From Methanocaldococcus bathoardescens (GTDB lineage: Archaea > AGJL01 > Methanococci > Methanococcales > Methanocaldococcaceae), in the NCBI RefSeq assembly GCF_000739065.1, contig NZ_CP009149.1:620001-684000 (forward strand): a stretch of 64,000 nt of DNA. Reading direction: 5' to 3'. The notes beneath the pieces were generated by a model. That model was not told where the DNA came from. It did no database searches and saw nothing but the letters and a program-made list of their open reading frames with translations. Shown piece after piece: positions 1 through 64,000 of the stretch (position 1 is its first letter; every line of letters starts with the position of its first letter). Position numbers and translations under genes: made by a program.

Positions 1-553
1 CTTTAACTGTTTTTGCTATCTCTTCAATATCCTCCTCGTTCATAATTTTTGGAACATAAGTTGTTCTACACTCAACAAAAACATTATTATTTTTGCACAA
101 ATTAATTATTTTTAGTATTTTCTTTTTAATTTCTTCCCCATCTTCTTCACACTTTGTAAATTCTCTATATTTATCAAATTTACATTTTACATCAACTGCC
201 ACATAGTCAATTAACTTATTTTTTACAAGTTCTTCAATAACTTCTGGATTTGTGCCGTTTGTGTCTATTTTAACTGGAAAACCTTTTTCTTTTGCATATC
301 TTGCTATCTCTATTATAGCATCTTTTTGTAAAGTTGGTTCTCCTCCACTTATAACAATAGCATCAGCAAAGAAAAAATCAATATTATTAAAAAGCTCTTC
401 AACTGTCATTTCCTTCTTATGCTCTAAAATGTGTTTTAAATTGTGGCAGTAAGGACATTTCATATTACAATCATATAAAAATATGACAGCAGAGCATTTT
501 TTTGGATAATCAATTGTTGAAAAATCTACTATTCCTGAAACAAGAACTTTCAT
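1..553 (-). CDS. nrdG: Anaerobic ribonucleotide reductase activating protein (partial)
   Basis: The gene starts at ATG 553 behind a GGGTGAT ribosome site and runs off the left edge, so only about 184 N-terminal residues are visible. Residues about 30-37 read CNMKCPYC, the CxxxCxxC radical-SAM cluster motif, and a GGEPTL motif for SAM binding follows. Proteins of this family make the glycyl radical on the oxygen-sensitive ribonucleotide reductase NrdD. The partner NrdD is not in the window. Other radical-SAM activases share this N-terminus, so the exact substrate is inferred from the short N-terminus and overall resemblance. Confidence 0.75.
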   Translation of the reverse strand, partial: MKVLVSGIVDFSTIDYPKKCSAVIFLYDCNMKCPYCHNLKHILEHKKEMTVEELFNNIDFFFADAIVISGGEPTLQKDAIIEIARYAKEKGFPVKIDTNGTNPEVIEELVKNKLIDYVAVDVKCKFDKYREFTKCEEDGEEIKKKILKIINLCKNNNVFVECRTTYVPKIMNEEDIEEIAKTVK

Positions 554-613
554 TTTATCACCCAAAATCTTTATTAAATGAACATAAAAATTTATTTAAA
601 ATCAAGAAATTGG

Positions 614-3016
614 TTAATCAATTTTTATTCTTTTTAGTAAAATCATTTTAATCTCATCATTAATTAACATCCATATATGTGCATAAAGCCACATAAATAA
701 AGCTAAATTCCATCCAATTGGTGCCATGAATATTCCCTCAGCGGCTACAATAGTCCCTATTATATTTGTTCCTATAACACCCCAAAACAATAATTTACTT
801 GGATAAGGTTTCTTCCACAACCTATCTCTAATCCTTGTAACAAATATAGTTGCATGTCCTGCCAATATCAACTTTAAAAATACAAAACTCTGCAACTCTG
901 CAAGTGTTAAATGGAAGAAAACATCAGATATATAGAATATTAAGAAGGAACTTACAACCCCAATAAGTCCCAATATTGTTGATATAGTTAAAATTTCCTT
1001 CATTTTCCATTTTACAGGATATCTTGGCTCAATAACATTGTCATAAGCAATTGCCAATATTGGGATATCATTTAAGATTGCCAAAAGCACTATCATCAAA
1101 GCAGTTATTGGATAAATTCCCAAGATTAATATGCATAGTTCAACAAAAAATAAGATTCTTATGGTTTCTGTTATTCTATAAATAACATAGCTTTCCATCC
1201 TTTGAAATATTCTTCTTGCCTCTTGAATGGCATCAACAATAACAGAAATTCCTGGAGATAATAAGACAATATCAGCAGCAGCTCTTGCAGCATCAGTTGC
1301 ATTAGAAACAGCAATTCCACAATCAGCTTTTTTTAATGCTGGAGCGTCATTAACCCCATCCCCGGTCATAGCAACCATATGCCCTTTTTTCTGTAATGAA
1401 TCAACAATCTTATACTTATGCTCTGGAAATACCTCAGCAAATCCATCTGCTTCTTCAATAATATCATTAAATTTCTCCTTTTTAACCTCTCCCCTTTTCA
1501 ATTTTTTTAATAATTCACTAATGGATATAATTTTGTCTCCAATTCCAAGCATCTTTGCTATATTCTTTGCTATTGCTACATGGTCCCCTGTAACCATCTT
1601 TATTTTAACTCCAAGTTCTTTAATTTTTTTAATTGCCAATGGAGCATCTTCTCTCGGTGGGTCGTATAGTGGGATTACTCCAGCAAAGTGCCATTTGTTA
1701 TTTTTATAGACAGCTACTCCTAAAGCTCTATAACCATTTTCAGCAAGCTTATCAACTATTTTATTCACTTTCTCTTTAAGTTTCTCATCTGCATTGCATA
1801 AATCTAATATAACCTGAGGAGCTCCTTTTGAAACTTTAAAGGTCTCTCCATTCGTTACCTCTGCCTCTGTCCTTTTAATAACTGGGTCAAATGGGATAAA
1901 CTTCTTTATTTTATATCTTTTTATTTTCTCTATCAACCCTAACTTTTTTGCCTCATTTAAAATTGCCATATCAATTGCATCTGCATCTTCCTCTCTTGAA
2001 GCAAGGGCTGCAAATAAAATAACATCCTCCTTACTAAAATTATTTAAAGCAACTATTTCCCCACATACAAGTTGATTTTTTGTTAAAGTTCCAGTTTTAT
2101 CTGAACAAAGAATATCAACTCCTGCCAATTCCTCAATAGAAACGAGTTTTTTAACTACTGCATCTTTTTTTGCCAAATTTAAAGCACCGACTGCCATTGT
2201 TATTGATAAAACCGCAGGCATGGCTGCTGGAATTGCAGAAACAGCTAAAACTAAAGCAAATTGAATTGTCTCTATTAAACTTGCCCCTCTCAATAATTCA
2301 ACAACAACCATTATTGCTATTAAAATAACAGCTAAAATTATTAAATAATTTCCTATTTTAATAATCATTTTTTGATATGAGCTAACTCCCTCTGCTTTTT
2401 CAACCAATTTCACTGTTTTTCCAAAATAGGTATTTAATCCAGTATCTTTAACAATTCCAGTCATCTCTCCTTTTTTAACAATAGAGCCAGAGTAAACAAT
2501 ATCTCCAACTTTTTTCTCTACTGGCAAACTCTCTCCTGTTAAAGCAGATTCATCTACAGCCAAATAATCTCCATCAACTAATATTATATCAGCAGGAACT
2601 ATATCTCCAATCCTTATTCTAACAACATCACCTGGCACTAACTCTCTCGCCAAAATTGTTTTCCACTTTCCATCCCTCAAAACTCTCGCATTTAAAGCCA
2701 TTTTTTGTTTTAAAAATTCTATAATATTCTCTGCTTTATGTTCTTCCCAAAAACCAACAATACCATTAACAATTAATAAAATTAAAATTATGGCAAAATC
2801 TGCCCAATGTCTAATTATTGCAGATAAAATAGCGGCTATCTCAATCATCCAAGCAATTGGATTCCAAAAATACGACAGGAATTTAATAATTGGATGGATT
2901 TTCTTTTCTGGGATTTCGTTATAACCATAAATTTTTAATCTTTCTTTTGCTTCTTCTGTTGATAATCCAGTTTTTAAAGAAGTTCCAAATTCCTCTTCAA
3001 TTTTTTTAATGTCCAT
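614..3016 (-). CDS. P-type (type IIIA) proton-transporting ATPase
   Basis: An 800-residue membrane pump resembling plant and fungal plasma-membrane H+-ATPases. Visible motifs are the TGES actuator loop, a PAAMP transmembrane motif, the phosphorylated Asp in DKTGTLT at about residue 315, and the hinge GDGVNDAPALKKAD. Hydrophobic segments lie near residues 50-95, 225-300 and in the C-terminal third. An in-frame ATG lies 12 bases further upstream (3028), but the GGGGG ribosome site overlaps it and is well spaced from ATG 3016, which I chose. It should use ATP to export cations, probably H+. The ion is inferred from family. Confidence 0.9.
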   Translation of the reverse strand: MDIKKIEEEFGTSLKTGLSTEEAKERLKIYGYNEIPEKKIHPIIKFLSYFWNPIAWMIEIAAILSAIIRHWADFAIILILLIVNGIVGFWEEHKAENIIEFLKQKMALNARVLRDGKWKTILARELVPGDVVRIRIGDIVPADIILVDGDYLAVDESALTGESLPVEKKVGDIVYSGSIVKKGEMTGIVKDTGLNTYFGKTVKLVEKAEGVSSYQKMIIKIGNYLIILAVILIAIMVVVELLRGASLIETIQFALVLAVSAIPAAMPAVLSITMAVGALNLAKKDAVVKKLVSIEELAGVDILCSDKTGTLTKNQLVCGEIVALNNFSKEDVILFAALASREEDADAIDMAILNEAKKLGLIEKIKRYKIKKFIPFDPVIKRTEAEVTNGETFKVSKGAPQVILDLCNADEKLKEKVNKIVDKLAENGYRALGVAVYKNNKWHFAGVIPLYDPPREDAPLAIKKIKELGVKIKMVTGDHVAIAKNIAKMLGIGDKIISISELLKKLKRGEVKKEKFNDIIEEADGFAEVFPEHKYKIVDSLQKKGHMVAMTGDGVNDAPALKKADCGIAVSNATDAARAAADIVLLSPGISVIVDAIQEARRIFQRMESYVIYRITETIRILFFVELCILILGIYPITALMIVLLAILNDIPILAIAYDNVIEPRYPVKWKMKEILTISTILGLIGVVSSFLIFYISDVFFHLTLAELQSFVFLKLILAGHATIFVTRIRDRLWKKPYPSKLLFWGVIGTNIIGTIVAAEGIFMAPIGWNLALFMWLYAHIWMLINDEIKMILLKRIKID

Positions 3017-3075
3017 AAATACCCCCATATGAGTGAAAATAAACCAATTAAAAAAATAAAAAAATAAGGTTATAA

Positions 3076-3921
3076 TTATTTAGCAAAGTATTTTAAAACA
3101 TCCTTCTCTGTAATAATTCCTTTTATTCTCAAATTCTCACCAACTACAGGTAAAGCCCCAATATCATTAGTTACCATTATTTCAGCTACTTCTTTTAATT
3201 TATCTCCTTCTTTTGCGGTTAAAACATCTCTCTTCATAATCTCTTCCATTCTAACGTTTGTTATCTCTCTAACATTTCCTGTTTGCATGTGGTTAAAAGC
3301 CCAATCACTACCTAAAAGTTTTATAAAGTCGGTTGAAGTTATAATTCCCACTAATCTCTCTTCACTAACAACTGGTAATCTTCTAAACCCATTTCTAACC
3401 ATAGTTCTCGCGACATCCTTCAACCTCTCTCCTGGTGTGGCTACAATAACATCTCTTGTTATATAATCATCAATTGTCTCATTTTCATCTATTTTATCTA
3501 ATAAAGCTCTTATCACATCTCTCTCTGTAATTAATGAAATTAATTGGTTGTCATCATTAACTATTGGAGCCCCACCAACATTCTTTGTTAAGAATGTTTC
3601 TATCGCTTCATCAATATCGGCATTTTCTTTGAGAGTTATGACATTCTCTTCCATTATCTCTCTAACTGGCTCATTTATTGCAGCTAAGAAATTTCTTTCA
3701 TGCTTCTCTCTAATTAAGTTGTATTTTGAACCCCCACCCATGAAATCTACAATATCCATACTTGTAATTATACCAACAACTTTATTATTTCCAGGATTTA
3801 CAACCGGCAATCTTCTATATCTATTTTCATTCATTGTCATTAACGCTTTTCTTATTGTAGTTGTTGGATAGACAGTTACAACCTCTTTATTTTGGGCAAT
3901 TTTCATCACTCTCACAAACAT
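3076..3921 (-). CDS. Four-CBS-domain protein
   Basis: About 281 residues made of four CBS repeats. Each has the strand-helix pattern with GIITSxD, LITERD or GIITEKD motifs, starting near residues 10, 78, 150 and 225. CBS pairs bind adenine nucleotides or SAM and act as energy or metabolite sensors. The orthologous M. jannaschii protein MJ1225 is a nucleotide-binding, AMPK-gamma-like protein. The start could be ATG 3921 or ATG 3906, because the upstream GAGGG sits directly against the first one. It lies just upstream of the ATPase in the same direction, with a gap of about 60 bases, so co-transcription is possible. Confidence 0.88.
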   Translation of the reverse strand: MFVRVMKIAQNKEVVTVYPTTTIRKALMTMNENRYRRLPVVNPGNNKVVGIITSMDIVDFMGGGSKYNLIREKHERNFLAAINEPVREIMEENVITLKENADIDEAIETFLTKNVGGAPIVNDDNQLISLITERDVIRALLDKIDENETIDDYITRDVIVATPGERLKDVARTMVRNGFRRLPVVSEERLVGIITSTDFIKLLGSDWAFNHMQTGNVREITNVRMEEIMKRDVLTAKEGDKLKEVAEIMVTNDIGALPVVGENLRIKGIITEKDVLKYFAK

Positions 3922-4036
3922 CCCTCACAACAATTTTAAATTCAAGAATTTAAATTTAAATTAAAATTTAATTTATAACATTATACATAATATTATTATC
4001 CTCATATGCCTATAAAATAATTACGTTGTGATTATT

Positions 4037-4435
4037 ATGAAAGATGTAGAAAAGATTATAAAAGGAATAATAAAAGATATGAATCCAAGGTTTAAGAAGA
4101 AAACTTTAAAAGAACTGTTAAGTGAAGAGAGACCACATATAATAATTAATGGTAAGAGACATAGAATAAAGAGAAGGGAACTTGAATTTTTAAAAGAAAT
4201 AGCAAGTGAGGATTTAAAAATCCCAATTGTTTTGGAAGTAGATTCTTCTTTAGGAGGAGCAATAAAAGTTAGTGGAAAAGAAGAGGTTAAAGTTATCTCA
4301 AAAATATTAGGTAGAGAGATAGATATTTTTTCAGAAAAGGATGTAATGTATATATACAAGCCAGAACTAAAAATTGTTAGAAGGGAGTTACCAACAACAA
4401 CACAACTTATATTTAAATTATCTTTATTTGACTAA
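4037..4435 (+). CDS. UPF0216 (DUF61) family protein
   Basis: A 132-residue soluble, basic protein with the family signature HIIINGKRHRIKRREL near residues 36-51. The function of this archaeal family is unknown. ATG 4037 follows a GTGAT site by three bases. It diverges from the CBS gene across about 115 bases that must hold both promoters. The small membrane gene at 4448 follows after 12 bases, suggesting a four-gene operon ending with the glycosyltransferase. Confidence 0.8.
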   Translation: MKDVEKIIKGIIKDMNPRFKKKTLKELLSEERPHIIINGKRHRIKRRELEFLKEIASEDLKIPIVLEVDSSLGGAIKVSGKEEVKVISKILGREIDIFSEKDVMYIYKPELKIVRRELPTTTQLIFKLSLFD

Positions 4436-4447
4436 AAAGTGATAACT

Positions 4448-4618
4448 ATGAAAAGAAAAAAATACTATGGAAAAGACCCAATAAAAAAGCTTTTAAACGA
4501 CCCTGAAAAGAGAGAGAAAATTTTTAAATTTTTATTTATCCTAAATATATGGGTCTGGTTAGCAGTGTTCATTGGGGCAGTGATATTTATAATTTTAATG
4601 ATAAAATATTATTGGTGA
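4448..4618 (+). CDS. Small single-TM protein
   Basis: A 56-residue ORF with a highly basic N-terminus (MKRKKYYGKDPIKKLL) and one hydrophobic segment, about residues 29-53, ending in YYW. The start is preceded by GTGATAACT, a normal ribosome site for this genome. The stop lies inside the GGTGAT ribosome site of the next gene, which begins 4 bases later, so the two are probably translationally coupled. I do not recognise a family. Confidence 0.6.
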   Translation: MKRKKYYGKDPIKKLLNDPEKREKIFKFLFILNIWVWLAVFIGAVIFIILMIKYYW

Positions 4619-4622
4619 TAAA

Positions 4623-4901
4623 ATGAACACATTAGTTTGGTTGTTTGCAATTATTGCTCTAAGCTTTTCAGCATTGGTAGGTTTAAGATTATCTTTTAAG
4701 AAAGGAACATCTAATGTTTTAATTGGAGAATCTTTGCTAACTGTTGTTATTGGGACTTTAATAGTTGTTATCTCCCAAAAATACAACATAGCGTTTGCTA
4801 ATACTATTGCTTTAGCCATATTTATATGTGGTGTGGTTGGGGCATTTGCCTTCTGTAAGGTAATAGGTGGAAGCAATGAAAAAGCAAAACAACCAAATTA
4901 A
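4623..4901 (+). CDS. MrpF/EhbB-like three-TM membrane protein
   Basis: 92 residues with three hydrophobic segments (about 2-20, 33-50, 57-78). A charged RLSFKKGTSN loop sits after the first, the layout of MrpF (MnhF) subunits of cation antiporters and of the related small subunits of energy-converting hydrogenases. The similarity is in shape and loop, not in a firm motif, so a hydrogenase-B-like role is only a suggestion. Its 3' end overlaps the glycosyltransferase start by 26 bases. Confidence 0.5.
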   Translation: MNTLVWLFAIIALSFSALVGLRLSFKKGTSNVLIGESLLTVVIGTLIVVISQKYNIAFANTIALAIFICGVVGAFAFCKVIGGSNEKAKQPN

Positions 4902-5589
4902 TAAGGATGAGATATTTATTGTCATTCCTGCATTTAATGAAGAAAAGATAATTGGGGAAACCTTAAGGAATTTAAAAAAAGAAGGCTATAAAAATATAAT
5001 TGTTGTTGATGATGGTTCAATAGACAAAACTTCAGAGATAGCTAAAAAAGAAGATGTTATAGTTTGTAGGCATATATTAAATAGAGGATTAGGAGGGGCT
5101 TTAGGGACTGGGATTAAATGTGCTTTGCAGTATAAGCCAAAAATTATTATAACCTTTGATGCTGATGGACAACATCATCCTAAGGATGTAGAAAAAGTTG
5201 TTAAACCAATATTATTTGATGGCTATGATATGGTTGTTGGTAGTAGAATGATGGATAAAAATGAGCTAAAAAATATGCCTTTAGTTAAAAGGATAGGGAA
5301 TTTTGGATTAAATTTTATAACTTATTTGATGGGAGGCTATTTTGTAACTGACAGCCAAAGTGGATTGAGAGCTTTCTCTTACGAAGCGGCTAAGAAAATA
5401 ATAGATGATTTGAAAAGCGATAGATATGAGGTTTCTTCAGAATTCATAATTTTAGCCAAGAAACATAAATTAAAGTTAAAAGAAGTCCCAATAAAGACAA
5501 TTTATACTGAATATTCAATGAGTAGAGGAACTAACGTTATAACTGGGTTCAAGATATTGTTTAAGTTGATTATGCAGAAGATTTTTTAA
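4876..5589 (+). CDS. Family 2 glycosyltransferase (dolichyl-phosphate sugar synthase-like)
   Basis: 237 residues. The N-terminus FIVIPAFNEE and the nucleotide-binding VVDDGSIDKT are standard GT2 features, DADGQHH supplies the DxD metal site, and DSQSGLRAF and SRMM match polyprenyl-phosphate mannose/glucose synthases. It lacks the C-terminal membrane domain of longer relatives and should act at the inner membrane face, moving a sugar from a nucleotide donor to a lipid carrier. ATG 4876 with AGGTGGA upstream is preferred to the earlier GTG-type start. The donor sugar cannot be read from sequence. Confidence 0.85.
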   Translation: MKKQNNQINKDEIFIVIPAFNEEKIIGETLRNLKKEGYKNIIVVDDGSIDKTSEIAKKEDVIVCRHILNRGLGGALGTGIKCALQYKPKIIITFDADGQHHPKDVEKVVKPILFDGYDMVVGSRMMDKNELKNMPLVKRIGNFGLNFITYLMGGYFVTDSQSGLRAFSYEAAKKIIDDLKSDRYEVSSEFIILAKKHKLKLKEVPIKTIYTEYSMSRGTNVITGFKILFKLIMQKIF

Positions 5590-5607
5590 AATAAATTTTA
5601 AATTTAT

Positions 5608-6489
5608 TTAATGTTTTACCTTTTGATTCACTTTTCCTATTTTGTATTTTAATCCAATGTATCCACCAATATCTAACAACACTATGTTTATAATCAACAG
5701 AATGAGGGTTATATAAATTAGATTCATTTCCATTGTTGCTAAAGCCATTCCCATTAATAAAGCAGGGATTAATATTGAAACATCTATTGTAACCCCAATT
5801 ATTTCATATTCTTTTCCACTTGCAATACTTATTCCCCCTGAAATACCAGCAATAATTGCCACTATTGCACTCAATATTATTGATGTCTCTGAGAGGTATT
5901 CTAAAACCAAATCCTTTGAGACAAAGAACAAACTTGGAATAAATGCACATAATATAACAACCACTGCACAGATAAGCTCTTTTTTCATTCCATCAATAAA
6001 TAGCTCTTTATCACCTAAAACTGTCCCTATTGCACTACCCATAACAGTATCTACTAAAGGTGCTATAATCATCGCCCCAATTAATGTAGGGATGTTATGC
6101 TCTATCAACCCAATAACTCCCATTATACTTGCCAATACAACTTTGATTAGGACATTTTTTGTTATTTTCACCATTGTTTTTGCTTTATAATATAGCTCTA
6201 AAGGAGATAATGTTGTTGATGCCATTCCTTCTTCTCTACATGAGAATGTAATATTTGCTGGCATTATTGTTACACTTCCATGTCCTTTTTCCCCTAAACC
6301 CAATTTTTTTAACTCTAAAACAATTTTTTCTGCATCTCTTGCCTTTGCATTGCAGGTTATAATAATTCCATCTTCAATTGATGTTTTTAATGGCTCAATT
6401 ATGGATATTGAGTAAGCATTATTCTTTTTTAAGATTTCTTCAACAGTGTTTAGGAATTTTTTGGGGATTATAATTTTCATGTATCTCAT
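5608..6489 (-). CDS. DUF389 family membrane protein
   Basis: 293 residues. The first 100 form a soluble alpha/beta region, followed by about six hydrophobic segments. The DUF389 signature [15 protein letters not shown] is near residues 137-151 and a GxSGGxSIASG motif is around 218. The family is widespread in prokaryotes and has no settled function. Start 6489 follows GGTGGA at normal spacing. Its 3' end converges on the glycosyltransferase with an 18-base gap. Confidence 0.8.
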
Positions 6490-6601
6490 ACTTCCACCAA
6501 TCTATGAGAAAATTAATATATAACAATGAAATAACATTATCAAAAAATTAAAGGCAAATAGGATTATGTTTTATAATGGATATAAATATTCCTAAATTTA
6601 G

Positions 6602-8434
6602 GTGGAGGTTGTGGAAGAACGTAAAATCAAAGTTAAGGTTATTGATAAAGAGACGGGGGAGGTTATTGGAGATTTTTATGAAATGTTTATTGAATGTTTG
6701 AAGAAGGGGAAGGATTTTAGATTAGAAAATTGTATTGTTGATGGATATGTCGATATTCGAGAAATTTATAATAGGATTAAAAATGATAATGGGTTAAAAG
6801 GACTATTAGAAATATCTGAAAAATTAATTGGAAAAAAACTTGTTGATACCGAGGTTAATAAATGTGTCTATGTTACTATCCCAATTAGTATCACTATTTT
6901 AAATGCTGAATTTAGAGGAATATTGTCTTTTGATGGGGGAGTTAATGGAGTAATTACAAAATTTGGAAATGAAAATGTTTTCATATCTTTAATTTTTAAA
7001 AAAGAAGTTAAGTTTCTAAATACAACATTTGAGGAAAATGTTTATTTTCGTGGTATAAATTTTAAAGAAAATGTTAAATTTTTAAACTCAATATTTAAAA
7101 GAAAAGCTGATTTTAGTGATTCTATTATTGGGAGATGTACTTTTTATCTTTCAAATTTTTATGGAAATGTTGATTTTAGTGAAGTTACATTTGGGAACGA
7201 TGCTTTTTTTGTTAATTCAATATTTAAATCAATAACAAAATTTGAAGAAATTAGATTTAATTTGTTAGTTTTTTCAGAATGTATTTTTGAGTATATCTCT
7301 CATTTTAAAAGTAAACAGGACAATAATGGTTTTGCAGTTTTCCATAAATCATCTTTTGGATATAAAGAAGTAATAATTGAAAACTTCCCACTGTCAAAAA
7401 CATCTTTTTTAAAAACTGATGTAAGGGGCGTATTGATATTGTGTGATGTAGAAGACAAAAAAATCCTAAGTCATGAGTTATTAAACTTTAAAGAGTATCT
7501 GTTAATCAGTGATATAATAGATAAATTAAATAACATATCATTTGAGGATTATACAGAGTATGACGATATTTATACTAAAATACAAAAACTACTAGATATC
7601 GAAAATGAAAAACCTTTTGATTTTACAATAAAAGTTATAAAAATTAAAGTAAAAATACTGTTAAGACTAAAAATACAATTAAAAAAATTTATAAAAATAC
7701 TGGCTACTTTTATGGTTGGTGGACTAATCTTACTGTTTTTTCTATATATATTATTAAAAATTACTAATTTAACATACTCTGTAGCCTTATTAATTGTTTC
7801 TATATACTCTATTTTATATGTCATAATTTTGTTCGTAGAAATTGCTCTAGTAATATTTTTAATTCCTTATTGGAGAATATATGAACAATATAAAAACTTA
7901 AAAATGGATATTTATGGTACAATTTATAAATATATTCATCAAAGTTTAAATTATAAATCAGTTCTTGCAGAATATAGGAATTTAAGATTATCTATGGAAA
8001 ATAACAGAACATATATTGAGGCATCAGAGTTATTTAAAAAAGAAATGGATTTAATAAAAGAGAAATCAGATATTTTTGAAAAATTTGTTATTTGGCTTTA
8101 TGGAACAATATCTGACTACGGAGAATCAATAACAAAACCAATATTAATCTCAATGTTTGTAATATTAGCATTTCCTTATATTACATATTTCTTAAATTGG
8201 GTATGGATGCATATTTCTAAACTTCCTTTATTAAATGGATTTTTAAATGAAAATGGTTTAGCATACGAGCAAATATTAAGAGCATTTTTCCAATTAGGAA
8301 TGAATGAAGAAGTAATTAACAATAACAAAGAATTACAAACATTAGCAAGCTATGAATGGCTTATAAGGATAATCTCATTAATCCTATTAGGTAGTTTATT
8401 TATAGCAATTAAAAGAAGATTAGAAAGAAAATAA
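6602..8434 (+). CDS. Pentapeptide-repeat-like protein fused to a two-TM channel-like domain
   Basis: 610 residues. Residues about 95-235 contain degenerate pentapeptide-type repeats with Phe every five residues (for example VKFLNTTFEENVYFRGINF), predicted to form a right-handed beta helix. Two strong hydrophobic segments follow (about 365-390 and 395-425), then a helical linker, then a TM, a hydrophobic re-entrant-like stretch and a last TM (about 515-606) ending in a basic RRLERK tail. That resembles ion_trans_2 channels fused to pentapeptide repeats, but I see no TVGYG selectivity motif. CGT/CGA arginine codons at the 5' end hint at acquisition. The GTG start is uncertain (6602 or 6611). 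Confidence 0.6.
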   Translation: MEVVEERKIKVKVIDKETGEVIGDFYEMFIECLKKGKDFRLENCIVDGYVDIREIYNRIKNDNGLKGLLEISEKLIGKKLVDTEVNKCVYVTIPISITILNAEFRGILSFDGGVNGVITKFGNENVFISLIFKKEVKFLNTTFEENVYFRGINFKENVKFLNSIFKRKADFSDSIIGRCTFYLSNFYGNVDFSEVTFGNDAFFVNSIFKSITKFEEIRFNLLVFSECIFEYISHFKSKQDNNGFAVFHKSSFGYKEVIIENFPLSKTSFLKTDVRGVLILCDVEDKKILSHELLNFKEYLLISDIIDKLNNISFEDYTEYDDIYTKIQKLLDIENEKPFDFTIKVIKIKVKILLRLKIQLKKFIKILATFMVGGLILLFFLYILLKITNLTYSVALLIVSIYSILYVIILFVEIALVIFLIPYWRIYEQYKNLKMDIYGTIYKYIHQSLNYKSVLAEYRNLRLSMENNRTYIEASELFKKEMDLIKEKSDIFEKFVIWLYGTISDYGESITKPILISMFVILAFPYITYFLNWVWMHISKLPLLNGFLNENGLAYEQILRAFFQLGMNEEVINNNKELQTLASYEWLIRIISLILLGSLFIAIKRRLERK

Positions 8435-8446
8435 AAAGGAGGGAGT

Positions 8447-9049
8447 ATGTTTAGCATAAGGAAGATAATAACAATCTCTGACTATGTGACAATGCTAAAT
8501 ATCATCACTGGGCTTTTAGCTATCTTATTAAACAGCTTTTCATTAATATATATCTCAATAATTTTTGATTCCTTAGATGGCTATGTTGCAAGAAAAACAA
8601 ATACCGTTTCTGACTTTGGGGCTGAGCTTGACAGTATTTCAGATGTTGTTAGCTTTGGTGTAGCACCTGCTTATTTGCTATATAGCAACTTTGAATCAAC
8701 CCTATCTTTAATAGCAGCTGTTATATTCTGCCTTTGCGGAGCTTTAAGATTGGCGAGGTTTGGAATATTGAATGTTAAGGGATTTATTGGCTTACCAATA
8801 CCAGCAGGAGCTCTATTGCTTATAAGCTTCTGCCAATTAATTAACAGCAATTTAATAAATTCAATATTGGCTATATTAATAGGGCTTTTGATGATTAGTG
8901 ATATAAGATATCCGAAATATCCTAAGAAAACATTTATTTGTATATTTGCCTTCTCTTTAATCTTAGCTATAATTGGAATTCCATACTTTACTTTACTATT
9001 ATGCTTAATCTACGCCATTTATGGAATAGTCAAATATTATAAGAGGTGA
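8447..9049 (+). CDS. pssA: CDP-archaeol serine transferase (archaetidylserine synthase)
   Basis: 200 residues with about six membrane segments. The CDP-alcohol phosphatidyltransferase signature D-G-x2-A-R-x8-G-x3-D-x3-D is complete: DGYVARKTNTVSDFG followed by AELDSISD, near residues 44-66. It joins serine to a CDP-activated archaeal lipid in phospholipid synthesis. The start follows a strong AGGAGGGAG site. Its stop TGA is embedded in the AGGTGAT ribosome site of the next gene, so the two are likely coupled. Serine as acceptor is inferred from family placement. Confidence 0.83.
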   Translation: MFSIRKIITISDYVTMLNIITGLLAILLNSFSLIYISIIFDSLDGYVARKTNTVSDFGAELDSISDVVSFGVAPAYLLYSNFESTLSLIAAVIFCLCGALRLARFGILNVKGFIGLPIPAGALLLISFCQLINSNLINSILAILIGLLMISDIRYPKYPKKTFICIFAFSLILAIIGIPYFTLLLCLIYAIYGIVKYYKR

Positions 9050-9055
9050 TTAACA

Positions 9056-9685
9056 ATTAAAAAAGAAATACTTAAAAAAATACCAGAAAATATTTTAAAT
9101 AAAGAGGTAATAAATAAGTTAGAGAATAAAGGAGTTAAAATTATAGATGTTTTAGGGAAAGGGCATAGGGGAGTTGTATTAAAAGGAATTTATAACAATA
9201 AAGAGGTTGCCATAAAAATCCCAAGAACAGATAGTCCAAAAAACACCATATTAAATGAGGCAAGGATTTTAAAACTCTTAGAAAAGTATGACATAGCCCC
9301 AAAGGTTTATGAATTTGAAGAAGATTATCTAATTATGGAATTTATAGATGGTGAAGAGCTGAAATCAGCCGTTGATAAATTAGATAAAGGCAGATTATTA
9401 AAAGTAGTTGAAGACATCTTAAGAATAACATTAAAACTTGACATGCTTGGAATTGAACACAAAGAAATACAAGGCGGAAGGCATTTTTTGATAACTGACA
9501 AAAAAACTTATATCATTGACTTTGATAAAGCAAAGGAAAAAAGAACTACAAGAAACTTCACTGGGGCTGTTGCTCTATTATTTGGAGAGGGAAAAATAGC
9601 AAAAACAATCAGAGAAAAATTAAATATTGGAATTGATGAAATAAAATTTATAAGAGAGTTTGCAAAAAAATATAAAAAACTCTAA
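9056..9685 (+). CDS. Small protein-kinase-fold protein with probable AUU start
   Basis: A 209-residue reading frame resembling a minimal RIO/Bud32-type kinase: glycine loop VLGKGHRGVV (about 27-36), catalytic-lysine stretch EVAIKIP, NEARIL glutamate, HKEI in place of HxD, and IDFDKA in place of DFG. The first ATG in frame (9335) would delete the ATP-binding lobe, and no GTG or TTG lies in frame upstream of it. The only good start is ATT 9056, five bases after a perfect AGGTGAT. Substrate unknown. It sits between pssA and a PAC2 gene. Confidence 0.7.
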   Translation: MKKEILKKIPENILNKEVINKLENKGVKIIDVLGKGHRGVVLKGIYNNKEVAIKIPRTDSPKNTILNEARILKLLEKYDIAPKVYEFEEDYLIMEFIDGEELKSAVDKLDKGRLLKVVEDILRITLKLDMLGIEHKEIQGGRHFLITDKKTYIIDFDKAKEKRTTRNFTGAVALLFGEGKIAKTIREKLNIGIDEIKFIREFAKKYKKL

Positions 9686-9712
9686 AGACAATAAATTATT
9701 AGGGTGATAATT

Positions 9713-10480
9713 ATGGTTAAAATCATTACAAGGAAAATAAAAGATATTGAACCATTAGAAAATGCCTTATTAATTGAAGGATTACCAGGAATTGGACATG
9801 TTGGAAGATTAGCTGCTGAGCATTTAGTTCATGAATTTAATGGGGAGAAGTTTTTAGAGTTGTTTTGCTATGACTTTCCACCACAAGTTTTAGTTAAGGA
9901 TGATGGAACTATTGAATACATGTGTGCTGAATTCTACGCAATAAAAGAACCAAAACCAATGATTGTTGTTTTAGGAAATACTCAAGCTTTGTCACCAATT
10001 GGGCAATATCACTTAGCTGAAGAGATTGTTAAAATTGGAATACAGTATGGAGCTAACTTTGTCTATACCTTAGGTGGTTTTGGCGTAGGAAAATTATGTG
10101 AAGAAATTAAAGTTTATGGAGCTACAACATCAAAAGAGCTTGCTGAAAGACTTAAAGAGCATGGTATTTTATTCAGAACCGACGGGGGAGGGATTGTTGG
10201 AGCTGCTGGATTAATGTTAATGTTTGCTGATTTAAACGGCATTCCTGGAATTTGCTTAATGGGAGAAACTCCTGGCTATTTAATAGACCCAAATGCTGCA
10301 AAAGCAGTTTTAGAAAAGTTCTGCAAACTTGAAAATATAGAGGTAGATATGACAGAGTTAGAGAAAAGAGCTAAGGGCATGGAGCAGTTTATTGAAAAGA
10401 TTAAGAAGTTTGAAGAAGAGATGCTAAAAGCTGCTCAAGCAAAACCACCAAGTGAGGAAGATTTAAGATACATTGGATAA
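9713..10480 (+). CDS. PAC2 family protein (proteasome-assembly-chaperone-like)
   Basis: 255 residues with typical PAC2 motifs: LIEGLPGIGHVGRLAAEHL at the N-terminus and TLGGFGVGKL in the centre. The Asn/His nucleoside-hydrolase-like fold is known for the family. A charged C-terminal helix (about 205-240) follows. Archaeal PAC2 proteins include PbaA/PbaB, which bind proteasome particles through a C-terminal HbYX tail. This one ends YIG, which does not match HbYX exactly, so a proteasome role is not established. ATG 9713 follows AGGGTGAT. Confidence 0.8.
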   Translation: MVKIITRKIKDIEPLENALLIEGLPGIGHVGRLAAEHLVHEFNGEKFLELFCYDFPPQVLVKDDGTIEYMCAEFYAIKEPKPMIVVLGNTQALSPIGQYHLAEEIVKIGIQYGANFVYTLGGFGVGKLCEEIKVYGATTSKELAERLKEHGILFRTDGGGIVGAAGLMLMFADLNGIPGICLMGETPGYLIDPNAAKAVLEKFCKLENIEVDMTELEKRAKGMEQFIEKIKKFEEEMLKAAQAKPPSEEDLRYIG

Positions 10481-10544
10481 ATATAAATTATGGATTATAC
10501 TATCTTCTCTTTTATACACTTTTAAACTTTAAGGAGGGAGGAGT

Positions 10545-13142
10545 ATGGAAAATTCACAAGAAAAATTTTTTAATGTATTAAAAGATGTCTTTATTGGAGC
10601 AAAGGTTGAGGGAGAATCTGGCTACATCAATTTAATGAGAATAAAGTCAAAATATTTTGATAAGATTTTTAAAGAATTGCAAAAAGATATTAATGAAAAA
10701 ACCAAAGAATTTCCAGAATTTAGAGAGGAGTTATTTAATAAGCTTTATTCATTTTTTAAAAGATATTTCAGTGAGAGTGGCTCAATATACTTTAGATGGA
10801 CACCATTTAATGAAAGGATTTACGAAAGAGTTTATACTGACAATAAGGATGTGGTTATGTTTTGGAAAACACACATGCTTTATTATGTTAAAACTGACAT
10901 AATATTAAAAAGCATGAATATTGAGATAGATGGTAAAAAATTCTTTTTCGATGTTTCTAAGTTAGAGCATAAGAAAGCCAATGAGAAGAGACAATTAATC
11001 TATGAATTAAAGGAAGTTAGTGAAGATGGAACAATTGTATTTAATGTCTTATACTCTGAAAAAGGAAGAAAAACAAAAATTAACGACATATTAAAACAAT
11101 TGAAAAAAGCTGGCATAATCTTAGATGAAGAAATTTTAGAAAAGGCATTTAGAATATTTGAGAAGCAGAATGAGGTTGATTATTTCATCAACAAAAATGC
11201 AAAGCAGTTTTTAAAAGAACAGTTTGATTTATGGCTTTATCAGTATGTTTATTCTGATGAAACACAATTTACAGAGAAGAGAATTAAACAGTTGAAAGTT
11301 TTGAAAGACATGGCTTATAAGATCATTAATTTTATATCACAATTTGAAGATGAGTTAGTTAAGATTTGGCAAAAGCCAAAGTTTGTTTTAAATAGCAATT
11401 ATGTTATTACTTTGGATAGAATTGCTGAAAAAGATGGAGGAATTGAGGTTATTGAAAAAATAGTTGAGAGATTAATAGAACAAAAAAATAGCTTTGAAAA
11501 AGATTTAGCCAATTTAAAAGAAATTAAACAGAACAAAAAATCTTATAGGGAAAGATTTGAAGAAGTTGATATAAACAACCAGTTAGTTGAATGGTATCTA
11601 TTGGATTTGATTGATGAAAACTTTAATCCAAAAGAGATTTTAATTAATGGTATTGTTGAAAAGAAGGTATTAAATCCTAAGTATAAATTTTTGCCAATAG
11701 ATACAAAATACTTTGATGAGGAAATTAAATTTAAAATCTTAGAGTTGTTTGATGATTTGGATAATGAATTGGATGGTTGGTTAATAAAAAGTGAAAATTA
11801 TCAGGCATTAAACACCATATTGCCTAAATTTAAAGAAAAGATTCAAACAATCTATATCGACCCCCCATTCAATACTGGAAGTAATGAATTTACAATGTAT
11901 ATCAACAGATTCTTAGATTCTGCATGGATTACAATGATGGAAAATAGGTTAAGATTAGCTAAAGAATTTTTAAAAGAGACTGGAAGTATTTTTGTAAGGA
12001 TAGATTATCATGGAAATCATTATGTTAGGTTTTTAATGGATGATATTTTTGGAAAAGAGAATTTTAGAAATGAAATATTGGTTAACAGAACTCTAAAAGC
12101 ATTTGAAGGTGCAAATAGATTTATAGTAGCAAATGACTCACTTTTTTACTATTCTAAAAGCGACAAATCCCAACTTAATCCGGTGAAAAAACCACGTAGA
12201 GAACAAAAATGGATTCCCATGCACTCTCCTGGTGTAAGATGGTCAAAAGTTCCAAAACAATACCTTAAATATTATTCCCCAGATCAATTGATAGAAAAAA
12301 ATGGTGAATTTTATTCACAAGGAAGGGTATTTAATGGTAAAGTTTATATGCCTCCACCAGGAAGACATTGGACTTTTACACAGGATCGATTAGACGAATA
12401 TGCAAAAGAAGGCAGAATAAGAGTTAATCCAAAAACTGGAATGTTAGAATATTTAACTTCAGCAGAACAAACTGTAGACTCAAATTGGCTCGATATACCT
12501 GGTTATGTTGTTCCATCTCGGTGGGATTTTCCAACAGAAAACTCCGAACAATTATTAAAAAGAGTAATCCTATCAACCTCAAATGAAAATGATATTGTCT
12601 TAGATTTCTTCTTAGGTAGTGGGACAACAACAGCAGTAGCACATAAATTAAAAAGAAAATGGATTGGAGTTGAGATGAGTAATCATTTCTACACTGTAAT
12701 TCTGCCAAGAATGAAAAAAGTTTTGGCTTATGATAAATCAGGCATCTCAAAAGATGAAGATGTTAAAGAAAACTACAACAAAGATAAAGCTGGAGGTTTC
12801 TTCAAATACTATGAGTTAGAGCAGTATGAAGATACCTTAAGAAAAGTTAAATATGTTGATGCAGAACCATTCTTTGACCCTACACAGGATATATACAACC
12901 AATATATCTTTATGAAGGATTTAAAACTCTTAGAGGCTTTGGAAATTGATTATAAAAACAACAAGGTTAAAGTTAATTTAGAAAAACTATATAAAAATAT
13001 AGACATTGCTGAAACATTATCAAATCTATTAGGGAAGAGAATAAAGAAAATAACAAGGGATTTTGTAGAATTTGAGGATGGAGAGAAAGTTGATAGTAAG
13101 AATTTGGATTATAGGTTAATTAAGCCGTTAATATGGTGGTAA
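10545..13142 (+). CDS. Type III-like DNA adenine methyltransferase (Mod)
   Basis: 865 residues. The catalytic DPPFNTG motif IV is near residue 444, and the SAM-binding FxGxG-type motif DFFLGSGTTT is near residue 688, giving the beta-class N6-adenine order. The long N-terminal region (about 1-420) is helical. The middle region (about 520-670) between the motifs is the expected target-recognition domain. It contains CGT, CGA, CGG and CCG codons otherwise rare here, suggesting replacement. The start follows AAGGAGGGAGGAGT. It is the first gene of a tight operon with the membrane gene and Res. Confidence 0.85.
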   Translation: MENSQEKFFNVLKDVFIGAKVEGESGYINLMRIKSKYFDKIFKELQKDINEKTKEFPEFREELFNKLYSFFKRYFSESGSIYFRWTPFNERIYERVYTDNKDVVMFWKTHMLYYVKTDIILKSMNIEIDGKKFFFDVSKLEHKKANEKRQLIYELKEVSEDGTIVFNVLYSEKGRKTKINDILKQLKKAGIILDEEILEKAFRIFEKQNEVDYFINKNAKQFLKEQFDLWLYQYVYSDETQFTEKRIKQLKVLKDMAYKIINFISQFEDELVKIWQKPKFVLNSNYVITLDRIAEKDGGIEVIEKIVERLIEQKNSFEKDLANLKEIKQNKKSYRERFEEVDINNQLVEWYLLDLIDENFNPKEILINGIVEKKVLNPKYKFLPIDTKYFDEEIKFKILELFDDLDNELDGWLIKSENYQALNTILPKFKEKIQTIYIDPPFNTGSNEFTMYINRFLDSAWITMMENRLRLAKEFLKETGSIFVRIDYHGNHYVRFLMDDIFGKENFRNEILVNRTLKAFEGANRFIVANDSLFYYSKSDKSQLNPVKKPRREQKWIPMHSPGVRWSKVPKQYLKYYSPDQLIEKNGEFYSQGRVFNGKVYMPPPGRHWTFTQDRLDEYAKEGRIRVNPKTGMLEYLTSAEQTVDSNWLDIPGYVVPSRWDFPTENSEQLLKRVILSTSNENDIVLDFFLGSGTTTAVAHKLKRKWIGVEMSNHFYTVILPRMKKVLAYDKSGISKDEDVKENYNKDKAGGFFKYYELEQYEDTLRKVKYVDAEPFFDPTQDIYNQYIFMKDLKLLEALEIDYKNNKVKVNLEKLYKNIDIAETLSNLLGKRIKKITRDFVEFEDGEKVDSKNLDYRLIKPLIWW

Positions 13143-13145
13143 AAT

Positions 13146-14378
13146 ATGATTTTTAAACAACATATAATAAATTTTTTGTATAATTTTCGATACAATTATA
13201 TAGACGGAAGACAATATATACCAACAAAAAAGGATGTTGAGGATGCCAAAATTCTTGCTGAAAGGTTAAAAGGAAAAACAGATGCAGAAACACTTAATAA
13301 TATCATTGAATGGCAAGATCGAAATATCTCTTACTGGACAGAACGAGGATATTTGGATCTCTCATTATCTCCTGTTATTTTGGTTGGATACGTACTTGTT
13401 TTTGCATTTATTTCAATTCCAATTTTTATTTTCTTATATCTTTTATTAACAAAGTTTCTTATTCTTTCGAATAATTTATCTACTTGGTTATCTTTATGTT
13501 TAACTATTTTATTTTTCATTTGGATTATATTAAAAGCAAATACATCTTTAAAACTTATATATTTGGTATTGTTTTCGTATCCTATATACGAATTAGTAAA
13601 ATTTATACTTCTAAAAAATCCAAGAGCAGAAACTATTTCTAAATTATTAAACATAACAGTCCTCAATTGGGTAATTTTCGGTATTTCCTTATTTTCTCTT
13701 TGTTATCTTTCTATGATATACTGGCTATTCGTTAGAAATGAAAAGTCGTTAAAAAATAAATTTAAAAAAATATTAGATTTAATAATTTCAACCTTTAAAA
13801 CTTCTCTTACAACTAATGAGATTTTAGAATATAAATGGGCTATCTGTAGAGATTATGCAAAGCTTACAGCATCTCTTTTGTTAAATCTATATCCAAAAAA
13901 TAAGATCTACTTCCTTACTTTTCCAAGACATGTAGCAACAGGTATTGAAATTAATGGGAAAATATATATTTTAGACCAAAAAATGCCAATTTTAACACCA
14001 AGTGCTTGGCTAAATAAGTGGAATGTAAATGAAGCTAATTTGTTAGAATTAAAGAAAGAAAATAATAAATTGCATGTGGAATATGTAGGAAAAATAAGAA
14101 GAGATTTTAGCATAAATTTTAACCAAAAATGGTTAAAAGAACTATTAAAAGAAGTTATAAATGCTATTAATGAAAATAGAGAAAGAGTTGATTATATTAT
14201 CAAAAAAGGATTAAAATTTTATGATATTAATGATGACATTATAAAAGAATCATTAGTCAGAATGATAAAATATTATCTTCAAAAAGAATTAGTGAGTAAA
14301 TTTTGTAGAATACATGATATAAAATTAAACAAAAAAGGAGAGGACATAGTTATAAATATTAAGCTAAAAGGTGATTAA
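13146..14378 (+). CDS. Membrane protein with transglutaminase-like cysteine peptidase domain
   Basis: 410 residues. A soluble N-terminal part (1-75) is followed by four or five hydrophobic segments (about 78-200), then a transglutaminase-like domain. The putative catalytic Cys is in CRDYAKLTASLLL (about 237), His in FPRHVATGIEI (about 262) and Asp in YILDQKMP (about 275). A helical C-terminus ends with IVINIKLKGD. It starts 3 bases after the Mod stop, and its stop codon overlaps the GGTGAT ribosome site of Res, so translation of the three genes is coupled. I know of no standard role for such a protein in type III systems. Confidence 0.7.
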   Translation: MIFKQHIINFLYNFRYNYIDGRQYIPTKKDVEDAKILAERLKGKTDAETLNNIIEWQDRNISYWTERGYLDLSLSPVILVGYVLVFAFISIPIFIFLYLLLTKFLILSNNLSTWLSLCLTILFFIWIILKANTSLKLIYLVLFSYPIYELVKFILLKNPRAETISKLLNITVLNWVIFGISLFSLCYLSMIYWLFVRNEKSLKNKFKKILDLIISTFKTSLTTNEILEYKWAICRDYAKLTASLLLNLYPKNKIYFLTFPRHVATGIEINGKIYILDQKMPILTPSAWLNKWNVNEANLLELKKENNKLHVEYVGKIRRDFSINFNQKWLKELLKEVINAINENRERVDYIIKKGLKFYDINDDIIKESLVRMIKYYLQKELVSKFCRIHDIKLNKKGEDIVINIKLKGD

Positions 14379-14379
14379 A

Positions 14380-17313
14380 ATGATCATTAGACCAATCCTC
14401 CAATCAATAGTGGAAGATATTGATTTTGACGAATTGCCAAGCAATTGGAATTTATTGGATATAAAAAATTTCTCTAAGAGTAAAAAACTATATAAATTTC
14501 AACAAAATGCCTTAAAAAATGCTATAAAAACCTTATATCTCTACTTTAAAGAAGATAACGCAAACAAATCAAAATTTTATAAGAAATACAAACTTAATGG
14601 ATTAAATGAGGATTTAGAAAAAACCTTGGATATAAAAATTTCAAAAAAAGACATTTTATCAATTGTTGAGCAGTATTATCCAATAGAAAATCAAAAGTTA
14701 AAATTCCAGCATTTGATAAATAGGGCATCATTTTGGATGGCTACTGGAAGTGGAAAAACTCTATTAATCATAAAGCTTGTTGAAATATTAAAAATGCTAA
14801 TGGATTTAAATGAAATCCCAAAAAAAGACATCCTAATATTAACACATAGAGATGATTTAATAAACCAATTAAAAAAACATGTTGATGAATTTAATGAGTT
14901 ATCAGCAGAGAGAGGATTTAAAATACATCTATTTGAATTAACAGAATATGACAAAATAAAGAATGAAAACCTTATGACTTATTTCAATGAAATTCCTATC
15001 TTTTATTACAGATCTGATTTAATAAGTGATGAGCAGAAGGAAAAAATCATCGACTTTAAAAATTACGATAACAATGGAGATTGGTATATAATCTTAGATG
15101 AGGCACATAAGGGAGATAAAGAGGACTCAAAGAGACAGATGCTTTATTCCATAATGTCAAGAAATGGATTTTTATTTAACTTTTCAGCAACATTTACAGA
15201 CCCAAGGGATATTGTAACAACCGCATACAACTTTAACTTAGAGAGATTTATTAAAGAGGGATATGGAAAACATATCTACATATTAAAGCAAGAAATGAGA
15301 GCATTTAAAGAGAAAGAGGATTATAACGATGAAGAAAAACAAAAAATTGTCTTAAAATCATTAATTTTATTAACCTACATCAAAAAAATTAGGGAGAAAA
15401 TAAAAGAAACAGCTAAAAATATTTATCATGAGCCATTGCTTTTAACATTGGTAAATACTGTAAATCTTTCTAAAATCAAAGAAGAAAAGCCAGATTTAAT
15501 CTTATTCTTTAATGAGTTAGAAAAAATAGGAAAAGGAAACATCAATAATGATATATTTGAAAAGGCAAAGGAAGAGCTAATAAAAGAGTTTTCAGAGAAA
15601 CCAAATCTAATCTACGAGGATGAGCCAATTAATATCCATGAAGATATTATTAAAAGCATAACAATCGAAGACATTCTTAAATATGTTTATAATTCAGAAA
15701 GTTTTGGAGAGATTGAGGTTATAACTATCCCCAAGAAAAGCCAAGAGGCAATATTTAAATTAAAAACAAGTGATAAGCCATTTGCTTTAATTAGGATTGG
15801 AGATGCCATAAAATGGATAAAAGAGAATCTTAAAGGTTATAATATTGAGGAGTCTTATGATGATAAAAGCATTTTTGAAAATCTCGATGAAAGAGAAGAT
15901 ATAAGCATTTTAATGGGTTCAAGGGCATTTTATGAGGGTTGGGATTCAAACAGACCAAATATAATCCTCTTCATAAATATTGGAAAAAGAGATGCTAAAA
16001 AATTTGTTATTCAATCAGTCGGTAGAGGAGTTAGAATAGAACCAATTAAAGGAAAAAGAAGGAGATTAAAGTTTTTATACAACACAGGAGAAGATAATGG
16101 TTTATTTGAAAAGATTAGTAACTATATTCAACCAATAGAAACATTATTCATCTTTGGAACAAATAGAAAAGCATTAAGTGAGGTCATATCATCCTTAAAA
16201 GTAGAAAAACTTGAAGAAACAATCAAATTAGCTAAGAATGAAAACGCAGAAAAATATAACTTATTAATCCCAATATTCAAAGAATCTACTAAAAAATTAT
16301 ATCAAGAGGGAGAACCACAAAAATTTGAAATCTCTAAAGGTTTATTTGATGCTATTGATAAATACTTTAATTCTTTTGATGATAGAATCATCATAGTCCA
16401 AAATAACATAACACCAGAAACATTATCAGTTATTAGAGAGAGCTTAAAAGATAAAGATAAATACTACAAATTTGTTGATAGTCAAAATATTCCATTAAAT
16501 ATTGCAATACAAAAGTTAATATCTCACTTTAACTTAAACATTGAAGAATTTGATAAATTTAAGCAATTAGAGGATGAAATAATCCATTTCAAAAAGATTA
16601 AGGTATTCCTTAACTCTGAAGATGAGATTAAAGAACTAAAACAAAAAATAGATAAAGTTATAAATTATGAAAATATCCCAAAAGATATATTAGAAAAACA
16701 ATTATTTGAAGATGTTAAAGCAGGAAAAATATCATTTGAAGATTTCCAAAAAGAACTTGAAAAAATAAAAACTATGTCAAAGGAAGAGCAATTTAAAGAT
16801 TTAAAAATAAAGCACATATTAAACCATTATTATATCCCAATTATCCTTTCAGAAAAAGAGAAGATTGATTATATAACTCACATAATAAAAACCAAAAGTG
16901 AGGTAAAATTCATAGAAGATTTAGAAAAATATATAGCAAATAACGAAATAGATGCCGATTGGTGGATGTTTAGTAAGATAGATGAACATTTAGATGAGGT
17001 CTATATCCCATACTATGACCCAGATAAAAATAAAATCAGAAAGTTTAAGCCAGACTTTATATTTTGGATTAAGAAAGGAAATAACTACTTTATAATATTT
17101 GCTGACCCAAAATCATCCAAATACACTGACTACGAGCATAAAGTTGACTGGTTTAAGAAATATTTTGAAGAAAACGGAGAACCAAAAGAATTTGAATTTG
17201 ATGGAATTAAAATAAAAGTAATGCTTTATCTATACACAGAAGATGTTAATAAACTATCAGAAGGTTATAAAAAATTCTGGCTTGATGATGTTAGTAAAAT
17301 ATTTAAATTATAA
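14380..17313 (+). CDS. Type III-like restriction subunit (Res): SF2 helicase plus PD-(D/E)xK nuclease
   Basis: 977 residues. Helicase motifs in order: Walker A MATGSGKT (about 122), LDEAHKG (about 240), FSATFTD (about 270), the later RAFYEGWDSNRP (about 520) and QSVGRGVRIEP (about 548). Near the C-terminus, KPDFIFWIKKG followed by IIFADPKSSKY fits a PD-(D/E)xK nuclease core (about 885-910). ATG 14380 lies four bases after GGTGAT, inside the end of the preceding gene. It should pair with Mod to cut DNA after ATP-driven sensing. Arginine codons here are mostly AGA/AGG, unlike parts of Mod and the membrane gene. Confidence 0.85.
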   Translation: MIIRPILQSIVEDIDFDELPSNWNLLDIKNFSKSKKLYKFQQNALKNAIKTLYLYFKEDNANKSKFYKKYKLNGLNEDLEKTLDIKISKKDILSIVEQYYPIENQKLKFQHLINRASFWMATGSGKTLLIIKLVEILKMLMDLNEIPKKDILILTHRDDLINQLKKHVDEFNELSAERGFKIHLFELTEYDKIKNENLMTYFNEIPIFYYRSDLISDEQKEKIIDFKNYDNNGDWYIILDEAHKGDKEDSKRQMLYSIMSRNGFLFNFSATFTDPRDIVTTAYNFNLERFIKEGYGKHIYILKQEMRAFKEKEDYNDEEKQKIVLKSLILLTYIKKIREKIKETAKNIYHEPLLLTLVNTVNLSKIKEEKPDLILFFNELEKIGKGNINNDIFEKAKEELIKEFSEKPNLIYEDEPINIHEDIIKSITIEDILKYVYNSESFGEIEVITIPKKSQEAIFKLKTSDKPFALIRIGDAIKWIKENLKGYNIEESYDDKSIFENLDEREDISILMGSRAFYEGWDSNRPNIILFINIGKRDAKKFVIQSVGRGVRIEPIKGKRRRLKFLYNTGEDNGLFEKISNYIQPIETLFIFGTNRKALSEVISSLKVEKLEETIKLAKNENAEKYNLLIPIFKESTKKLYQEGEPQKFEISKGLFDAIDKYFNSFDDRIIIVQNNITPETLSVIRESLKDKDKYYKFVDSQNIPLNIAIQKLISHFNLNIEEFDKFKQLEDEIIHFKKIKVFLNSEDEIKELKQKIDKVINYENIPKDILEKQLFEDVKAGKISFEDFQKELEKIKTMSKEEQFKDLKIKHILNHYYIPIILSEKEKIDYITHIIKTKSEVKFIEDLEKYIANNEIDADWWMFSKIDEHLDEVYIPYYDPDKNKIRKFKPDFIFWIKKGNNYFIIFADPKSSKYTDYEHKVDWFKKYFEENGEPKEFEFDGIKIKVMLYLYTEDVNKLSEGYKKFWLDDVSKIFKL

Positions 17314-17343
17314 ATTTTTTGTGTTGAAGTTTGAGGGATTGTC

Positions 17344-17880
17344 ATGGAAATAAATGGATTAGAGAATGATGAACTTCAAAATGTTATATATAAATATATT
17401 AAAAAATCATTGGAAGCTACTGGACTAAAAGTAACAACTGATAAAATTTTAAGTAGCCAGAATTTGCCAGAGGAATTAGATAAAGTTAAAAGATCAATAG
17501 CAGTAAGTTATGATAGATACTTCTTCCTTCCAGATGCTGACATTGTTGTTTATAAAGTTGAAAATAATGATGTAAGGGTAATAGCAATTATTTCAGTTAA
17601 AAATTCTTTTAGAGAAAGAGGATTTGAAACAACCTATTGGAAATTAAAATTAAAAGAATCTCCTGTAACTTCCCATATAAGAGTATTTTTAGCCACTCCA
17701 GACAAAGATAATGAGATTTCATATAAATGCCCAAATGGAAGACCTAAAAAAATGAGGATAATTTTAGAATATGAACTTGATGGAATTTATTTCTTAAAAG
17801 AAGATTTTGAAGAAAGTGAAAAAGCAAAACATTTTGAAAAAATTATTGATGATATTATAGAGATTTCCAAAATGTTATAA
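17344..17880 (+). CDS. BsaWI-like restriction endonuclease-fold protein
   Basis: 178 residues. A PD-(D/E)xK-type core is visible as PDADIVVYKVE (about 61-71) followed by IAIISVKNSFRERGFETT (about 81-98), with SVK as the catalytic E/SxK variant. This resembles the C-terminal catalytic part of BsaWI-family type II enzymes from memory. It starts 30 bases after Res in the same direction and probably belongs to the island. No separate methyltransferase partner is adjacent. It could be a remnant of another system or an accessory nuclease. Its end lies 2 bases from the convergent SAM synthetase stop. Confidence 0.55.
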   Translation: MEINGLENDELQNVIYKYIKKSLEATGLKVTTDKILSSQNLPEELDKVKRSIAVSYDRYFFLPDADIVVYKVENNDVRVIAIISVKNSFRERGFETTYWKLKLKESPVTSHIRVFLATPDKDNEISYKCPNGRPKKMRIILEYELDGIYFLKEDFEESEKAKHFEKIIDDIIEISKML

Positions 17881-17882
17881 GG

Positions 17883-19103
17883 TTAGAATGTAGTTACTTT
17901 ACCTTCAACAATCATTTTTTGAACTTTCATAATGTTATCTAACCATTTATTAGCTATTTCTTTTGCCTTTGGCTCAATATCCTTTATATCATAACCATTT
18001 TCAGTTATAATTTCTATATCTAATGCCTTTGGCTCATTAATTGGCTTACCTATTTGGCTTAATATTCTTACATAACACTCCTTAACTCCCTCTAATTTAG
18101 CAATATCATTTGCTATTAAATTAGCTAAGATGTTGTAGATTTTACCAACGTGGTTTACTGGGTTTTTACCACTTGCTGCCTCCATACTCATAGGTCTGAA
18201 TGGAGTTATTAATCCATTAACTCTATTCCCTCTTCCCACTGAACCATCATCTCCCATCTCTGCTGAAGTTCCAGTAACTGTTAAATAAACACTTTCTCTT
18301 TCGTAATCATCTGCGGTGTTTATATTTATCTCAACATCATATCCATCAGCTATCTTCTTAGCTAAATCCTCAACTTTTTCTTTTACTTTCTTAATAACCT
18401 CTTTATATTCATCAATATTTTTAACATACTTATCAACAACAGCCATAGCAATGGTTAAAGTTATTTTCTTTCCTTCTCTTAATCCCATAACTTTTATATC
18501 CTCTCCTACAGCAGGAATCTCTTTCTTTAACTCATCACTATTTAAAAATCTCTCTGTTTCTAAAACCAATCTTTCTGTTGTTGATAATGGAGCATAACCT
18601 ACTCCAAATGATGTATCATTAGCTAAAGGAACTTCATTCTTTTGCCTTTCAAAGACATCAACTAAATCCATACTTCCTTGTCCAATTCTGCAGTCAATAA
18701 TTACATCTTTATCAACATCAACATTTCTTAAAACTTTCTTTAAATATTCCTTAGCTGCCTTAACTGCAGTTGTTCCTACTGGGAGCTTTATAACTTCATT
18801 TTTCTCCTTATCTAAAATTTCCATTGTTGCTCTACCAGATAATAAAATATAAATAGGGCTTACCATTACTCCTCCTCCAAATTTAGGATATGCATGTCCT
18901 CCTACAAGCTCAACTTGGTCTGTGTTGTGGTGTAAAATAGTTCCAAACTTTTCAATATACATCTTACATAAAGCCCTACTAACGCTCTCAGCTATACCAT
19001 CACAAATTGAATCTGGATGTCCTAAACCCTTTCTTTCAACAATCTCTACTGGTCTTTCTTCAATTGGTTCAACATCTAATTTTTTTACAATTATATTTCT
19101 CAT
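17883..19103 (-). CDS. mat: Archaeal-type S-adenosylmethionine synthetase
   Basis: 406 residues, the usual length of the archaeal MAT family, which is unrelated by simple alignment to bacterial MetK. Family landmarks include [17 protein letters not shown] near the N-terminus, a glycine-rich [14 protein letters not shown], and [19 protein letters not shown] about 275-295. It makes SAM from methionine and ATP, feeding the many radical-SAM and methyltransferase enzymes, including the methyltransferases in this window. Transcribed leftward, convergent with the nuclease gene. Confidence 0.95.
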
Positions 19104-19232
19104 CTATATCACCATGTCCTAATTATCAATAGTAAAAATGATAAGATAAATTTTTTATATTTAAAGTTAATCCTTCATTAAAAATAAAAATCTAAAAAAC
19201 AATAAATTAAAAAAATATTGAAAAATATTTGA

Positions 19233-19913
19233 TTAAATTCTCTTTACCATCCTCAACCACTCTTTAACAATTTCTTTCTTCTCAAATCCTAACTTTTTAT
19301 AAAATTCAATTGCATTTTTATTCTCAACTCCAACCCACAACTCAACAATATTTCTCCCATTTTTCTTAGCATATTCAATAGCTTTATTTATTAAAGCTGT
19401 TCCAATCCCTCTTCCTCTAAAATCTGGGTCAACAAATATTTCGTGGATTTCAGCAACTTCTCTTTTCTCTATATTACTTATCCAATTACAATCACAGGCT
19501 ATAAAACCAATAGGCTTTCCATTAATTTCACAGACAAAAAATCCATCTTCATCTCTCTTCATCAACCATTTAAAATACCATCTTACCCATTTTTTCTTTT
19601 TATAATAATATTTATCAAAACCTCTGTATGCTTTATAATATAGCTCAAGGAAGTCATCTAAATCATCTTTAGTTACGTTTCTTATTGTATAAGTTTTTAT
19701 TAGATTATAAACTTCCATAGCCGCATTTTGGCATCTAAAGAAATCATCCAATATTGATTTTAAGGAACCTATAGAACGAGTTTTAACATACAATATAGGC
19801 TTTTTCTCACATTTTAAATTAATTTCAATATCCTCATTAGTGTAGTTATCAACCTCTAAGCTTTTACAAACTTCTTTTGGAATATCCAAATGAAGTTTTA
19901 AATAAACTCTCAT
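19233..19913 (-). CDS. GNAT-family N-acetyltransferase
   Basis: 226 residues. The C-terminal 150 residues are a GNAT fold, with the acetyl-CoA loop DPDFRGRGIGTALINKA (R-x-x-G-x-G/A) near 168-184 and a closing NAIEFYKKLGFEKK. The first 70 residues are an extra domain of unknown role. ATG 19913 follows GTGAG. The substrate cannot be read from sequence; RimI-like protein acetylation is one possibility. Confidence 0.82.
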   Translation of the reverse strand: MRVYLKLHLDIPKEVCKSLEVDNYTNEDIEINLKCEKKPILYVKTRSIGSLKSILDDFFRCQNAAMEVYNLIKTYTIRNVTKDDLDDFLELYYKAYRGFDKYYYKKKKWVRWYFKWLMKRDEDGFFVCEINGKPIGFIACDCNWISNIEKREVAEIHEIFVDPDFRGRGIGTALINKAIEYAKKNGRNIVELWVGVENKNAIEFYKKLGFEKKEIVKEWLRMVKRI

Positions 19914-19987
19914 AATCTCACAGGAAAAATTTTAAATTTATTAATTTAATTTTATGGATATAAGGAAGTAAAATAAAAAATAAATTA

Positions 19988-20063
19988 TGGTGCGCCGGCC
20001 GGGATTTGAACCCGGGTCGCTGGCTTGGAAGGCCAGAGTGATACCAGGCTACACCACCGGCGC
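19988..20063 (-). tRNA. tRNA-Gly (anticodon UCC)
   Basis: Read leftward from 20063: acceptor GCGCCGG pairs with CCGGCGC, anticodon stem CTGGC/GCCAG encloses CTTCCAA with anticodon TCC, and the T arm is CCCGGGTTCAAATCCCGG. The discriminator is A and the terminal CCA is encoded (19988-19990). It follows tRNA-Gly(GCC) by about 34 bases and is probably made from the same transcript. Confidence 0.96.
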
Positions 20064-20097
20064 ATGTCCAAATCAAGCCCGGCTAATTAAAGCCTAG

Positions 20098-20173
20098 TGG
20101 TGCGGCCTCCGGGATTTGAACCCGGGGTCCGGGCGTGGCAGGCCCGTGTGTTACCAGGCTACACCAAGGCCGC
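20098..20173 (-). tRNA. tRNA-Gly (anticodon GCC)
   Basis: Read leftward from 20173: acceptor GCGGCCT pairs with AGGCCGC, anticodon stem CGGGC/GCCCG encloses CTGCCAC with anticodon GCC, and the T arm is CCCGGGTTCAAATCCCGG. CCA is encoded (20098-20100). It is first of the two glycine tRNAs downstream of a TATA promoter at about 20220. Confidence 0.96.
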
Positions 20174-20216
20174 CCATTCCAAGCCCGTTGTAAGCAACAA
20201 TAACATACGCAGAACT

Positions 20217-20233
20217 ACTATATATACTTTTCG
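20217..20233 (-). promoter_or_regulatory. TATA/BRE promoter of the tRNA-Gly pair
   Basis: On the minus strand the sequence reads CGAAAAGTATATATAGT, a purine-rich BRE followed by a strong TATA box. It lies about 45 bases before the 5' end of tRNA-Gly(GCC), which fits transcription start about 20 bases before the mature tRNA and a short 5' leader removed by RNase P. Confidence 0.7.
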
Positions 20234-20392
20234 GTTTTATTGTGTTAAATATTTTAATTAATATTTCAAATATAAGAAAGAGCACCAAAATAAAAATAAT
20301 TTTTTATACTTTGATTTGTTCTATTAGATATGTTAGATATTGTGAGATTACTCTCACTCATGAGACCGGTAGAATTATTACTGGTGATTATC

Positions 20393-21655
20393 ATGGATTT
20401 AGGAACTACTAGGTATATCATTTATGCTGAACTCATTGCTGATGGTTACGTTGAAAAACATGATGTTATTGGAGCAATATTTGGGCAGACGGAAGGATTG
20501 TTGGGAGATGAATTAGATTTGAGAGAGCTACAAAAGACAGGAAGAGTTGGGAGAATAGATGTTGAGCTAACTAACATTAATGGAAAGTCAATAGCTAAGA
20601 TAACAGTTCCATCAAGTTTGGATAGGATTGAAACATCAATATTAGCTGCCACTTTAGAAACAATTGATAGAGTAGGGCCGTGTGTAGCAACAGTTAAAGT
20701 AATAGACATTGAAGATGTCAGGAAGAAGAAGAGAGAATACATAGTTGAGAGAGCTAAAGAGATTTTAAAGCAGTTGATGAGCAATATTGATGTGAATACA
20801 ATTGTTGAAGAGGTTAAAGAAAGCGTAAGAATGGGAGAAATTATTGAATATGGTTCTGAAAGATTACCAGCAGGTCCTGCAGTTGATAGCTCAGATGATA
20901 TTATAATTGTTGAGGGAAGAGCAGACGTTTTAAACTTATTAAGATGTGGTATTAAAAATGTGATAGCTGTTGAAGGAACTTCAGTTCCTAAAACTATTAT
21001 AGAGCTTAGTAAGAAAAAGATAGTAACTGTCTTTACAGATGGTGATAGAGGAGGAGAGCTAATTTTAAAAGAGCTATTACAAGTTTGTGATGTTGATTTT
21101 ATAGCAAGAGCTCCTCCAGGAAAAGAAGTTGAAGAGTTATCTAAAAAAGAAATTATGAAATGCTTAAGAAGCAAAATCCCTGCTGAACATATATTGGCTC
21201 AAATATTAAAAGATAAGCAGAAAGTTGATGAAAAAATTATATGCAAAGATGAAATTAAACATGTAGAAGTTCAAACAATACCTGAAATAAAATCTGAAAT
21301 AAGTATAACCTCTAATGAGATGGAAGTTTCAAGTGTTGAATGTAATCCATCTAACGATGAACTATCTCCTAAATATAACAAATACCGAAAGTTTTATGAA
21401 AAACTTATTAAATTAGAAGATTCTAAGGCATTAATTATTAGTGGAGATGATGAAGAAATTGTTGATATTAAAGAGTTGGTTGATAATATAGATAGCTATA
21501 AAACCGTTGATACAATTATAATTAATGGAACTGTTACTCAAAAACTTATAGATATTTTATATGAAAAGACAAATTTAATTTTCTGTAAAGATACAAAAAT
21601 TATAAAAAAGCCAGTAAATTTAGCAGTCATCACTTTTGGTGATTTAAATGCATAA
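20393..21655 (+). CDS. dnaG: Archaeal DnaG (TOPRIM primase-like, exosome-associated)
   Basis: 420 residues. The TOPRIM domain (about 165-270) carries the invariant Glu in [14 protein letters not shown] and the DxD in FTDGDRGGE. The archaeal N-terminus [19 protein letters not shown] precedes it. In archaea DnaG is a core component of the RNA exosome and has weak primase activity. Start ATG 20393 follows CTGGTGAT; earlier ATGs in the frame add a non-conserved leader. Its end overlaps the next gene by 8 bases. Confidence 0.93.
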
Positions 21656-21959
21656 AGATGAGCTGATTCAATTACACCAACTCCTCATCTATTTAAGAAA
21701 ATATATTGAAAAAAAATATAATTGCGATAATAACGAATTTAAAGAGTATGATGAGTTAAATATCTATCCCCACCATATACATAGAACAAAGGCAGAGCAT
21801 ATATATGCCATCTTTTTACTTTCAAGTATTATAGCAAAAATTTTATCCGATAATGGAAAAATCCCAAGAAGCGTTTCAAATCTGCTTAGAGTTAGTGGAG
21901 AGAAAATAAAAAAAGAAATTCAAAGAAAGAGAGGAAAAATAAAAAATATAAACTCATAA
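21648..21959 (+). CDS. UPF0058 family protein
   Basis: 103 residues, mostly helical, with the family-typical [12 protein letters not shown] start and a central [22 protein letters not shown]. Function unknown. Related proteins are common in methanogens and are thought to be small helical regulators or RNA-associated proteins. It overlaps dnaG by 8 bases and precedes hisG by 19, so the three are probably co-transcribed. Confidence 0.8.
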
Positions 21960-21978
21960 ATTTTTATTACGTGAGAAG

Positions 21979-22845
21979 ATGATAATGTTTGCATTGCCAA
22001 ATAAAGGGAGAATTTCAGAGCCAGTAATGAAAGTTTTAGAGAAGGCAGGATTAAAGATTACAGTTAAAGGTAGGAGTTTATTCGCCAATACTGTAGATGA
22101 TAACATTAAAGTAATGTTTGCAAGGGCAAGAGATATTCCAGAGTTTGTGGCTGATGGTGTTGCTGATATAGGAGTTACTGGCTATGATTTAGTTTTAGAA
22201 AGAAATGTTGAAGACAAAGTTGATTTTCTGTTAGATTTTGGCTTTGGATTTGCAAAATTGGTTTTAGCTGCTCCAGAGAGCTCAAATATAAATAGTGTTG
22301 ATGATATCAAAGAGGGGATGAGGGTAGCGACAGAGTTTCCAAATCTAACAAAAAAATACTTTGAAAAATTAAATAAGAAAGTTGAAATTATTGAACTTAG
22401 TGGTGCAACAGAGATAGCTCCATTTATAGGAATAGCTGATTTAATTAGTGATTTAACATCTACAGGAACAACTTTAAGATTAAATAGGTTAAAAGTTATA
22501 GATGAGATTGTCTCATCAACTACAAGGTTAATAGCCAATAAAAACAGCTTAAAAGATAAAGAGAAGAGAGAGAAAATAAATCAAATAGTTATTGCAATAA
22601 AAAGTGTTTTATTTGCTGAAACAAAAAGATTAATTATGATGAATGCTCCAAAAGATAAGGTTGAGGAAATTAGAAAGCTAATTCCAGGAATGGCTGGTCC
22701 AACAGTTTCTAAGGTTTTATCTGACGATAATATGGTAGCTATTCATGCCGTTGTTAATGAGGATGAGATATTTACCTTAGTTCCTAAGCTTCACGCTTTA
22801 GGGGCGAGAGATATATTGATAGTGCCTATTGAGAGGATTTTATAA
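21979..22845 (+). CDS. hisG: ATP phosphoribosyltransferase, long form (HisG)
   Basis: 288 residues. It catalyses the first step of histidine synthesis, joining ATP and PRPP. The N-terminus [13 protein letters not shown] and the [18 protein letters not shown]-binding loop (about 155-170) are characteristic. The C-terminal 75 residues form the ACT-like regulatory domain of the long form, which allows feedback by histidine without HisZ. ATG 21979 or 21985 could be the start. Confidence 0.94.
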
Positions 22846-22853
22846 ATTTATCC

Positions 22854-22867
22854 AAAAGTTTTATATA
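22854..22867 (+). promoter_or_regulatory. Promoter of the L7Ae gene
   Basis: AAAAGTTTTATATA, a BRE plus TATA box, begins 8 bases after the hisG stop. Transcription would start near 22889-22893, giving an 80-base structured leader before the L7Ae ATG at 22972. Confidence 0.65.
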
Positions 22868-22900
22868 CTAAAAGTCAATAAGTTGTTATACCTATTCTAC

Positions 22901-22964
22901 ATCCACGATGATACGAGTGGGCAATTCCCTCCGGATTGCCCATTTTTAAAAGATGAAGGAGGTT
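22901..22964 (+). promoter_or_regulatory. Structured L7Ae leader: K-loop plus anti-Shine-Dalgarno hairpin
   Basis: CCAC (22903-06), GAU (07-09), GA (10-11), UAC (12-14), GA (15-16), GUGG (17-20) forms a canonical kink-loop: a closing stem, three-base bulge, tandem sheared G.A pairs and a tiny terminal loop. L7Ae binds such motifs. Directly after it, TGGGCAAT (22918-25) pairs with ATTGCCCA (22935-42), leaving CCCUCC in the loop, complementary to the GGAGG ribosome site at 22958-22962. The two stems share 22918-22920. L7Ae autoregulation through a 5'-UTR K-turn is described in other archaea. That it works here is inference. Confidence 0.7.
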
Positions 22965-22971
22965 GAAAGCT

Positions 22972-23325
22972 ATGGCAGTTTATGTAAAATTTAAAGTTCC
23001 AGAAGAAATTCAAAAAGAGTTATTAGATGCAGTTGCAAAAGCACAAAAAATCAAAAAAGGAGCTAACGAAGTTACAAAGGCAGTTGAAAGAGGTATCGCA
23101 AAATTAGTTATTATTGCTGAGGATGTTAAGCCAGAAGAAGTTGTTGCTCACCTTCCATACTTATGTGAAGAAAAAGGAATTCCTTATGCTTATGTTGCTT
23201 CAAAACAGGACTTAGGTAAAGCTGCTGGATTAGAAGTTGCTGCATCATCAGTTGCTATCGTTAATGAAGGAAATGCTGAAGAATTCAAAGCATTAGTTGA
23301 GAAAGTAAATGCTTTAAAGCAGTAA
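22972..23325 (+). CDS. rpl7ae: Ribosomal protein L7Ae (K-turn binding)
   Basis: 117 residues, the standard length. The conserved [28 protein letters not shown]-binding region is present (about 32-56, quoted for its position). It is part of the 50S subunit and also of box C/D and H/ACA RNPs and RNase P. ATG 22972 is 8 bases after GGAGGT; an upstream in-frame start would overlap the ribosome site. The leader carries a putative binding site for the protein itself. First of a ribosomal cluster with S28e and L24e. Confidence 0.97.
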
Positions 23326-23404
23326 ATTATTAAATTAATTAATATACATCCTATACTCAACTTTTTTATAAATTTTTAAATTTTCATTATTTTAGGTGAT
23401 GAGG

Positions 23405-23632
23405 ATGGAAGACGAATTTGTTTATAAGGAAGCAGTAGCTGCTGAAGTTATTGAAGTTATTGGTAGAACAGGAGTTACTGGAGGAATTATACAAGTCAGA
23501 TGTAAAATCTTAGGTGGAAAAGACACAGGTAGAGTTTTAGTTAGAAACGTTAAAGGTCCAGTTAAAGTTGGAGATATTATCATGTTAAGAGAGACAGAGA
23601 GAGAAGCAAGACCATTAGATAGAAGAAGATAA
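23405..23632 (+). CDS. rps28e: Ribosomal protein S28e
   Basis: 75 residues, ending [15 protein letters not shown], the invariant S28e tail. It has the OB-fold segment [19 protein letters not shown] near residues 16-34. ATG 23405 is four bases after AGGTGAT; ATG 23399 would overlap that site. Lies between L7Ae and L24e, the usual archaeal order. Confidence 0.96.
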
Positions 23633-23687
23633 ATTAATTCAAAAATTATTTTAAAATTATTGAAACACTAATTAAAGAGGGATAGCT

Positions 23688-23900
23688 ATGCCAGAATGGA
23701 GAACATGCAGTTTTTGCGGTTATGAAATTGAACCTGGAACAGGAAAAATGGTAGTAGAGAAAGATGGGACTGTATTATATTTCTGCTCATCAAAATGTGA
23801 GAAAAGCTACAGAATGGGAAGAAACCCAAGAAAATTAAAATGGACTAAAGTTTATCAAGATATGAAAGCAGAGTTAAAGAAAGCTCAAGAATCACAATAA
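23688..23900 (+). CDS. rpl24e: Ribosomal protein L24e
   Basis: 70 residues. The zinc-binding Cys pairs are CSFCG near residue 7 and CSSKC near residue 33, followed by [12 protein letters not shown], typical of archaeal L24e. A GAGGGATAGCT ribosome site precedes ATG 23688. Confidence 0.95.
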
Positions 23901-23981
23901 ATAATGTTAGCTTTTTTGATATTTAATTTAAATTTTGAAAATTTACTTTCATTTTTTGAATAACATTTTATTTTGGTGATA

Positions 23982-25073
23982 ATGTTGAAATTTATTGATT
24001 TGTTTTGTGGATGTGGGGGATTTTCAAGAGGATTTGTAGAGGAGGGTTTTGAACCGTTAGTAGCTATAGAGTTAGAAGAAGATGCCGCTTTTTCTTATGC
24101 ATTAAATTTTAATGGTAAAATATATGAAAAAATAAGACCAGGAGAATTTAAATTAAAGGAATTAAAAGGTTTTGTTGGAATCTATCCATTCAAATTTCCT
24201 TTTGAAGAGGAAGATATAAAGTGGTTAAAAAGGCTGGGAACACTAAATGAAAAAACTGAAAAACTAAGTCCTGTTGTTATTAATGATGACATTAGGGAAA
24301 TTCATTCACTTGAAATAGAAAAGTTCTGTAAAAACAAAAAAGTAGATGTTATTATTGGAGGTCCGCCTTGTGAAGGCTATACAGGAGCTAATCCAAAAAG
24401 AGAGAAAAATCCTTATGATAGATTGTATAAAGATGAAACTGGAAGGTTAGTTTTAGAATATATAAGAATTGTTGGGGATTTACAGCCAAAAATATTTGTT
24501 ATGGAAAATGTTCCTGGCATTAAAGAAGTTAGGGGAGAGATAATAAAAGAGTTTAGAGAAATTGGTTATGAGGATGTTTATTTCAACACATTAAAAGCAG
24601 AGGATTATGGAAATCCATCTGTTAGAAGAAGAGTTTTTGTTTCAAACATAGAAATAAATCCAGAAAAAACTGAACCAGTTCCTGTTATTGAGGCGATAGG
24701 AGATTTAATGTATAAAGGTAGAGATGTCCCAAATCATGAATTTGCCGCTCTACCTGCAAGGTTTAGGAAGAGAGTCCATAGATTAGGATGGGGAGATGCA
24801 TTTATTTATTTCAAAGGAGCTAATAGGAGGTTGGGGAATTACATAAGGTTGCATCCACTTAAATTAGCTGAGACAGTTATGGGTAAAAGATTCTTTATCC
24901 ACCCTTATGAAGATAGATTATTAACACCAAGAGAACAGGCAAGGTTGATGAGTTATCCTGATTATCATCTATTTGCTGGAGGTATAAGAAGTTGCTACAA
25001 TCAGATTGGGGAAAGTGTCCCCGTAGCTTTAAGTAGGGCTATAGCTAAGGTAGTTAAGGAGAATCTAAGATGA
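23982..25073 (+). CDS. DNA (cytosine-5) methyltransferase, orphan
   Basis: 363 residues. C5-methylase motifs in order: I, DLFCGCGGFSRGF (6-18); IV, GGPPCEGY with the catalytic Cys (about 131-138), Glu replacing the usual Gln after PC; VI, VMENVPG; VIII, RRRVFVSN. A variable target-recognition region (about 230-290) is followed by the motif X-like NQIGESVPVALS. No endonuclease gene adjoins it: the right-hand neighbour is a small helical/PIN pair and the left is L24e. It may be a solitary methylase or pair with a nuclease elsewhere. ATG 23982 follows GGTGAT. Confidence 0.87.
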   Translation: MLKFIDLFCGCGGFSRGFVEEGFEPLVAIELEEDAAFSYALNFNGKIYEKIRPGEFKLKELKGFVGIYPFKFPFEEEDIKWLKRLGTLNEKTEKLSPVVINDDIREIHSLEIEKFCKNKKVDVIIGGPPCEGYTGANPKREKNPYDRLYKDETGRLVLEYIRIVGDLQPKIFVMENVPGIKEVRGEIIKEFREIGYEDVYFNTLKAEDYGNPSVRRRVFVSNIEINPEKTEPVPVIEAIGDLMYKGRDVPNHEFAALPARFRKRVHRLGWGDAFIYFKGANRRLGNYIRLHPLKLAETVMGKRFFIHPYEDRLLTPREQARLMSYPDYHLFAGGIRSCYNQIGESVPVALSRAIAKVVKENLR

Positions 25074-25149
25074 AGCACTAAGTGCATTAAATTTTTTATA
25101 TTAAATTTTTATAACATGAAAAAATATGATTTATAATATGGTGATTTTT

Positions 25150-25362
25150 ATGGGAGAAATTGAAATAAAAAACCTTGAAAATCTTTCCATTGAAGATATT
25201 GAAAAAACACTCAAACAATTAAAGAAAAAAGAAAGATTATTAAAGAAAATTCTATTAGAAAAGTTAGTTGAAGAGTTAAATCTAACAGAAAAAGATTTAG
25301 AAGATTTTGAAAAAGCACGGGAGGAAGCATGGAAGGAGGAGAAGAAAAAATTGGGCTTGTAG
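25150..25362 (+). CDS. Small helical protein, probable antitoxin partner of the PIN protein
   Basis: 70 residues, almost wholly charged helix and probable coiled coil (LSIEDIEKTLKQLKKKERLL and onward). ATG 25150 follows GGTGAT at four bases. Its 3' end overlaps the PIN-domain gene by 34 bases in another frame, the arrangement of VapBC-type modules. I see no ribbon-helix-helix or AbrB-type DNA-binding motif at the N-terminus, so the antitoxin assignment rests on context. Confidence 0.6.
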   Translation: MGEIEIKNLENLSIEDIEKTLKQLKKKERLLKKILLEKLVEELNLTEKDLEDFEKAREEAWKEEKKKLGL

Positions 25363-25772
25363 TTGATGCAAATATTTTATTCTCTGCTTTAATAAAGGAT
25401 ACTTCAATCACAAGAGAATTAATTACTTCAGACATTTTTGATATTTATTGCCCAGAATTTATTTTTAACGAGTTAAAGAAATATGAAAGATTTATAATCT
25501 CAAAAAGAGGAAAAAATAATCAACTTCTCACTTATAAAGAAGCTGTAGAGACATTGTTATATTTTATTAAAGTCATACCAACTGAATTTTATGAAGATAA
25601 GATTAAAGAAGCTTATAAAATAATGAAAGACATTGATGAGAAAGACACTCACTATGTTGCCTTAGCTTTAAAACTAAACTGTCCAATTTGGAGCAACGAT
25701 AACGATTTAAAGAAGCAAAATGAAGTTAAGGTTTATAATACAAAAGAGTTATTAGAAGAATTTTTTAAATAA
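25329..25772 (+). CDS. PIN-domain ribonuclease (VapC-like toxin)
   Basis: 147 residues with the four PIN acidic positions: VVDANILFSALI (Asp near residue 13), a central Glu in FIFNELKKYE, DIDEKDTHYVALALKL (Asp near 108) and PIWSNDNDLKKQ. Such proteins cut single-stranded RNA, often tRNA. Its start lies inside the end of the small helical gene, suggesting coupled translation. Confidence 0.8.
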   Translation: MEGGEEKIGLVVDANILFSALIKDTSITRELITSDIFDIYCPEFIFNELKKYERFIISKRGKNNQLLTYKEAVETLLYFIKVIPTEFYEDKIKEAYKIMKDIDEKDTHYVALALKLNCPIWSNDNDLKKQNEVKVYNTKELLEEFFK

Positions 25773-25819
25773 ATCATTCTTATAATAAAAAATTACAAAA
25801 AATTAAAAAGGTGAGAAAA

Positions 25820-26251
25820 ATGTTCATTTGCTTACACAACACATACAGTGCTAAGCAGGTAGAAGAGTTTGGAAGAATTGCTTATGGGTTTGATGTCAAT
25901 ACCATAGTTGTAACAAAGGCAACAGCATCAGCTGCTCAGAGTGGAATCCCAACACTGCATAAAATGGCATACAAATTAGGAAAGAATGTTTTATTCTTTG
26001 AAGAGTTAGATGATGCCATAGAGGTTTTAAGACCTGAAAAGGTATTTTTAATTGGAAATAAAAGTATCTGTGATGAGAAGTTAGATTTTAATGAAGTTGG
26101 AGAAAATGATTTAATTGTCTTCTGTGGAGCTTCAACTGGCTTTACAAAATTAGAGTTAGAGAAAGGTTTAGGAAGATATATAGTTGAAAATGAGATTGGA
26201 GCTTTAGGTAATTTAGCTATCTTCTTATACGAAATGAGCAAAAAAATCTAA
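25820..26251 (+). CDS. SpoU/SPOUT-like RNA methylase family protein (COG4080-like)
   Basis: 143 residues. N-terminus FICLHNTYSAKQVEEFGRIAYG and C-terminus GLGRYIVENEIGALGNLAIFLYE resemble the archaeal SpoU-related family, whose knotted C-terminal half binds SAM. The usual catalytic Arg/Asn motif of SpoU is not clear, so methylase activity is uncertain. ATG 25820 follows AAAGGTGAG. It converges on the DHH gene, with about 40 bases between the stops. Confidence 0.6.
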   Translation: MFICLHNTYSAKQVEEFGRIAYGFDVNTIVVTKATASAAQSGIPTLHKMAYKLGKNVLFFEELDDAIEVLRPEKVFLIGNKSICDEKLDFNEVGENDLIVFCGASTGFTKLELEKGLGRYIVENEIGALGNLAIFLYEMSKKI

Positions 26252-26291
26252 AAAATTATTTTTTATTATTTTTTGTTAATTTTTCACCTAA

Positions 26292-28574
26292 TCACTCTTT
26301 TGGCTTCATATTTTTGATGATTTCAATAAATCTACCAATTACTTTATCTCTCAGCCCTTCAACAAATTTTAAGCTACCTGCACACTCATGACCTCCTCCA
26401 TCCAAAGATGCCTCTGGAATCTCTTCCATTAACTGCTCAACTATTAGGTTTAAGTTAAAGTTATATTTCTCATGAACCGCATCTGTAGCTCTAACAACTC
26501 CAAAGTCAGGACCATAAGAGAGAGTTATAATTGGCTTATCCTCACCATATTTTTGGACTATATAATCATGAGCAAATCCAGTGGTTTTTCCTGGAGCTGG
26601 GAAAGTGAATTTGTGAGCATATTTTTCAACATCTAAGGTATTTAATATAATTCCATTCTCTAAGAACTCTGTTTTTAAAGCTGGAATAACTGCTTTCATC
26701 TGCCTTTCAACCATCTTCATTGCCTGCTCATACAATATATCTATAAGCTCTTCATGTCTTCCAAACTCTTTTATGTTTGTTGCTAATATATCATCAACAA
26801 TTCCCTTACCATCCATAAATCTCAAGTAGAATGCCTCAAAATCCATACATAGGGCTATTTTCTCTAAATACTCTCTATCATAAGTTCTTCCTTTACCGTA
26901 TTTTTTGCTCAATTCATTTAATCTATCAAGAGCTATTTTTATATACTGCTCCGCCTCTTCTCCTTTAGCATGGTCTCCAACAACAGCTATTCCTGGTATA
27001 TGTTTAATTTCATCTTCAACATCTGGGTTTATCATTCTCGCTATTTCAGTTCCTAAAACACCAGCAGTTAAGTTGCTATCTCCTCCAACTAAATAAGGAT
27101 TTACATGGGCATCTACGTAGTCATCAACCTCAACTTTTCCATCAACAACCTCTCCAGGGAAGTGGTGATCTATTACAATAACCTCTATACCATAAGCCTT
27201 TGCCTTAGATATAGCTGGGATGTCTTCATCAGTACTTCCATTATCAATCAATACAATCAAAGGCAATTTCTGCCCAAACTTCAAGGCATCTTCTATAGAG
27301 AATACTAAATCTTTGGTTACATCCTCTAATTCATAGAATGGGGCTTTTGATGGTCTTCTCTTAAAGAAGTGCCATATTGCATCAACATCTATAGCAAATT
27401 TATCAATTATTGGCAATATCGCCTTTTCTAATGCAATTCCTCCACAATAACCATCTGTATCTGCATGATGTCTAATAATTATTGGTCTTCCATCTAAAAC
27501 TGCCTTTCTAATCCTCTTAGCTACATCAGCCATTTTTGGTCTCAATCTTTCTAAAACTTCACTTTTAACTAAGAATGGTATATCTTTAGCAGGTTCAGCC
27601 CTTCTATCAATTTCCTCCTCTATTTTTTTCTTAATTTCTTCTGCTTCTTCTCCTTCTAACTTATTGAGTTTTATTCTCTCAATCTGTAATCTTCCATCCC
27701 TTATTGTAACTCTCCCAATAACATCAACTATATCTCCAACTTTAACATCCGGATGAGCTCTCAAACCAGCTATTTCTAAAGCAGCTACCCAAGCAAAGTC
27801 AGTTCCGTCTGTTATTGTAAATACTGTAGGCCCTGGTGTCTGAACAATCTGAACAACCTCTCCTCTTATATGCACAACCTGGTCTCTCATCTCAACTAAA
27901 TTTTGGGATATGTCCTTTATCTGAGATAATGGAACTTCTTTTTCATATTTAACTAAATCATAGGTTGTTAATGGAATATATTTGAAGTCAATCTCTCTCT
28001 TTTCGGGTCTTACATCTATTGCTTGAACTATAATTTCATCACCAATATTTAAATTTTCTAATCTTAAGCTTATCATATCTCTTGGTCTTAAAAGCCCTCT
28101 AACTTGCTCATTTAAGTTAATGAAAGCCCCATACTTTTCAATTCTTGTAACAACCCCTTTGTAAAATTTACCTGGCTCAACATCGTAAAATGTGGCAAGT
28201 TCATCAAACACATATACATTTCTAAGCCCTTTCTTTCTCTCTTCCTCTTCTTTTAAACATTTATCACATAATGTCCTATCTTTAAAGTCAGGATATTTTC
28301 CAATTATAGCTCCACATCTATCACATTTAACTACCTTCCCACTTCCACCACAAAAATCACATTTTGCATAAATTGGAACTTTCCCAGAACCTTTACACTT
28401 TGGACACTCTATCTCACCATAATCCAAGTCATAATTTGCTCTCTTAGAAACTCTTTTCATGTGTTGCTTTGGTGAAAATTCATCTATAAATCCAGTTCCC
28501 TCACACACAGGACATGTTTTATATTTAACTACTTTTTTTCCTGTTCCATCACAAATTGGACATTTTACTATCAT
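26292..28574 (-). CDS. DHH-family nuclease with DnaJ-type zinc fingers, S1 and OB domains
   Basis: 760 residues. N-terminal CxxCxGxG repeats (CPICDGTG, CPVCEGTG, CPKCKGSG, CDFCGGSG) and a Zn ribbon occupy about 1-95. An S1 domain follows (GKFYKGVVTRIEKYGAFINL, about 125), then an OB fold (about 225-300). The DHH domain carries RHHADTDGYCGG, DNGSTDEDI and VIDHHFPGE, and the DHHA1 tail has DGGGHECAGS. It is an archaeal RecJ-like protein (COG1107 type). The mix of RNA- and DNA-binding domains leaves the substrate open. Start ATG 28574 follows GGGGGAG. Confidence 0.85.
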   Translation of the reverse strand: MIVKCPICDGTGKKVVKYKTCPVCEGTGFIDEFSPKQHMKRVSKRANYDLDYGEIECPKCKGSGKVPIYAKCDFCGGSGKVVKCDRCGAIIGKYPDFKDRTLCDKCLKEEEERKKGLRNVYVFDELATFYDVEPGKFYKGVVTRIEKYGAFINLNEQVRGLLRPRDMISLRLENLNIGDEIIVQAIDVRPEKREIDFKYIPLTTYDLVKYEKEVPLSQIKDISQNLVEMRDQVVHIRGEVVQIVQTPGPTVFTITDGTDFAWVAALEIAGLRAHPDVKVGDIVDVIGRVTIRDGRLQIERIKLNKLEGEEAEEIKKKIEEEIDRRAEPAKDIPFLVKSEVLERLRPKMADVAKRIRKAVLDGRPIIIRHHADTDGYCGGIALEKAILPIIDKFAIDVDAIWHFFKRRPSKAPFYELEDVTKDLVFSIEDALKFGQKLPLIVLIDNGSTDEDIPAISKAKAYGIEVIVIDHHFPGEVVDGKVEVDDYVDAHVNPYLVGGDSNLTAGVLGTEIARMINPDVEDEIKHIPGIAVVGDHAKGEEAEQYIKIALDRLNELSKKYGKGRTYDREYLEKIALCMDFEAFYLRFMDGKGIVDDILATNIKEFGRHEELIDILYEQAMKMVERQMKAVIPALKTEFLENGIILNTLDVEKYAHKFTFPAPGKTTGFAHDYIVQKYGEDKPIITLSYGPDFGVVRATDAVHEKYNFNLNLIVEQLMEEIPEASLDGGGHECAGSLKFVEGLRDKVIGRFIEIIKNMKPKE

Positions 28575-28749
28575 ATTCTCCCCCAAAATAATTGTAAAAA
28601 AGCTTAATGACTTTAAATTTATTAAACTATATCATTATGATGTATATAAAAAATAGCAGCAAATAATTATTTAAAAATATTGATTGCTATTTATATAGTT
28701 TTTCATGCATAAGTGCATAAAAAGATATTAGTATAGTTATAAAAAATTT

Positions 28750-30612
28750 TTAATGGAATTTTGGCTGTAATGAACATCTTATCGGTAATGGTAATGGTCT
28801 ATATGGATATTCAGCAGTTTCTTTTTTGATTCTCTCAATCAACTCATCTAATGTCATCTTCTCTTTATATGGTTTCTTTAAGGTTGATTTTTCTCTAATA
28901 GTAACTGTTAATTTATCTGATTCCATTTCTTCATCCCCAATAACTACAACATAAGGAATCCATTCTCTTCCTGCATTTCTAATCTTTTTACTAACACTAT
29001 CTTCCCTATCATCAAAATCTGCCCTAATGTTGTTTTCTCTCAACTTCTCAGCAACTTTTAAAGCATAATCATAATGCCTCTCTGCCACTGGGATAACTCT
29101 AACTTGTATTGGTGATAACCAAACAGGTAGCATCGGAGCTTTTCCATTTTCTGCTTCTATAGCAGCTTTTTCTAACAAACCACATAAAACCCTCTCAATT
29201 GAACCAGTTGGTGAGCAATGCAATATTATTGGATAAATCTCTCCTTCATTTGTATGCACTTTTATATTAAATCTTTTAGCACTCTCAACATCTATCTGCA
29301 CAGTTGGGTTTTCAATAGGCCTTCCTAAGCTGTCTATGACAGCAATATCTACCTTACCAACCCAGTAGTGTTTTCTTTTTGGTAAAATTTCTAAGATAAC
29401 ATCTTTTCCATATTTAATTTTGTATTCCTTTGCTATTTTAAAGAACCAATCTCTATGCTCTTCAAAGAAATCTTTTGTAAATCTGAAGATTACTGAATAG
29501 CTTAGATTTAAATCATCTCCTGTTGTTAAACACTCCCAAAATTGTTTTTCAAACTCTTCCATTGCCTGCTCTAAGTTTAAGCAGACAGTGTGCATATCTG
29601 GCATTGTAAAGCATCTTAATCTCTTTAATCCAACCAACTCTCCTCTTTGCTCATATCTAAAGCTGTATGTTGATAACTCATAAAGCTTTAAAGGCAGGTA
29701 TCTTGGCAATAGATACATATCCTTTTTCATCATAAACTGCCCAAAGCATGCTGCAAATCTCAACATTAACTCTCTATTTCCTTGTCTAAATCTATACTGC
29801 CTCTCACCAAATTTATCAGCATGCTCTCTAATAGCAGGATTTCCTAAATCATACATAATTGGTGTTTCTACTGGCATTGCTCCCATTTTAACTACCATGT
29901 TATAAACATAATCTGCCAATAAATCTCTAATCAACTTACCTTTTGGATACCATCTAAAGTGTCCAGGGTCTGATGCCTCTTCATAGCTACAGATATCCTT
30001 TTCTTTAATAAACCTTACATGTGGTGGTTCATCATGCTCTTTATGTTCTCTAATTCCTAACTCATGTTTAGCTAAAGCTAAAAGCTCTTCATCTTTGATT
30101 ATGTTAATGTTTTCTTCACTTAGCTCAACAGCTTCTTCTGTTTCTGGGTTTAATAAATAAAACTTAGACTCTTCCCCTTTTTCTTTCTTTTCTTCCTTAG
30201 CTACAATCTTTCTTGACAATTCACTTAAAGGATGTCCTTTACAGCTGATTTTAAATGCTTTATACCATCCAAATGGCGCTCTTAAGACATTATAACCTTT
30301 TTCTCTTAAAATATTTTCAATGTCTTTTAAAACCTTTATAGCTGTTTCAGGTGAAGATAAATCGCTTGATAAATGAGCATAAGGATAAACAACAATGTTA
30401 TTAACCTTTAACTGATTAGCAACTTTCTCAATCTCTTCAACTGCCCCTCTTACAACACCTTCTGGATTATTTTCATCCTCTCTCTCAACAGCAATAAAAC
30501 AAGCTAAACATTCATCCAACTTACCTTTTAAATTCTCTGTTTCTTCTGCAATTTTTGTTTTTTGCTTTGCTTCAAACTCTAAATAATCAGAGTGGATTAA
30601 TAACATCCTCAT
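28750..30612 (-). CDS. thrS: Threonyl-tRNA synthetase, archaeal type
   Basis: 620 residues. Residues 1-140 form the archaeal D-aminoacyl-deacylase-like editing domain ([14 protein letters not shown]) in place of the bacterial N1/N2 domains. The class II core has motif 2 in [18 protein letters not shown] and motif 3 in [16 protein letters not shown]. Zinc ligands include the Cys in AACFGQFMM. The anticodon-binding domain is C-terminal. Of three clustered ATGs, 30612 has the best spacing (5 bases) from GAGGG. Confidence 0.95.
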
Positions 30613-30721
30613 CATATCCCTCAATCAAATTTTAGATAAAAATAGTTATAAAAGATATATTAAATATTTTTGCTTTAAGTTGTTATTAATTTAATTAGTG
30701 AATGATTAGTTGGTGTTAATT

Positions 30722-31831
30722 ATGGGGCATTTAACTCTTAAAGATGCTGTATTTTTAACAATAACTTCTATTGTTGGTGGAGGAATTTTTGTTCTTTCCC
30801 CATTAACTTATTTATTATTTGGAAAATCAATGATATGGGGCTGGGTTTTTTTAATATTTGTATCTTTAATTATGGCATTTCCATTTGCTTATGCATCAAC
30901 AAAGATAAGTGAAAGTGGTGGGGTTTATAAGTTTATAATGAAGGTTTTAAAGAGGGAAGTTGGTGTTTTCTCTGCCTACACATTGTGGCTCTCAGGGATT
31001 TTTGCATTGTCTGGGGTTGTGTCATTTTTTGGAATTATCTTCAATACAAAATTTAATGTTCCTCATGTTGGATTATATTTGATTGTTGTTTTATGCTTTT
31101 TAATTTTAGGGGGGCTTAAGATTGTTGGCAATTTTGTTAGAATTTTTGGAATACTAACTATAACAATCATTTTATATATTGTGTTTTCAAATGGAATTAA
31201 AATTGAAAATATTGGAAATTTTGATATAAAAAATGCTGTCTTAACAATTTACTTTGGATTATGGACAGCTACTGGATGGGAAGGTATAACCATGCCATTA
31301 TCTGCATTTAAAAATCAAAAAGCCATAGCTTATGGATTGTTGATAGGAACTCTCATCATTGGAATTTTATACTTGTTGTTTTCACTAACTATTATATCTT
31401 TAAACGTAAAAACAAATAATTTAAATGATATACTGAATATATTAATTGGGGACAATATATTTTTATTAGCTGGGATGTTATTAATAATTTCCAGCTGTGC
31501 GTTTAGTGTTTTATTTACATTATCTTACATGCCGTATGGGATGGGTGAAGATAGAATATTTCCAAAAATATTTGTAAAATTAAGAAAAGAAATCCCCTAT
31601 TATGGGGTTATTTTAAATACTTTGCTGGTTATAATTTTGTTAATTTTTGATGCAAAAACCTTAATAGATATGAGCATGTTCTTCACTTTAATAGCATATT
31701 TTTTATTGTATTTAGCTGTGTTTAAAGAATCTTATGGAAAAATAAAAATCATCTCATTAGCTTCCCTATTAATAACTGGGATGCTAATATCGTTTAGGAT
31801 TTATAATTTCATAGAAAAAATTTTTCTATAA
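30722..31831 (+). CDS. APC-superfamily amino acid transporter
   Basis: 369 residues and about 11 membrane segments. The first helix contains ITSIVGGGIFVLSP, the unwound GGGIF substrate-binding motif of the APC fold. Shorter than typical 12-TM members (about 430-480). Probably a cation-coupled amino acid permease; the substrate is unknown. ATG 30722 follows TTGGTG. It diverges from thrS across about 110 bases. Confidence 0.82.
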   Translation: MGHLTLKDAVFLTITSIVGGGIFVLSPLTYLLFGKSMIWGWVFLIFVSLIMAFPFAYASTKISESGGVYKFIMKVLKREVGVFSAYTLWLSGIFALSGVVSFFGIIFNTKFNVPHVGLYLIVVLCFLILGGLKIVGNFVRIFGILTITIILYIVFSNGIKIENIGNFDIKNAVLTIYFGLWTATGWEGITMPLSAFKNQKAIAYGLLIGTLIIGILYLLFSLTIISLNVKTNNLNDILNILIGDNIFLLAGMLLIISSCAFSVLFTLSYMPYGMGEDRIFPKIFVKLRKEIPYYGVILNTLLVIILLIFDAKTLIDMSMFFTLIAYFLLYLAVFKESYGKIKIISLASLLITGMLISFRIYNFIEKIFL

Positions 31832-31891
31832 AAATTTTTATAACATCTCAAACGAATAGGTAATTAACAAATTAAAGTTTTTGGTGGGATT

Positions 31892-33448
31892 ATGATAATT
31901 TATAGAGAGGAAAATGAGATTATAAAAAAGGCACTTGAAAATCTAAATATTCCAGAGAGAGTTTATATTTTTGATACAACACTTAGAGATGGTGAGCAAA
32001 CACCTGGTGTTTCTCTAACACCAGAAGAAAAGATAGAAATTGCCATAAAATTAGATGATTTAGGTGTTGATGTTATTGAAGCTGGTTTCCCTGTTTCTTC
32101 CTTAGGTGAGCAAGAGGCAATCAAAAAAATCTGTTCATTAAATTTAAATGCTGAGATTTGTGGATTGGCGAGAGCTGTAAAAAAAGATATTGATGTAGCT
32201 ATTGAGTGTGGCGTAGATAGAATTCACACTTTCATAGCAACATCCCCACTACATAGAAAATACAAATTAAAGAAATCTAAGGAAGAGATTATTGATATAG
32301 CGGTTGAGGCAATTGAATATATAAAAGAACATGGAATTAGGGTAGAGTTTTCGGCAGAAGATGCCACAAGAACAGAGCTTGATTATTTAATAGAAGTTTA
32401 TAAAAAAGCTGTTGAAGCTGGGGCAGATATAATTAATGTCCCAGATACAGTTGGTGTTATGATTCCAAGGGCTATGTATTACTTAATAAATGAGTTAAAA
32501 AAAGAAATAAAAGTCCCTATATCAGTCCATTGCCACAATGATTTTGGATTGGCAGTTGCTAATTCATTAGCTGCAGTTGAAGCAGGGGCTGAGCAAGTGC
32601 ATTGTACAATAAATGGTTTGGGGGAGAGAGGAGGAAATGCGGCATTAGAAGAAGTGGTTATGAGCTTAGTTTCAATCTATGGAGTTAAAACAGAAATTAA
32701 AACAGAGAAGTTGTATGAAATTTCACAGCTTGTATCAAAATACACTGAAATTAAGGTTCAACCAAATAAAGCTGTTGTTGGAGAAAATGCCTTCGCTCAT
32801 GAAAGTGGAATACATGCCCATGGTGTTTTAGCTCATGCATTAACCTATGAGCCAATTCCACCAGAATTAGTAGGGCAGAAAAGAAAAATAATATTAGGTA
32901 AGCACACTGGAACTCATGCAATTGAAGCAAAGTTAAAAGAGTTGGGAATTGAGGTTGGTAAAGATATAAATAAAGAGCAGTTTGAGGAGATAGTCAAGAG
33001 AATTAAAGCCCTTGGAGATAAAGGGAAGAGAGTTACTGATAGGGATGTTGAAGCAATAGTTGAAGATGTTGTTGGCAAATTAGCTAAAAAAGATAGAGTT
33101 GTTGAGTTAGAGCAGATAGCGGTTATGACAGGTAATAAAGTTATTCCAACCGCTTCAGTTGCTTTAAAGATTGAAGAAGAGATTAAAAAAAGCTCTGCTA
33201 TTGGTGTTGGACCTGTAGATGCGGCAGTTAAAGCAATACAAAGAGCAATTGGAGAGAAAATTAAACTTAAAGAGTATCATATAAACGCCATAACTGGAGG
33301 GACTGATGCATTAGCAGAGGTTATTGTAACATTAGAAGGATATGGGAGGGAAATAACAACAAAAGCAGCAAGTGAAGATATAGTTAGAGCTTCAGTTGAG
33401 GCAGTTATAGATGGAATTAATAAGATTTTAGCAAAAAGAGAAAAATAG
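31892..33448 (+). CDS. leuA: 2-Isopropylmalate synthase
   Basis: 518 residues. The DRE-TIM barrel signature is [17 protein letters not shown] (about 28-44), with metal-binding HCHNDFGLA near residue 212. The C-terminal about 120 residues contain the LeuA regulatory domain, including [12 protein letters not shown] and [11 protein letters not shown]. It condenses acetyl-CoA with 2-oxoisovalerate in leucine synthesis. Paralogues AksA and CimA share the barrel. The length and regulatory domain favour LeuA. Confidence 0.88.
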
Positions 33449-33456
33449 AAATTACA

Positions 33457-34521
33457 TTACATAAAATCAAATAAATTTGTTTGTTTCATCTGCTTCCCAA
33501 AATTAACTTTATGTTGTTCTAAATCCACTAATAAAAGCTCTATATCAGCCATTTCACAAAGCTTTTTGGCTTTTAATATTGTATTTTTTGATGATATTGG
33601 AAAATCAGGAATTGCAAGATATAATTTATTTATTTCCATTGCTTTTTTATATATGGAAATTTGTTCATAAGCTTTTGATATGGATTTATTTGTTTTTACT
33701 TCTATTCCAATTCTTTCGTTTCCTTTCCATACCAATATATCAATTCTTGGTATTTTTTCAATTTTCTTACCAAAATGAATTTTATCTGGATTTGCAAATG
33801 GATGTGTCCAATTAAAATCGATATATTCTTCCTTTAAGCTTTTAAGTTTCTGTTCAAAAGCAACATTATATCCTAATTTTAAGAAATACTCTCCAACAAC
33901 TCCCATTGTATAATCGTGTATTATTCTATTGTCTGTTTTATTATTTTTATCTGATATATGGCTTTTTAACTTTCTTTTAAGATGTGTAGTATCGCACTTT
34001 AAAATATTTGGAATTGAATTTTTTATTGCAGGTCTTATTTCAAATATATCTCCATTCTTTTGATTAATTAAATATCTTCCAATGTTAAATGATGCAATTT
34101 CAGAAAATTTTTCTAATAGATTGTTTTCTAATATATGAGAGAGATGACGATAAAACACTTGATAAAATGAATTTTTTAGATTATTTAATGTCCAAGTCAG
34201 ATATTTTGTTGATTCTAAATTTTTATCATTATAAGGAGCAATTTCAAAAATGTAATCTCCACAAAGAAGATAATTAAACATCTGTTCAAAAGTGTCAAAA
34301 ATCTTTGATTTTGTTTCTATCAACACAATTTCATCATTTGCTAAAAATGCTATATCCACTCTACCTTTTTCTATAGCTACTTCTGGACGAGCATCAATGC
34401 CATTTTTCCATAAACTAAGAATAACATAAAACTTAAGATTGGCTTCATTTTCATTTATAAAATAGTGTGAATATTTACATAATGGATTACACTTATTTTT
34501 AAGAAATTCATGAAGATGCAT
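33457..34521 (-). CDS. Protein with two PD-(D/E)xK-like nuclease motifs
   Basis: 354 residues. I do not recognise the family. Two separate nuclease-like cores are visible: GRVDIAFLANDEIVLIETKS (about 47-66, Asp then ETK) and PRIDILVWKGNERIGIEVKT (about 263-282, Asp then EVK). The region between (about 80-240) is helical with no clear motif. It lies downstream of fwdB and its SECIS in the same direction and converges on leuA with 8 bases between stops. Two CGT arginine codons fit an accessory origin. It might be a defence or repair nuclease; function unknown. Confidence 0.6.
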   Translation of the reverse strand: MHLHEFLKNKCNPLCKYSHYFINENEANLKFYVILSLWKNGIDARPEVAIEKGRVDIAFLANDEIVLIETKSKIFDTFEQMFNYLLCGDYIFEIAPYNDKNLESTKYLTWTLNNLKNSFYQVFYRHLSHILENNLLEKFSEIASFNIGRYLINQKNGDIFEIRPAIKNSIPNILKCDTTHLKRKLKSHISDKNNKTDNRIIHDYTMGVVGEYFLKLGYNVAFEQKLKSLKEEYIDFNWTHPFANPDKIHFGKKIEKIPRIDILVWKGNERIGIEVKTNKSISKAYEQISIYKKAMEINKLYLAIPDFPISSKNTILKAKKLCEMADIELLLVDLEQHKVNFGKQMKQTNLFDFM

Positions 34522-34573
34522 TTTATCATCTCATAAATTCAAATAAACTAATTCAACCGTCCAAAATAATAAA

Positions 34574-34609
34574 ATGTTGGAGGGTCCCTTACGGGTTCCC
34601 CTCCAACAT
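34574..34609 (-). promoter_or_regulatory. SECIS element of fwdB
   Basis: In the fwdB 3' UTR the mRNA strand forms a stem GUUGGAGGG/CCCUCCAAC, an internal loop of GAA opposite A, a CCC/GGG upper stem and a GUAA loop. This is the archaeal SECIS layout known from Methanocaldococcus selenoprotein mRNAs. It lies about 110 bases after the fwdB stop and about 1.06 kb from the UGA it must serve. Confidence 0.9.
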
Positions 34610-34621
34610 ACGACGTGTAAC

Positions 34622-34669
34622 GCAGGATGTAGGATACCCCCAAAGATGGTTAGCGTTGCACGCCCACCC
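34622..34669 (-). other. Antisense mosaic in the fwdB 3' UTR
   Basis: Almost every base of this stretch is the reverse complement of coding sequence in the same operon. 34622-34639 matches fwdB 35626-35643 (18 of 18), 34638-34660 matches hdrA 41858-41880 (23 of 23), and 34657-34669 matches fwdB 35548-35560 (13 of 13). The fwdB targets lie 24-122 bases downstream of the fwdB Sec UGA; the hdrA target lies 8-30 bases downstream of the hdrA Sec UGA. The stretch ends 13 bases from the SECIS. Role unknown. Confidence 0.85.
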
Positions 34670-34721
34670 CGATATTTCATTAAGTATAAATCCAATATTT
34701 ATATTTTTCTTATTAGAATTT

Positions 34722-36029
34722 TTAGAGCATCTCTTTAACCTTCTTAATGAGCATCTTCAATATCTCTCTATCTGGCAAGACACCCTCTGGTGGGTCAATG
34801 ACTTTCTTCAACTGAATTGGAACTCCATCCATTCTATAAGCAGTTCCTTCAACCTCAACCCCAGCAATTGCTGGTGGGATGATAATGTTTGCCAATTGAG
34901 TTGTTGGTGTTTCGTGTGGGTCAATGCAAACTAATGGTATCTTTGCCATGTGTTGTACAGCTTTTTGTGGGAAGTGAGCCCCTGGGTCTGAAGCGATGTT
35001 TAACATCATGTCAGTTTCTCCTCTCTGCAACAAGTCATTAGCTGTTGTTTCTCCTGGGTTGTATCTTGGATAACCTCTTGAGAAATCAACTCCAAATGGA
35101 TAACCTGTAACCCAAGTTAAGACCTGGTTGAATCCATTTACGTTGTAGTGTCCTCTCATTGGCATTAGTCCGAATTTTGTGTAAGCGTTTAAGTCAATGA
35201 TTAATTGGATAGCGTTGTCAATGTTTCTGTGTTTTCCTTTTGTCATTGTTACTCCCATAGCGAAGAACAACTCTCCAAACTGTGCATTCTTACAAATTTC
35301 CATTGCTTCATAGATTAAATCTGCTGGAACTCCCGCAACTCTATCTACTTGCAGTTCAAATCCTTTCAATACTGCTCTCATTGCACTAACTAACTCATAA
35401 TCCTTATGCTGTTCAACTTGCAAGTGAATATCTGCTAACTTTGCAGTATCTGTCTCTCTTGGGTCTACAACGATTAAAGTTCTATCTTCTCTTCCTCTTT
35501 CTCTAAAGAATCCTCTTGCAAATACTGAATATCTACTCATGTGTCTTGGGTGGGCGTGCATTGGGTTCGAACCCCAGAAGATAATTACATCAGCTCTGTT
35601 TTTAACTTCTCCTAAGGTACAGACAGGGTATCCTACATCCTGCACAGCCAAGAGTGAAGGTCCGTGTCAAACACTTGCGGTGTTGTCAACAACTGCTCCA
35701 ACCAATTCAGCTAACTCAACTCCATACATGTGTGCATGACATTCAGTAGCACTCCATCCGTAGATTAATGGTAGAGCAGACTCAGTTAATAATCTTGCAG
35801 TTTCTTCAATTGCAGTTTCATAATCAACTTTTTTGAAGTCATCTTTTTTGTTCTCTCTCATTAATGGTTCTGTGTATCTCACAGCACCTTCAAAGTGCAT
35901 AAACTTAGCATTTCCAATTCTACATGCGTGTCTTGTTCCAACTATGTGGTTGTCTTCAACTAAAATCTCTAAGTCATCACATAATGTCCCACAGAATGGA
36001 CAAACAACATTTTTAATAACCTTTACCAT
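34722..36029 (-). CDS. fwdB: Tungsten/molybdenum formylmethanofuran dehydrogenase subunit B, selenoprotein
   Basis: 435 residues read through an in-frame UGA at 35667-35669 (residue 121, context ASV-Sec-HGPS). Both flanking halves match FwdB: an N-terminal [13 protein letters not shown] cluster-binding region and a C-terminal molybdopterin-oxidoreductase body. Sec should be a ligand of W/Mo at the CO2-reducing site that starts methanogenesis. Translation starts at ATG 36029 after GGGTGA. Its partner subunits FwdA, C, D, F and G are encoded 23 kb away at 59254-63908. fwdB is last in the hdrA-vhu operon, which couples two selenium-dependent steps. Confidence 0.95.
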
Positions 36030-36051
36030 AAGGGATTCACCCCTTGTTGAG

Positions 36052-37221
36052 TTATCTTAATTCTAAAACTTTCTTTTTCTCTGCTTCTGCACAGGATAGA
36101 CAGAGCAAGCACATCACACAGTAACCTTTCAATGGCAACTTTCCTCTTGATAATCTTAAAGTCTTCATTGGACAGACCTCAACACACTTTCCACATTTAT
36201 CGCACAAGTAAGGGCTGAATTCAATCCTATTGTATTCCTTACCATTATGCTCTATCTTGCCCAACTTCAAAGCACCAGTTGGGCAAGCTACAGTACAAGC
36301 TCCACAGACAATACACATTCTAACTTCTTTCTTTTTATCATCTACTACAATAGCCTCAGTTGGACAGACAGAGGCACATTTTTTCAACACATCGAAATCC
36401 TCTTCTACAATAACCAAGCCCTCATCGGTTATTGGATGAGGGGAGCTTAACTTAACATCCAATTCTAAAGCATCGACTGGACAGATATTTACACAGAGCT
36501 TACAAGCAGGACATGATTTTGGTGGGACAACAATCATATTTGCCTCATCAACCTTAATCATATCTCCTGGACAGATTTCGACACATTTTAGACAGTAGAC
36601 ACACTTCTCTGCATCAACTTCAAACTTTCTAACTTCTTTTCTTCTCTTCTTAGGAATCTTACCAGCTACAAAGATAGCATTCCACGGACATGTTTGAGCA
36701 CAAATACTGCAGTAAATACACTTACTCTTATCGATAACTGCCTTGTTGTTTTCTAAGGTTATAGCCTCTACAGGACACTCTGGAACACAAATTCCACAAC
36801 CAACACACGCATCTGTAACTGCTATCGGTTCTTTTGGAGCTTTAACTTCTTTTATTGGTTTGTCTATAATTCCTGGTAGGGAAATTATTTCGATTGGACA
36901 AACTTCTATACATTTTTGACATAAAACGCAATGTCCTTTTGAATATGGGAAGTTATCATCAACTTTCTTTATACCTACAGGACAAACGTTTGCACAGGCC
37001 CCACACTTCTTACACTTGTGAGCTAAGTAATTAACTCTCTTCACAGTTTTTCCATTGATTTCGATATCCTCTTCTACTAACGCTCCAGTTGGACAAACAT
37101 TAACACACTGCATGCATAAGGTACAGACGTTAAAACTATCTATATCTATCGCTTTAGTTGGACACTCTGCCTGGCAAGCATAGCACACTAAACAAGCGTC
37201 TTTCTGGATTGTTATGCTCAT
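36052..37221 (-). CDS. vhuB: Polyferredoxin of the F420-non-reducing hydrogenase
   Basis: 389 residues with twelve tandem cluster-binding segments, mostly CxxCxxCxxxCP (for example [36 protein letters not shown]). The ninth is reduced to KKCASVCP and the last ends CLSCAE. It can carry about twelve [4Fe-4S] centres and should pass electrons between the hydrogenase/Hdr complex and formylmethanofuran dehydrogenase; its place between vhuU and fwdB fits. Start ATG 37221 is preferred because AGGAGG abuts the earlier ATG 37230. Confidence 0.93.
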
Positions 37222-37246
37222 CAATCCCATCCTCCTAAAAATTGTG

Positions 37247-37296
37247 CGCTAAAATCCATAAAAGGATTTTAGCGAATTCCCCTTGCGTAAGGGGAA
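37247..37296 (-). repeat. Two tandem hairpins in the vhuU-vhuB gap
   Basis: CGCTAAAATCC (37247-57) and GGATTTTAGCG (37264-74) form an 11-bp perfect stem with a 6-base loop. TTCCCCTT (37277-84) and AAGGGGAA (37289-96) form an 8-bp stem with a 4-base loop. They stack between the vhuU SECIS and the vhuB ribosome site. No long T run follows, so they look more like processing or stability elements than terminators. Confidence 0.75.
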
Positions 37297-37299
37297 ATG

Positions 37300-37334
37300 G
37301 CTCACAACCTCCCAAAGTGGGTTCGGTTGTGAGC
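37300..37334 (-). promoter_or_regulatory. SECIS element of vhuU
   Basis: Abuts the vhuU UAA stop. The mRNA strand forms GCUCACAACC/GGUUGUGAGC, then GAA opposite A, CCC/GGG and a five-base loop. It has the same internal-loop logic as the other three SECIS hairpins here and lies only 72 bases after its UGA codon. Confidence 0.9.
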
Positions 37335-37487
37335 TTATTCTTTAATAATCTCTATAATTTTGTTTCCTTTCTCATCTTTAACTATTATATGAGCAGCACA
37401 TGAGTATCAAGGGTCGTAAGCCCTCAATACCATCTCAATTAAGTTTAACTTTGCCTCATCAACTTTAACTGTGCTTTTTTCAGCCAT
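37335..37487 (-). CDS. vhuU: Selenocysteine mini-subunit of F420-non-reducing hydrogenase
   Basis: 50 residues with Sec encoded by UGA 37407-37409 (residue 27). The context DP-Sec-YSCAAH is the C-terminal nickel-binding motif of [NiFe] hydrogenase large subunits, normally DPCxxCxxH. It supplies in trans the part missing from VhuA, so C-terminal proteolytic maturation is not needed in the usual way. The ATG at 37487 is well spaced from GGTG; ATG 37493 is an alternative adding two residues. Located between vhuA and vhuB. Confidence 0.95.
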
Positions 37488-37576
37488 ACTCATCACCACC
37501 GTGACACAAAATGATTAGATAATCGTGATAAGGAAGTAAAGAAGATAACTAAATTATTATTTGCATCTAAAAATAT

Positions 37577-38833
37577 TTATTTGAAGATTTCTTGAGCTGC
37601 CTGTTGAATAGCTTTTTCCATTGTTGGGACATTGTGGGTTGTAGCAACAATCATATTTGCTTTAACAACAATTCCATTCTCATCAGTTTCGTAGTTGTGG
37701 ATTAAAACCCCTCTTGGAGCGTAAACTACTCCAACACCGTTTCCAGCTTTTGGCTCAACTTCAGCTTTAATATCATCTGATGTAATATCATTATCTTCCA
37801 ATAATATCTTTGCTTTCTCACAAGCCTCAACTATCTCTATCAATCTTGCGTGGTGGTAAGCTAATGACTGATTTGCTGGGAATCCAAAGATGTCAAAGAA
37901 TTCTTTTCTATATTCTTCTGCTAATGGTGTTTCCATTGAATCACAGACGTTTAACATTGGTAAAGGCCCTACTCTGTAAATACCATCTGGATATCCAGCT
38001 TTTTTGTAGTATGGATATTTAACATAGCTGTGAGAGACTACATGCTCTCCTATGTAATCTAAATATTCAGCTGGTTTAAATTCAACCTTCTCTTTTCCAT
38101 CTGGTGAGAGGAACCTTAAAGTTCCATCGTAGAAGTTGTGCTTTCCATCTTTAACTAAACCTAAATACCATGTGTCAATAACCCCTAATGTCTTTATTTG
38201 TTCCATATATTGTTCATTTATTTGTTTTATTAATTCAACTCCATTTTTAGCGTATTCTATCATTTGGTCTACTTCTTTCAATAACTCATCTCTCTCTTCT
38301 TCAGTTAATCTCTTTGCTTGCCCCCCTGGAATTCCAGTAACTGGGTGAATTGCCTTTCCTCCAATTGCTTCAACAATCTTCTGTCCAAACTTTCTTAATG
38401 CAATTGCCTGCTTAACAACTTCAGGAGCTTTATCTACAACTCCAACAACATTTCTTATTGCTGGATCTGCATCAACTCCAAGGACAAAGTCAGGAGCTGC
38501 TAAGAAGTAGAAATGTAATGCATGACTGTGAATCATATTTCCTATATGCATTAATTCTCTCAATTTCTTAGCTGGCTCTGGAATCTCTACACCCCAAGCA
38601 GCATCAACTGCTTTAACACTCGCTAAGTGGTGAGCAGTTTGGCAGATACCACAGATTCTTGGAACAATTCTTGGAACTTCCTCAGCTGGTCTTCCAACAA
38701 CAAACTGCTCAAATCCCCTTAATGCTGTTATATGCAACTTAACATCCTTTGGCTTTCCATTTTCATCTAAGGTAATGGTTACCTTACCATGCCCTTCCAA
38801 TCTTGATAGGGGCTCAATTACTATCTTCCCCAT
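37577..38833 (-). CDS. vhuA: F420-non-reducing [NiFe] hydrogenase large subunit (C-terminally split)
   Basis: 418 residues. The N-terminal nickel ligands are in RICGICQTAHHLASV (near residue 60). The protein ends without the DPCxxC motif, which is supplied by the 50-residue VhuU gene 90 bases downstream. It forms the H2-oxidising site that feeds electrons via VhuG and VhuD into HdrA for flavin-based bifurcation. Confidence 0.95.
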   Translation of the reverse strand: MGKIVIEPLSRLEGHGKVTITLDENGKPKDVKLHITALRGFEQFVVGRPAEEVPRIVPRICGICQTAHHLASVKAVDAAWGVEIPEPAKKLRELMHIGNMIHSHALHFYFLAAPDFVLGVDADPAIRNVVGVVDKAPEVVKQAIALRKFGQKIVEAIGGKAIHPVTGIPGGQAKRLTEEERDELLKEVDQMIEYAKNGVELIKQINEQYMEQIKTLGVIDTWYLGLVKDGKHNFYDGTLRFLSPDGKEKVEFKPAEYLDYIGEHVVSHSYVKYPYYKKAGYPDGIYRVGPLPMLNVCDSMETPLAEEYRKEFFDIFGFPANQSLAYHHARLIEIVEACEKAKILLEDNDITSDDIKAEVEPKAGNGVGVVYAPRGVLIHNYETDENGIVVKANMIVATTHNVPTMEKAIQQAAQEIFK

Positions 38834-38866
38834 AAATTCACCCTTATTTTATTATTTATGCTTAGT

Positions 38867-39724
38867 TTATTTTACTTTTCTGTTAATTAACGCATCTGGC
38901 AATGTGAATCTGTTTAATAAAGCTACTTTGTCTGGAATTGCTAAAGCTGCCTCTCCAGCGTTAGCTAATACGTTAGCTGCATTAGCTCCTAAGTCTAATG
39001 ACTTATCTGTCTTACCATAACATCCTCTACATGGAACTCCAGCATTTGGACACTTTGCTCCACATCCGGCTCTTGTAGCAAATCCTAAGCATGTGTAACC
39101 TTGCTCAAATAAACATCTTTCTTCATCAGGCTTTCCTTCAAAGGTTCTCTTAAACTTCTCTGGGAATACATTATCTTTCTTTCTTGGACACTCATCACAT
39201 ACAATTTTTGTTGGTAACTTTGGCTCTTCTCCATTTAACAATGCAACAATTGCATCAGCAATCATTTTTGGTGTTGGAGGACATCCTGGGATGATGTAAT
39301 CAACTTTTACAAAATCGCTTATTGGCTTAACATATTCTTCTAAAGCAGGAATTTCTTCAGAAGGAATTTCTCCTTTATTATCAGTTGAATCAGTTGTATA
39401 TACTGTATTTAACAGTTCTTCTTTTGTATATAAGTTAGCTAAACCTGGAATACCTCCATAAGCAGCACAAGTTCCCCATGCAATAACAATCTTTGATTTC
39501 TCTCTTATCTCATGGATTAAATGCTCATCGTGTTCATTTCTTATTCCTCCCTCAACTAAAAACACATCTATTCCTTCTGGAATCTCCTTAGGGTCTGCAA
39601 CTATTGGAGCATAGACAATCTCTAAATTCGGCAGAACTTCCAATAGCTTATCGTGTAAATCTAATAAAGAGATGTGGCATCCCGAACATCCGCATAACTG
39701 AATCATCCCCACCTTAACTGCCAA
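38867..39724 (-). CDS. vhuG: F420-non-reducing hydrogenase small subunit
   Basis: 285 residues. The N-terminus MIQLCGCSGCHISLLDLHDK binds the proximal cluster, with further Cys in IIPGCPPTP and in the C-terminal RAGCGAKCPNAGVPCRGC. It relays electrons from VhuA to VhuD/HdrA. GGGTGAT lies four bases before TTG 39724, which I take as the start. An ATG at 39706 has a ribosome-like GGTGGGG directly against it. Confidence 0.9.
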   Translation of the reverse strand: MAVKVGMIQLCGCSGCHISLLDLHDKLLEVLPNLEIVYAPIVADPKEIPEGIDVFLVEGGIRNEHDEHLIHEIREKSKIVIAWGTCAAYGGIPGLANLYTKEELLNTVYTTDSTDNKGEIPSEEIPALEEYVKPISDFVKVDYIIPGCPPTPKMIADAIVALLNGEEPKLPTKIVCDECPRKKDNVFPEKFKRTFEGKPDEERCLFEQGYTCLGFATRAGCGAKCPNAGVPCRGCYGKTDKSLDLGANAANVLANAGEAALAIPDKVALLNRFTLPDALINRKVK

Positions 39725-39792
39725 GGTAATCACCCTAAAAAGTTTAAATTAATTTTACAAATTGCCGGAGAACCCCTCACATGGGGGCGGTT

Positions 39793-39828
39793 GTTCTCTC
39801 GGTCCGGAAACCCGGTTCCCGAGAGAAC
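39793..39828 (-). promoter_or_regulatory. SECIS element of vhuD
   Basis: mRNA strand: GUUCUCUCGG/CCGAGAGAAC lower stem, GAA opposite A, CCGG/CCGG upper stem, GUUU loop. It starts 22 bases after the vhuD stop. An outer 8-bp pair, 39764-39771 with 39841-39848, encloses it. Confidence 0.9.
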
Positions 39829-39849
39829 TCATCCCTTTAATCTCCGGCT

Positions 39850-40254
39850 TTACTGAGCTTTGAGAGGGTTAGGTCCGAGTTTTTGGAGTTTTTCGGTCAT
39901 TTCATTAACGGCGGAGACAAACTTATCAGCTTCAGCAGCTGTCATGAAGTACATTTCAATTCTGTCTCCGCCGATTCCTAATTCATCCAATAATTCTTTA
40001 ACGAACCTAACCCTCTCCTCAGCCTTTAAGTTACCTGTTTCGTAAGCACACTCTCCTTTCTTTCACCCTACAACCATAACCGCGTCGGCTCCCTTTTGGA
40101 AAGCTCTTAAAGCATAAGTTATATCAAATTTACCAGTACAAGGGAGCCTGACGATTCTTACGGTTGTAGGGTATTGCATTCTACTTGTCCCTGCCAAGTC
40201 AGCAGCCCCATAACCTCATTGATAACAGCAGAAAGCAATTATTACTGGTTCCAT
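39850..40254 (-). CDS. vhuD: Hydrogenase/heterodisulfide reductase linker subunit with two selenocysteines
   Basis: 134 residues with two in-frame UGA codons: 40216-40218 (Sec13, context CCYQ-Sec-GYGAAD) and 40063-40065 (Sec64, context MVVG-Sec-KKGECAYE). Both sit where MvhD homologues have cysteines holding a [2Fe-2S] cluster. Standard gene finding would miss the gene. It connects the hydrogenase to HdrA. ATG 40254 lies about 90 bases after the hdrA SECIS. Several inverted repeats lie inside the coding region, including one beside the second UGA. Confidence 0.93.
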
Positions 40255-40344
40255 AACTAACCCCTCAAATTATTAATTTAGTTTAAATTGATGACAGCGT
40301 GAGAATTAAATTTATAATTGGCTAAGGGCGCCTGCCCCCCATCA

Positions 40345-40376
40345 GCACCACCCTGGCAGGTGCCTTCGGGTGGTGC
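40345..40376 (-). promoter_or_regulatory. SECIS element of hdrA (also upstream of vhuD)
   Basis: mRNA strand: GCACCACCC/GGGUGGUGC lower stem, GAA opposite A, GGC/GCC upper stem, ACCU loop. It lies about 125 bases after the hdrA stop and about 90 bases before the vhuD start, so it could in principle act on either gene. Confidence 0.88.
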
Positions 40377-40395
40377 CTCATCTGGCTTTTTCTAC

Positions 40396-40493
40396 CCCCA
40401 ATGTTGAGCTCATAACCTACGCCATATTTTAGATATTTTGATTTAAATTTAGAATAAGATAATTTCTGATAAGTTGGATGTAGGGCTTGTGCC
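40396..40493 (-). other. Antisense segments in the hdrA 3' UTR
   Basis: 40396-40423 is the exact reverse complement of hdrA 41825-41852 (28 of 28). 40476-40493 is the reverse complement of hdrA 41720-41737 (17 of 18, the odd position a G.U pair in RNA). Both targets lie downstream of the hdrA UGA at 41888-41890, by about 36-63 and 151-168 bases. The order is nested, so the two helices could form together in one mRNA, leaving the SECIS 20 bases from the outer helix. Role unknown. Confidence 0.87.
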
Positions 40494-40501
40494 TTAAGTT
40501 T

Positions 40502-42475
40502 TTAGCTTTCTAACTTTTGGTGAGCCTCTAATACTCCATCAATGAATGAGATTATTTGCTCATCTCTGTAGTATCTCAACTGCATTGCTCCACTTGGACA
40601 TGCTCCAGCACATGAACCACATCCTTTACATGCAACGTCATTGACTTGAGCAACTAAATGTCCATCTTTCTCTACATATGTTATAGCGTTGTATGGACAC
40701 ATCTTAGCACAAACTTGACATCCTCCACAGACATCTTCATCAACAACAGCTCTAATCATCTCAATCTTGAATTGTCCCTGTGCCATTGGTATTGAAACAG
40801 CACTTGCAGCCCCTTTAGCTTGAGCTACTGTATCTGGAATATCTTTAGGTCCTTGAGCTACTCCAGCAATTGCTATACCGTCAACTTTTGTGTTAACTGG
40901 AGCTAACTTTGGATGCAACTCTTTGAAGAATCCGTCTGGGCTTAATTCTAAACCAAGCATCTTAGCTAATTTTGGATTATCTGGTCTTGGTGATAAACCA
41001 GCTGACAATACAACTAAATCTGCTTCAATTTCTACTATCTCTCCAAGTAATGTATCTTCTACTCTAACAATTAAGTTCTTTGTCTCTGGGTCTTCCATTA
41101 TGCAAGCCGGTCTTCCTCTAATGAACTTAACTCCAAACTGCTCTTGAGCTCTTCTGTAATACTCTTCATATCCTTTACCAAATGCTCTGATATCCATGTA
41201 GCAGATATAAACTTCAGTGCTTGGGTCGTGCTGCTTAATTAACTGAGCATTTTTCAATGCGAACATACAACAGATTCTTGAACAGTAGTGCTTTCCAACT
41301 TTGGCATCTCTTGAACCAACACACTGGATAAATACAACTCTGTGTGGATGCTTTCCATCACTTGGCCTTATCTCATGCCCTCCTGTTGGCCCTGCTGGGT
41401 TAATCATTCTTTCTAATTCTAATGTGGTTATGACGTTGTCATAAACTCCATATCCATATTCTTCTTTCAATGTAGCATCAAATTCATCATAACCAACTGC
41501 ACAGATAATTGTTCCAACCTTTAACTTAATTTCTTCAGGTTTTTGGTCGTATCTTATAGCTCCAGGACCACAAGCTTTTTCACATAATCCACATCTTATA
41601 CAGTGGTCCATATCGATTGTATAGACTAATGGAACTGCCTGTGCGAATGGGACATAGATAGCTTTTCTTGTACCTAAACCTAAATCAAACTCGTTTGGCA
41701 CTTCAATTGGACATACTGCGGCACAAGCCCCACATCCTGTACAGACGTTTTCGTCAACATATCTTGGTTTTTTCTCTATTGTAACTTCAAAGTTTCCAAT
41801 GTATCCTTCAACATTTTTAACTTCGGCGTAGGTTATGAGCTCAACATTGGGGTGGTTTGCAACGCTAACCATCTTTGGGGCCAAAATTCACAGCGCACAG
41901 TCATCAGTTGGGAATGTCTTAGCAAGCTGAGCCATCCTTCCTCCAATTGATGGCTCCTTATCAACTAAATATACCTTATAACCTTGGTCTCCTAAGTCAA
42001 GAGCTGCCTGAATTCCAGCAATACCTCCTCCAATGATTAAACAGGATTTATCAACATCTACAATTTTTTGTGGGACATCTTCTAATCTCTTAGCTCTTTC
42101 AACTCCTCCAGCAACTAACTCCATTGCTTTTTTAGTTGCCTTTTCTCTTTCATTCATGTGAACGAACGAACAGTGCTCTCTAATGTTAATAAACTCCAAG
42201 TAATATGGAGATAACCCTGCTTCTTTTATACAATTTCTAAAAGTAGGTTCGTGGATTTTTGGTGTACATGCAGCAACAACAATTCTATCGAGGTTGTATT
42301 CTTTTATTGCCTCTTTAATCAAGTTTTGCCCTGGGTCAGCACACATAAAAGGATAGGTCTTAGCTACAACTACGCCATCTAATTTTTCAGCAAAATCTCT
42401 CACTGCTTCACAATCAACAACACCGTTGATGTTTGCTCCACAGTAACAGACAAATACCCCAATTCTTGGGGACAT
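40502..42475 (-). CDS. hdrA: Heterodisulfide reductase subunit A, selenoprotein
   Basis: 657 residues. It is read through UGA 41888-41890, giving Sec196 in TDDCAL-Sec-ILAPKM, where other HdrA proteins have Cys. The FAD-binding [15 protein letters not shown] is near residue 155. Ferredoxin-type [12 protein letters not shown] and [12 protein letters not shown] follow the Sec site, and two more ([24 protein letters not shown]) are at the C-terminus. HdrA bifurcates electrons from H2 to CoM-S-S-CoB and ferredoxin. ATG 42475 follows GGAGGTGA. First gene of the operon. Confidence 0.96.
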
Positions 42476-42526
42476 AGATTCACCTCCAAGAATAGAAATC
42501 ACAATCAATTAATTAGGAAGTTACCT

Positions 42527-42546
42527 ATAAAAATATATATTCTTAA
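42527..42546 (-). promoter_or_regulatory. Probable promoter of the hdrA-vhu-fwdB operon
   Basis: The minus strand reads AAGAATATATATTTTTATAG, an AT-rich TATA-like stretch about 55-70 bases before the hdrA ATG. The exact TATA register is unclear. No other candidate lies between it and the gene. Confidence 0.4.
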
Positions 42547-42634
42547 ACTGGCTAATGGAAGCTATTAAGCAATCTAATAGTATTATTTGATTTAAGAATA
42601 GTTTAATTTAATTAAAGTTTTTTGTATCGAAAAG

Positions 42635-42642
42635 TTTATATA
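42635..42642 (+). promoter_or_regulatory. TATA box upstream of the GC-rich ncRNA
   Basis: CGAAAAGTTTATATAGG contains a purine-rich BRE and TTTATATA. It lies 25-30 bases before the first G of the GC-rich structured segment, the expected archaeal spacing for an RNA gene starting near 42662-42666. Confidence 0.65.
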
Positions 42643-42663
42643 GGTAAAGTATATTATAACAAC

Positions 42664-42740
42664 TTGGCGCGGGTGGGACAGTGGTGAGCCCCCCACCTCA
42701 CCGCTGATAACCCGCGCCGTGGGAGCCGGCTCCGGTAGTA
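42664..42740 (+). ncRNA. GC-rich structured noncoding RNA, family not identified
   Basis: A sharply GC-rich island in an AT-rich gap. GGCGCGGGT (42666-74) pairs with ACCCGCGCC (42710-18). Inside, CAGTGGTGAG (42679-88) pairs with CTCACCGCTG (42697-706), leaving a C-rich loop whose CCCAC (42692-96) can pair with GTGGG (42719-23), an H-type pseudoknot. GGAGCCGGCTCC (42722-33) is a perfect palindrome. A T run at about 42781-42787 could end transcription. In AT-rich hyperthermophiles such islands are typically RNA genes. It could be one of the Hgc-type RNAs or a leader of the membrane gene at 42903. Confidence 0.65.
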
Positions 42741-42902
42741 TTAACAAAATTTACAGTTTAACACCCCTCCCCCACACATATTTTTTATTTGCTATTTTAA
42801 TTCATTTATTTGAATATTTAAAATAAGTTTTATTGAAAAATTATATATTTAAAAAAAGCACAACTCAAAATATCAAAATTAAATCTAAGGGGGAGGATGG
42901 GC

Positions 42903-43748
42903 ATGAGAAAATTTGAAGATTATCTTACTGAGTCTTTTAAATATGCATTCTCAGATATTAAAAAAGGAATAATTGGAGGTTTATTATTGGCAATCTCTGG
43001 AGTTTTTAGTGTTTTACTGTCAATAATCATGCTTACTATAGGAACTAATTCAAATCCAAATAATATTTTTAAAATATTAACAGGAATGTTAATAGCAATA
43101 GCTGTTGGATTTTTAATAAGTTTAGTAATTGGATTTGTAATAGATGGTTATTATGTAAGGATTATGAAAACTACAGTTGAAGGTTTTGATAATTTACCTG
43201 AATGGGATAATTTCATTGATTTGCTTATGAGAGGGTTTTTATACTTTGTCGGGGTTTTAATTTTGGCATTTATATTTTTAATAATTCCAATTATATTGTT
43301 TGGTATTGGGGTATTGCTAATCACACAAGATGAAATCATAGGGATGGTTTCTTTAATGATATCATTTGTAATATTTATTATATTATTAATATTATTATTA
43401 TTTTATCTTCCACTTGCAGAAGTTAATTTTTCAATTAATGGATTTTTAGGGTTTTTTGAATTTAAAAAAATAATTAAAATGATGTCATTAAAATATATAG
43501 TATTGGTCATTGTTGTTGGAATTATAGTATTAATAATTGAAAGTATTATCTCAGCTCCATTTATATTCATGGATATGTTATTCTCTCCTCATACACATTC
43601 ATATTATGCTAATACAATATCATCAACTTCATTCATTATTCAGCTAATTTCAGCAACAGTTTCTGGATTTGTTGGATTTTTCATGGCTGTGTTTTCAAAA
43701 AGAGCTATTGCATTATACTATAAAGATAAAATAGAAGAAGAGCGTTAA
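42903..43748 (+). CDS. DUF4013 membrane protein
   Basis: 281 residues and about six membrane segments. The FKYAFSDIKKGIIGGLLLAI start is typical of DUF4013, an uncharacterised archaeal and bacterial family. ATG 42903 is six bases after GGGGGAGG; ATG 42897 abuts that site. It converges on the ADP-ribosylglycohydrolase gene with 3 bases between stops. Confidence 0.75.
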   Translation: MRKFEDYLTESFKYAFSDIKKGIIGGLLLAISGVFSVLLSIIMLTIGTNSNPNNIFKILTGMLIAIAVGFLISLVIGFVIDGYYVRIMKTTVEGFDNLPEWDNFIDLLMRGFLYFVGVLILAFIFLIIPIILFGIGVLLITQDEIIGMVSLMISFVIFIILLILLLFYLPLAEVNFSINGFLGFFEFKKIIKMMSLKYIVLVIVVGIIVLIIESIISAPFIFMDMLFSPHTHSYYANTISSTSFIIQLISATVSGFVGFFMAVFSKRAIALYYKDKIEEER

Positions 43749-43751
43749 AAA

Positions 43752-44663
43752 TCAGAAAGTTAATTGATAGAGATAGTTAGCAAGTTCATAGATATAATCT
43801 TTATTTTTTAAACCCTCAATCCATTCTTTTAGAATATTTTTAAAGCCATAGTATGCCCCAGCCATAGCTCCATACATAGATGCTAAGCTATCAGTATCTC
43901 CCCCAGCATTTATGCATTTTATCATACCATTTTTGAAGTTTTTTGTTAGTAGATAGGTTGCTATTGCTGAAGGAACAACTTCTTCAGTTTTTACACCGGT
44001 TCCAAAGTAATCATATATATGAGATAACTCATCAAAGTTTTTAAAGTTTTTAATTTCTAATAATTTTTTAGCAAATTCTTCATCTATGTCTTTTATGTAG
44101 TTGTGGCAACTATCTAATAAGCTAAAATCTTTTTTGTCTTTTAACGCACTGCTAACAAAGAACGCTATAGATAAAGCTCCAGCAATTGCTGTTTTGTTGT
44201 TGTGAGTTATTTTTGATACCTTTATAACCTCTTCCTTTAGTTTATTTAAGTTGTTATAAAACACAATCCCTAATGGATAGATTCTCATTGCCGCTCCGCA
44301 ACTACTGCTATCAACTCCAGAATAATCATTATTTTCTAATTTTTCAATAGCCATTAATGATGTTAAACCAATATCTGGAGGGTTCTTGTTTTTCCAAGCT
44401 ATTAAACAGTTGGCAAATTTTTTTATATCAACTCCTTCTTTGATTAGACTTTTTATTAAACAGATAGCTTGCTCTGTGTCATCTGTCCATTCTCCTTTGC
44501 TTAACTTCCCAGCTAAGTAGTTTTTTGGCTCAACATAGTTATCTACAAATCCATAAAGCTTTTTTATCTCTTCCTTTGTTAGATTTTCAGTTGGCATTCC
44601 TAAAGCATCTCCAATAACTGCCCCAAACACAGAGCCAAAGATTTTATTTTTCATTTTTTCCAT
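43752..44663 (-). CDS. ADP-ribosylglycohydrolase family protein
   Basis: 303 residues. The fold's metal-binding motifs are present: GDALGMPTE near the N-terminus, [11 protein letters not shown] (about 59-69) and [19 protein letters not shown] (about 252-270). Members remove ADP-ribose from proteins or ADP-ribosylated small molecules using two Mg2+. The substrate here is unknown; no ADP-ribosyltransferase is nearby. Start follows TTGGTGAAACT. Confidence 0.87.
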
Positions 44664-44736
44664 AGTTTCACCAAAACAATAAATATTTTTTAAGATAATA
44701 AAAGTATTTAATAAAAATTATGTAATGGTGGCTGAA

Positions 44737-46604
<1,868 letters not shown>

Positions 46605-46749
46605 TCACCTTTTTTATGGGTTTCCAAAAGTAAAGGTATCCTAATTTCATATTTAAATATTACGTTCATCGTTTATGATTAACAAAACCTATAAAACATT
46701 AAAAATTCAAAAATAAAAATTAGGCAATAAAAATTAAAGGTTTGAGATT

Positions 46750-48618
46750 ATGAAAAATGCTTTAATAAATGCAACAACAAAAAAGTTTGAAATTATTGAA
46801 AAAAATATATTGCCAATAACTTGGGGACTATATTGGCATAATAAATTTGAGACATGGAAGTATGATGTTTATGATGAAAGAAATGTCTTTTGTTTTGGTA
46901 GAGGAGTTTTGCCAATTATAGGAGGGCATAGATTGATATTTTCCTTTAGGTCACCACTTTGGGATGGTTTTTATTTTTCATCAATGGGAGGAGCTGGATA
47001 TCAATTCAAAGGCACAGGATTAAACAATGTAGCAATTATTGGAAGATGTGAGAAGCCATCTTTATTAGTTATAGAAAATGAAGGGCAGTTAAAAATAGAT
47101 TTTATTGAGGTTAAAGAAAATCTTAAGACGGTATATAAAGTTAGCGACTATATTCTTGAGCTCTACAAAGATAAAAATATGAGAAGTGTTGTTGTTGGTG
47201 AGGCATCAAAAAGAACAAATATGGGGGCTTTATTTTCTCAAACAGTTAGAAATGGTAAATTTGTTGAAGGCTCAGAAGATTGGGCAGCAAGAGGAGGAGG
47301 GGGCTCTGTTCTTTATAGAGCTCATAACATAATAGGAATTGTGTTCTTTGGAGATGAAAAAGAAAATAAAGAGGAAAAAGAAAAAGCTAAAAAAATTATC
47401 GAAGATTATTATAAAAAGCCAATGAGTAAAGTTGTATCGGAACATACAAAAAAATATAGGTATGATGAAGAAACAAAAACTGGTGGAACTTTTGGGAACA
47501 ACTGGCTTTTGTATAAAGAGAAAGTCCCAATATTTAATTGGAGAATACCATATATAGATAAAGAGGATAGAAAAAAGATTTTAGATAAAATATTAAGACT
47601 TTACCTTGAAACATTCAATAAAGAAACTATAGAAACTAAAAAATGGACAAATTGTGGGGAGCCATGTCCTGTTGTATGTAAAAAGTATAGAAATAAAAAC
47701 AAAATTGATTATGAGCCGTATGCATCAAACGGAACATTATTAGGAATTTTTGATTTATATGAAGCAGATAGAGTTGTTAAAACAGTAGATGCATTAGGAT
47801 TTGATAGCATAGAGATTGGAAATTTAATTGCTTGGGTTTTTGAACTTTTAGATGTTGGTTTGTTAAAAGAAGATGAGCTGAATATAAAAAAACCAATATT
47901 TAATCATAAAAAGATTATAGATGGGGATGATGAAGAGATTAAAGAAATATCAAAACATAATGCTGAACAGGCAATAAAATTATTGTATAATTTAGCAGAG
48001 AACTCAAATGAAATCTATAAAATCTTATCATTAGGAAAAAGAAAGGCATCTAAAATATTAAATGAGAGATTTAAAAATAGAGTTAAGAAATTTGGCAAAA
48101 AATTCAACGATTTTGCTGTTTATGTTCCATTTGGTGATTGGGGAGAAATAGCCTCAAATCTATACTGGACTCCTGGATTCTTTATACCATTTGTTATTCA
48201 GGGAAGATATCTAACCTATTACAAACCAGAATTTAATGAACCAGAAAAATTAGCTGAATTAGTTGTAGAAAGTATAAAATTAGAAATGCCAATAGAAAAC
48301 CTTGGAATCTGTAGATTCCATAGAAGATGGGTAAAGCCTGTGTTGAATAATTTAGCTAAAGAGCTTTTAGGTATAGAAAATATTGTAGAAGATTCAATAA
48401 AACTCTATAGAGAAATTTGTAATTATAACAAAAAGATAGGATACCCTGCAAAAATTGAAAGTGAAAGAGTTAGGGATTTAATTATAGCATTAGCAAAAGA
48501 ATTTGGCAATGAAGAATGGACTAAAAAATTTGAAAATAGAGAAAATGTAGATGAGTATGTAAAAAGAGTCTTAGATAGATATTCTGAGCTCTTAGATATT
48601 GATTGGAAAATTAATTAA
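46750..48618 (+). CDS. aor: Tungsten-containing aldehyde:ferredoxin oxidoreductase
   Basis: 622 residues, the family's normal length. The N-terminal domain ends with AARGGGGSVL and the cluster ligands are in CGEPCPVVCKKY (about 305). The C-terminal half has the pterin-binding motif FDSIEIGNLIAWVFELL. It oxidises aldehydes to acids, reducing ferredoxin. It diverges from wtpA across about 150 bases, a logical pairing of cofactor metal uptake and use. Confidence 0.93.
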   Translation: MKNALINATTKKFEIIEKNILPITWGLYWHNKFETWKYDVYDERNVFCFGRGVLPIIGGHRLIFSFRSPLWDGFYFSSMGGAGYQFKGTGLNNVAIIGRCEKPSLLVIENEGQLKIDFIEVKENLKTVYKVSDYILELYKDKNMRSVVVGEASKRTNMGALFSQTVRNGKFVEGSEDWAARGGGGSVLYRAHNIIGIVFFGDEKENKEEKEKAKKIIEDYYKKPMSKVVSEHTKKYRYDEETKTGGTFGNNWLLYKEKVPIFNWRIPYIDKEDRKKILDKILRLYLETFNKETIETKKWTNCGEPCPVVCKKYRNKNKIDYEPYASNGTLLGIFDLYEADRVVKTVDALGFDSIEIGNLIAWVFELLDVGLLKEDELNIKKPIFNHKKIIDGDDEEIKEISKHNAEQAIKLLYNLAENSNEIYKILSLGKRKASKILNERFKNRVKKFGKKFNDFAVYVPFGDWGEIASNLYWTPGFFIPFVIQGRYLTYYKPEFNEPEKLAELVVESIKLEMPIENLGICRFHRRWVKPVLNNLAKELLGIENIVEDSIKLYREICNYNKKIGYPAKIESERVRDLIIALAKEFGNEEWTKKFENRENVDEYVKRVLDRYSELLDIDWKIN

Positions 48619-48619
48619 T

Positions 48620-49108
<489 letters not shown>

Positions 49109-49585
49109 TTAATCTTTGCAATATAAACTTATTTTAATAAAGCCATCTATTAAATAGTCAAAATCTATCTCTTTGTCCCATCCTGCCTTTTTAAATATAC
49201 TCATAAAACATATACCAATAACTTTTTTAGGCGAAAGTTTTTTTATTATTTCTTTAATTTTATCTACTTCTACCCCATATTTTGGCATTGCTAAACCTCC
49301 AAATAAAACAACTGCATCTACTTTATCTAAGCTTTCAAAATCTTCCATTTGCATACCTATATCTTTAATAACTAGTTTTTTAACATTGCTTAAATCCCCA
49401 TTCGGAATAAAATAACTCTCTTTATTTCTTATTGCATATCCAAACAATTCAGCAAAAGGTTGACAAACCCCAATAGAGCCAACAAATGCAACACTTTCTA
49501 TATCATTACTCTCTATAAAGTTTCTAAATTCTCTTAACATTGGAGAAAGCCCATCCTCCTCTTTTAATAATTTTAATGATGTCAA
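49109..49585 (-). CDS. DUF2124 family protein
   Basis: 158 residues with a Rossmann-like pattern: VAFVGSIGVCQPFAEL, VDAVVLFGGLAMPKYGV and VIGICFMSIFKKAGWD. DUF2124 is found in methanogens and has no known function. TTG 49585 is four bases after GGTGAT and is preferred to ATG 49597, which would overlap that site. Same direction as the upstream flavoprotein and the downstream ribC. Confidence 0.78.
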   Translation of the reverse strand: MTSLKLLKEEDGLSPMLREFRNFIESNDIESVAFVGSIGVCQPFAELFGYAIRNKESYFIPNGDLSNVKKLVIKDIGMQMEDFESLDKVDAVVLFGGLAMPKYGVEVDKIKEIIKKLSPKKVIGICFMSIFKKAGWDKEIDFDYLIDGFIKISLYCKD

Positions 49586-49596
49586 GAATATCACCA

Positions 49597-50694
49597 TTAG
49601 TAAAGAGATTTAAGCATAATCTTCATGGATTCATGAGTTGGTATGTTATAATATTCTTTAAACAATCTTGTAATCCTTAATAAATTAAAACTTTTTACAG
49701 CTTTTTTATCTTTATCCAATTTTTCAAATTTTTTTAACATATAATCTTTATATTTTAATACAGCTTCATCTAATTCATATTTACTTATAGACTTTGATAG
49801 AATATAAGCAGAAATTATAGCATAGACATTCCCATGACCTAAAGGTGTTGTTAAACCCATACTCTCTCCTACACTTGCGACACATCTTCTCTCATACACC
49901 CCTCCTACAAAACTTTCAGAGATTAAATTTCCGTTTATTCTAGAAGAACATCCACAAACTCTCTTATAATCACTATCAAACATCCTTTTAACATATCTTT
50001 TTAAGTATTCCCAAAGTTCATGGCCATTTCTATAGTAAGCACATCCAACATGATATAATCCATCGCCTATAGGAGCTATCCAAGTATAACCAATTAGTGG
50101 TTTTCCCTTATGTATTTTTATTTCGTCAATAAAAAATTTATCAAATTTTTCTGAAGAATTTTGATCACATGCTATTAGAAATTGACATGTTCTAATATCA
50201 TTCTTATATTTGGTATGGACATTACCTAATTGAAGTACTTTAGTATTCCCAGAGGCATCGACAACTAAATCATAAAACTTGGTTTCAGCCTCAGTACAAA
50301 ATTCTCTCACTATAATTCCCGTATCAATAACTTTTGTTGTATATCTTCTAATAACTGGATTAAATTCTCTATTTGTAACTATTGTTCTTGGCACTAAATC
50401 TTCAATTAATTTAGATTTATTTATAATATAAATTTTTTTATTTGGAAAATAAGCGTCTCCACTAATATTCACTTCCCCTATTTCTTTGAGTACATAATCT
50501 TGAATATCTATATTTAATATTTTAAAAACTTTTTTTACTGCTAAAATCTCATTTTTATTAGAAAATATGAGCCCCATACTTTTACATCCCCTAACTAATA
50601 CATGATCATAAATATCTATGTAAAAACCATGTTCTGAGAGTAATTTATACAATATAGATCCCGCCAATCCTGCTCCAATAATACCCACTTGCAT
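49597..50694 (-). CDS. Geranylgeranyl reductase-like flavoprotein
   Basis: 365 residues. The FAD-binding GIIGAGLAGSIL is at the N-terminus and a second FAD motif, SVGESMGLTTPLGHGN, is near residue 280, as in archaeal geranylgeranyl reductases that saturate lipid side chains. The C-terminal region is helical. It could also act on other isoprenoids. ATG 50694 follows GGGTG; a longer upstream frame lacks conservation. The stop codon abuts the DUF2124 ribosome site. Confidence 0.78.
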   Translation of the reverse strand: MQVGIIGAGLAGSILYKLLSEHGFYIDIYDHVLVRGCKSMGLIFSNKNEILAVKKVFKILNIDIQDYVLKEIGEVNISGDAYFPNKKIYIINKSKLIEDLVPRTIVTNREFNPVIRRYTTKVIDTGIIVREFCTEAETKFYDLVVDASGNTKVLQLGNVHTKYKNDIRTCQFLIACDQNSSEKFDKFFIDEIKIHKGKPLIGYTWIAPIGDGLYHVGCAYYRNGHELWEYLKRYVKRMFDSDYKRVCGCSSRINGNLISESFVGGVYERRCVASVGESMGLTTPLGHGNVYAIISAYILSKSISKYELDEAVLKYKDYMLKKFEKLDKDKKAVKSFNLLRITRLFKEYYNIPTHESMKIMLKSLY

Positions 50695-50997
50695 AATAAC
50701 ACCCACATAAATAAATATTAAAAATTTCAAAATTTTTGCATTTTTATATATTTCATTATTGTAAATAATAAGTAAGAAAAACAATCTCATGTAAATGGCA
50801 TGAAAGTTAAAATCAACATCACATAATAAATAGACATATTTTTCTATGGAAATATTTATAGTTTTAACAGTTATTACATAATAGTTTAGTTATTTATTGT
50901 AACCATTATATAAATATTCGCATAAAAAGTAAACAAACTAGTCAAGATTTCTTTAATTAAAGTTATGAAAACTCAAAAAAGAAGAATAAAAGCTAAA
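50695..50997. other. Intergenic region upstream of the flavoprotein gene
   Basis: 303 AT-rich bases between two leftward genes. A TATA-like GAAATATATAAAAATGC (minus strand, about 50740-50757) fits a promoter for the flavoprotein. I see no ORF with a ribosome site, no strong hairpin and no repeat in the remainder. Confidence 0.6.
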
Positions 50998-52134
50998 TTA
51001 TTCAACTATATCATTGTATGTTTTTAAGTCAAATATTAAGTTCTTAGCGTCCTCTGATGAGACATCTTTTAACTTTCCACTCATTAATCCTTGAAGCTTC
51101 ATAGCTTCAACGAATTTTATAACCTGTGGTATTGTTGGCTCTAATCTGTAATCAAACTTTATATGTTCAATTGACTCTCTTTCAACAGCTTCATCAGTTC
51201 CAAGCCATCTAACTGATGCTTTAACAGCTAAATCTTTATCTTTGTTAATTTCATCTGTTGCATCTTTTAATAGTTTCGCAAATGTTATTGTAGCATCTCT
51301 TTTGTTAGTTAAGGCATCTTCTGATGCAGCTAAGCAACAGCATGGATGATTTGTCCATTTTCCTCCTGCAGTGCTTGGTAAATCCTCACTGTAAGCAATA
51401 ACTTTTCCAATACCTTCACTTTTTATAATTTCGGGTGTTGGTTCCCATGCAATAACTGCATCTAACTGCTTTTGAGCTAACATTTGAGGCATTGTTTTTT
51501 GCCCTTTACAGTTCATTAATAGAACCATTGCATCTTTATCGTTAGGGTCTTCAGTATAAGTTATACCTTCAGCTTTTAAAGCATCTTTAATCATAACGTA
51601 TTGGATTGAAGTAGGGAGAGGATGTCCTATCTTAACCTGATTACCATTTGCATGTTGCTCTTTTATCCAATTTACAAATTCTTCCCAGTTATTTACTGGA
51701 ATATCGTTTCTAACAACTACTGCTGAACCTTCTGTATGCAAATTCATTATAATCTTAGCGTTTGTTCCTTTATCAATGTAGAAAATTACTGGTGGATTAC
51801 CAACTAAAGCAACATCGACTTGTCCTTGAGTCATTAAGTTCATTATACTTGCTCCACCCTCAGTAACTTTAACAACCTTTACATTAGCTACTTTCTTATC
51901 TCCTTTGTATAACTCATACTCTTCTTTATCTTTAACTGCTTTTAAATAAATACCATAATTGTTTTTAAATAAATCTGGGTTGTCACAGGCAACAAATAAC
52001 GCTGCATGATGGTCTGTTGGTAAATAAGCTACTGTCAATGTAGGAATCTCTGAAGTTTGCTGGTTTTGGACACATCCAGCCAATAAAACTACAGACGAAA
52101 TTAATAAGGCCATCACTGCATATACCTTTTTCAT
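50998..52134 (-). CDS. NMT1/SsuA-like ABC substrate-binding lipoprotein
   Basis: 378 residues. Lipobox LLAGC ends at residue 21, followed by an NMT1/SsuA-type periplasmic-binding fold: [30 protein letters not shown] and [17 protein letters not shown] run in NHPCCCLAA (about 267) is unusual for an exported protein and may be a ligand or metal site. The family binds nitrate, sulfonates or thiamine precursors. No permease or ATPase is adjacent, so the ligand is open. A 174-base AT-rich gap precedes ribL. Confidence 0.75.
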
Positions 52135-52308
52135 AATATCACCTCAAATTATGAACATGAGAAAATTTTAAATGAGTAATATATAAAATTTTTTATTTTT
52201 TTGTAGATAATTTATCTTATAAGAAAATCATGATAGCATAAGAAATTAATAAGAAATTAAAATTAAAAAAAGATTTATTTACTGACAGTGTGGTTATGGT
52301 ATTCCTAT

Positions 52309-52764
52309 TTAAATTCTAATCTCTTTATTGCAAAATCTCCTAATAATCTCTTTCACTATATCAAAAGAGCTGTGAAATGGACATTTTTTATAGCCCTCAA
52401 ATCTAACAATCTCTGGATATAAATTATATTTAGCAAGTTCTTTTTTTAGTGTTTCTTCATCAAAAGTTGTTTGGTCAGGACCAAGAACAATAACATCCGG
52501 TTTTAATTCCAATATTGGCTCTAATTTATTTTTTAAACTTCCTAATATTGCTTTATCAACAGGTTTTAATGCTTCAACCATCTCTCTCCTTTGCTCTTCT
52601 GGAATTATTGGTTTTCTACCTTTTATTTTTTTAACTGTTTCATCCCTCGCAACGATAACTATAAGCTCATCTCCTAAACTTTTAGCAAATTTTAATGTCT
52701 CATAATGCCCTGGATGCAATATATCAAATGTCCCGGCAGTTACTACTCTCTTTTTCTTTTCCAT
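52309..52764 (-). CDS. ribL: FAD synthetase, archaeal RibL
   Basis: 151 residues, a cytidylyltransferase-like nucleotidyltransferase. The N-terminal [19 protein letters not shown] holds the HxGH motif, and the C-terminal half has the [10 protein letters not shown] stretch. RibL adenylylates FMN to FAD in methanogens, a role shown for the M. jannaschii orthologue. It ends the leftward pair with the AI-2E-type gene, 11 bases apart. Confidence 0.93.
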
Positions 52765-52775
52765 GTTCTTCCTCT

Positions 52776-53777
52776 TTAAATCTTTCTGTCTCTATATTTT
52801 GCCAAATAAAAGGCGTTTAAAGCCCCAACGACTAATGGACCAATAGCAAATCCACTAAACCCTAAAGATAGAGGAGCCATTAAAAATGCAATAACAACAA
52901 GGACAGGATGAATATCTACTTCTTTTTTAACTAAATAAGGTCTTATTACGAAATCTGGTGCTATGGAGAGAAAAATTTCCCCATAAATAAACATGAAAAT
53001 TGCTTTTGTATAATCATGAGTTAAGAAATAATATATGGCTATTAGAATATATACCATCCATCCCCCTAATATTGGTAATAGAGCAAATATTCCAGTCATT
53101 ACCGCAAATAACTCTGCATATGGCACAGATACAATAAGATATCCAATGTATGATAGGACAGTTATAATTACAGAAAGTGAAACACAGCTTATAAACAGAT
53201 TTTTATAAGAGTCGTGAAGATAATCTAAATAAATTTCCATTTTTTCTTTATATTCCTTAGGCACGAATGAAATAACTAAATTTCTGGCCTTATCTCCATC
53301 TCTTAAAAAGTAGAATGTTATGAATAAAATCATAATAACTTTAATTAGTAAATAGCCCATATCAACAATCTTCCCAGAAAATTGATTAATTAAGTATTTT
53401 ACAAATTCATCAATATATTTTGTAAAAATTTGCTCATTAATCATTCCTTTTAACATAGAAGTATTATATAGCTTAAGAATTATATCTATATATGGCTCTA
53501 TGGATTTGGTATTAAATGAAAATACAATTTCCATGAATGTAATTAAAGCATAAATTGTTATTATCATAATTGGAAGAATATATATGCTAATTGCCAAACC
53601 TGCTGAAATAGTTTTATTAAATTTTTTTCTTAATAAGTTATATATTGGTAAAGCCATATATGCAAATGCACACGAATAAGCCAAAACATCAATAAATGGC
53701 CAAATTATATATAATAACATTATTAACAATCCAATAATAATTCCTTTCCTAAAAAACTTAAACTCATTAAATCTCAT
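52776..53777 (-). CDS. AI-2E (UPF0118) family transporter
   Basis: 333 residues with about eight membrane segments. The C-terminal [20 protein letters not shown] is diagnostic of the family, which includes Na+/H+ antiporters and putative signal exporters. ATG 53777 follows CGTGATGG. The start lies only 18 bases from the divergent glycosyltransferase start, so each promoter must lie within the other's coding region. Confidence 0.83.
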
Positions 53778-53781
53778 ATCC

Positions 53782-53791
53782 ATCACGTGAT
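53782..53791. promoter_or_regulatory. Palindromic shared ribosome site ATCACGTGAT
   Basis: The 10-base palindrome reads CGTGAT on both strands and lies 4 bases from each of two divergent ATGs (53777 leftward, 53796 rightward). It therefore seems to supply the Shine-Dalgarno sequence for both genes. No room remains for promoters between them. Confidence 0.65.
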
Positions 53792-53795
53792 AACA

Positions 53796-54857
53796 ATGAA
53801 AGTTTTGATGCCGACTATATACTACCCATATGTTGGAGGAATTACAATACACGTGGAAAATTTAGTTAGACATTTAAAGGATATTGAGTTTCATATACTA
53901 ACTTATGATAGTTATGAAGAAAACGAATATAAAAATGTAATTATTCATGAAGTCCCTCATTTAAAAAAATTTAGGGGGATTAGTTATTTAATAAATGCTT
54001 ACAAAATAGGGAAAGATATTATTAAAAAAGAGAATATTGATTTGATTCATTCCCATTATGCGTTTCCACAGGGATGTGTTGGGGCTTTGCTGAAAAATAA
54101 ATTTTCTATTCCGCATGTATTAACTCTTCACGGAAGTGATACTTTAATATTAAAAAACTCTTCAAAAGGAAAGTATTTTTTTAAATATGCTGTAAAAAAT
54201 TCTGATAAAATAATATGTGTAAGTAAATATATAAAAAACCAGTTAGATGAAAATTTGAAAAATAAAGCGGTTGTTATATACAACGGAGTAAATAAAGAAC
54301 TCTTATACAATGAAGGAGATTTCAACTTCGGATTGTTTGTTGGAGCTTTTGTTCCACAAAAAGGAGTTGATATTTTAATAGAAGCAATAAAGGATATTGA
54401 TTTTAATTTTAAACTTGTAGGGGATGGGATATTATACAAAAAAATAGAAAACTTTATTGTAGAAAATAATCTAAATCATATTGAACTTTTAGGAAAAAAG
54501 AGTTTTAATGAAACTGCTTCATTTATGAGGAAGTGTAGTTTTTTAGTAGTTCCTTCAAGAAGCGAGGGCTTTGGAATGGTGGCTGTTGAAGGAATGGCTT
54601 GTTCTAAACCAGTAATTGCTACAAAAGTTGGAGGATTAAAGGAAATTGTTATTGATGAATACAATGGATTGTTGATTGAAAAAAATAATCCAGATGATTT
54701 AAAACAGAAAATTTTAGAGTTAATAAATAATGAAGATTTAAGAAAAACATTAGGAAAAAATGGAAAAGAATTTTCAAAAAAATTTTCTTGGAAAAAATGT
54801 GCAGAGAGTGTTAGAAAAATATATGAAAAACTGTTAAATATGAATAATAAAATTTAA
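53796..54857 (+). CDS. Family 4 (GT-B) glycosyltransferase
   Basis: 353 residues. N-terminal acceptor domain with TIYYPYVGGITIHVENL. The C-terminal donor domain carries VGAFVPQKGVDILIEAI and the EX7E motif in SRSEGFGMVAVEGMA (about 260-275). It likely transfers a nucleotide-activated sugar to a lipid-linked glycan or protein. ATG 53796 follows CGTGAT. Confidence 0.88.
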   Translation: MKVLMPTIYYPYVGGITIHVENLVRHLKDIEFHILTYDSYEENEYKNVIIHEVPHLKKFRGISYLINAYKIGKDIIKKENIDLIHSHYAFPQGCVGALLKNKFSIPHVLTLHGSDTLILKNSSKGKYFFKYAVKNSDKIICVSKYIKNQLDENLKNKAVVIYNGVNKELLYNEGDFNFGLFVGAFVPQKGVDILIEAIKDIDFNFKLVGDGILYKKIENFIVENNLNHIELLGKKSFNETASFMRKCSFLVVPSRSEGFGMVAVEGMACSKPVIATKVGGLKEIVIDEYNGLLIEKNNPDDLKQKILELINNEDLRKTLGKNGKEFSKKFSWKKCAESVRKIYEKLLNMNNKI

Positions 54858-54965
54858 ATATAAGAATCTTTATTATAATTCCATATGGTATATAAATGAT
54901 AATCCATAATAAATAAAATGATTATAATAATCCCTTCACTTAACTTAATTTACTCGGTGATAATT

Positions 54966-56258
54966 ATGGTTTTTGAAGAATTTATTTCATCCGAATTAAA
55001 AAAAGAAAAGAAATCATTTACTGAAGAATTTAAAGAAGAAAAAGAAGCTAATGAAGATAACTTAAATAATAATGATTTACTCAAAGAAGAACTTCAAGAA
55101 AAGGCAAGAATTGCAGAATTAGAGAGCAGAATTTTAAAATTAGAATTAGAGAAAAAAGAGCTTGAAAGAGAGAATTTACAGCTAATGAAAGAAAATGAAA
55201 TTTTAAGAAGAGAATTAGATAGAATGAGAGTTCCGCCATTAATAGTTGGGACTGTAGTTGATAAAGTAGGGGAGAGAAAAGTTGTTGTTAAAAGCTCAAC
55301 AGGTCCAAGTTTCTTAGTTAATGTCTCTCACTTTGTAAATCCAGATGATTTAACCCCAGGGAAGAGAGTTTGTTTAAATCAGCAAACATTGACAGTAGTT
55401 GATGTATTGCCAGAAAATAAGGATTATAGAGCTAAAGCAATGGAAGTTGATGAGAGACCAAATGTCAGATATGAAGATATTGGTGGATTAGATAAGCAAA
55501 TTCAGGAGATTAGAGAAGTTGTTGAACTTCCATTGAAGCATCCAGAGTTGTTTGAAAAAGTTGGAATTGAGCCACCAAAAGGTATATTGCTTTATGGACC
55601 ACCAGGAACTGGAAAGACTTTATTAGCTAAAGCTGTAGCTACAGAAACAAATGCAACATTCATAAGAGTTGTTGGTTCTGAATTAGTTAAGAAGTTTATA
55701 GGAGAGGGAGCTTCATTAGTTAAGGATATATTTAAATTAGCTAAAGAGAAAGCACCATCAATCATATTTATAGATGAGATTGATGCTATTGCCGCAAAAA
55801 GAACAGATGCTTTAACTGGTGGAGATAGGGAAGTTCAAAGAACATTAATGCAATTATTGGCTGAGATGGATGGGTTTGATGCAAGAGGGGATGTTAAGAT
55901 AATTGGAGCTACAAACAGACCAGATATCTTAGACCCTGCAATATTAAGACCTGGAAGATTTGATAGAATTATTGAAGTCCCAGCCCCTGATGAGAAAGGT
56001 AGATTGGAAATATTAAAGATACATACAAGAAAGATGAACTTAGCAGAGGATGTTAATTTAGAGGAAATAGCTAAGATGACAGAGGGTTGTGTAGGAGCTG
56101 AATTAAAGGCAATCTGCACAGAGGCAGGGATGAACGCGATTAGAGAGTTAAGAGATTATGTAACAATGGAAGACTTTAAAAAGGCAGTTGAGAAGATTAT
56201 GGAGAAGAAAAAAGTCAAAGCTAAAGAACCTGCTCACTTGGATGTTCTCTATAGATAA
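54966..56258 (+). CDS. pan: Proteasome-activating nucleotidase PAN
   Basis: 430 residues. N-terminal coiled coil (about 35-90), OB domain (about 90-150), then the AAA+ module: Walker A GPPGTGKT (about 210), Walker [12 protein letters not shown] (about 265), [23 protein letters not shown]. It ends LYR, a HbYX motif that docks into and opens the 20S proteasome. It unfolds substrates with ATP. ATG 54966 follows CGGTGATAATT; earlier in-frame starts are not conserved. Confidence 0.97.
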
Positions 56259-56356
56259 ATTCAAAAACTTTTTTATATTTAATTTTCATTTATTTTCATT
56301 TTATTTTTTAATTATTTTAAATTGACTCAAAACTACTAAAATTTTTGGTGACATTA

Positions 56357-57481
56357 ATGAACACTTATGGAGATATGTTTAGAGTTACAGTTTTTGGAGA
56401 AAGTCATGGAAAAGCTGTTGGAGCAGTTGTTGATGGATGCCCTGCTAATTTACCATTGTCTGAAGAAGATATTCAGAAAGAGTTAAATAGGAGAAGACCA
56501 GGGCAGAGCATATTTTCCACACCAAGAAAAGAAGAGGATAAAGTTGAAATATTGTCAGGAATTTTTGAAGGGAAAACTACTGGAGCCCCTATTTGCTCTA
56601 TAGTATATAACAAAAATATGAGACCTAAGGATTATTCAGCAATTAAAGATACCCCAAGACCAGGACATGCAGATTTAACCTATCGGCTGAAGTATAAAAA
56701 TTATGATTATAGGGGAGGAGGAAGGGCAAGTGGTAGAGTAACTATAGGGCATGTTATTGGAGGAGCTATTGCTAAAAAACTCTTATCATACACTTACAAC
56801 ATAAAAATTGTTGGCTACACTATAAAAATTGGAAAGATTGAAGGTGATTTCAACTATTACAAAAATCCAAACATTTTTGAAAATGAAAAGTCCTTAGAAA
56901 GATTGATGGAAAGTATTGAAAGCAACCCACTAAGATGCCCTTCTATGAATGAAAAAGATATGGAAGAGTATGTTTTAAAAGCTATGAAAGATAAGGATAG
57001 CGTTGGAGGAGTTGTTGAAATTGTTGCATTAAATGTTCCTGTTGGTGTTGGAAATCCAATATTTAATAAGTTAAATGGTGAATTGGCAAGAGCATTAATG
57101 AGTATAAATGCTGTTAAAGGTGTTGAGATAGGAGTTGGTTTTAAAGCAGCTGAAATGTATGGAAGTGAGATGAACGATGAGATGTATTTTGATGACGACA
57201 AAAATATAAGATTTAAAACAAATAACTGCGGTGGCATATTAGGGGGAATTAGCTGTGGAACCCCAATAGTTTTAAGAATTGCCGTAAAGCCAACACCTTC
57301 AATAGGCAAAAAGCAAAAAACTATAAATTTAAAAACCTTAGAGAATACTGAAATTGAAGTTAGTGGAAGACATGACCCTGTTATAGTTCCAAGAATTATT
57401 CCAGTAGCTGAGGCAATGGTTGCCATAACTTTGGCTGATTTAATGATTAAAGGTGGTTTTATCCATCCATGTAGTTTATAA
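56357..57481 (+). CDS. aroC: Chorismate synthase
   Basis: 374 residues. FMN-dependent last step of the shikimate pathway. Signatures are FGESHGKAVGAVVDGCPA at the start, RPGHADLTYRLKY (about 96-108), RGGGRASGR and the C-terminal RHDPVIVPR. Start ATG 56357 follows TTGGTGAC. Confidence 0.97.
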   Translation: MNTYGDMFRVTVFGESHGKAVGAVVDGCPANLPLSEEDIQKELNRRRPGQSIFSTPRKEEDKVEILSGIFEGKTTGAPICSIVYNKNMRPKDYSAIKDTPRPGHADLTYRLKYKNYDYRGGGRASGRVTIGHVIGGAIAKKLLSYTYNIKIVGYTIKIGKIEGDFNYYKNPNIFENEKSLERLMESIESNPLRCPSMNEKDMEEYVLKAMKDKDSVGGVVEIVALNVPVGVGNPIFNKLNGELARALMSINAVKGVEIGVGFKAAEMYGSEMNDEMYFDDDKNIRFKTNNCGGILGGISCGTPIVLRIAVKPTPSIGKKQKTINLKTLENTEIEVSGRHDPVIVPRIIPVAEAMVAITLADLMIKGGFIHPCSL

Positions 57482-57563
57482 AATCTTTTATATATTTTTA
57501 TTTTATTTTTTATTTATTTTATCTTATTCTTATTGTTTTGTTTAAAAAATTGTTTAAATGTGA

Positions 57564-59189
<1,626 letters not shown>

Positions 59190-59253
59190 ACTTTTTTAAT
59201 TTTAGTTTCTATAAATTAGTTCCTATAAAAAAGAAATAAAAAATTTAAAAAAC

Positions 59254-60075
59254 TTAAATTAAATCTGGGTTGCTATCAACTGAAATATATAACTGCCCTT
59301 TTGGTTTATTATAGACATAATCTCCTGTGAATTTATAGAATGTTCCTGTTATTGGTGTTCCTTCATCTTTTTTACTTAATTTTATAACTGGATTTTCAAC
59401 AATTCCTTCGAACTTAAATGAAGGTAAAACCTCTTCAACTTTTCCATAAACAACTATAGCCCCTGCCTTCATCTCTCCTCCAACTCTTACATCAACATCT
59501 CCATCAATAATGATTATTCCACCATTTTGATGAATTCCAGCTAACATTCCAGCATTTCCTTTTATGTGAATTAATCCTTTACTCATAAACTCTCCAATCT
59601 CGTTTCCAGCGTTTCCTTCAACAATAATTGTTCCTCCACTCATACCTCTCCAGTCTCCTCTATAAGCAGAACCAACATAATCCCTTGCATTTCCTTTAAT
59701 TAACAACTCTCCTCCTTTCATATTCTGCCCAGCCCAGCTGTCAGCATTACCATTAACAACTATTTTTCCTCCTTTCATCTCAGCTCCAACATACATTCCT
59801 ACGTCTCCTTCAACAACAATCTCTCCCTTTGTCATCTTTGAACCAACATATTTTAATTTTGGACTTGAGTTTTTAATAATAATTCTTGGCTCCCCTTCAA
59901 TGTCATTTAACTCAACATCAAATATATCCCCAACTTTAACTCTCTTTCTTCCTTGAACTAACTCAATGTTTTTTATTTCTTCTAAGCTCATGTTCTCAAT
60001 GACTTCTGGCAATACTTTATCCATCTCTACTGGAACTATTATTTCTTTTTGTAATGTTAATATCAACTCTTTCAT
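59254..60075 (-). CDS. fwdC: Formylmethanofuran dehydrogenase subunit C
   Basis: 273 residues dominated by a right-handed beta helix made of about seven GxxxGxxMxxG-type repeats (for example GMYVGAEMKGGKIVVNGNA and GNEIGEFMSKG), like the C-terminal domain of glutamate synthase. It supports the FwdA/FwdB core that reduces CO2 to formyl-methanofuran. Overlaps the preceding YbjQ-like gene by 4 bases. Confidence 0.94.
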   Translation of the reverse strand: MKELILTLQKEIIVPVEMDKVLPEVIENMSLEEIKNIELVQGRKRVKVGDIFDVELNDIEGEPRIIIKNSSPKLKYVGSKMTKGEIVVEGDVGMYVGAEMKGGKIVVNGNADSWAGQNMKGGELLIKGNARDYVGSAYRGDWRGMSGGTIIVEGNAGNEIGEFMSKGLIHIKGNAGMLAGIHQNGGIIIIDGDVDVRVGGEMKAGAIVVYGKVEEVLPSFKFEGIVENPVIKLSKKDEGTPITGTFYKFTGDYVYNKPKGQLYISVDSNPDLI

Positions 60076-60359
60076 ACCATCACCGGCTTATTATTTTTGT
60101 CTTCAATTTTTTCAACTATAACAGCCGTTCCGTATGCATAGTAAGTTAATTCAGGAACAATATAGTTTTCATCACATGTAATTTCAGTAGTTAATTCATT
60201 AGAAATTCTTATCCCAATAACCGCATTAGCTCCCATATCTTTAGCTACATCTATCAAATCTTCTAAGGCATCGTCTGGGTCGTCTCCATAACCAATTACA
60301 ACGCCCAAATATTTTACAATTTTAAAACCTTCTAAGTTATCAGTTGTAGAAGTTATCAT
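60072..60359 (-). CDS. YbjQ-like (UPF0145/DUF74) protein
   Basis: 95 residues. Matches the pentameric YbjQ fold: MITSTTDNLEGFKIVKYLGVV and AKDMGANAVIGIRI. The function is not known; a metal-binding role has been proposed for the family. It is fixed inside the fwd operon, 39 bases after fwdA and overlapping fwdC by 4 bases, so it may help assemble or regulate the enzyme. Confidence 0.82.
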   Translation of the reverse strand: MITSTTDNLEGFKIVKYLGVVIGYGDDPDDALEDLIDVAKDMGANAVIGIRISNELTTEITCDENYIVPELTYYAYGTAVIVEKIEDKNNKPVMV

Positions 60360-60398
60360 GCAAAATCACGTATAAAAAATTAAATTAAAGTAAAAAGC

Positions 60399-62102
60399 TT
60401 AGTTTATATCGGTTGCGTCTATCTTTATAACCCTCCAGCTGTTTGCATATTCTTCTGAAACTGGGTAGTTCTCTAAGTTAATTGAGTAGTATCTTCTAAA
60501 CTTCTCTTCAACATCTTTGAGAACTTCATTCATTAAATCCTCTCCAACTTGTACATCTACATAAATTGTGTCTCCAAACACCTGCTTAACAATATTTCCA
60601 TCTTTAACAACTACTTCTCCCCTCTTCAATACGTACTTAGCATATCTAAATGCCTTCTCAATCTTCTTACCATCTTTTTCTTCTGGGTCTATTGCATAAA
60701 TGGATATATCTGCCTCAGCTCCAACTCCTAAGTGTCCTTTTGTTTCACTCAATCCTAAAACCTTAGCTTGGTTAGCTCTTGTTACTTTTGCTATTTCGTA
60801 TAAGTCATATTCTTTATCGCTATCTGCTACATGGCTTCTTTGCTGAGCCCACTTGTGAACTTTATTGTATAACCACTCATCTCTGTATTTTTTGCTCATT
60901 AACCATGCAATAACTCTTGGGTATCTTGTGAAAGGCCCTGCGTTAGGGTGGTCAGTTGTTAATAATACTTTATCTGTATTTGTGTATAAGAAGAGTTCTA
61001 AACCAATTGCCCACTGAACTGCATAAACTGGACCTTTTGGTGAGTAGATAAATGGAACAACTCCAGAACCTGTCTCAAGCTCAACATCACAGTTTGCCCA
61101 CTTCAATCCATTAGTCATGTGTAAATCATACTCCATTGGCCCATCTGCGGTCATTGTTGTTGTTTCATCTAATGTAACTTGCCCAACATCAATAACTACA
61201 TGCTTTGATTTGTTTACATATTCAGCTATCTCTACAGCTTTACTTTCAAAGTCCTTCCATGAAGTTCCTCCATATGAGTGGAATTGAGTGTGTGTGTTGT
61301 AATATGATGTCTCTCTTTCTCCAACTCTTGGTTTTGCTTTAATTCCTTCAACACACTTCATTGTTTCTAATGTAGTTTCCCAGTTTCCTGGGTGTCCTAA
61401 GTTGTTTGGATGGACGTGGATTGAGTGAGGCAAACCAAGCATTTCATTGACTTTTGCCAATCCTGTAACAATCTCTCTTGGTGTTATATCGAAATATGGA
61501 ACTGGGTCATCTAAGCTGTGAACGTTTTTACCCCAACCCCAAGCTTCTGTTCCTCCTGGGTTAACTATCTTTATAGCAAAACCTTTAACTGTTTTCAATA
61601 ACCAAGCAACAAAAGCAGCACATGCCTTAATATCTCCTTCTTTTAAATACTCTAAAACCATCCAGTTGTTTCCAAATAATGGCATTGCAGCTTTGTCTAT
61701 TTGTGGTGTTTCCATAAATTCTTCATGAGTGTGTCTTGCAATTAATGGAGGCATTGCTGCTTCAACAACAAATGTATACCCCATTTCTGAGTATTGATAA
61801 CCTGTTTTGTAAGTTGATGGAATTGAAAACCCTGTTCCAGTTCTTAATCCTTTTTTAGCGTAAATTTCTTTTTTACTATCTTCTGGTCTAAATATTCTAC
61901 CGACATTAACCTTTGCTCCTGCAACGTGGCTGTGAGAATCAATTCCACCAGGCATTACTACACAGCCAGATGCATCAATAACTTTAGCATCGTTAGAGAC
62001 ACTTTCAACTATCTTTCCATCTTTGACACAAATATCCATTTTTTCTCCATTGACTCCATTTAATGGGTCATAGACAATTCCATTTTTTATTATATATTCC
62101 AT
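60399..62102 (-). CDS. fwdA: Formylmethanofuran dehydrogenase subunit A
   Basis: 567 residues, an amidohydrolase-fold subunit. The metal-binding HSHVAG is near residue 57, the probable carboxylated Lys is in FAIKIVNPG (about 178), and LTTDHPNAG holds the catalytic Asp (about 386). It transfers the formyl group to methanofuran, receiving formate through an internal tunnel from FwdB. Start ATG 62102 follows GGTGATAAA. Confidence 0.96.
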   Translation of the reverse strand: MEYIIKNGIVYDPLNGVNGEKMDICVKDGKIVESVSNDAKVIDASGCVVMPGGIDSHSHVAGAKVNVGRIFRPEDSKKEIYAKKGLRTGTGFSIPSTYKTGYQYSEMGYTFVVEAAMPPLIARHTHEEFMETPQIDKAAMPLFGNNWMVLEYLKEGDIKACAAFVAWLLKTVKGFAIKIVNPGGTEAWGWGKNVHSLDDPVPYFDITPREIVTGLAKVNEMLGLPHSIHVHPNNLGHPGNWETTLETMKCVEGIKAKPRVGERETSYYNTHTQFHSYGGTSWKDFESKAVEIAEYVNKSKHVVIDVGQVTLDETTTMTADGPMEYDLHMTNGLKWANCDVELETGSGVVPFIYSPKGPVYAVQWAIGLELFLYTNTDKVLLTTDHPNAGPFTRYPRVIAWLMSKKYRDEWLYNKVHKWAQQRSHVADSDKEYDLYEIAKVTRANQAKVLGLSETKGHLGVGAEADISIYAIDPEEKDGKKIEKAFRYAKYVLKRGEVVVKDGNIVKQVFGDTIYVDVQVGEDLMNEVLKDVEEKFRRYYSINLENYPVSEEYANSWRVIKIDATDIN

Positions 62103-62128
62103 TTTATCACCATTTATTTATATTTGGT

Positions 62129-62530
62129 TTATTCAACTGATTCTATGTATTTTTTCCTCATTAAAGCCCTCATATCTAAGAATTCTTCATCTGTTTTCTC
62201 AACTTCAACATAGTAGCCCGGATATCCTTTAAGAGAAGGCATTCCTGTACTGTCAGTTTCTGGTTTAACGACACAGTTAGCCCATGGACCCATTGGTATG
62301 AAAACCATTCCTTCTGGCATTCTTTCAGTTGCCTTTTTTACATAAACAACAACTTCACCATATTCTGACTTAACTTTAACTTTATCTCCTTCTTTAACTC
62401 CTAATTTTTCCATATCTTCTTCGTTAATATAAATAACCCCAGCTGCCTTAACATACAAATCAAGGTTTTTTCCTGCCTCTATGGCCTCCCCTTGCCATAT
62501 TGTTCTTCCAGTGTTTAAGATAAACTTCAT
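62129..62530 (-). CDS. fwdD: Formylmethanofuran dehydrogenase subunit D
   Basis: 133 residues, the molybdopterin-dinucleotide-binding C-terminal domain encoded as a separate subunit. Typical segments are VYINEEDMEKLGVKEGDKVK and GMVFIPMGPWANCVV. It completes the pterin site in FwdB. ATG 62530 follows GGTGAG. Confidence 0.93.
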   Translation of the reverse strand: MKFILNTGRTIWQGEAIEAGKNLDLYVKAAGVIYINEEDMEKLGVKEGDKVKVKSEYGEVVVYVKKATERMPEGMVFIPMGPWANCVVKPETDSTGMPSLKGYPGYYVEVEKTDEEFLDMRALMRKKYIESVE

Positions 62531-62548
62531 TATCTCACCAATTGTGGT

Positions 62549-62797
62549 TTATTTTCTTTTAAAAACTAATTCTATAGCGTTAACTGGACATGCTTCTATA
62601 CAAGCTCCACATCCACCACATAAATCTTGATTAACTACTGTAACTACTCCATTCTCAACTCTAATAACTACTTCATCACTGTATGGCCCTTTACCTCCCC
62701 ATGTCTCTGGATGTTTAGCGTTTACTGGGCAAGAGACAACACAGTTTCCACATCCATGACATCTTTCTGGATAAACAACCAACTCATAAGCTTTCAT
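62549..62797 (-). CDS. fwdG: Formylmethanofuran dehydrogenase ferredoxin subunit G
   Basis: 82 residues with two [4Fe-4S] motifs, CHGCGNCVVSCP (about 14) and CGGCGACIEACP (about 61). It passes electrons between the polyferredoxin FwdF and the FwdB site. ATG 62797 follows GGTGAG; an earlier TTG would place the start upstream of the ribosome site. Confidence 0.92.
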   Translation of the reverse strand: MKAYELVVYPERCHGCGNCVVSCPVNAKHPETWGGKGPYSDEVVIRVENGVVTVVNQDLCGGCGACIEACPVNAIELVFKRK

Positions 62798-62840
62798 TTC
62801 CTCACCTTTCAATGATTTTTAATTTTTATATGTTTTTTAT

Positions 62841-63908
62841 TTATCCCATTAACTTTTCAAATGCCTTTTTCCATGCAATTGCCTTTGGTTCTCTTTCAAA
62901 GTTAATTTCTGTTCTCTTAACTTTTATAGCATTAACTGGACATGCCTTAGTACATGCTCCACATAAAACACAGAGGTTTTGATTGACAATAATTCTTGGA
63001 ACTTTTTCTGCCTTGTCTTTTGGTGCTGGGAATTCTAAGGCACTACATGGACATATAGCAACACATGCTCCACAAGCGTTACATGCATCAACATCAATTA
63101 TTAACTCTCCCTTGAATGGCTTCTCAACTTCAATAGCTTCTGCAGGGCAAATGAAAGCACACCATCCACAGGTTACACATGCATCTTTATCAACAACTGT
63201 TTTTCCGTTAATATCATCATATAATTTTGCTTGAGGAATTCTCTTCATCATTGGACACTTGTAACAGATAACTTCAATGGCATCGTGTGGACAAACGAAT
63301 TCACAAACCTTACAGTAGACACACTTATCTCTATCAACGTCGATATCAGTTATTGGTTTTGGATTTGTTGGTGTTGGGTAGTTGTATTTTAAGTTTATAG
63401 CATCTGCTGGACAGTATTCAGCACAAATTCCACACAAAACACATTTCTCTTTGTTTATATTTATTTCACCAATAACGAACTTCTTTCTTTCTGCCAATGT
63501 TCTTTCAACTTCTATTGCTGACTGAGGACAAACCATCTCACACTGCTCACACAAAACACACTTGTCTTGATAAACCTTAATATCTCTCTTAATTTTTGGG
63601 TATCTTTCATCTTCTTTTATTGATTTTCCATTAATTTTTAAGTCCATAGCATCAAATGGACATGCTGAAGCACACATTCCACACAAAACACATTTATCCT
63701 TATCAATATCTAATTTTGGTGCTATTATATCTCCTTTAGCTATAGCTCCTAAAGGTCCCATAGCTATAGCACTTACTGGACAGATATCAGCACAGATACC
63801 ACAACCTACACAGGAATCATCATTCCAAAACAACTCTCTTTTTTCTACTTCCCCATCTCTATATATGGTAAATCCATTTTCATAGACTTCTTTTACTTGC
63901 TCAATCAT
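62841..63908 (-). CDS. fwdF: Formylmethanofuran dehydrogenase polyferredoxin subunit F
   Basis: 355 residues with eight CxxCxxCxxxCP motifs (for example CVGCGICADICP, CVLCGMCASACP, CVTCGWCAFICP), binding about eight [4Fe-4S] clusters in a molecular wire. Its start overlaps the end of the upstream ferredoxin gene by 8 bases. ATG 63908 follows GAGGGAGA. Confidence 0.94.
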   Translation of the reverse strand: MIEQVKEVYENGFTIYRDGEVEKRELFWNDDSCVGCGICADICPVSAIAMGPLGAIAKGDIIAPKLDIDKDKCVLCGMCASACPFDAMDLKINGKSIKEDERYPKIKRDIKVYQDKCVLCEQCEMVCPQSAIEVERTLAERKKFVIGEININKEKCVLCGICAEYCPADAINLKYNYPTPTNPKPITDIDVDRDKCVYCKVCEFVCPHDAIEVICYKCPMMKRIPQAKLYDDINGKTVVDKDACVTCGWCAFICPAEAIEVEKPFKGELIIDVDACNACGACVAICPCSALEFPAPKDKAEKVPRIIVNQNLCVLCGACTKACPVNAIKVKRTEINFEREPKAIAWKKAFEKLMG

Positions 63909-64000
63909 AATTCTCCCTCACAAATTTTAATGAGTTTGTAGGACATCTGAATATGCAAGATGCACATAGACAGCAGGCATTTTCATCTATGTTAATGGTG
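63901..64000 (-). CDS. Ferredoxin-like protein, probably FwdH (3' end only)
   Basis: The last 32 codons of a leftward gene that begins beyond the right edge. The visible part has one [4Fe-4S] motif, CCLCASCIFRCP, and ends KFVRENYD. Gene order fwdHFGDACB in Methanothermobacter suggests FwdH. The stop at 63901-63903 overlaps the fwdF start. Confidence 0.6.
   Translation of the reverse strand, partial: TINIDENACCLCASCIFRCPTNSLKFVRENYD

Follow-up and report, generated by a model that had tools for sequence, protein, structure and literature searches.

The window analysed here, a stretch of 64,000 nucleotides from a genome of the Methanocaldococcus type (1,607,556 bp), carries on its minus strand the genes hdrA, vhuD, vhuG, vhuA, vhuU, vhuB and fwdB, in this order (names from our reading of the proteins). 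Both hdrA and fwdB contain a UGA codon for selenocysteine (Sec), and the stop codon of fwdB is followed by a block that comprises, in gene direction, the TATA-like TATAAATA, GGGGTGGGCGTGCAACGCTAACCATCTTTGGGGGTATCCTACATCCTGC 33 nt from the start of that box, a short linker, the SECIS hairpin GTTGGAGGGGAACCCGTAAGGGACCCTCCAAC and a T-rich run. Genomes and loci used for comparison are referred to by G and L numbers. The features of the block and of its partners in the two genes are as follows:

34563–34674 (ends approximate), minus strand: putative SECIS guide RNA, the conserved block between the TATA box and the T-run; predicted fold z = −3.68
34696–34703, minus strand: TATA-box-like TATAAATA, 33 nt ahead of GGGGTGGGCG
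34638–34660, minus strand: putative guide to hdrA, exact 23-nt antisense of 41858–41880; covaries in G002 and G008
34657–34669, minus strand: putative distal fwdB guide, which doubles as the outer part of the hdrA guide; exact 13-nt antisense of 35548–35560
34622–34639, minus strand: putative proximal fwdB guide, exact 18-nt antisense of 35626–35643; six pairs with double changes across the order
34574–34609, minus strand: archaeal SECIS hairpin (GAA/A), from the motif scan and model R1 (41.9 bits)
41888–41890, minus strand: UGA (Sec) of hdrA
41858–41880, minus strand: hdrA target of the putative guide RNA, +10 to +32 counted from the U of UGA
35667–35669, minus strand: UGA (Sec) of fwdB
35626–35643, minus strand: proximal fwdB target at +26, antisense match to the proximal guide
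35548–35560, minus strand: distal fwdB target at +109, antisense match to the distal guide

The initial annotation had singled out the piece at 34638–34660 as the exact reverse complement of 41858–41880, and sequence matching confirmed this: TGCAACGCTAACCATCTTTGGGG (minus strand) is exact antisense of hdrA over 23 nt, beginning 10 nt after the U of its UGA. With the UGA at 41890–41888 and the next target, that of hdrA's own UTR, at 41852–41825, the distances given there (8–30 bases beyond the UGA and 5 bases to the neighbouring target) were also correct. The match extends over 32 nt at 88% identity (34638–34669 with 41849–41880), and both of its 23-nt arms read in gene sense, so that the RNAs are able to pair. 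The piece was said to lie between two self-complementary parts of fwdB; it does lie among them, with an overlap of a few bases on each. GGGTATCCTACATCCTGC matches fwdB as exact antisense from +26, and GGGTGGGCGTGCA does so from +109.

A chance repeat was rejected, since 100 shuffles of the window gave an expectation of 0.00 matches to 34638–34660 at up to three mismatches and ten order-2 Markov windows contained no inverted 20-mer pairs. The window itself contains 13 such pairs, all given by the 23-nt repeat and by a 28-nt repeat in hdrA's own UTR; it has no other separated inverted repeat of 20 nt or more, and both are antisense to the Sec region of hdrA. That the segment might be absent from the real chromosome was likewise rejected, as the element is found in single-contig genomes and in independent MAGs.

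The connection with the SECIS, which had not been drawn before, is the key to the 34638–34660 piece. The hairpin that follows the antisense pieces consists of two stems flanking a GAA/A bulge, above which lie S-S pairs, and can be written GTTGGAGGG-GAA-CCC-GTAA-GGG-A-CCCTCCAAC. Folding of the free RNA predicts for most species that part of the guide lies in a loop closed by GGCGUG-AACGC/GCGUU-CACGUC. The fwdB element matches no Rfam family, flpD RNA (RF01737) included, and its copies at other positions (see below) have no match at the gathering threshold; a scan of the window between 28 and 46 kb passed only flpD, which lies elsewhere. A known Rfam RNA was rejected as its identity for lack of a family match, and so was a box C/D guide RNA, because the C (RUGAUGA) and D (CUGA) boxes are absent from the 112-nt sequence as read. 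Our literature searches found no transcript data for the locus. No third target was found in G000 for the hdrA guide at up to three mismatches or for the fwdB guide at up to two. Two genomes, G006 and G013, each have a second hdrA that lacks the UGA (L017, L018), and these Sec-free paralogues contain no match to the hdrA guide within three mismatches.

The comparison of UTRs with those of relatives, which the initial annotation had proposed, revealed an element that is nearly identical across Methanocaldococcus. In G001, G003–G006, G009, G011 and G013 the block follows fwdB almost unchanged, in surroundings that have drifted. In G010 a 206-nt dispersed repeat separates it from fwdB, and no TATA-like box was found at the usual place ahead of the guide. 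This repeat (L090, 669–874), of a dispersed type of about 200 nt that is present in several relatives, takes the place of the usual box. In three genomes the element is found away from fwdB: in G012 at a distance of 448 kb, flanked by two genes on the opposite strand; in G002 after a ksgA-like gene, 3.8 kb beyond the end of fwdB; and in G008, a MAG that is 85% complete, on a contig other than that of hdrA and fwdB. Each of these copies keeps both guides, the SECIS, a TATA-like box about 30–33 nt upstream of the guide and the T-run. Nearly all copies of the element, those with unrelated flanks included, have the TATA-like box at 30–33 nt. The guide RNA was not found in G007, an assembly that is 86% complete. 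The HdrA tree groups G002 with G008 and is compatible with one relocation as well as with two.

In G008 and G012 the location of the element excludes one transcript shared with its targets; in the window, where it follows fwdB, such a transcript is possible. The SECIS does not lie in the mRNA of the gene it would serve in G002, G008 and G012, and may do so in the window. The suggestion that the first and last genes of the operon pair over 7 kb can thus hold in this genome but is not the general arrangement, as the element is separated from the operon in three relatives.

A SECIS of its own is present downstream of hdrA in the window, with antisense pieces arranged much like those of the fwdB element:

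40396–40423, minus strand: proximal guide of hdrA's own UTR, 28 nt; target 41825–41852
40476–40493, minus strand: distal guide of hdrA's own UTR, 18 nt; target 41720–41737; covaries between clades
40339–40385, minus strand: flpD RNA (RF01737), containing hdrA's own SECIS; 56.5 bits

This two-part guide (28 + 18 nt) precedes hdrA's own SECIS, and the antisense copy in this UTR is decaying in G003 and G006. The flpD SECIS after hdrA is absent in G002, G007, G008, G012 and G013, and scans of their hdrA-vhuD spacers gave no SECIS-like hairpin. The same five spacers retain the outer GATGA/CTGAT frame of flpD as a short hairpin from which the inner SECIS is gone; this frame may have a role of its own. 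For fwdB, no SECIS-like hairpin was found within 5.5 kb around the gene in G008 or adjoining the gene in G012 and G002; in G012 only about 32 nt separate fwdB from the next gene. Because the SECIS model missed the real selD SECIS of G002, G007 and G008, all absences were rechecked with, and rest on, a looser motif scan. In G002, G008 and G012 the UGA codons of fwdB and hdrA are retained despite the lack of a detectable SECIS of their own, and the element at its separate locus is the only SECIS found that has complementarity to both genes. Its guide to hdrA is present in G002, G008, G012 and G013; in G013, where the element comes after fwdB, it could reach hdrA either in trans or in cis across 7 kb.

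These observations bear on an alternative in which the SECIS in the 3′ UTR of fwdB acts in cis only, serving fwdB and, across 7 kb of a single seven-gene mRNA, also hdrA, the other copies being relocated remnants. The position of the element after fwdB in the operon of most species and the repositioning of a SECIS in cis by complementary flanks described for fdhA1 (PMC11881835) are in line with it. We consider it quite unlikely, however, as the relocated copies keep both guides, the SECIS, the TATA-like box and the T-run and covary with their targets, and fwdB of G008 has no SECIS-like hairpin within 5.5 kb. Another candidate source of the signal is the SECIS of vhuD or vhuU, which could serve hdrA and fwdB from a shared operon mRNA and make a guide RNA unnecessary for recoding. 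In Asgard archaea hdrA and frhD use one SECIS (PMC11227280), and in G002 and G012 hdrA and fwdB do share an operon with the vhuD and vhuU SECIS. In G008, however, fwdB lies outside that operon, and a shared SECIS would leave the covariation of guides and targets unexplained; we regard this possibility as very unlikely.

The covariation is as follows. The hdrA sequence CCCCGAAGATGGTTAGCGTCGC of G002 and its distant RNA GCGACGCTAACCATCTTCGGGG share two changed pairs that set them apart from the sequences of the other species, and a third changed pair lies in the outer hdrA helix. In G008 the fwdB target GCAGGATTCAGGATACCCC and the RNA GGGGTATCCTGAATCCTGC show two paired changes, with which the protein has altered too (Val to Ser), and G012 and G002 each have one further paired change at fwdB. 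For the hdrA guide and target 97.7% of the alignment cells are paired, with three double changes (one more pair in G008 is hidden by an alignment gap), and for fwdB across the order 93% are paired, with double changes at six pairs. The covariation signal, in statistics whose shuffles ignore the relatedness of the species, was largely lost when the partner was slid by one base. When guides and targets were paired across species, the best fit for the diverged G002 and G008 was within their own species. Synonymous divergence is low at the hdrA target (rank 18 of 657) and at the proximal and distal fwdB targets (ranks 19 of 438 and 10 of 440, respectively). The target of hdrA's own UTR guide shows no constraint over the genus (rank 519 of 659), and that guide is missing in several species. 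Judged from these alignments, guides and targets have changed together, even where they lie at separate loci (G002, G008 and G012).

Covariation also disfavours the idea that template switching or reverse transcription deposited functionless antisense copies of Sec-region RNA in these UTRs. In its favour, antisense copies must have some origin, and the copy in hdrA's own UTR is decaying in G003 and G006. As an account of the present state, however, this patchwork origin is not supported and we hold it to be extremely improbable: the complementarity is kept by paired substitutions, the pieces are found throughout the order, immediately ahead of a SECIS hairpin, conservation extends over the genus in diverged flanks, and synonymous divergence at the targets is low. 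Of the three readings offered by the initial annotation, binding of hdrA mRNA in trans is the best supported, given the compensatory changes at separate loci and the apparently stand-alone RNA gene in one species.

An RNA that pairs with these mRNAs could also be inhibitory, blocking translation of hdrA and fwdB or triggering their decay, for example when selenium is short, with the SECIS binding or titrating a recoding factor. Inhibitory RNAs typically have long perfect antisense, and complementary flanks lowered a reporter mRNA about threefold (PMC11881835). Under such regulation, however, fwdB (in G002, G008 and G012) and hdrA would lack a SECIS of their own altogether, and the guides that stand in cis beside the SECIS of other selenoprotein genes would not be accounted for; we consider it unlikely.

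A predicted helix in cis between the SECIS and the UGA region is in fact the wider rule, seen in selD, hdrA, vhuD, a fwdB paralogue and fdhA; within Methanocaldococcus, a guide helix is present in those selenoprotein genes that have a long distance between UGA and SECIS. In selD a guide of 17–21 nt precedes the SECIS and pairs with a target that starts at +9 to +13 after the UGA, with exact complementarity in all five genotypes (L068, L111–L123). The fwdB paralogue elsewhere in the genome has its own SECIS and a 17-nt guide at +32 (L066, 2387–2403 with 1440–1456), fdhA has its SECIS in the 5′ UTR and a helix of 16–17 nt, and hesB of G012 and G002 has a helix of 13–15 nt. The arms of the vhuD helix lie in the window:

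40005–40017, minus strand: 5′ arm of the vhuD helix, 13 nt, at about +48 from the second UGA; pairs with 39862–39874; covaries in G002
39862–39874, minus strand: 3′ arm of the vhuD helix, just ahead of the vhuD SECIS (39793–39828)

This helix is conserved, links the region past the second UGA to the gene end by the SECIS and encloses another hairpin of 10 bp. No guide of this kind was found in fruA and vhuU, whose UGA and SECIS are close together. Downstream of the fruA SECIS, G003 has a perfect inverted repeat of 16 nt (L070, 2523–2538 and 2602–2617). In other genera of Methanococcales, fwdB comes with a guide and a SECIS of its own at nearly all loci where both are readable, and hdrA has exact guides of 15–25 nt in four of the eight genomes checked and weak or no guides in the rest. 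The fwdB 3′ UTRs of G033 and G034 (L055, L056) carry a second piece before the SECIS, GCCCGTG, complementary to CACGGGC directly after the UGA.

Taken from sequence comparison, the element adjoining fwdB is quite probably a small RNA gene, whose product, a guide RNA with a SECIS, would provide the mRNAs of hdrA and fwdB with the recoding signal, in trans in at least three species. The RNA would consist of a SECIS hairpin with the guide sequences on its 5′ side, one guide pairing with hdrA mRNA, beginning 10 nt beyond the U of its UGA, and a two-part guide pairing with fwdB mRNA, beginning 26 nt beyond that of the fwdB UGA. As the guide lies 5′ of its SECIS in the 3′-UTR cases, the SECIS emerges from every predicted duplex at the end nearer to the UGA. 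Pairing in the cell would bring the SECIS next to a ribosome that has halted at this codon; the SECIS-binding factor and aSelB, together with Sec-tRNA, could act there, and Sec would be inserted with the help of the guide RNA. With the UGA in the A site, +9/+10 is about the mRNA entry point of the ribosome, and the nearest helices, which start there, may therefore also make the ribosome pause. In the genome of the window, the RNA could act on fwdB in trans or as part of the fwdB transcript, and hdrA would have it as a SECIS additional to its own; in G002, G008 and G012, where it is probably transcribed as a separate RNA, its separate locus means that it would act in trans. Evolution may have started from the cis guides of hdrA and fwdB that are found across the order: the fwdB element of the Methanocaldococcus ancestor would have gained the hdrA guide, after which some lineages presumably dropped hdrA's own SECIS and in others the element ended up apart from fwdB.

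The M. maripaludis reporter argues against a strict need for guides: a minimal 3′-UTR SECIS is active there without any, and total activity was not increased by adding complementary flanks (PMC9622424, PMC11881835). Guides may be important chiefly at high temperature, or they may be a necessity where the SECIS acts in trans.

The closest known system is the 5′-UTR SECIS of fdhA1 in Methanococcales, whose complementary flanks, longer in thermophiles, were proposed to reposition it 43 nt after the UGA (Peiter et al. 2025, PMC11881835). As in the fwdB element, the SECIS there lies next to a stretch that is complementary to coding sequence a short way past the UGA; the fdhA1 system, however, concerns one gene, in cis and from the 5′ UTR, whereas the fwdB element lies on the 3′ side, has guides to two genes and occupies separate loci in three species. 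With the canonical 3′-UTR SECIS of Methanococcales it shares the GAA/A motif and GC-rich stems, but those act on their own mRNA and the papers found describe no guides for them. The flpD RNA (RF01737) holds the hdrA SECIS in the hdrA-vhuD spacer but does not match the fwdB element. A SECIS captured in trans by RNA-RNA pairing has been proposed for HIV-1 and Ebola, through antisense tethering to thioredoxin reductase mRNA (reviewed in PMC7481318); that hypothesis concerns viral and host mRNAs, whereas the present element is a dedicated, conserved cellular one with compensatory changes. In the openly licensed literature we found no report of guides for 3′-UTR genes or of a trans SECIS element, and no description, for any cell, of a SECIS guide RNA acting on other RNA molecules.

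We infer that a free-standing cellular RNA with a SECIS probably base-pairs beside the UGA codons of two mRNAs and recodes a stop codon in trans, that it is conserved across Methanocaldococcus, and that it provides the sole SECIS for fwdB and hdrA in at least three species. How an archaeal SECIS communicates with a distant UGA is an open question, and the binding factor is unknown (PMC11881835); a guide helix holding the SECIS beside the UGA would be a concrete and testable answer. If the SECIS is supplied in trans, selenoprotein genes could not be judged by the hairpin in their own mRNA, and directing Sec to a chosen UGA with a short RNA is suggested. Supply in trans would also show how a gene can lose its SECIS and still keep Sec.
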